Shown here piece after piece: positions 1 through 64,000 of a stretch of 64,000 nucleotides of DNA (position 1 is its first letter; the number at the start of each line of letters is the position of its first letter). Below the pieces are notes generated by a model. The model was not told the DNA's origin. It did not search any database and saw only the letters and a program-made list of their open reading frames with translations. A program made the position numbers and the translations under genes. Source of the DNA: Anadara kagoshimensis. Its lineage: Eukaryota > Mollusca > Bivalvia > Arcoida > Arcidae. The stretch is from assembly GCA_021292105.1 (NCBI GenBank), contig CM037867.1, positions 10,358,728 to 10,422,727 on the forward strand. The letters are read 5' to 3'.

Positions 1-430
1 ATTCCATTTGTACTGAAAAGGTCAGTTCTGGGATGGTGGAGGAAGCCAGTGTACCTAGAGCCAACCACAGATCTTTCACAAGCAAACATACAAACAATCT
101 TACACTAGGATTGTGTGAAGTGAAGTGATGATCTTTTATACCCTCAAGATCCTTTCACTCATACTGAGGCAGTAAGTTTGAGAATAGTGTATGAAACTTC
201 AGTGCCCAAAGACAACACTGATCTTTGGCAAGCTTAATGACACAAAGATCATGCAAAGTGGAGCAATGGTGTTTTACACCCCTAACAAGATTTCTGAACT
301 GATACTAGTGCGGAGTGATGGAAGAAGCTGGAGTACCCAGATACAACCACTGATCTTTTGCAAACTAACTGGCAAACTTTCTCCAGCTACGATATGCCAG
401 GGTGGAATTCAAAGATCCTACAAATTATTT
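1..430 (-). mobile_element. SINE family B, several overlapping copies
   Basis: Repeated body words 'tctgggatggtggaggaa', 'gtacccagatacaaccactg' and 'tgatcttttgcaaactaact' recur about every 150 bases. This suggests two or three fused copies cut by the window edge. Confidence 0.55.
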
Positions 431-1117
431 GGGCAGCTGCAAGTTAGATTGTAAGGAGGGTGTCCTTTAGAGGATACTTTTTAAATCAATACAGAAATAA
501 GAAGCCATATAAAATGTTTTTAACAACACTGAACCAGATATTTCAATATTAATGTAGAGGATTTAATTTCAAATCATTCCCTGTTTACATAAGATCCTAT
601 ATATGTCCCAAGTGTCAATATATAATACAGGTACCAGTGTCATATAACTGGGCACAGATCCCTGTATCTACATATTAAAATACCTGACAAAAGCAGAAAA
701 CTTTGGACACCATTTGTATATGGCTTGAATTGATCGATATTCAAATCCTGGTAACATAGATAAGACCAGCATGCTGGACGCAAAATCACCTGATAGAATT
801 TGATATATGTATATATAACATTAAATAAATTGAATGTATTGACTTGATAAATATTTATTTAACGATCTAATTTATATAACCATAGAGTTAGGATAGTGGG
901 CCAATGTTGTACCCTAATATACCCAAGATGGTCCAAATACAATAAAGTGTTAAGTCATATATATTCAAAAATCTTTTTCTTTCCCCATTGGACAGGCTCC
1001 AAGTTGCAAGTGATTTACACAAAAATACAATCAACAATGCTGAAATGATAATCAAAAATTAGGCTTCAGTCGCCAGACGACTTCCAAAATCCGAAACTTA
1101 CTTGAACCCCTAAAGGA

Positions 1118-1275
1118 AAGGAGTGGAATAATGGTGTTTTACTCCCATAGTCAAAATTATTTCACTTATATTTAACTAGTCATTTGGGGATGATTAAGGA
1201 AATCAAGTGTCAAGAGAAAACTACCAACTTAAGCAGTTGAACTGACAAACTTTCTCACACTAGCACCTTCCTTAT
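1118..1275 (-). mobile_element. SINE family B body fragment
   Basis: 'gagtggaataatggtgtttt' to 'ctgacaaactttctcacact', without the tRNA-like head. Confidence 0.55.
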
Positions 1276-2639
1276 TACAAGGGAGGAAAAGGTCCATGTG
1301 TCAACCCTTCTGGGTTTTGTGAGATGCCATTTAGACATTTTATTTGACATTGTTCTAGTTTACAAAGATGATAAACGATACCAGTCGAAATGTTTGGATC
1401 AACTCAAGGCTATAACCGAGGACAATTCGTGGGACCAAGGTCAGACCAGTAATATTTTGTAAATTTTCTGATAGCAAACAACAAAATTTTAGATATGGAT
1501 CAGCCTAATTTGGGTTGATACCGGTGGATCATGGCCTGACACCGAATGAACAAGGACAATGGGCTGACACCAGGTATCATAGGCTGCCACCTGGACACTA
1601 AACAAGCACAGGTCTGATAACTCTATACTGTATGGTGAACATAACAACAAGCATACTTCAAACCATTAACAGTCAGTTTTTAACTGCAAACTTTTTCACA
1701 TATACAATCTTATCTAAGCACATTATGGGTATATCCACTGAGAATAATTACTTTTTCATGTAAATATTAGAAATAAAAGGTTTAGGATTAGATAGTAACA
1801 GAGTGACCTGACCATATTCACTGAAGCATGAAAGGCATTAGGTGGTTCTAAAAGAATGGCTGTTTGGCTGGCTACTGGGCTGGCAATAATAAAACTTTTA
1901 TTTAATAGTGTATTAACTTTAATCCCTAACAGGACAATTTTTGGCAAATTTACACATTCTCTTTTTTTGGCACAGATTCTCAGGTCTGTTTTATTACTGG
2001 GGATAATTTCATACAATAATTTTACAAAGGTAATATTAATGGGCCGTTAAAACCTTGTGTAAATATTAGGGAAAGTGTTTCATATTTGGAGATTGATAAA
2101 GTTCCTCCTTGGAAATTAAGATTCTCTTTATTCAATTATCAAAGCTATATACAAATTGTATTAAAGTCAACACCAAATGACTCCAGTTAAACATTTGTGA
2201 TAAGGAGTTGAGAGTAGTGTGTGGAAATAAAAACTTCCATATTTTACAAACTAGCATCAAAGTAAGCCATTAATATACAAATAAATATAACCCAAAAACC
2301 TCTGACATATATAGGTCTAGTTTTTGGGTAAAGGTCACACAGACAACTTGATAGACATTCTGTAGGACTTATTTTTGTTGTCTTTCCTTCCCACCCACTT
2401 ACCTTTGAAATCTATGTCAATTTTTTGAAAAACTACTTATCACAGTAATGTTCAAAATGGATCAATTGACATTTTTAGGTTTTTTTCCAGTCAAAATTAA
2501 ACATTCAGTGCTAATTATTCCTTTTTATAAATCTACCTACAATTTGAAGCAGTATGTACATTTGTGTCAGTAATTTTGAATTTGTTTTATTTTTTGTAAC
2601 AAAGCAAATTGATGAAGATTTTTTCCAGCTCTTGCATGC

Positions 2640-2930
2640 TCATTTACAATACCCCAAATGATAAAAGAAAATTTCGTGAACTTGGATGCCCTGCCAGTCG
2701 GTACTTTTTGTGATTTGCACTTATGTTCAAAAGAAAGGCCATACCTCCCAGAAAGTGAGCAAACCAAGTCAGATGTGCATCTCATTTCAATGTTGATACT
2801 TTGCACCAAGTTTTGTAAAACAGTGTTTCATTGTTTTGAAGAAATTCTCTGGATAAAAGACAGATGGAAGGACAGTTTGAATTCAATATTCCCCCTCTGT
2901 GCAAAAATTGCAGCTTGATAATACAAAATA
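2640..2930. repeat. Dispersed repeat D, copy 1
   Basis: Shares 'tgcacttatgttcaaa', 'ggccata', 'tttgcaccaagttttgt' and an 'agatggaaggac' motif with 56150-56395. Both copies are non-coding. It looks like a further pearl-like family but its ends are unclear. Confidence 0.5.
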
Positions 2931-3144
2931 ATGTGACCTTAAACTAAAGAGGTATAACAAACTAATGGTGGACTTTAGCATATATATAATGGTCATCAGG
3001 ATGTGGTCACCAATAATAACATCTTATTTCAGACCATAACGATCAGGTATACAGTCAAGATACTAATTAGACACACAAGTGGTCAACACACAACTGGTCA
3101 TTACACCTGTATTAAAATGATGGCTATATCAGGTTCAAAAGTTT

Positions 3145-3960
3145 AAAAAGGAAGTACTTATGTCAATTAGAATATATTAAGTAATCAAATTAAAATAAAC
3201 TCAGGACTCAAATCTGTTGTGTCATTGCATCTTGGGGTTCAAATTTAGACAAGTCCACTAGCCTGAGTGTTCTGAGAAGTTCTTGTGTGCATAAAGTAAT
3301 CTAATCAAAATAAATCCTTCAGAAATCTTCAATTTCAAATCTGTTTTGTCATTTTATCAGGACAAGTTCGCTAGCCTGGGTGAGACAAATACTTTTTCTT
3401 TTGGATCTAGCTATATCAAGGTTAAAAGTTTAAAAAGGAAGTACTTGTGTACATAAAGTAATGAAATTAAATTAAATGCTTCAGAACTCAAATCTGTTGT
3501 GTCATTGTGTTAGAAGATTCAAAATTTAGACAAGTCGGCTAGCCTGAGTGAGACACATACTTTCTTTTCTGAATCTAGCTATAGTTTAAAAAAGGAAGTA
3601 CTTGTGTAGCTATAGTTTAAAAACGGAAGTACTTGTGTATATATAAAGTAATGAAAATAAAATAAATGCTTCAGAACTCAAATCTGTTTTGTCATTGTAT
3701 TAGGAGATTCAAAATTTAGTCCACTAGTCTGAGTGAGACACATACTTTTTCTTCTGGATCTAGCTATAGTTTTGAAAGGGAAGTACTTGTGTAGCTATAG
3801 TTTAAAAAACGGAAGTACTTGTGTATATAAAGTAATGAAAATAAAATAAATATTTCAGAACTCCTCAATTTTAAAACTGTTGTGTCATTGTATAAGATTC
3901 AAAATTTCCACAAGTCCACTAGTCTGAGTGAGACATGTAATTTCCATCTGAATCTCGTTA
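3145..3960. repeat. Minisatellite of about 190 bp units
   Basis: 'agtttaaaaaggaagtactt', 'cagaactcaaatctgt' and 'gtgtcattg' recur four to five times with indels. Non-coding; lies in the CLASP intron. Confidence 0.75.
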
Positions 3961-4087
3961 TCTTTTTAATTTGTATCGGTAATTATATTTTGTAAATTCT
4001 CTAAGTTTACTAGATTGCAGTCTGTAGTCTGACTTGTTTTGACTGCCCTTATTATATACACACTGGGTATATTGCTGGATTGTGCAC

Positions 4088-4280
4088 AATAGACAAACAA
4101 CATTGACCTGTCCACTTGACCTTTAATTTAAATATTATTATGGATGAGTACATTTATGTATAGTGCATTGTGCATGTATTAAATGCGAATCCAAACAATG
4201 CTCATGTATTGGGTGGAGCCTACTACACAAATATTCCTAAGTATAGGTCAAGCAGACAGGTCAATGTTGCTTGCCTATAC
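4088..4280. mobile_element. TIR MITE, copy 1 (ACATTGACCTGTC ends)
   Basis: Left CAACATTGACCTGTCCACTT and right, inverted, CAACATTGACCTGTCTGCTT are inverted repeats of about 35 bp. Same family as 16128-16372. Lies in the CLASP intron at the left edge. Confidence 0.7.
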
Positions 4281-6339
4281 TTTAAGTTGTTACTATGGAA
4301 ACATTGAAAACTTTGGAGTGTCAGGCTGACTAAAATTTTAGGCCTAATTTTATGACATGGACTGTAACAGTGAATTGTTCTGTCAGGGAAAATGTTACAA
4401 GGTCGCTTTCATTAGTGAATTTTTTCCAGACGAGAAAAAAAAGCTGCTAGTTATTTCTCGTCTATTAACAAACTAGTTTCATAATCACTAGAGACTGTAG
4501 GCAATCTGGATTCATTTCATGTCAGAACAATATTACTCATAAATCATTACCAACAATAGATGTTACTACAGAATCTATATATATAGTATGTACCAATGGC
4601 TATGTACAGTGGAGTGAAGGCTCTTTATTCAAGGATAGAAATGCCATTTGCCAATTCATTTCATTTCTGATCCCAAAAATTGCAATTTTCTAATTTTTTG
4701 CTGTTTGAACAATTTCATTCTGTTACATTACATACTACTGATCAAGAAATCAGAAATCTATACAACTTATTAGAATAGCCATACTGAGGCCTAATCACAG
4801 TAGTTGGCTTCTATTATTCAGAGCTATGGTAATCAAAAACAAACATACCAGTCCCATGTCTAAACCACAATCCCAAATGCAAAGAAAACACTTTGAAAAC
4901 TGTCAAATTTAAGTTTTAACACATAAACCTTCACCATGAAAATGAGACTGGGTGATCTGGAAGGGTGACCTTAGCTAACTATACCTGCAAGTGTGTTATT
5001 AAAATGAGAATGATAGGAAAATAAAACTATGGGACGTCAAATATATGTCAAACTAACTATAATCTCTAGTCTTTTGATAGCCAGAGCTAACCTGGTTATT
5101 TTCTATGCCTACCATGACAATTTTCAATGTCTCACCAAAACATACTTCTCTATGTGGATTGGTGTAATAATAGTCATTAACACTTTTCAAGTTTCAGATT
5201 TGCTTAAGGATCTTTTCATTGAGATTATAAAAATGGTGGCAAACATTAATTGTTTTTAAGTGATTTCTTTCACAACAAATACACTGCTATTGCTGAAACA
5301 TTACAAATTCTCTCCAACATGCACAAAAAGTAAATGAATTAAACATAAATAACTCAGTTCAGTCATTTTGAGGTGTCACTAACCATATAAATGACAGTTT
5401 AAGAAACATTATCTCTGAGTAATACATGTCATCAGTTTCCTGTGACTGAATATGAAAATTATCTCCTAAATGTTACATAATAATTTTGAAGATAGAACAA
5501 GCTCGGTAAAAACTTCCAGATATGTAGTGATTTACATTAACAACAGTATACTAATATAACAATTCATGTATTCAACAGAAGTTGAGAAGTTGGAAATTAA
5601 ATAAGTTTATTTTACCATTTCTCAATTCTTTTTAGTATTACATCTGTCTAATCAACATTTCTGATTAACAAAACTCATGACTACTTTGACACACACACAC
5701 ACACTCTCTCAATCTCCCTTTTTTCCACATCTTGCAAATCATAAGGCAAACAGAGTAGTCTTCCTTGGTAAATTATTAAGAATCACTGTTAATTCATACA
5801 GAATTGTCTCCCTTGCATTATAATTGTCCAAAGGCTAATAAACCTATAATAAGAGTGGTCAGAAACATCTATAACTGAAAAAAGAAGCTATTGTTCACTT
5901 GATATTGAGAGCAGTCATTGTGTTTACATGTGTCACTTTAGATACTGATACATACATGTTTGATTTATGCATTATTTCCAATATTCAGGGTACATACAAC
6001 TGTGACAGGTCTGCAAGTCTCACTTGAAGTTTCTAATATAATACTAGCTTTAAAGTGTGATAAGCAAAACATTTGAGGTTTTCAGGCCAGCTTTATAGCA
6101 TGATAGAACATCAGTCAAGAATAGTCTCTTCCTCATTTTTACATGCATATAATATTTTCAAGCATTGCCACTGGTATTGACATCGTTCTGATAATTCATC
6201 CTTCTACCATCATAATCATCTTGGTCTAACATTTAAATTTTGGACACATCTTGATATGATTTTGAGACTTGGAAACTTGAGTATTGTACAATGCTCCATC
6301 TACAAAGAAAACTAAATGAAATAATGTTTTCTGACTTAC

Positions 6340-6410
6340 CAAAATCAGCTGTTGCTAACATATTGCCTGACATTTTAACTTCATCAAACTTGGCAAATAT
6401 CTGAGTTAAC
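6340..6410 (-). CDS. CLASP: CLASP exon 9 (last exon inside the window)
   Basis: Encodes LTQIFAKFDEVKMSGNMLAT and ends in phase 1 at gtaagt. No further CLASP exon was found between here and base 1. Confidence 0.93.
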
Positions 6411-9400
6411 CTGTAATAGAAAACAGCAACCAAATATTAATTCACAATTGAACTAGCTTTCAAACACAAAAATAAAATCCTCTAGCTTACAGAAACTAGG
6501 GAGCATTATTTTTGGTATTACTGTAAAATATATATTTTTGGTTTTTTCCCATATTCAGTGTATTCAGGATACATTTGTATAGTTTTGTTTTTTCTTTTAG
6601 CCATGGTGTTAAGTTTGAATTTTAAGATTGTCATTTTTACTTTTTAGAGATATAAAATTTTTGTGATGCTATCAAATTCCCATTTATATCCTCTTGCGAA
6701 ATAAATTAAATTAAATGAAGGTTAAACTATTGTAGAACTTTCCAAATTTACAGTATTTGAACCAGCATGTCAATTTGTGTACTAAGACAAGGCAAACAGA
6801 GTATTCTCCCTTGTTCATTAGCTGTTTTGAATCTATTCAGAAGATTAGTTCTTTGTGTTTTTTTTCTTGACGGGAAAATTGTTTTGGAATTGCAATCAAT
6901 TAAATCTTGTGCAATTAAATAAATTATTCAACTATTACCAAACTACCCCAATGAATAACACAAACATGATTCAACTGAAAATGGATCCTAAGAACAAATT
7001 TTTACTTCAAGCACATATTCTTTTGATATACATGTAACTGTATCTTGCTTAAATATAACTTCAATTTTTAATCATTTTAAAAATCAAATATAAATTGTAT
7101 TGCAATTTTACCTTTGAGGGGGGATTCCTTTTTTACCGAGATCTGATCTCACTCGTTCTCCAACATGTCGGTATATTTCAGCTAAAGTATTAATGGCAGC
7201 TTCTCTCACCTAAAATATATATATATTATATTAAATATTTAACTAGTCTACTTTAAAATGCATGGTAGATGATTCATTATTTGTTTGAAATGGTGTTATA
7301 TTTGCCCTTTTGGCAATATTTTAACCATATTGAGGTGTTCAATTCTGGAATGGTGGATATAACCTGATTACCCACAGAAAAACACAGCAATTGGCAAGTA
7401 ATATGAGTAAGATTTTACTTAAAGCTGATAACAACTTGACTAAATCCCCTGACAATGATTTAGGTATGATATTTTGTTGTTCTTTACAGAAATTCAACAA
7501 ACAAATGGAAATATACTTAGTGAACTGATAAAATTATGTAGGAGATGAGAACAATTTGCTGAAAATAGCCAAACACTAATTTGTAAGTCTTCTCTAAAGT
7601 TTTTGCATTTTTTCCTTAAGAGGAAGTGTTGTAGTAATTGTCAGTTCTGCAGTAAGAATGGTTCTGAGGAGTGGAATAATGCAGTTTTACGCCCTAATCA
7701 AGATACATTCACGTATATAGAGGTGATCAGCTCTGAGATGGTGGAGGAAACCAGAGTACCCAAAGAAAACCAATGAACTTTTGCAAGCAAACTGACAAAC
7801 TTTCTGACACTAGGATCTGTCCCGAGCATGATTTAAACCTAAGCCGAAGAGACCCTGTTTTCTGTAACCATGCACTTTAGACCACTGTCTGCAGTGTGCC
7901 AAGACTCCTTAATGGTTCTGAGTTTAATACATTCCTGATGTTGTATCACTTTATTCACACAACAATATAAGTGCTTTAGACCACTTGGCCACTAAGGCCC
8001 CCTAATGGTTCCGACATTCCTGATGTTGTATCACGTTATTCACATAACAATATCATAAACTTACCTGTATATTCTGATCTTCTAACAGTTTACATATAGA
8101 AGGCACAATCTTTGACAAAGAAAGACATCTTGATCCATACCTATAAATACACAAAATTAACAGAAATAACTTGACAGAAATCTACAATGTCAACATATAA
8201 TTACTTTTCTCTTTAATATTTTACATAAGTAAATTTTCTGATAGTCATTAAAGAATGGTATACCAGATTCTACAATGGAGGGTCAAACATATCGCAAAAA
8301 AGAGAAATAAATACCCTTTGAGGATAAATGTTTTATGTCCAACTAGATAGGTTGAAGCATCGGCAATACTCTGAATGTTCAAGGAGGAGGATTAAATTTC
8401 ACTATTTTCGTGGATCATTCAATACCACAAAATTAATAATATCTGAACATTTTTTTATTTACATCCAGACAAAATACATTGAATGAAGCTGATGACAAAA
8501 TTCGACAAAAATTACAAAGTCACAGAATTTTAACCCATAAGAACATACTGTTTCGACAGTATCAGAGAGTTGAAGTGGTATACATGACCATAGGTTAGGT
8601 TCAAGAGATAAGACACTTTTTTTAGTGATGGTTTTTCCCAAATCGTTTGTAATTATTTTTTAAATTTATAACCGATCTGTGATTATTTCAAATGAAAACA
8701 CCACTATGGCATTAAGTATGCAGATAACAATGTTGATATGAAAACTTTTTAAAATTGTTACAGGGACTGTGAAGAAATTTTTCACTATGAGTCATTTTTT
8801 AAATATAAAATTTCAGAATAGAAATGGGTTTTATCAATTAATTGGCCATTGGCAAAGTGTGAAATGGCAAAGTGTGAAATGGCAAAGTGTGAAATAATGG
8901 CAAAGTGTGAAATGGCAAAGTGTGAAATGGCAAAGTGTGAAATGGCAAAGCCCATTCCTTTTCTAGTCACTGCTGTCATTTTGCAAAAAAATCCCTATTC
9001 TTGAAATTAAGAAAAATCGCTGAATATACAAAAATGCTATACATGGTGCTATGCAAACAACAATTGAAGACTAAAATATTTTAAATATCCAACTTATCAA
9101 AACATTGAAATACTCATTTTAACAGATGATGACATAAAATATGTTGACTATGATTTATTAATACTTTAGTATTATGAAGTGGTTACTTAACTAGACCTCA
9201 TACCAGCAGCTTGTAAATCAGTTCCTTATCATTAGTCTTACTGTTAAATACCTACCGATTAACTGTGTTCTGTAAACATATCAACACGCCTTCACGGACA
9301 TGCCATAGTTTGTGAGAAAAAGCACTCATAATCCTGTCAAACACATACTGAAATGATAAAAATATTAATCAGAATATTTTGAAATACAATGTATTTTTAT

Positions 9401-12400
9401 AATAGCTTTGCTGACTGACTGATTGTATGGGGTTTAATGTCCAAGTCAAGAATAATTCACTTATATCAAGGCATCACCAGTTATAGGTGAAGACCTTTAT
9501 AGTGCGCTCACATTGTGAAATGTGCAAGAAGGGTTCTTTGTGGCACACCTGCTGTGACACAGGGCAATGGTTTTTACGGCATCTACCAAAAGGACCCTGT
9601 GACTTTCATTTTAAACTGGCAAGATATAAGTTAATAACTAAGAAGTCAAATCTAAAAATCTTAATTTGTCTCCAAAACCAAGACAAAAATTGTAAATCTT
9701 TTGAAGATAAATTAAACTTGTGAATTCATTCTTTTTTATTCATAATATAGGTTAATTTACTAGAATTCTAATCTTATATGACATTGGCATACTGTGTACT
9801 GAACATTCTTAAATAAAAATTAAATCATGATATTCTGTCAAACAGTACATCATTGTGGTTCTAATACATTGTATAGTTAGTTACCTGAGGGGATGTAGCT
9901 GGCATCATTAACTTTAATAGTAACTGTTGAGTTTGATCCCGAACCTGAAAACAGATATAAAACAGATATAAAATATATAACTATGGTTCTATTCCTGGTA
10001 GTTTTGGACCGATTAATCAATATCTAATCGTTTGAGCATCCGATTAGCGATAATCGATCGATTTCGATTATTTACTGAAGTTCGTTTATGGAACGTCTCT
10101 TATAAAATAAGTATGAAATTGTAGCTGAAATAAGTGTACTTGGAAAAGAAAACTAACACAAATGTAAGGAAGAGTAAATGATCAGAAAAATGGAGGATAT
10201 TTAAGTCTTAACTGAGATACAAATATTTTGCAGATATTATCAAGACTAAAAATTAGAATTTAATCTAATTTACTTTGTAATTTTCGCTTCAACTTATTAA
10301 CCAATTATAACCGGAAAATCGATCGAAATCATTTTCCGATTATAACCAATTAATCGATTATGAAAATGCAATAGATTCCCATCACTAATTCCTGGTATGA
10401 AAATCGCCACTGACTACTGATTTCTTAAAAATTCTTTTAAAAAGTACCGGTAATCTATTTTTGCAAATTGAAAATACTTTAAAAAGTACTACATTTTCAG
10501 AAATTTTGGAAATGTGGCTACTAATAATTTTGTATTTGTGGAAACCTAGATATAATGATACACATTTTCTGCTTCTTTAAGATGATAAAAAAGACCTACC
10601 AACAAGACATTTCATTATAAGTATCATTCCACATAAGTCAATTTCTGGAAATATTGACTGAATGTCTGACTTTGGCCTTCCTATAGGAGAGTTCAGCAAT
10701 ATTTCAAACAAATGATCACTTAATGTCTTTTTGTCTGAGTAAAACTGAAATTCATTATCCACTTAATTGAAATAACATCATTCATCATAGTTTTTATAAT
10801 ATAGCATTTATTTGAATATTTGTAATTTTTTAAGGTGTTTAAATTAATGTTCAGACATACAAATATTTGTTAATATCTTCATTCCTTACCTGATCTTTGG
10901 AATCTCCTAATCTATCTACTACAGCTGGTAATACTGAAAATATAAATATAAACATAAAAATGTATGACAAAGACTGGAAAAAAAAATCACTGTTTACAAT
11001 TTTTTTTAATATAATCATGTTTTTTCCCCAAAATATCCTTTTGGATTTTAATGTGTCAAGTTAAACTGAAAGTTTAAATGGTACCATGATCACACAGTAT
11101 ATATTATAAAAACTCACATTTAAATTCTAAAACCGGACTCATCATTACGGTTGCCATTTTCCGCAGCAGATTAAATGAAGTTTTGTGTTTAATCTATGCT
11201 GCACAGTCCAGCAGTCCAGAGATATATAAGCTCAATTCTATTACAGTATACAGTATAATTACATCATAAATTACATGTCTGATGGCAATATTTTTTATCA
11301 ACTTTTATTTCCAGTATCGGTAACGCTACTGTTAATTCAATAGACAGCTATTGATTTCTCAACACTACCTTGTTTTTAATTAACATTTAATCACCAGAAT
11401 GTTTCATTATCTGGAAACATGTGCATCTATCGTAAAGCTTTATAGCGAAACTGACCTCTAGAGTTTTGTCAATCATACAACGATCTGTCTATAAATTGAA
11501 AGGTATTGGACCAGGGGGAGATAACTCATCAGCAAAATAGACTGGAAGTAACTAAAACCCACTGAAGCCTTATGGAATACCGTAAAATTTGTCCTAATTT
11601 TCTATACTATAAAGCTGTATTATCTAACTATCAGAGTTTTGTTTTTAACTATACCACAAAGTCATCGAATAAAATAAATTTCAACATGGTCAAAGGAGAT
11701 AAGACATCAACCCAATTAGATTGATTGATTGATTGAATGGGGTTTATATGAGAATATTTCACTCATATCGAGACGTCACCAGGTTTAGGTGAAGTGGCAG
11801 AAAGTTTTACCTTTGCAGTGTGCATAGAGTAATGTGCAGGGAGGGTTCATTAAAGTGACATGCCTGCCATGACTTGGGCCATTGGCTTTTAAGGTCTCTT
11901 CTGGAGGACCCTGTGACTTTCAATTCTAAATGTTGAGTGCTTGATGAAAGAACAGTCACTTCCTATTTTCTAGTCTTGGTTAGACCCAGCCAGGGTTCGA
12001 ACCCATGCTCAACCCATTTAGACCTGAAGTTTTAGATATCATATACACATTCCATACATACTGGGTACTTCATGGCTACTTGAAGTAACGAAACAATACA
12101 TGTATTTGTAATGGATGTTGCAATTTATGGAATGTCAACAAACAAAATCTAACTGAAATGGCCAAAAGACTAGCAGTTTGGTCTACTAGGCTGTTCTTAA
12201 TGTCTTTGTAATGTCAATAACTTGAATAAGTCTTTTCATGTGACCAGCATGAATTTCTGATTTTCAGGTACGAGAACAATGGACATGATTATAAACTGTC
12301 AAATAGCATCACTAAATAGCTCTTTCTTGACAGAAGTGTTTACATTCAAATGAAAAAAAAACTAGATTTAAATTTTAATATATTTTATTTACCTGTGCTA

Positions 12401-15400
12401 ACATGATGTCTGAAATCTTCTCCCATCCTGTCCACCATAATACATAATACCTCCAATCCATTTAAGGAAATCTGAAACAAAAACATAAAATATTGCATTA
12501 AATTTGCAAACTCAGTATGAGATACACACTGACAAAACATGTTAAAACATGATTTTGGTTGATGTTGAGGATGTATATAAATAATATCATGATAGGGTTT
12601 TGTCAAACTGACAATGGCAATAGTTCCTGAACCACTAGAACTAAAATATTCAAATTCCGTAATTTTTCAATCTACATCAGTCTTCTAAGCATTACTATAA
12701 TGTATTTTTGGAATAATGTGAGGAAAAAGTATCTCTCCAGTTTAAACAAGATATTAGTATAAGTATAATGCCAACTGTGTCACATTTCTTTTATCACCAT
12801 ACCAGAATCAGTCTAAAATTGACCCACTGATACATTTAAATTCATAAGAAGTTGAATATGAAAAATAAGGATCCGTTGTGCTTTTTAATGTGTTATCAAA
12901 CTTGTGCAACCATGTAGCAATCATGCTGTTGGTCAGGGCTTCAGCTTCCACTAACCCCCCCCCACAACCCACACACACCTGAAGATTTTTTTTCTTAACT
13001 CTTGATTAGCAGCAAGAATGAACTGAGTTTATATGGGGTGGCTCTTGAGATTTGACTACCTGTAAGTCAATTTGACTACTGAAAGTCAAGGGTAAAGCGG
13101 AAGCCCTGCTGTCTGTACCATGAATTGTCAAGTATCATGAATACTGTACAAAGTTATTCAGATGTAACACTGTATTAAGGCGAGATATGATATTCATGGA
13201 TCTCTTGTCATTAAAACATTTTTTTAATCTTCTAACACATTAAAACAGCTTAGAATTGCCTATAACTGTATTTCTCATTACTTTATGATGCATTTATACA
13301 CCTGAAGAAACAAACATGCTATTATCACCATGGCTTAAGTGACTAGTGTTTATGAACACCTGCAACATGCATCTCGTGTTGTCCTGTCACATAATTACAT
13401 GTGCATTCCTGGTAAGAAACAAACAAACCAGAGATAATTAATCTGTTTATATGTTCTACAATAAATCTGAGTTTTAAACATTTTTGATGATTCATTTTAC
13501 CGGACACATTTTAGATTTTGTGTGATATCAAAAAGTGGTATCTGGTAATAGATTTCAAATCTATAATCAATTATAGGCTATCTGATTAACGATGATTGAT
13601 ATTAAAAATACACAATCCATCACAAGTTAACATGAAACTTGATTTAGTGTAAAGATTAAGGTCTGTTATGGACCCACCGGCTAAAAAAGACTGACAGAGA
13701 TTACATGTTTTTCATTTTTAATGTTGTGAAGGGTATTGAGAGTATAACTATAAGACTCCATCTTGGTTAGGACTACACTGAATGGCAATACTGACTACAA
13801 AACCAAGCATATCTAACAGTACCCTTTTATGTGAAACTAAATGTTTTGCTCAGGCATTTATACCATGCTACCTGAAAGGGGTTCAAATCCAAAACCTCTC
13901 ATGATTCTGCTACCTAAATTTCTTGGCTTAGGATTTTACAATTTTGTTTGTTTGATATCTGTCCCATCACTTATAAGCAGTGGTCAAGGTCTGTCACATG
14001 ATCCTAGATCTCAGTAATCTATTCTGTCTGTAATCATCTTATTTAAATTTTTGCAAATATTTCAAAAGAAGTAATTTAGATTTACAAAATTAGTACCAGT
14101 ATATTATGGAACATCAGTACATGTAATATGATTACAGGTGAAGACACCTCTTCAAATACCTCCCAGTCAATATTAAGGGGACATAACTCTGTCAAACTTG
14201 ACTTTTCATTTCACTTCCTATATATAGAACACACACTAAATTGAAAGGAAATCCCTTTATGAGTCACAATAATCAATATATAATTCTATATCATTAGGTC
14301 ATGTATATATAAATATATGTTTTAGCAATGTCATACAGTAAACAACCCTGACTTATAAAGTTAACACATTTAAACCCAACCCAGGACTTATGGTACAAAT
14401 CAGAGATGTGTTTCAACTCCAAGTTAACACCAATAACATAATTTACCATAGCATATGTTTCCATTGCAGTAGTCAAAATGCCAATGGCTATTAATTTCCA
14501 GAAATTGCTTTATTTTGAGAAATTTAAGAAAAAAAAAACTTCATAATTTCACAAATTTTTAAAAATTAGCTATTTATTATTTCTGATTTATGGGAAACCT
14601 AGTGTAAGATATGCATAAAGAAAAGTATGCCTATATAGATTCTGATTATATATAGATATGGCCTTACTATAAGTATATATAAAGTTATATTGTATAGTAA
14701 TACATAAGTACTGTATATATATATAAGTACATTTAGTTGTAGGAGTACCAGTGAGACATCCTGAAGACTGACAATTGATCTAATTATATATGAATCATCT
14801 ACAGTCTATACAAAATCATAACAAACGTTTACATGTCTGTCTTGTTTACATTTACTCAATATACATGTAAGATTTTGTATATTATCAGAATTAACTGGTC
14901 AGGCCATTACTGAACACATATAAGGTGACAGGTGATTTTTGTCTGGGCCGAGAAGTGCGAGACAACAGAGTAGAGCGGAGTAACGCCAAGTCAAGATCTT
15001 ATAACTCACATCAGAATGTCTGGGGAAACTGGAATGCCCAGTGACAGCTATGGAAAGAGTAAGCTGACAAAATATTCATAGAATGGTCTGCCTGAATGGT
15101 GATCAAACCCTGGCTGTTAGAAATGCTATGATCTGTAAGCCAATACTTTAGACCACTTGGTCACTCATGTTATTGTTAGACATCAGACATACAGTAATGG
15201 TCATTCTACAATTGACGGATCCCCGGCCACACCCACAATGTTCCGACAAAAGTCCATGCTTGAGTTAGATGCAAAAACGAATGAAAACTCTGCCTGAATT
15301 GTGGCAATTAATAACATCACTGACACTAGTACATCATTAGTGGCTGTGAAGCTGCTTTAGTACCGTGATGGTGGCCAGTGTCGGAACATAATAGGCAATG

Positions 15401-18400
15401 ACCGGCGAAACGTCAATTATGTGCAGTTCTTTTTCATCAAAATCTGGGTCAGTAAATTTCTTATTTGGTACAATTCCAACAACAGAATAAGATTGAGAAT
15501 AAAATTGTGGATTTGATGAAAATATTGATATTAATATGCTAAAAGCATACAAGCTGCTCTATTAAACAGACCAATACATTTACATTGCTGGACTAGCAAT
15601 TAAGCAATATTAGAGACAGGATGAGAGAAATTCCCTAGATTCCACAAACATACTTTATTAATAAAACCCAATGTATGTGTATGAAAATGAAATTAAACTA
15701 TACAAACATATAAATATGTACTTTATTTTTACTTTTCATAAAGGACAATCTCTCAGCATGATGAGACACTTGGGGCTAGTTTATCCTTATAATCGGTCAA
15801 TGGTCCTACAGACCAACAAAAATCTCCCTACACCATTATTAACACTGTGTACATGCTTGATATATCATATATTTAATTAAACATTTATGAAATTTAAATA
15901 CGTCTGGACTTTTGGTTGTAAACTGGCACACTGTGTGTACCTCCCAGCATGTTGAGGGTAAGATTAAGGAAGGGAGATAAACTACTAATCCTATAATCCT
16001 GTATATATATTATAATAAATATCCAAGATTCATATCTGGATTTTATCGTTTATTAAAATAGAGTCATCTACTGTAAACATGTTTATCAACAAAAGGTCAG
16101 AAATTTGTTGTCGTCCACTTAGCGGTCAATACATACATTGACCTGTCTGTATGACCTTTACTTAGGAATATTCATATATGATATAGGAGGGTCTACCCAA
16201 TACATAGGTAGCGTCGGAATTCGCATTAATACATGAACTCATTGCCCATGATTAGTGTTCACATCATATAGACAAAATATACACGCGTGATCCCTTTTAC
16301 TTAAATTTACTCATCCATAATGAATATTTAAATCAAAGGTCAAGCAGACAGGTCAATGTTGTTTACCTATACATCTGGTCGTTAATGATTAGTAATAATA
16401 ACTTGTTAGCATATCTCTGTTTTGTGTTTTTATGATTACGATGATAAAATCTGTCATATTTTTATGTGATATATATATTTATCTATAAAAACAAACAGAC
16501 CTACACGACAGTGCAATTAAATAATACATTTTCTCCTAAAACTACCATCCACAAATTACCACACTGTCCAGGTATCCCACTAAATAGACACCTTAAAACT
16601 TCCAAATCAACAACCTTACGTTTTGATCCGATTGGTTTGTTAGTTGAAAAGGTGCTTTATGAAGTTATGGAATGGTGTAGGAAACTAGAGTGCCCTTAAG
16701 AAAACCACAAGGGTCTTTAGAGTGGGGTGGAGTATTGTGGTTTTAAGCCCTATTCAAAATTTTGTCACTGATATTAACTCAGTCTGTTCTAGAATGGTGG
16801 AAGAAATCAAGTTCATTCAGAAAACCACCAATCTTCAGAAAGACAACTGACAAACTTTTCCTACACTAAAATCTCAAAAAAAAAAAAAAAAAAAGGTTTA
16901 AACCTAGGTGATGAGTCAGCTCTTTGGGCCACTCAGCTATAAAGCTATCTAAGTATTGGGAGGCACTATGGCAATGAGATGATGTGTGCATGTGTTTTCA
17001 TGAGCAAGATTGGAAAACTATTTTCTATCTACATTTCAATAATCAATATGTCTATAGCACAATTTGTCTAAATCAAAACAATTTTTTATCCAAACATGAT
17101 CTTTTTCCCAGAATTTATTGGTTCAGACAGGTTGTACTGTACATATGGTACATCTACTATACATCCATTCCTACTTTTTATAGACCTTACAGTGAATTAC
17201 AGTTTAATACTCCAGGCTTACAGTACTGTTATGATGTATAAGGGGCACCTGTTGCTTGACCTCAGTGTCTTTGTACTTGTTGTATCAGTATATATTTTCT
17301 AACAAGTTGTCCGATCAATCAATAAGGTATGTATTAGAGGTGATTATACTATCAACACTGCAGACAAATAGAGGTTAAATATTCCTAAACAACTCAGTAC
17401 AGATGTCAGAAACACAGAAACAAACAGACAAACTAATACATCATAATCTGATTCCCTACTTAACACCAAAACTCAGTTGATCCTCCCAAGATCAGAGGTA
17501 TTTCTTCAACCATCCCAAAACTGACCACCTTACAATAATGAGAGAATCTTGACCAGGGCATAAACACTCATACTCCATTCTACTTTACTCCAAGGCAAGC
17601 TTACGATAATTTTAGCAATTGACAAGATGGTTTTACATTCTAGGCAACATTATTTACTTATATCAAGACAGGATCAGCTTTAGACTTACAAATGTAGTTG
17701 TAGAATATTTCACCTTTACCTTGTGTAATGAGTAGGAAGAAAGGTTCAGACTTGGAGGTATCACTATCAGGTGTGGCGGGGATGGAAATGAAAATCACAA
17801 ATAAGAAAATTTCTTAGAAGTTCAAAGCGTAAAAGACAACGAGACAACATTTAGTTGTAGTATGAATACTGTATTATATCACAAACCATTAAAATACACA
17901 ATGTATTTTGTTTTCTTATCTCTGTTGGATTGATAAAACTTTAACACAGCATCGTTCTACCTATCTCTACACTTATTGAAGTTTTGGCATTTTTTCAGTT
18001 TTTAACCCTCATTATTCATGATTTTATCTTGTTTTACCATTACATCAGCTACTCTTTTGACCTCCCACTAACTTCATCAAATCAGATATCACGGAACCAG
18101 ATAGCAAAAAAACAAAGTCAATTTCAAAATTAAAATTTCCTCATCTAAAACTAGACAGATAAAACTCAATAAACTGTGCCTTTGGTGTAATATCAAATTT
18201 GATTCTACATTGAAGTCTTGACTTGCAATAAGTACCAGGAATATGGAGTCATAATTGAAGAGTGTAGTATTGGTGTTTTATGCCCCAGTCAAAAGTATTC
18301 CACTTATTTCAACTCAGTCAGATCAGGGATGGTTGAGGAAACTGGAGTGTCCATAGAAAACCCAAAACATTCAACAAGCAAAATGGAAAAACTTTTTCGC

Positions 18401-21400
18401 ATTAGGTTCTGCCAGAATTAGGCAGCGAGAGGCATGTACCCCAGCACTATACACTATTCAGCCACAAAGGCAATGAGAGGTAACCTGCAGTTAAGACAGC
18501 TTGGCGAACTAAATGAATCAGGGTTTGTGTCACACTCAAGATTAATTTACTATGTCAGAATGTTTCTTACAAATGATGAAGTTACAAAAATGTAATTAAT
18601 GTGTTTATTGTAATGATCATCAGTAATAATTGGAACATTTCTGTGCAATGCCAACTGTGACATGAGACATCTGTTGTTAAGGTCTCATCCGAAAATAAAC
18701 CTAGGTACAGTCACACTTGTCTATAAAGGCCATCCAAGGGAACCAGTAAAAGTGTTTATGGACAGGTGACCTTTATATACAGGTTCAAATAATATGAATA
18801 AATAACAATTTGGATACAATTCTACTGGCCTTTATAAGCAGATGGCCCTTATATAGAGGTGGCCTTTAAGGCAGGTTGGACTGTGTAGGTAAAACGGAAT
18901 TTCTAAGCCCCATCACCAGTACTTGTGAAATACCATATATACTTTTATCATATATTAGACAATATTTTAAGACTAGTAGCACTATTCGACATTAAATGAA
19001 GTGGCAATTATCACCTACATGTTATTTCTATGCCTTAATAGAGTGAAATTCTCCTACTGGTATATTTGTATATATTTTTGGAGAACCAATACAGTTCAAA
19101 TTTTCACATACCCTATGTTGTAATTTTAGCTACCTTTATATGACAATAAATAATTGATCAATTATGAACATCCTTTAAGGAATTAAGCCACAGGCAAAGC
19201 TAATTAACAGATAAAAAGGATATAGTACAGTTTAACTAATTTTCTTATAAAATGACCACTGAGTGGACATATGTCCCCCTGTAGTAATTCCCTTCATTAC
19301 ATGAACCTTCAAAGTTAATTTATAGGTGTCCATACAGGTGGTCAAGTATTGGGTCATTTTTTCAGCCAGGTGATATAATTAATTCACACCAAACACACCT
19401 TGTGGGCAAAACAGGTATTTCCGTACAATATTGACACAATTTTACCTAACACAGTCAAAGTATTACCAGTAAAACTTGTTGTCCAGGGTAAATTCTGATG
19501 GATTGACATGTGCTAATTCCATTATTTCTGTATAGGTGAGATGAATCAGACTTGTATCTGGTATATATGTACAGCAGAGGCTGTTTGAACAAACACCTTC
19601 TGGACTGAAATTACTACACTACTATAACTTTTTTTTATTTTTGTTTAGCTAAGATGGATCAGACATTCTAAAACATAAACATGTATACATCACAACCTGT
19701 TCAATCCAAACATCTTCTGGACTGAAAATACTGTACTTGGTTTATTATTTCTCTTAAGCTGGGACGTTTCAGACCTGTATAACCTAAACATCTGTACTGC
19801 AAACTTTTGTTTGGATTTGGTTAATACAAGCAACATAAAACAGTTTATATAGGGTTTTGGTGTACATACAAGTACATAAACATTTTACTAGAGCATGGTG
19901 GTATTTTGAAGTTGAAAGACAAGACATCTTAATGATGAAAAGATCAGTATCGGGTGACTAAACAAGGAAAGATGATCCCTCCCTTACATGTAAACACAAG
20001 TCTCTACTAGGTCCATATAACAGTGTCATTTTTTTTAAGTTTTCATGTCAAATCACAAACACACTGCATTATGTCTACATTAATTACAGGTGTTATATTT
20101 TTGTGTCTTCACCTTCAGATGTTATCATTTCATGTTTACCTCACAGTACTCACATTTAAATGAGTTCTGTCAAGGTGTAACAGAATTAAGTTACAAAACC
20201 GACCCAATGACAATAGAAAAGGAAACTTAATTATAAACTATTTTATTTCACTCTGAAAAAATATACCTGAAATTACATTTCCCTAAATACATACCGGTAG
20301 ATTAGAACTAGGTCTCAGCATATTCCAAATACTACATGTACATGTAGGTACTTGCTTAATGAGAAAGGTTAATACTGATAGTTAGCTTGCAAGAGGTTGG
20401 TTCAATTCTCGTCCACTCTACAATGTAGTTCCTTATACTATAACAGAACATACTGCCTCAATACAAGTACAAGAATCTGGACTAAGATGTTAAATGTCCC
20501 TTTTTACTCAGCTCTTCTAGCAATAACCCTTTATTTACTGTGCTTCTAACAGCTTAGACTCAAATTCCACTTTGAACAGATCTTAGTCGGAGAAAGTCTG
20601 TCAGTTGGCTTGCCAAAGGGTAGGTTGTTTCTCCAGACACTGCAGTTTCCTTTAACATCCCAGAACTGACCACCTTTACAGTTTACGTCTTCATTTACAT
20701 CTTCAGGTATGATTGGATACAAATATTGTTTTACATCACATCAAATATAGGGTCTATTCAGTTTCCTTTGAAATCATTGATTTTGTACCAGGATATGATA
20801 TGTTCCCCACAAATTTACATAATAAAACATTTGCCTTCTTGGGTTATGTCAAATGAACAATAATTTTAGGAAGTCAATTGAAATGAATTCTAATCACATT
20901 CTAATTGTTCTTGTACAATTGCAGACACAATGATCACATGATAAGACTAACAGACCCTATTCAGTTATTATTCAGCTATTCATCACTAGATTTCAAAGGA
21001 TTTATATGATTGGACATGTATTAAGAGGTGTCTGAACTTGTACCAGTATTTCTGATCAGGTTCATTACTACATGTTGTCCACTACTTTAAAAGTCCCAGC
21101 AATCTGGTGAGTTATAGTAGTCATACCATAATATTGTAAACCATTTGGCCATATTCTACTGTCAGACCAATGAGATATTCAGAAAAGGATCTACTTTACA
21201 TCTAATTCAATGTGGTCAGTCCCTAAACAATGAAACACCTGTGGCTAAAAGAACAAGGCTTTTGCAGTTGGAGATATTTTTTTCACTTCTACTAGACTGC
21301 CAGAAAGCATGAAACTGGTATGTGCTATCAAATATGAAAAAGACATGGGAGATATAAAAGTTTTATTGTATGGTGTATGTGTATACAGGTACACATGAAT

Positions 21401-24400
21401 TAAGTTATATCCAACAACTTAATTCAAAGGTCTATTCAGTAATTGAATATACCCGAAATTCTACCAAGTCCTATTTTGTACATAAATTGTTATAATGTGA
21501 AATCTAACACTGATACTATCAAATCTCTGTATAAAAAAACCTCCAGAAAAAAGACATTTTATTAACAAAACAAAGTAGGCCACCTGTAATCTCAAATTGT
21601 CATTTGAAACTAGGGCATATAAATATATAATATTTTACAGACCTGAATAAACACCTTTTTTATATCTATAGATCTATATCAGGTCATATTATTACACTTT
21701 AAAACATAAGCAGCCTTTTGTATGTATTAGGCTGTGGCAGGTTAAGGGAGTGCATGATTTGTGTATACCAGTGCACAGTCATTCATAAAATGCTTGAAGC
21801 ACAGATTTAATATTGGCACAAGTGACTCCTCATTATAATAGGTAGGAATCCTATTTATCCCAGTGTGAATAAGTTTGTCCTTTCATTGCCAGGGATCTGT
21901 GGTTTTCTGTATATTATACTTCTTTAATTTTTTTTTCTTTATGTCTCCTTACCCCTCACATTTATAACTTAAATGGGAATAAGCTCAAAATCAAATTTTA
22001 ACAGTATAACTTAAATGGGAATAAGCTCAAAATCAAACCCGACCTTTATAACTAAAATTGGATTGTGTTCAAATGTTTTGCAAATTACCGGAATAATGTC
22101 GCTTTTTATGGAAAATGTCATCTTATGCAATTCCATATCCATTGGAAATGAGTGTTACACACAAAGGTTAGAGGGTATCACATGGTACAGCAGTTAACCT
22201 TATTGTAAAAACTTTGAAAAAAAGTCTGTTCTCATATTCTCATCCAAAAACCCTTGGTTGAAAACCAGCTCAGAAAAAAAACAAGAACATCTTCAGTGAC
22301 ATTGGCAATGTCTTCCTTTTAAGAAGATTTGATACATGTAAAACAGGTAAATAAATAAATATAAATAACAATGTACATACAAAATGTAAACACTTGACAA
22401 GATCTTAGAATCCTGTCAAGATAATCTGATACATCTTATGAAACACGCTTGACTGCTCAGCTGGAAAAAATAGGAAATTACCCAAAGGTCAACAGACCTA
22501 GCAGTGTGGAAGGAGAGAAAAAGTGTTTTTCACAACACCATGTAAAATATCTATGTTGACTTAAGACACAGGATTTAAATTCCAAGGAATCTGCTGACGG
22601 GGAGATTTTTTGGCATTTGTTATGAAATGAATATACACATGTACATGTAATTTTACATAAAGGTCTACTTCTTAATTTGAGAGAGAAAGAGAGAGAGAGT
22701 CTCAGAGATCGAGAAAGAGAGACAGAAAAAGAAAGAGGCTTCAGTGGCAGAGTTGTCTAAGCTGTTGGTTGACAGATCATACTGCACTTAAAACACTAGG
22801 TTTGAATCCCACTCTGGATAGATCTAGTGAGAGAAAGTTTGTAAGTTCTTTTGGTAAATGCTGGTACAATGTAGTTTTCTGTAGTTACTCAGGGTTACCA
22901 TCTCAATATCTTGGTAAACAAACTAATTTTGACACAGACATATGAACCACCATGAAGTTTTTAACCTTGGTCATGTACATTCACAGAATCTAGAAAATAA
23001 GCCATTTTTCACATTTTTTTCACATCTTTGCAGACCCATCTGGGAATCAAACTCACAATTTCACACTTATGGACCAAACGCAATATGCAAACTAAGCGAC
23101 CAGAGGTAAACTATGCAATTAATTCAACTCAGGTTCAATGTAAATGGACAGATCCTGATGCGAGGCTTGCCAGAAGTTGGTGGTTTTCTCTGGTTACTCC
23201 AGTTTCTCCCCCATCCCAGAAATGAATGTCTCAATATTAGTTAAGGAATACTGACTAGGACATAAATCTTTATTATTCATTCCGCTCCACTCAATAATGA
23301 ACTTCAAACACTATAAACAGAGGTATAACTGTACATTGTCCAATGCTATAGACATAACGTTTATTTGTTTAGCAAGTAAGAAAAATAAATACTCTCAAAA
23401 TACTGACATCAAAAGATTAAATAAACTTGTAAAATATCTATCTACATAATATATATACCTATATACCACAGCAAGGTACTATTTATAATAGTTATTTATT
23501 TGGTGGAGAAAATCCAATCCCTCATTTCTAAAGAATTTGTAATCAGTATTAAACCTTTATCCTGGGATCTACAGGTTTGAAATCAGACATTTATAATGAC
23601 CACTATACTGACCATCAATGACCCATGTAATAGTGATCTTTAAGGAATGTTTATAAATAAATATATCCCCTTTTGTGGACATACAGATAAAAATGGTCTG
23701 TGATATATATACACTGTGAACTCAGCCAAATTTTCTGCTGTTTAATTTCTAACAAAAGAATATTTTCTCTCAATTTTTACAAAAATGCTGATTTGAAGGA
23801 CCATGGGATTTTGAACTTTTAGTCACTCTATATTTTCTATTAACTTTCTTTAAATACTGGGTAAAAACAGCCTAAAACATGTGTTTATCTCATTTAATCA
23901 GCATGAACAGAGAGAACCTTTTATAGGAGAGAGTACATGTACCATCTTGAATCAGAGTAAAATGCAAGCACTCTCAACTCACCAAAATCTCCTGGTACCC
24001 GTTCAATTGATAGTTGGGGAGACTAGATCAATGATAATTTGAAAAGAAATATCTTGTTCCAGGACATACCACACAAATCGAGCTGGGCTGGAACCTACAA
24101 CTTTTGAATACCAAGCTTGTGGCCACAGCCACTGAACCATGTATTCGCATATTGTCAAGCTCAATGCTGTAGATTCGTAGTTGTAGATTCGAGCAGTTGC
24201 TATCAGAGCAAAAGGTGAGGTACACTATGGTGTCATCAGCAAAGCGGCGGACATTTAAGGTTTTACTGACATTCAACAAAGAGCAAAACGTCCACATTCC
24301 AAAACCAGAAAAAGTTAAACAATTGTCTTTGAAGTTAAATTCCAATTGTTGTTTGATAAAAGATTTAAACATTTTCAATTAAAAGGCAAATATAAAGATT

Positions 24401-27400
24401 TTAGAATTTTGGTAAACTCTGTCTATAACAAAATACAACTTCTTTTATCAATTTTCATTCTCTCTCTCTCTCTCTCTAGCAATTACTGTCTTTGAAAACA
24501 AAAAGCTTACTCTGTACAATTAAAAGATTACATGAAGATGACCCAGAAAATTGTTTTCTGAAATACTCATAAATTCTCTCAAAAACATGATACATATAAC
24601 ATCAAACCGGAGTTATAAAAAAAGGTGTCAAATATGTTAATTTTCAATTCATATTCTTCAAAGACCTATCAAAGTTGTAGACAAGTAGATGTTATAGATG
24701 TGATATATAGGTGTTCACTTTTGTTAAAGTTTGTTTACAGGTGTGGTGGAAATATTCAGGTTATGTTTTGAATATTAAAATGAACTTTATAAGGACATGA
24801 ATGAGATCTTTCTAACCCAAGATCATGACAATTTAATGACATTTGTGTGTGTGGTTTTTCTTTTTTGTAACATGGAATACACAACATTGAGTTTCTTCAA
24901 AGACTGAGTGATTTAATATATGCATGCACAGATTACAGCACTCCCCACACCTAGGTTTGGATCCCAATCGGGCAGATCCTAGAGCGAGAGTTTGTCAGTC
25001 TGAATGCTGGCAGGTCTTCTCTGGGTACTCAAGACTGATATAAGAAAAAAGAATCAAGACTCGAGCATAACATAGCATTATCCAAAACACTTCACTTCAT
25101 TGGGTTATTAAGAATAAGTGAGTGAAATTAGATTTTATATGTCTGTGCCATTGCTGAAACTTATACCTTCGGAAACTTAAATGGCAATAAGTGGTGAATT
25201 CCTTTAGCCACACCCCTACTGTATCAACAGGGTGTTAACAAGGATTTTCATTTCACCCTCGATTTCAAAGGATCAAATTTTTTTCTACAAAATCTCAAGC
25301 TGTTTCTTCTTAAATGCCATGAGTCAAAATCAATCTAAAGAGTCAAAAACATAATAGTATTTATTACCAATGGTCTAATGGAAGCTATGTACTAAGTTTT
25401 TAAGGTCTCTTAAAAGGGGCCTAAGAAAGAACATTGAATAGAAAATGCAAAAAATCAAAATCAACCTAGAAAATGTTAAAGCAGTGCTTGGGTTTGAACC
25501 AACAACCCTTGACTTGTAAAGCCAATGATTGTGCTATTAGGGCATGTCTGCCCACATAATTAATTTTTTGTTACCCACATAAATGTCTACCGTAATTATC
25601 AAAGTTCACGATATTTATACATAACATTTTAAGGTAAGCACATATAAAAGCAGGTCTACTTGTGACATATACAGGTTGTTGTATTCTGCTGCAGCAGATG
25701 CAGGCTCGACATTACATTACATTACGTGTAAATTGTAACCATAAGCTGATTATATACAGTGACAGAGGCAGCCTCTATATTCAATCACAGATCAATAGCT
25801 ACAACAGTATCAGTGTAACAGAAGTTGATAAAGTATCTTCATTGTATTTACAGCCTATTACATATACCCACACACACCTTATGTAACACAAAATAAACCT
25901 CTCTAACATAATTAATAGATGATTCCGCACAGACAGGAGAAATAGGGCTAGGAACATTTTAACAAATGTCACAATTTTGCATCAAAGATTTTGTATTTTT
26001 GTCACAAATATTTCAGTTAACCAGCAGTCAACAGAACCCATCGGTAATACAATCTTTACTTTTTAGCCAATGTTTTTAATTGAAAATTAACACAACCCAT
26101 GACCCAGAGTCCACTTGTTTAGAACTCCAATCTTCTAGTAAAATTTCCCCTGCTACTGATTAGTGGAACTGTGTCCGACACTAACAATAATCTGTAAGTC
26201 TTTGGCTGTGAGACCCATTTTATGCAGGCCCTTAACTTATTTTATATAGTCCAACAGATGACCTGATAATATACCCATCATAAAACAATACTAGAAGATG
26301 ACAGATTGCACTATTTTAAACCATTTTTTTCCTGAGACGCCCCTTAGGATCAGAATGCAATTAAAACCATCATATTATTTTGTTCAAGACTACTAGTACA
26401 TTTTTGTATCTCTTTACAACTAGAACTACAAGAATGTGAAATTGGTACATTGTAAATCTTAACTCATTAGAGCAACATAGTTGATAGGATGTTACATTGT
26501 TCCTGAAGACACTTGTTTATCTTACAGAAAAGTGAACGGTGCAAGAAATATTTGAATTCAAAGCCCAGTTGCCTAAGAAGTGCTGTTGAAAGACTGACTA
26601 CTAGGATGGACTACAATTTCAACAAGAGATCTATGGATTTTGCAAGTGCTAAATAGGACTGGGGCAATTATAACAATTTTGCACCAATGTGGACAAGAGC
26701 AACACAACTGATTTTTCTCACATTTTCAGGCGTAACAAACATGCCAAATAAACACCCAATAGTTCTCTTCATATACTGTATATATTTCAAGCTTCACAGA
26801 TCAGACACAAGTCATCAAGATTTCTGGAATTCTTACCTTGTAGTTGCTGCAGTTGACCCATCCTACCAACCCGCCGATAAAATCGTCAATTTCTGTACAT
26901 GCTAACGAGCTATGTGGATCACTTAAATAAGGTAACAAATCAGAATGTGCTTGTACACGTTTCCTTGTGTCCTGTGTGGTAACATTGGGTAAAAAGTCGT
27001 CTAGTGTAGCCATATCTTTATAGTAAATATCCACTAAAACATGGGTGAAAACAGCTATAAATTGTAGTTACTTGTCCAAATTTAAGAATCACTTTAAATT
27101 TCCTCACAATATGTAAGTTAATTCTTCCTTTTAAATTACTTCAAACACCTAAAATAAAAACAAAGTACATAACAAAATTAAACTGATACAAAATTAAATT
27201 GAATTTACATCTAAATATATATAATTATACTTGAACAATGTCAAATCCCAGGGATTCATCAAGGGCATATTTAGGGCCAAAACTCGGCCCCATTCCCAAT
27301 GAAAAAAAACGTTAATTTTTTCCCAAAATCGGCTGAGAAAATTCCCAATTAGAAGCTTGTGTTGTTTTTTAAATGAAAACGAAAGTTAATTTTGTGAAAG

Positions 27401-30400
27401 CCCCCCAATCATGCAAAGGATTCTAGATTTGAAAACAACATCTGCAAAGCTTCATGAAAATACCGCTTCTACATCAAAGGCTTCCCAAGGCCGTGAGTAA
27501 ACCAACTTCTGACATGGTTTTCCCAAAATGAGCAAAAAGTTGATACTTTTTCCCCATGTTTAGTTTAGGGCCTTTCCCAAAAGACCCTGATAAATTCCTG
27601 AATCCACTACGGCATTTATTGATGAATCAGGGCAAACTCCGGGCCTGAAGACAAAATTTCAGTCATTTGGAAATTTTTTTAATGTCAGACAGGGAATTTT
27701 GTGCAAAGCAACATAGTTTCTGGTGATATTGTAAGTATAGTTTTTGGTGATATTGTAAGTGAAAATTTTTAGCTAACTCTGAAATGTATTTAAGTTTTAT
27801 CTTAAATCTCTGATTTTGAACCGAGATAATATGGTAATTGTTCCTTACATTTTGAACCAGATGTTGCCATAAGCTGTCAATGATCAATTGTTTGATGACA
27901 TTATTTAATGCAGTATCTATTACTTATCACATCACAGTTTTGTACCCAGAAACTGCAAATTTCCGTCTTGGTCACATGACAAGAGGGAGTCATGGCATTT
28001 ATTGTCCTAGCCAAAAATATTTCATTTATATCAAGACGTCACCAACTGTAGGCGAAGGTGCAGAAATTTTACCTGTGTTGTGCTGATGACATTATACAGC
28101 AGGGTTCTTTATTGTGTCAAGCTTGACATGTTTACTTTGAGTTCCCATCCCAAAGAGCCATGACTTTCATTAGGGGTGTGCGATATTACCGGTATATCGG
28201 TATATTGCGGTATGGCAGGGTCGATACAATATACCGGTGCGCAAAATAAAAACCGGTATACCGCGGAAATAATAAAAAATCAGTAGATTATGCTTTACGG
28301 TCATTATTTATGTTATAAACACTCAAAAGGCTGTAATATAATCTTTATCTCGTAAGTGTTTGTCAACTACATACAAAATAAAGCGCGTCTGAGATACAGA
28401 CATGTATACATGTTATAACCGATAATGGCAGACGACGAAAACTTGTCAAAAAGAAACGAGCAAAGGCAAAAGTGTGGGAACATTTTAAATTTAGGCAAAT
28501 AGCGGGGACTATTAATGAAAATATAGCAGTATGCACTGTCTGTAATGCAGACGTTAAATATGCTAGGGTACAAGTAATCTTACTTCGCACATTCGTCGCC
28601 ATCACCTAAACTTGGATGCCGGTTCGGCTGTTTCAAAGTCAACTTTTAAGCATTCGTTAACTTTGCAATATATTGCAATATGTATTGCAATATTTTCTCA
28701 AATATTGCAATATATTGCAATATGCTTTTTTTCCCAATACCCACCCCTAACTTTCATACAATAATTATGTTTCCATTCCTGATAGCCAAAATCGCCATTG
28801 GCTACTAATTTCTGAGGAATTCTTTCAAAAAGTAACCTATTTTAGCACATTTGTGGAGAAATACTTTAAAAAGAACTATATTTTCACAAATTTGGCTACT
28901 AATTATTTTAAATTTGTGGAAACGTAGCAATAATGTGCTCATGGTCACACAACAAGACTTACAGATCCAACAGAAGATACATACAAGCCACTTAGCCCAG
29001 TGATGAGTTAAGATTTTGCACAATAAATTTGACTGTAGATTCATAATAATTTACTATCTGTAATGATATAGCTATTACAGCCATTTCAACAGATTTTAAA
29101 GTAGCCGACAAGTTTTCTGAAGTAGACATCAAATACAGTTGTAACTTTATATAAATGTAATACTGATGAATGAAAGTAGGCACCAGAAAAAGTGTAGAAA
29201 TACCAAAGTAGATGACAGGTTTTGCTGGTTGCTGGCTTCTATTGAAACCGCTGTATTAGAGGATTTTCAACAGAGAACAGACTATGTATACTGTTTAATC
29301 CATGTACATGTATCTTGTAAGTCTTTGGGTCATCCTGACACAGGCCTTGAAAAAACCAGGGGTCATGTTGAGTCAACATAATTATATAATTTGATGTTTT
29401 TTTTATTTTAAAAAAATAAATATGTTCTAGTTCAAGCAAAAAATATAAATGACAAAAGTTAAAATTTGATGTATTCCAAACTCAACAAAGACTGAAAAGT
29501 ATTATTTAAGGCCAATGACTCGAGGACCCCTTCTAGATTAAACACTGCATGTATAAACTGTAAATTTTTATGATCATTATCATACCGGTAGATGCAATAC
29601 TGAATAGAAATTTCATAGAAGTCTCACTATCCATTGTCAAGTTTCTAGGCTGACCTGGATATGAATAGAAGGTAGAGAAACATGGTCATCCATTCAAGCC
29701 CTGACCTTACAAGGCTTGACATGGCTTAAATTCTAATGTTATGCAGGTCACTGTAGTAAGAAACAGGAGGTTAACCCATAGAATCCTTATCCTTGTGGTA
29801 CTACAATGACAAAACAGATATACACCCCACATCCTCAAATTTTTCTTGGCCTGGATTTTTTGTTCACCCACTCCACAAGTTTTGATTTTATCTTTCCAAA
29901 TGAAATCACATCTCATCAGTCTTCTGCCATTGGTTTAACAAATACACTTATCTACCACCACTTAGCCAAAGACTACTCAACCCACACAGAACCCATGTAA
30001 ACTGACAGAGATAACCAGACACAATGTTCCAGCATTAAGAAGCATAATCTACCAGATGAGTGAAAGGTTGACCAATGCATCCAGTCTGCAGAAGCTGAAG
30101 TGATGGACTGGCAATGGTGATACGAAGCCCGTTCAAGGGAATTTGGAGGTGATTTACCACATGAAACCATATAGGAAACTAAAAAATAACACAGAGGACG
30201 GAATGAAGTGGTCTGGGTAGCTCAGTTGGTTGTATTCCCAATCCAATCCTGAATTTTTCTCCTTTCTGTTACATCTTACACCGTTCTAAGTGTAAGATGC
30301 AAGAACTGGTTAAGCTAGAGCATGTTTCTCTTTCTTTCCTTTTTTTAGAAAAGAAACTGGAATAGCTACAGTAAATTGTAAAGATAACAAAATTTCCTAG

Positions 30401-30960
30401 GTTAATTCAATTCATCGTTTATATGAACATATAATTACAAGATGACTCCTGCTTAGTAAATGGACAGAATAAGGATGTTTTGTTTTTAGATCTTAATTTC
30501 ACATTTGTTGGGTTTTTAAATCATGTTTAGCAGCTGCAGAAAATTATCAGAAAGAACAAAAACATTTAATCACGTGCAACTTTTAACAAGAAACATGTAA
30601 TTAACGAAAAATCGTGCTTATATCTTTCAATTGCACTTAATTTGGACATGATTGCATTTGGAGACCTCGATAACATCGCCGTGACAAGCCCAGTCGACTG
30701 TCAAGTGCTTTGTCAAGTAATTTTGAACTGCAGGTACAAAATAGGTCTAAATTTTTCGTCGGATCCGACTTTTAGGAAAAGATGCAAAGCAATAACCCGT
30801 TCAGATCAATTCATCATTAATCATTTGTTTTGTAAATATTTAAAATAGACCACACACTCTTGCCAATCGAGTTATACGGCACGATATAACAACAGACCTA
30901 CCAGTCACTTCGTCCTATGTCCGCCATGATGAATTTCAAATTCATGACGTCAAGTTCCCG
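6340..30960 (-). CDS. CLASP: CLASP, microtubule plus-end stabilising protein, N-terminal part (runs off the left edge)
   Basis: CLASPs bind microtubule plus ends and suppress catastrophe through TOG domains; they act at the cell cortex and at kinetochores. Coding exons here: 27013-26837, 12471-12393, 10933-10890, 9944-9885, 9347-9256, 8140-8065, 7209-7112, 6410-6340. They give 697 nt, residues 1-232, with consistent phases. Matches to human CLASP1/2: WVNCSNYK, RLGDSKDQVRDQTQ, YVFDRIMSAFSHK, LSKIVPSICKLL, VREAAINTL, EIYRHVGERVRSDL, IFAKFDEVKMSGNM. This is the whole N-terminal TOG array. The start MATLDDFLPNVTTQ has a strong Kozak context (AAGATGG). A 5' non-coding exon at about 30.9 kb is inferred. 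The last exon here ends in phase 1, so the serine-rich linker, TOG2, TOG3 and the C-terminal domain lie outside. Invertebrates usually have one CLASP, so no paralogue number is given. Confidence 0.93.
6411..7111 (-). other. CLASP intron 8
   Basis: AT-rich with no repeat or motif recognised. Confidence 0.6.
7112..7209 (-). CDS. CLASP: CLASP exon 8
   Basis: Encodes VREAAINTLAEIYRHVGERV then RSDLGKKGIPPQR, the best conserved CLASP block in the window. Confidence 0.95.
7667..7909 (-). mobile_element. SINE family B with tRNA-like head
   Basis: On the minus strand the head carries GTCTAAAGTGCATGG and GGTTTAAATC-like boxes; the body runs to 'gaggagtggaataatgc'. The head resembles Leu/Ser-type tRNA (GGCCGAGTGGTCTAAAG in better copies). 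Confidence 0.68.
7872..8058. repeat. Tandem duplication of about 100 bp next to CLASP exon 7
   Basis: 'ctttagaccact' to 'acattcctgatgttgtatca' and 'caacaatat' occurs twice, at about 7876 and 7972. It includes part of a SINE head and stops 7 bases before the exon. Confidence 0.7.
8065..8140 (-). CDS. CLASP: CLASP exon 7
   Basis: Encodes YGSRCLSLSKIVPSICKLL and EDQNIQ, matching human LTLSKIVPHICNLLGDPNSQ. Confidence 0.93.
8851..8950. repeat. 15-bp minisatellite
   Basis: Six nearly perfect units of ggcaaagtgtgaaat plus a partial seventh, with one extra aat after unit three. The unit is a multiple of three, so the minus strand reads as AISHF repeats; there is no sign that it is translated. Confidence 0.9.
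9256..9347 (-). CDS. CLASP: CLASP exon 6
   Basis: Encodes YVFDRIMSAFSHKLWHVREG and LICLQNTVN, matching human YVWDRMLGGFKHKNFRTREG. Confidence 0.93.
9411..9630 (-). mobile_element. SINE family A, head missing
   Basis: Body and GATT-type tail of family A ('tatcaaggcatcaccagtta', 'cctgctgtgacacagggca'). The tRNA-like head is absent. Confidence 0.65.
9885..9944 (-). CDS. CLASP: CLASP exon 5
   Basis: Encodes VRDQTQQLLLKLMMPATSPQ, matching human VREQDQTLLLKIMDQAANPQ. Confidence 0.92.
9999..10387. mobile_element. hAT-like MITE with exact 8-bp target duplication
   Basis: Ends TAGTTTTGGACC and CCCATCACTA, flanked by ATTCCTGG at 9991-9998 and 10388-10395. The interior is rich in ATCGATTA-type palindromes. 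Non-coding. It lies in a CLASP intron 54 bases before the acceptor of exon 5. Confidence 0.82.
10396..10551. repeat. Dispersed repeat E, copy interrupted by the hAT MITE at 9999
   Basis: 'aaaatcgccactgactactg' to 'ttgtggaaacctag' matches 28758-28926. The left part 'ttctattcctgg' lies beyond the hAT insertion. Confidence 0.55.
10890..10933 (-). CDS. CLASP: CLASP exon 4 (44 bp microexon)
   Basis: Encodes VLPAVVDRLGDSKDQ, matching human VLPSLIDRLGDAKDS. Donor gtaagg. Confidence 0.92.
10934..12392 (-). other. CLASP intron 3
   Basis: Contains one SINE A copy; the stretch 10934-11716 has nothing recognised. Confidence 0.7.
11717..12030 (-). mobile_element. SINE family A, near-complete
   Basis: A tRNA-like head on the minus strand (B-box-like GGTTCGAACCC at the right), the body with 'catcgagacgtcaccag' and a (GATT)n tail at the left. 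This copy best shows all parts of family A. Confidence 0.7.
12393..12471 (-). CDS. CLASP: CLASP exon 3
   Basis: Encodes ISLNGLEVLCIMVDRMGEDF (human VVLLGMDILSALVTRLQDRF), TOG helices. It follows a 14.4 kb intron. Donor gtaaat, phase 1. Confidence 0.9.
14475..14600. repeat. Dispersed repeat E, diverged copy
   Basis: 'caaaatgccaatggctatta' to 'tttatgggaaacctag' follows the same word order as repeat E. Confidence 0.4.
14965..15178 (-). mobile_element. SINE family B copy
   Basis: 'cggagtaacgccaagtcaag' at the body end and GACCAAGTGGTCTAAAGTAT as head on the minus strand. Confidence 0.6.
15200..15425. repeat. Diverged inverted repeat of about 50 bp with a short ORF
   Basis: ACAATTGACG and ATGTTCCGACA stretches at 15210-15248 recur inverted at 15378-15415. 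A minus ORF at 15552-15337 (71 codons) covers the right arm. It has no recognised motif and could be a MITE or a chance ORF. Confidence 0.4.
16128..16372. mobile_element. TIR MITE, copy 2 (ACATTGACCTGTC ends)
   Basis: Left ACATTGACCTGTCTGTATGA and right, inverted, AACATTGACCTGTCTGCTTG. Shared interior words with copy 1 (acccaatacat, gcattaatacatga) in reverse orientation. Confidence 0.7.
16640..16960 (-). mobile_element. SINE family B, two overlapping pieces with a poly-A run inside
   Basis: Body words occur at 16665-16715 and again from 16722. A 19-base A run (16876-16894) lies before GGTTTAAACCTAGG of the head. Confidence 0.6.
17455..17600 (+). mobile_element. SINE family B fragment, plus orientation
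   Basis: 'tcttcaaccatcccaaaact' to 'tcatactccattctacttta' matches the B body in reverse. Confidence 0.45.
18250..18480 (-). mobile_element. SINE family B copy
   Basis: 'gtattggtgttttatgcccc', 'atcagggatggttgaggaaa' and a degraded head. Lies in the large CLASP intron. Confidence 0.6.
18708..18883. mobile_element. mariner-type MITE
   Basis: Ends CAGTCACACTTGTCTATAAA and, inverted, CAGTCCAACCTGCCTTAAAG. TA precedes the left end; the right flank reads tgta, so the duplication is imperfect. GGCC-TTTATA motifs repeat inside. Confidence 0.6.
20563..20690 (+). mobile_element. SINE family B, plus orientation
   Basis: 'cagatcttagtcggagaaag', 'ctgtcagttggcttgccaaa' and 'cccagaactgaccaccttta' are B body words. 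Confidence 0.55.
21964..22040 (+). repeat. 43-bp direct duplication
   Basis: 'ataacttaaatgggaataag' 'ctcaaaatcaaa' occurs twice in a row in the large CLASP intron. Confidence 0.8.
22679..22738. repeat. GA-rich microsatellite
   Basis: Interrupted (GA)n/(GAAA)n run. Confidence 0.85.
22738..22920 (+). mobile_element. SINE family B with tRNA-like head, plus orientation
   Basis: Starts GCTTCAGTGGCAGAGTTGTC (A box) and has GGTTTGAATCCC (B box), then the body. It directly follows a GA-rich microsatellite. Confidence 0.65.
23145..23300 (+). mobile_element. SINE family B body, plus orientation
   Basis: 'cagatcctgatgcgaggctt', 'actccagtttctcccccatc' and 'ttccgctccactc' are B body words. Confidence 0.55.
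24036..24150 (-). mobile_element. tRNA-like SINE head, other family
   Basis: Minus strand reads GGTTCAGTGGCTGTGGCCAC and then GTAGGTTCCAGCCC, A- and B-box-like stretches at about tRNA spacing. The body was not defined. Confidence 0.4.
24456..24478. repeat. (CT)n microsatellite
   Basis: About ten CT units in the large CLASP intron. Confidence 0.85.
24935..25095 (+). mobile_element. SINE family B, plus orientation
   Basis: GGTTTGGATCCCAATCGGGC (B box side) followed by 'cagatcctagagcgagagtt'. Confidence 0.58.
25200..25560 (-). mobile_element. Possible tRNA-derived SINE
   Basis: At the right end the minus strand has GCCCTAATAGCACAATCATT and GTTGGTTCAAACCC. The extent of the body is a guess. 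Confidence 0.35.
26837..27033 (-). CDS. CLASP: CLASP exon 2, first coding exon
   Basis: Eighteen untranslated bases, then the ATG at 27013-27011. Encodes residues 1-59, ending in GWVNCSNYK (human SWVNSSNYK). Donor gtaaga, phase 0. Confidence 0.92.
27249..27600. mobile_element. CAGGG-ended hAT-like MITE with 5-bp duplication
   Basis: Ends CAGGGATTCATCAAGGG and CCCTGATAAATTCCTG, with AATCC on both sides (27244-27248, 27601-27605). The interior has repeated TTTTCCCAA motifs. Lies in the first CLASP intron. Confidence 0.72.
27985..28170 (-). mobile_element. SINE family A, cut by a hAT insertion
   Basis: Body words 'atatcaagacgtcaccaa' and 'gagccatgactttcat' belong to family A. The hAT-like element inserted at ACTTTCAT in its right part. 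Confidence 0.62.
28171..28749 (+). mobile_element. hAT-like element with BED zinc-finger remnant and 8-bp target duplication
   Basis: Ends TAGGGGTGTGCGATA and CCCACCCCTA, flanked by exact ACTTTCAT at 28163-28170 and 28750-28757. Around 28440-28620 it encodes a BED finger: KVWEHFKFRQIAG then VCTVCNADVKYAR. TSNLTSHIRRHH continues in a second frame, so one small indel separates the two parts. No transposase core remains. It is inserted into a SINE copy. Confidence 0.87.
28770..28926. repeat. Dispersed repeat E, intact copy
   Basis: 'ttccattcctgatagccaaa' to 'aatttgtggaaacgtag'. A more diverged copy is at about 14475-14600. Confidence 0.5.
30921..30927 (-). promoter_or_regulatory. YY1-like ATGGCGG motif / upstream ATG
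   Basis: ATGGCGG resembles the YY1 core often found just downstream of animal start sites. The same ATG has a strong Kozak context (ATCATGG) and would open a 13-codon upstream ORF ending two bases before the CLASP ATG after splicing. Confidence 0.4.
30945..30952. promoter_or_regulatory. CRE palindrome TGACGTCA in the CLASP promoter / exon 1
   Basis: A perfect CREB/ATF palindrome 18 bases upstream of an ATGGCGG motif, in the first GC-richer stretch above CLASP. The start site itself is not known. Confidence 0.55.
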
Positions 30961-32152
30961 CAAAGTCTCGTGAAAAATTCGAGATGTCGATATTATGAGC
31001 TACTTTCTTTTTCACTGTGGGCTAAGTAGATAATCTGATTCATCGTTCACGTTGTTTTAAATACTTAAACTATTTTTCATTTAAATTCCACTGTTAAAAC
31101 GTCATATTAAGATTAAAATTAAAATAGTAATTCTATTGAATTTTCTCATCATAACAGTTTATTTATGACAAACTTAATGATAAACGTGATGACTTCAATA
31201 CTTTCCTTTTTTATGCAACCTGTTTCTCCTGCTTCTGGTGTATTTGTTTCCCAATTAATACGCTATGGTAGAGCTTGTTCCCACTACGGGGACTATATCA
31301 TTTATCTATCTATTTTAACCAAATTTGTTCATTTTTAAATTATTGTTTTTCAAAAAGTAATCTGGATATCAATACAGTTTTTAGATTTTTGAAATTGCCA
31401 ATGTTTTTACTTTGATTTGGTATATTTTATAAGATTTTTGTCCCAAATAGAACGATGTGACAATAAATTTTATACACCCTATTTTAGAAAGAATAATAAG
31501 AGAGTCAATTACAAATGCCTACAAAAATGGCAGCTAGTTTACCTGTAAAGTTGACAGTGTGATGTCACATGGGAACTATCTATATACCTGTTTCTCCTGC
31601 CAAGAAAATAATTTTAATCAGTCAATATCGCACTCTCTCTCTCTCTTCAAATTTTTCAAAGGGGGGGGGGGGTTGCAACCCCCGCAACCCCTCCCCTAAA
31701 TCCGCCACTGCCACAGTGAACACATTTTTCTTTCTGAGCACTTATGGCGTTCAGCAGCGTGAGGCCAAGAGAGTAAATCACCTTATAAAATATGTTATTA
31801 ATAAGATTAGAGTTTAGACCCAGAACCTTCAAACCTCGAATAGAATAACTAGGTAGTGATAATAGTGCCATTGGACCCTGTCTCAGGATACACAATACTA
31901 AAATAAAATGCAAACACCATCCGATGTAAACAATCTTAATTTGTATCCAATGACATCATGAACTATAGTGTTGGTAAATGGTCATTAAAAATAATTGGTG
32001 TGGGTTATATCACAGGCACTTGTTTCTATCGATATAAGTGTGGGTTCTATTGAAAAGGGTCCAATAAATTTTTGTAATGACAAATATCTGTCCAAGGCGT
32101 CTTAGTGACAGCATTCTTTTAAGCAATATCAAACCGCACCTGTGGCATCAGG
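30961..32152. other. Region upstream of CLASP
   Basis: Promoter-proximal sequence, then AT-rich DNA with a (CT)n run and one hAT terminus. No gene was seen. Confidence 0.6.
31640..31711 (-). mobile_element. hAT-type terminus fragment
   Basis: On the minus strand it begins CAGTGGCGGATTTAGGGGAG, a typical hAT 5' end, followed by a G-rich run. The other end was not found. Confidence 0.4.
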
Positions 32153-33802
32153 TTTTTAGCTCACCTGAGCCAGAGGCTCAGATGAGCTATTGCAATCTAT
32201 CACCGTCCGTCGTCCGTCGTGCGTCGTGCGTCGTCCGTCGTGCGTCGTGTGTAAACTTTACATTTTAATCTTCTTCTCCAAAACTACTGGGGCAAATTTG
32301 ATGAAACTTGGCGATTATCATGCCTGGGTAACAGCCTTTAAAAATTGTGTTCGGGGTTTGGCCACGCCCAACAAGATGGCCGCCATTACTAAAAATAGCA
32401 AAAAGACAAAAAAATCTTCTTCTCTGAAACCAAAAGGTGCAGGCAAATTTTGATTAGATATTTAGATTCAGCATACCTGGGAACATTAAAATTGTGATTT
32501 TCATGAAAATTGAACGAAAAATAGGTTACGCGTTTTTTGCGTAAAATTATGTAATTTTGAAAATGAGACATTTATTGTTATAACTCAATAACGGCTGAAG
32601 ATAATTGTATGGAGTTTTCACTGTTGATCTTGTCTTGCTATTTTCTTCCAAAAGATGTCAAGGTCAAAGGTCAAGGTCATGTCCCTGTTTTTGACCTTTG
32701 ATAAAAAATGCTATTTTTTAAACATATCAGGTGATAATGGCATGGGATTTTCAGTTAATTGTAGGTATTGACATGACGATCATTTTGATACATAGATCAA
32801 GGTCATGAGTTCAAAGGTCAAGGTCAAGGATGCACAACTATCTCCGTTATAGTTGATTATCTGCAAAACTATTAACTTTTTGTATAGGCATATATATTAG
32901 AATATTGTAGGTAATGGCACAATAGTCATTTTGATATATTAATAAAGGTCATGGATTCAAAGGTCAAGGTCACAGATGCAAAACAATACCGAAATGGTTA
33001 ATTATCTCGAAAACTATAAACTTTTTGTATAGACATGTATATTACAATATTGAAGGAATTCATTTAAGGATCATTTTAATATATAGATAAAGGTCATGGG
33101 TTCAAAGGTCAAGGTCACAGATGCAATCAATACATAAATGGTTAATTATCTCGAAAACTTTTAACTTTTTGTATAGACATGTATATTGGAATATTGTAGG
33201 TTTTGATTTAAGGATTATTTTGATATATAGATTAATGCCATGGGTTCAAAGGTCAAGGTCACAGATGCGAAAGAATACTGAAATGGATAATTATCTTAAA
33301 ACCTATAAGCTTTTTGTATAGACATGTATAATACAATGTTGTAGGAATTGATTTAACGATCATTTTGACATATAGATTAAGGTCATGGATTCAAAGGTCA
33401 AGGTCACAGATGGGAAAGGATACTGAAATGGTTAATCATCTCGAAAACTATTAACTTTTTGTATAGGCATGTATATTCGAATATTGTAGGTAATGGCCTA
33501 ACAATCATTTTGATATATAAATGAAGGTCATAGTTTCATACTTTTGTTTTTACTTTTTTAGCTGTTTATAAATAACGTATTGTAGCTAGAATATATATAT
33601 ATATATATTAATATATTATACTTATATTATATGTAGCAATCTCGGGACAAGGTATGATTAATTTGCAAAAATCCTTGCATTTAATTCTGCCTTACTGCTG
33701 AAAATTAGGAGTTCTCTTTAATAAATGTTATTAACCATTGAACCTCTGCATGAGATATGTACTTAGCCTCAGGTGAGCGTTGAGGCCCATGGGCCTCTTG
33801 TT
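32153..33802 (-). mobile_element. Helentron/pearl-like tandem-repeat element (family I, copy 1)
   Basis: Read on the minus strand it starts AACAAGAGGCCCATGGGCC and ends with a hairpin GGCTCAGGTGAGCT-type stem, then CTAAAAA. Inside are about six units of roughly 145 bp, each with AAAGGTCAAGGTCA. A GTCC/GTCG microsatellite (32200-32250) lies just inside the hairpin. No coding capacity. The superfamily is inferred from architecture. Confidence 0.7.
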
Positions 33803-34796
33803 TTTTTTGCCTTTAAATATCCACCGTAAAATCAATGATGCATTAGTGTGTTTTGAAATTTTGTTTCATTTCCTTTTGTTTGTTGTGGTGCCAAGGTTTT
33901 TGGGTATGGGAAAATACACGTTTTGGAACTACAAATTCTTCTAAAATACCCACAACTTTAGTCTATATTTTACATACGTCTTTTTCAAGTTCTATCATAC
34001 CAAGACTTTTGATGTAGTTCTTACAGCACCGAGGATCCACATCGGCCAAATGGTCTAAATACCACAGTGTCTCTTACGGCATGGGCCCGAATCCCAATCG
34101 GGCGGGACATGTCCTAACTGTGAGACAATTGGTCAGTTCGCTTGCCATTGATCTGGTTTCTCTGGGTACTCCAGTTTTCTCCACCATCACCACTTAGGCC
34201 TTTTATATCCCAGCAGTAATTTGGAAAATATTCGGACATATTGCAGAAATGCCTATGTGCTGCCCAAGGGATTTTTATGCCGCACCCAATGTTAGCAAAA
34301 GGCCAAGCATATCCATTTTTAGCATCTCATTAAAGAGAAAAGTTTGGCGAAAATACAATTTGCTCAAGTTGATGGACTTGATACGGTGATCTCTTTAATG
34401 AAACTGAGCTAATGTTGTGAATTTACTACTTCTGAAAAGATTTAGTGACGGATATAATTTTACAATTTTTTGGCGATACATAATTCTATGCTTGTCCATC
34501 CTCTAATTTACCAAGATATGTCTCAAGTTTGATACTTGACCGGAGATCGGCAAACACCCCTGCTTTTGCCCATATTTCATTTAAGACTTGTAAGAAGCAC
34601 CGTCCTCTCAATCACATTTTAAGCCAGTCACATCTTGATACAACTGTCCTATTCTTAAGCTGTGGTATCACCAATGCTAACGTATTCTCTGAAGTTCTTT
34701 GGTGTCAACTTGTTCACTGCTTGAAGACTGACGCCAACTGCCAAGACCTTTAACCTTGTGTCCTTGACTCTCTGTCACAATGATCATAGCCCTAGT
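33803..34796. other. Spacer between the two family I elements
   Basis: Contains one SINE B copy. The ORF at 34529-34753 (74 codons, plus) has no recognised motif and is not called a gene. Confidence 0.5.
34050..34215 (+). mobile_element. SINE family B, plus orientation
   Basis: 'cgaatcccaatcgggcggga' then 'tttctctgggtactccagtt' and 'tctccaccatcac'. Confidence 0.58.
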
Positions 34797-37233
34797 TTCA
34801 CAATCATTCCTTAGCTAAAATTTCCCTTAACTTAAATTTAGCAAATTTTTGTAATCTCTATTTAGAACTACTGCTGATTATTTGTGTCAAAACTAAATGC
34901 AGATGTTTTGATCTAGAAGTCATCTTAAAAATGACAACTTAAATTCCTCAATATCTTAACAAGAGGCCCAATAGGGCCTGTACCGCTCACCTGGGCCGTT
35001 AACAGCATAAAAACACAATAAATACTACATTTAAGGAGCAATAACTCTGATGTGGATATTTAGATATTTATGAAACTTGCTACTTGCATCTGTGACCTTG
35101 ACCTTCGAACCAATGACCATAATCTATATATCAAAATGATGATTGCATCAATACCAACAATATTCTAATATACATGCCTATACAAAAAGTTCATAGTTTT
35201 CGAGATAATAAATGTTTTTGGTATTGTTTTGCAACCGTGACCTTAACCTTTGGACCCATGGCCTTTTTCTATACATCAAAAAGATCGTTGTATTAATACC
35301 TACAATATTCTAATATAAATGTCTATATAAAAAGTTTATAGTTTTCCAGATAATTAACGATTTTGGTATTGTTTTGCTACTGTGACCTTGACCTTTGGAC
35401 CCATGACCTTTTTCTATACATTAAAATGATCGTTGTATCAATACCTACAACATTCCAATATACATGCCTATACAAAAAGTTAATAGTTTTTAAGATAATG
35501 AACCATTTCAGTATTCTTTCGCATCAATGACCATGACCTTTTAACCAATGACCTAAATCTATATATCAAAATGATTGTTACATCAAAACCAACAACATTT
35601 CAATATACATGTCTATACAAAAAGTTAATAATTTTCAAGATAATTAGGAATTTTGGTATTGTTTTGCTACTGTGACCTTGACCTTTGGACCCATGACCTT
35701 TTTCTATACATCAAAATGATCGTTGTATCAATATCTACAACATTCTAATATACATGCCTATACAAAAAGTCAATAGTTTTCAAGATAATGAACCATTTCA
35801 GTATTCTTACGCATCTGTGACCTTGACCTTTGAACCAATGACCTTAATCTATATATCAAAATGATCGTTACATCAATACCAACAAAATTCCAATATACAT
35901 GCCTATACAAAAAGTTTATAGATTTCAAGATAATTAACCTTTTTGGTATTGATTTGCTACTGTGACCTTGACCTTTGGACCCATGACCTTTTTCTATACA
36001 TCAAAATGATCGTTGTATCAATACCTACAACATTGTAATATACATGCCTATACACAAAGCTTATAGTTTTAAAGATATTGAACCATTTCAGTATTCTTTC
36101 GCATCTGTGACCTTGACCTTTAAACCAATGACCTAAATCTATATATCAAAATGATCGTTACATCAAAACCAACATTCCAATATACATGTCTATACAAAAA
36201 GTTTATAGTTTTCAAGATAATTAATGATTTTGGTATTGTTTTGCTACTGTGACCTTGACCTTTGGACCCATGACCTTTTTCTATACATCAAAATGATCGT
36301 TGTATCAATATCTACAACATTCTAATATACATGCCTATACAAAAAGTTCATAGTTTACAAGATAATGAACCATTTCAGTATTCTTACACATCTGTGACCT
36401 TGACCTTTGAACCAATGACCTTAATCTATATATCAAAATGATTGTTACATCAAAACCAAGAACATTCCAATATACATGCCTATACAAAAAGTTCATAGTT
36501 TACAAGATAATGAACCATTTCAGTTTTCTTTCGCATCTGTGACCTTGACCTTTGCACCAATGACCTGAATCTATATACCATCAATATTCTAATATACATG
36601 CCTATATAAAAAGTTTATAGTTTTTGAGATAATAAATAATATTAGAAAGGTAAAAAATTACGTCATGACCTCCATAATTGACCTCGACACCATTTTGAAG
36701 GTAATTACAAGAATATGTCAAAACTGAAAACCCCATGTCATTATCTGGTCATATAGTCAAGTTATAACAATTTAAAAATATTTTACGATTTTTGCAAATT
36801 TAAACGCAAAAACGCGTAACCTATTTTTAAACCAAATTTTATGAAATGAACAAACTTAAAGGTTAAGACTATGTAGAATCCAAATATCACATCAGTTTTT
36901 GCCTCAAATGAGTGGTTCAAGAGAAGAAGATTTTTTTAGATTTTGTCTATTTTTAGTAACAGCGGCCATCTTGGATATTCGATCGTCATGATTTGAACAA
37001 ACTATAGTTAGACTCTAGTCAAGGACCTTCCATGGCAAATTTGGTTTCAGTTGGCCCAGTAGTTTCGGAGGAGAAGATTAAAGTTTACTGACGCACGCAC
37101 GCACTTACGCCTCGCCATGCCATAAGCTCACATGGCCTTTGGCCAGGTGAGCTAAAAATTAACAAAATTATAAAGATTTGAAATTTTGCAAGATTTAAGT
37201 TAAGGAAAATCTTAGCTAAGGAATGATTGTGAA
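34797..37233. mobile_element. Palindromic-end MITE interrupted by the family I element
   Basis: A perfect 22-bp inverted repeat (TTCACAATCATTCCTTAGCT plus two bases) lies at 34797-34818 and 37212-37233. The similarity extends further inwards (TTAACTTAAAT-type). Without the 2.2 kb insertion the element would be about 240 bp. A related end occurs at about 55855-55895. Confidence 0.72.
34958..37158 (+). mobile_element. Helentron/pearl-like tandem-repeat element (family I, copy 2)
   Basis: Starts AACAAGAGGCCCAATAGGGCC and ends with the stem AGCTCACATGGCCTTTGGCC, AGGTGAGCTAAAAA. About eleven units of about 146 bp alternate between two types (Tgaacc... and Tggaccc...), forming a dimeric higher-order repeat. 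A GCAC-type microsatellite lies at 37090-37110. Opposite orientation to copy 1, and inserted inside a palindromic MITE. Confidence 0.72.
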
Positions 37234-37907
37234 TCCGGGACCTTACTTCATTGTACAGGAAAGGTTTAGTCAACTGACCATTTCCATATATACTCATTAT
37301 ATCAACTAAACTACCAATATTTTAGGGCAATACTGACTAAGGAGTGTTGATGATCTAGATCAAAAAGAAGATTTTTATGATCTTCAAACATTTTGAAGTT
37401 ATTTCTTACAGAATAGTTCCAAATTACTTTATGCAGTCATTTTTAGGCTTCTATTTTCAGTCAAAATTAAATTATGAATGCAGGATGCATATGGAAATTT
37501 TTGGACTGCCCATTTGTCTAATTTTCTAAATCCACTTTTGGTGTATCCATGCTGCCCAAAACATTCCTTAAATCTGCTAGATAGATGACAAATTGTCTAG
37601 TACCAGTCCTACACAGCAATATCTTGATCCCTGTCTATAACACCACAAATTAAAACACAACAAAGTCAGGTTTAGGTTTTTTGATCATTTATGAAAAGTT
37701 TTCATATTAATTTCAATCATACATTTTATTACAATCAAAATTTTATAATTTTTAATGAAATTCAAAATTTTGTTCCAAAATTCATTGTTCACTTACATAA
37801 TAAATTCATATAAAAATTCTTATGTTCAATATTTCAAATTAATTTTCCAAGATCATAATCTATCATCTTACAAAATGAAGAAACAAATGATTTATAACAT
37901 AACAGTA

Positions 37908-38148
37908 CAGTACAGACATGTCAAAAGTTTAACACCGAGCAGACATGTCAAAAGTTTAACACCGAGCAGACATGTCAAAAGTTTAACACCAAGTTAATGA
38001 AAAAGAGCGCTGAGATATGGAAAGCTAGTGGCAGAAAAGCTGGCGAAAGATAAACAGCAGTTATCGAGTTATAGCTAATGATCGCTGAGCCACCAATTCG
38101 GAACTTATTCATTAGCTAAGTGTTAAAACTTTTAACAGGCCTGCACTG
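37908..38148. mobile_element. mariner-like MITE with triplicated sub-terminal unit
   Basis: TIRs CAGTACAGACATGTCAAAAG and CAGTGCAGGCCTGTTAAAAG (read inwards), with TA on both sides. The left end holds three 27-bp copies containing GACATGTCAAAAGTTTAACA (about 37914-37995). Non-coding. Confidence 0.75.
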
Positions 38149-38849
38149 TACTATAAATAACAAATTCAGTTACAAGTAACAATGAGGTAAAAATTTGATT
38201 TATCTATGATTATATTGTAAAAATTTCTTTTATTAAACCACAGACTTAACAAATGTACCATGTGATATACCAAAACTTTTGTAAAGAACCATTTATCCAA
38301 CTGTATCTAAAATTTGATAATTAGATGCTTTATCGGATACAAAATGTTATACTTGGAATATTAGAGTTACAAGTTAGCCATAACCTGCATTAATCATTAC
38401 AAATGTATCCCTCAAATGTGGCTATCACTTGGAATTTGGAAATGTCAAAAACATATCCATTTTACCATTTTTTCTAAATCTATTCTATTTACTACATTTT
38501 AATTATAGGCGATTCTTATTTTACATATATGAATGAAAACAAAATAACAAGCTTCATATCAAACATCAACATTTGAACACATAAGGCATCTGAACACAGT
38601 GATAGCGAAATGTAACAAGTTCTAAATGAAATCCTACTTTATTTCAAAAGTGTTCCCCAAACAAACCACATTTTCAAAATCCCTGTTTTCTCAACCATAT
38701 GCATGATCAAATTATGAATTGTCACTAGCACATAACTCCACCCAAACATTGTTCCTGTGAAGTTTAATAAAGATCTGTTGTTTTTGAGAAAAATGGTAGA
38801 CAAAATGTTGATGGAAGAAATGGAGTAAATATTTATCCCCCACTTCATT

Positions 38850-39867
38850 TGGGGAGCTTAGTAACAAGATTTATTTCCAATATCAACATTTGAACACATA
38901 AAGGTTCTGAACACAATGATGGGGTGATAGTTTATACAATTACTCTCATGGCATTTTTGTAACATTTTATGGATTATTCAGATTATCTCCATAAGGATAT
39001 CAACAAGGAAACAAAAATTTTGTACATAAAATAACTTCTAATGTGTACATTTATGGTATATAATGAATATAATTGTTTCTAATATTTACAAATGCTATTT
39101 CATTTTTAATTTTACAATTTATAACCTCTGTCAAATGACAAAGGCTCCAAACAATAAGTTGTCATGTAAATTTATAAACAGATAAATTAGTATCTGTATG
39201 CTCCATGCATCAACTTTTAGCACTATAATTGTAAACCATAGCTTCCGTAAACATGAATGCAATCCTGTAGCTGTAATTTAGCATGCCAGGAATGCAAACT
39301 TTAAGGATTCACAAGATCACAATAAGGACACAATTCATTTTTTAGAAAGAGATTTACTGAGTTATGACATGATCATTAAATGCACTTTTCCAGTTATGGT
39401 TCAAATTCTGGGGTACTATCATCAATTCATATTACAAACAATTCAATAGTAAATCACTGGTCCTTGGTAGATAACCCGTCTGATTTTCTGACATGAAACA
39501 AATCCAATGAAACTTGAATGCATGTTGAACAACGGTTACCAGATTAACATAAGTAATATCAAGATTTCAAGACAAGACATACAGATTACCACCGAAAGAT
39601 CTTTTAAAATCTAATATCCATCTTCAAGCAATTTTTCTAGAACTCGAAAATTTCCACAGGTCAAAAATCATCAGTTTTAGTTGAACAAGCTGCAAATTTC
39701 CTGAGATTCACTAGTTCTGCTCACTAGAATTATGATTTGCAACAGCAGGTTCACTGAATTGTTTTGAGTTCTGGTTTTACAGAATTATTCAAACATCCAG
39801 TCACCTGGCAATCGATGAGTTTAATGAATAACAAATAATTTAACAAGCATTACACAACAAGGTCTGT
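38850..39867 (-). other. Putative MCM6 3' UTR
   Basis: No ORF or repeat end is obvious in about 1 kb below the stop. The first canonical AATAAA on the minus strand is at 38875-38870, with another at 38643-38638. A short duplication around 'caacatttgaacacataa' lies near both. The 3' end is inferred only from these signals. Confidence 0.35.
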
Positions 39868-62399
<22,532 letters not shown>

Positions 62400-62451
62400 T
62401 TCGTTCGACTTTCACGGCAACGTGGTAATGTTGTTTACAACAATGGAGCTA

Positions 62452-62463
62452 TTTCCCGCCAAA
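62452..62463 (-). promoter_or_regulatory. E2F-type site in the MCM6 promoter
   Basis: Reads TTTGGCGGGAAA on the minus strand, a full E2F consensus, 53 bases upstream of the MCM6 ATG. MCM genes are classic E2F targets at G1/S, so position and sequence agree with cell-cycle control. Confidence 0.8.
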
Positions 62464-62482
62464 TGTGTCATTTTTATGCCAT

Positions 62483-62488
62483 CACGTG
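62483..62488. promoter_or_regulatory. E-box CACGTG upstream of MCM6
   Basis: A palindromic CACGTG lies 20 bases beyond the E2F site. It is the core bound by Myc/USF-type factors. Short motifs can arise by chance. Confidence 0.4.
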
Positions 62489-62651
62489 GGTTTGTTTTTC
62501 CGTTTAGAGTTATCTACCCATTATTAACAAAGTAACCAACAAGTATAAGCTTTTCATAATAATTTCCCAAGTTCCATGGAACGATGATTTAGTTGCTTGT
62601 GGATATTTTTTTTAGTGTAGCCCGTCTAATTTTCAGGAAATTACAAGTTGA

Positions 62652-63605
62652 TTCTCGCCCAATGATGTTATTCAGATATACAGAGACGTGCAAAAAGTAT
62701 TCGGTCACTTTGTAAAAATCCTTATAACATTTAAGAAAACATCAGGTGACCAGCATGGTAAATTTTTAACTGCGATATGTAGTATATTCAATTTAAAAAA
62801 ACCTGTTGAATTTAAAATGTTTATCAATGAGACACGTAAAATGACGGATGTATTAAACGGTAACAGATTTGTCTATATTAAACCCCTTGCAGATAATGTT
62901 GCATTACCCCGGGTAACATATTGTGCTGGTTTAAGATGTCGATTGTATCATCATGGGCAACCTTCACATAGCCGTAAACTAGTTTGCAATAACTGTTTTG
63001 AGGAAGGTCATCACTTTTCAAACTGTGAAAACGAAGCTGTTTGCAAAGTTTGCAAAATCCCAGGTCATAAACCCGGTACCAAAGACTGCCCTGATTACGT
63101 GGACAAAAGTAAAGTTGAAATATTCCATGGACAAGAAAATGTATTGTCCAACTTCTATCCATGTGAGTTAAAGCTCTTTGGTCAAACATTTGCTTCTGCA
63201 GAACAGTGTTTTCAGTATGTTAAAGCTGAAAGATCCGGCGATCCCATAAGTGCACAGAAAATTATGGAATCCAAAACACCACTTGAGGCTAAAAAACTTG
63301 GAAATTTTGTTTCTGCTTCTACCCAGTGGGTGGATACAAGGGTCGACGTCATCCAATCAATTGTTGATGCGAAAGTTAAACAGGTAAAAGAGTTTCGGGA
63401 CAAACTGTTATCTATAAAGAAAGGTGTAACATTTGTTGAAAGTACATATGATGATTTCTGGGCGTCAGGTCTCAGTGAGTCAGGAACCAAACATACCAAA
63501 CCTGCATCATGGCCAGGTATGAATATGTTTGGTAAAGTCCTCACTAAGACAGCCGATAAACTAAAGAGGCCAGTCTCTGTATCGGTGACGGGCAAATCCA
63601 AGTAA
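62652..63605 (+). CDS. LINE ORF1: two CCHC zinc knuckles fused to a NADAR (ADP-ribose hydrolase) domain
   Basis: The frame is open from just after a stop at 62649-62651 to TAA at 63603-63605 and has no in-frame ATG near its start. Counting from the GTG at 62688 (305 residues): a region resembling the RNA-binding part of LINE ORF1 proteins (1-95); zinc knuckles CNNCFEEGHHFSNC at 100-113 and CKVCKIPGHKPGTKDC at 119-134; then a NADAR domain (142-293). By recall of E. coli YbiA, SNF, the glutamate of SAEQCFQ (E172), W214, the VEST-x4-W stretch (W258) and the GMNMFG loop correspond to conserved NADAR positions. NADAR proteins remove ADP-ribose, including from guanine bases in DarT-DarG type systems. 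ORF2 follows 78 bases later. The role is inferred: RNA binding plus possible reversal of host ADP-ribosylation. The missing ATG suggests a 5' truncated copy. Confidence 0.85.
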   Translation, partial: FSPNDVIQIYRDVQKVFGHFVKILITFKKTSGDQHGKFLTAICSIFNLKKPVEFKMFINETRKMTDVLNGNRFVYIKPLADNVALPRVTYCAGLRCRLYHHGQPSHSRKLVCNNCFEEGHHFSNCENEAVCKVCKIPGHKPGTKDCPDYVDKSKVEIFHGQENVLSNFYPCELKLFGQTFASAEQCFQYVKAERSGDPISAQKIMESKTPLEAKKLGNFVSASTQWVDTRVDVIQSIVDAKVKQVKEFRDKLLSIKKGVTFVESTYDDFWASGLSESGTKHTKPASWPGMNMFGKVLTKTADKLKRPVSVSVTGKSK

Positions 63606-63683
63606 TTACATATTCAGTGACACTATGTATGTTATTACCATATTGTTGTTGGAACTCTATAAAAATCTTTCTAACATATTATT

Positions 63684-64000
63684 ATGAGTAAACTTAAATT
63701 ACTGTCCCTTAATGTCAGGGGACTAAATGACTATAACAAGAGGGTCAAGATTTTTGATTGGTTTTGTAATTCAGATGTTGATATCTTTTTCTTACAAGAG
63801 ACTCATTTTGTGGAGTCTAAGGCATTTGTATATAACTCTCGTTGGGCTGGAGAACTCATTCATAATTTTTCTGACTCTATACACAGCAGAGGAGTATCTA
63901 TTTTGTTCAGAAAAGGTCTTAATGTAACCGTGTTAAACAGTAACAAATCAGATGACGGACGTCGTCTTCTAGTTAACATCAAAGTTAATGATGAAACCCT
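63684..64000 (+). CDS. LINE ORF2, N-terminal endonuclease (runs off the right edge)
   Basis: Starts MSKLKLLSLNVRGLNDYNKR and continues with IFFLQETH and HSRGVSILFRKG. These are the Asn and Glu metal/catalytic motifs of the apurinic-type endonuclease that opens ORF2 of L1/Tx1-group LINEs. The frame is open to the window edge (105 codons). Reverse transcriptase is expected beyond it. It shares the strand with ORF1 and is probably translated from the same bicistronic RNA. Confidence 0.88.
   Translation, partial: MSKLKLLSLNVRGLNDYNKRVKIFDWFCNSDVDIFFLQETHFVESKAFVYNSRWAGELIHNFSDSIHSRGVSILFRKGLNVTVLNSNKSDDGRRLLVNIKVNDET

Follow-up and report, generated by a model that had tools for sequence, protein, structure and literature searches.

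A NADAR domain fused to a LINE ORF1

The window, a 64-kb stretch of the Anadara kagoshimensis genome, carries an open frame of 317 amino acids on its plus strand (62652-63605). The Pfam NADAR profile (PF08719) matches residues 161-304 of this frame at 87.3 bits against a cut-off of 35.1 (E 1.8e-24), which bears out a sequence-only reading that had proposed one frame joining a LINE ORF1-type region to a NADAR domain. The NCBIfam ribofla_fusion model scored 79.6 bits (cut-off 73.7), and PDB sequence matches included 8bau, a Phytophthora NADAR (E 2e-10), and E. coli YbiA (E 0.002). Two CCHC knuckles, also named in that reading, are found by direct reading in the 258-aa LINE part of the frame (C53-C56-H61-C66 and C72-C75-H80-C87). 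The Pfam zinc-knuckle model stays below its cut-off on the frame (15.5 versus 27), and the Cys and His of both knuckles are invariant columns across 22 homologs. An endonuclease frame follows as described earlier: the ORF2 ATG lies 78 bases past the ORF1 stop codon, and Exo_endo_phos (Pfam) matches the 108-aa part of ORF2 inside the window at E 1.4e-5.

Table 1 Features of the NADAR-bearing LINE copy, in window coordinates
Feature	Position	Strand	Basis or remark
Non-LINE 5' part of the frame (target DNA)	62652..62827	+	Contains a terminal inverted repeat, mariner-like by eye, at 62685-62717
LINE ORF1 remnant	62829..63605	+	258 aa and stop; 51% identity to residues 131-382 of the ORF1 homolog P0001
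CCHC zinc knuckle 1, CX2CX4HX4C	62985..63026	+	Direct reading; invariant columns in 22 homologs
CCHC zinc knuckle 2, CX2CX4HX6C	63042..63089	+	Direct reading; invariant columns in 22 homologs
NADAR domain	63132..63563	+	
Catalytic Glu (E43 position of the P. nicotianae NADAR), E184	63201..63203	+	Alignment; role from the accessible text of PMC11543638
Catalytic Lys (K50 position), K191	63222..63224	+	Alignment; role from the accessible text of PMC11543638
Last-strand Glu, YbiA-type, E263	63438..63440	+	Alignment; subfamily marker per the accessible text of PMC11125620
Start of ORF2, APE-type endonuclease	63684..64000	+	Exo_endo_phos match; runs on past the window end

The LINE begins at window position 62828 (1056 in stretch L009), where nine other stretches start to match (L016 and L017 overlap). 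By this copy alignment, codons 1-59 of the 317-aa frame are target DNA outside the LINE; the assignment of the whole frame to LINE ORF1 stands from 62829 onwards and falls for these codons. A 34-nt inverted repeat with 94% complementarity flanks the LINE on both sides (L009 912-945 and 7821-7854). Its first arm is the mariner-like repeat of Table 1, and the second arm, at L009 7821, lies outside the window. The start of ORF1 is missing, including the first RRM and most of the second, and ORF2 is broken into several frames (L009). The window copy is a truncated, broken remnant of a NADAR-carrying LINE.

L013, a second stretch of this contig at a distance of 2.9 Mb, matches the window copy over 8.4 kb at 98.7%, flanks included; it is a duplication and not a second insertion. 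Target-site preference is a trait of some Tx1 lineages. We rejected target-specific insertion into mariner for this family: among 20 oriented loci, two have the mariner-like repeat at their flanks, namely the window copy and its segmental duplicate. The 3' region of the LINE (L009 6260-7650) is rich in tandem ATTT and ATT repeats, along which the copies can be aligned with one another in several registers.

Elsewhere in the window we observed an exon of an MCM replicative helicase gene (47745-48128, minus strand; PF00493, E 1.7e-40). On the plus strand, a 193-aa open frame (56910-57491) looks by eye as if built from repeats of about 50 codons each, its Pfam matches being weak and below cut-off. 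A 100-aa frame (60692-60994, plus strand) resembles by eye the C-terminal tail of a LINE reverse transcriptase (WIGHIMRR...GRPKTTW), with no such Pfam match.

The fusion recurs in an L1-superfamily LINE family

Scanning the assembly (1.115 Gb in 36 contigs) gave at least 127 matching stretches from 413 candidates. Among the matches listed, the best belong to the window family and the many at 30-37% identity are other NADARs. Public sets contain 59 homologous proteins, Pinctada and Tegillarca being represented along with many sets without names. The fusion recurs in this genome and in sequences of other species. A single-locus accident, the outcome that would have undone the earlier proposal, is rejected on these counts and on the presence of the fusion in other stretches. 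In its specific form, a truncated LINE lying beside, or capturing, a single host NADAR gene, chance is hardly credible: the window copy is indeed truncated and broken, but the same fusion is seen at other loci and in Pinctada, Tegillarca and many unnamed sets.

Copy L010 retains a nearly entire ORF1 with an internal stop, and none of the copies read in 20 stretches of this genome has a full-length open ORF1. In copy L014, ORF2 is open over 1267 aa, with matches to Exo_endo_phos (1.5e-14) and RVT_1 (3.9e-34); zf-RVT is below cut-off (16.9 versus 27.5). This ORF2 aligns with human L1 ORF2p over residues 5-888 (E about 6e-88). By sequence, its APE-type endonuclease and L1-ORF2p-related reverse transcriptase (RT) place the family among L1-superfamily LINEs. 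The closest RT homologs bear no informative names, and the comparison included no named Tx1 RT. In this bivalve LINE family, the ORF1 protein combines two RRM folds and two CCHC knuckles with a NADAR domain at its C terminus.

Too few changes separate the window copy from L010 for a reading of selection (1 synonymous and 3 others, dN/dS 0.82), and against L019 dN/dS is 0.18 with dS saturated at 2.85. One homolog, P0047 of Tegillarca granosa, is a predicted protein joining a C1q domain to a piece of this NADAR and is probably a gene-model artefact. By eye, L029 5073-5456 (minus strand), beside another NADAR LINE, resembles the C1q part of P0047.

The NADAR active site is conserved

Glu E43 and Lys K50 are given as key residues of the P. 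nicotianae NADAR in the accessible text of PMC11543638. The residue on the last strand marks subfamilies, being Glu in the YbiA type, Asp in the BC4488 type and His in the phage gp30.3 type (PMC11125620, accessible text). The alignment puts E184, K191 and E263 of the window frame at these three positions, and the YbiA/NADAR fold, with its E/K/E residues, appears in the structure model of a homolog. By its last-strand Glu the window NADAR belongs to the YbiA subfamily.

Counts were made over the window protein and the 59 homologs, leaving out gaps. The first catalytic Glu is kept in 53 of 56 sequences (D in P0040, S in P0055, K in P0058), the catalytic position is Lys in 52 of 56 and Arg in four (P0013, P0053, P0057, P0058), and the last-strand Glu is kept in 47 of 50 (S in P0042, R in P0044, K in P0058). 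Three of the deviating proteins are too long to count as short fragments: P0013 has 395 aa, P0040 426 aa and P0057 360 aa. Mean column identity across the homologs is 50%.

The NCBIfam match, just above its cut-off, carries the name riboflavin biosynthesis intermediates N-glycosidase. It could point to small-molecule housekeeping: the domain would be an N-glycosidase whose substrates are riboflavin intermediates or metabolites derived from NAD, a role that has been proposed for YbiA and for NADARs of plants. We regard such a role as improbable: fusion with RNA-binding modules in an element protein gives it no rationale, and riboflavin synthesis is, to our knowledge, not known from animals.

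NADAR in other mobile elements of the genome

We read six further NADAR loci (L029-L034) from among the weaker matches of the genome scan, and for three of these also a second copy or the sequence downstream (L035-L040). L030 is assigned to no element type. L029 and L032 have the order ORF1, separate NADAR frame (152 and 174 aa from stop to stop) and endonuclease frame. The L029 ORF1 has a coiled-coil match below cut-off, and that of L032 has no Pfam match. Each has a second copy on another contig, and both members of each pair keep the NADAR frame open: L029/L038 are 97-98% identical over 4 kb and L032/L039 99.6% over 4.3 kb. The ORF1 of L038 is not open along its length. In L034/L040 (98.1% over 4.0 kb), an ORF1 with a weak SGNH/GDSL match below cut-off is followed by NADAR and an endonuclease-RT (EN-RT) frame. 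Past position 4311, L034 is interrupted by about 3 kb of a different LINE before the ORF2 of the L034 element itself resumes in L037, so that one element seems to be inserted in another. The RT comparison sets apart the window family, the L029/L032 group (36-44% to it) and L040 (about 29%).

L033 combines a NADAR (2.6e-19) and a MULE transposase (1.4e-7) in one open stretch of 1470 aa. In L031 (1555-2460, minus strand), NADAR shares one frame with a weak SGNH/GDSL-like hydrolase match, below the Pfam cut-off. This SGNH part has nine full-length copies at 98-100% identity, with NADAR directly before it in five. Weak MULE transposase matches are found 1.0-1.7 kb from four NADARs that have a related SGNH match after them. 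Besides the window family, then, at least two LINE lineages of this genome contain NADAR, and so do MULE DNA transposons.

By alignment, all six of these NADARs (L029-L034) keep the catalytic Glu and Lys and have His in place of the last Glu, so by this mark they are not of the YbiA subtype. The shared His would fit one NADAR capture moved between elements. A tree of 15 NADAR domains, with 1 of 12 inner branches starred, does not separate one capture from several. Between pairs of copies there are few changes in the NADAR frame: 2 synonymous and 3 others in L029/L038 (dN/dS 0.36), and 2 synonymous and none other in L034/L040. For L032/L039 the counts are 1.5 synonymous and 9.5 other changes, with none in ORF1 of this pair; we suspect that the excess is an end effect of the unequal stop-to-stop frames. 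A protein search with the L029 NADAR returned nothing at E 0.001, and the L034 NADAR gave 14 pattern matches in prokaryote genome contigs, none confirmed as a relative.

About half of the scored NADARs are tied to elements

PF08719 gave 341 candidates over the whole genome; 150 were scored, and all 150 were above cut-off, a few being fragments. Neighbouring elements were located with the L029 EN query (1672 candidates, 122 scored, 123 rows), the L039 EN query (1927, 113 and 114) and the L040 EN-RT query (5502, 73 and 75). An EN/RT match lies within 6 kb downstream of NADAR on the same strand in 42, 13 and 7 stretches, respectively (62, with no overlap). For none of the three queries does one lie upstream on the same strand, or on the opposite strand. 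By chance, about 0.05 pairs would be expected for the L029 query, against 42 observed. In 39 of these 42, the gap between NADAR and EN is 347-1594 nt, the remaining three being 2.0, 3.0 and 3.4 kb. One of the 13 gaps of the L039 query is 5.4 kb, and one of the seven of the L040 query is 4.4 kb.

Against about 0.07 expected, nine NADARs have a match to the L033 transposase within 5 kb, in every case on the same strand. Exactly 46 nt separate the two matches in four of the nine. The transposase match is weak in four of the nine, with 23-25% identity, E 2e-12 to 2e-7 and a distance of 1.0-1.7 kb. A further seven scored NADARs are window-family loci, including the window and its duplicate. Altogether, 78 of the 150 scored NADARs are tied to elements, or 72 of 150 after removal of the four weak MULE and two distant EN cases. 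The remainder need not be host genes, 308 of the 9101 EN/RT candidates having been scored. Conversely, among the matches listed, many LINE relatives (51-53% identity), some of whose ORF2 is open over about 1270 aa, lack a neighbour from the 150 NADARs scored out of 341, so NADAR looks optional or dispensable for the LINE.

LINE ORF1 proteins are known module swappers. NADAR could be a passenger of this sort: a fold that binds RNA or nucleotides, taken up together with further cassettes such as the SGNH hydrolase and the knuckles, and retained for its structure or for localisation and not for catalysis. We think this unlikely. It would suit the swapping of ORF1 modules, the SGNH-type matches (below the Pfam cut-off) that adjoin NADAR or share its frame, and the related LINEs that seem to manage without it; against it, homologs with a mean column identity of 50% conserve the E, K and E of the active site.

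Proposed role

We tentatively propose, at somewhat less than even confidence, that the ORF1-NADAR protein strips from guanine the ADP-ribose written by the host and so keeps LINE replication unblocked. The RRM and CCHC parts of ORF1 would coat the element RNA, and the NADAR part would travel within the ribonucleoprotein or integration complex. There it may remove ADP-ribose by hydrolysis from guanines of the target DNA or of the element's RNA or cDNA, which would keep reverse transcription or replication from being blocked. The writer of the mark would be a host guanine ADP-ribosyltransferase, of which clam CARP-1 is the known example. The Scabin-like profile PF22596, which we take to be the writer type of CARP-1, had no candidates in this genome, and none of 14 control genomes matched either.

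The accessible texts of three papers bear on this chemistry. NADARs hydrolyse guanine ADP-ribose in DNA (PMC11543638) and act on guanine-base ADP-ribose in RNA, not on phosphate-end ADP-ribose (PMC11833690). N2-guanine ADP-ribosylating activity was found in six edible clams, and CARP-1 was cloned from Meretrix lamarckii (PMC11209040). The authors of PMC11543638 state that erasure of CARP-1 marks lacks experimental confirmation.

The element NADAR may instead bind or hydrolyse ADP-ribose on proteins, or in PARP signalling at breaks, and aid the element at the endonuclease nick. The fold does bind ADP-ribose (8bau complex), and DNA breaks would be common to LINE and MULE integration. We consider it rather unlikely, as NADAR acted on the guanine base with no activity at phosphate ends (PMC11833690) and the accessible texts report no protein substrate.

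The presence of NADAR in several unrelated element families suggests that mobile elements use it against a host defence, and the counter-defence idea of the sequence-only reading would be a better fit to several LINE lineages plus MULE transposons than to one isolated fusion. The MULE NADARs do not agree with a role confined to RNA or reverse transcription; as MULE transposons pass through no RNA stage, DNA may be what is protected. It is possible, if doubtful, that bivalve NADAR is a portable counter-defence cassette of unrelated elements (at least three LINE lineages and MULE), both fused and stand-alone. If so, animals may have an as yet undescribed defence that ADP-ribosylates guanine in element DNA or RNA, CARP-1-type enzymes would be candidate writers, and many 'animal NADAR genes' would be element genes.

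Comparison with known systems

A NADAR-in-ORF1 LINE, of which the sequence-only reading knew no described case, is not new as a kind: the accessible text of PMC12477816 reports, in one sentence and from a Repbase match, a YbiA-family NADAR in ORF1 of Tx1 LINEs of Crassostrea gigas. These share with the window family an L1-superfamily LINE, a bivalve host and a NADAR in ORF1. Compared by description only, the two are very likely the same element family. That text gives no domain order, catalytic residues, other LINE lineages or MULE elements for C. gigas Tx1. It also describes a NADAR in Pol of Ectocarpus Gypsy elements, likewise NADAR-carrying retroelements but LTR elements of a brown alga; outside Ectocarpus, matches to this NADAR were almost exclusively bacterial. 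Processing of RNA intermediates is the role suggested there. Among the papers listed, PMC12477816 was the only one on NADAR in mobile elements, the literature covered lying outside most subscription journals and bioRxiv. No mention of NADAR as a separate LINE ORF or in MULE transposons was found among these papers, and the accessible main text of a bivalve element survey (PMC10294476) contains neither DUF1768 nor PF08719.

The P. nicotianae NADAR (8bau), E. coli YbiA and the DarT1-associated NADAR antitoxins have the fold and the Glu and Lys residues in common with the window NADAR, whose last-strand Glu is as in YbiA. They differ from it in being stand-alone or antitoxin proteins and not parts of a mobile element's nucleic-acid-binding protein (PMC11543638, accessible text). 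According to the accessible text of PMC11125620, the role of animal NADARs is unclear. With about half of the scored NADAR stretches tied to elements, that role becomes linked with the clam guanine-ADP-ribosylating enzyme. Human L1 ORF1p, as far as we know, differs from that of the window family in having no NADAR. Human LINE-1 ORF2p (PDB 8sxt and others) aligns with the L014 ORF2.

Phage NADARs, suggested to shield phage DNA against host ARTs (PMC11125620, accessible text), are like the element NADARs in giving a genetic parasite its own eraser. Among the matches listed, they are about 30-35% identical to two element NADARs. Unlike the window NADAR they are phage genes, and at the three phage places examined they are not fused with RNA-binding modules. 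Counter-defence by NADAR-bearing elements would be the counterpart, in animals, of phage NADAR directed at bacterial ARTs.
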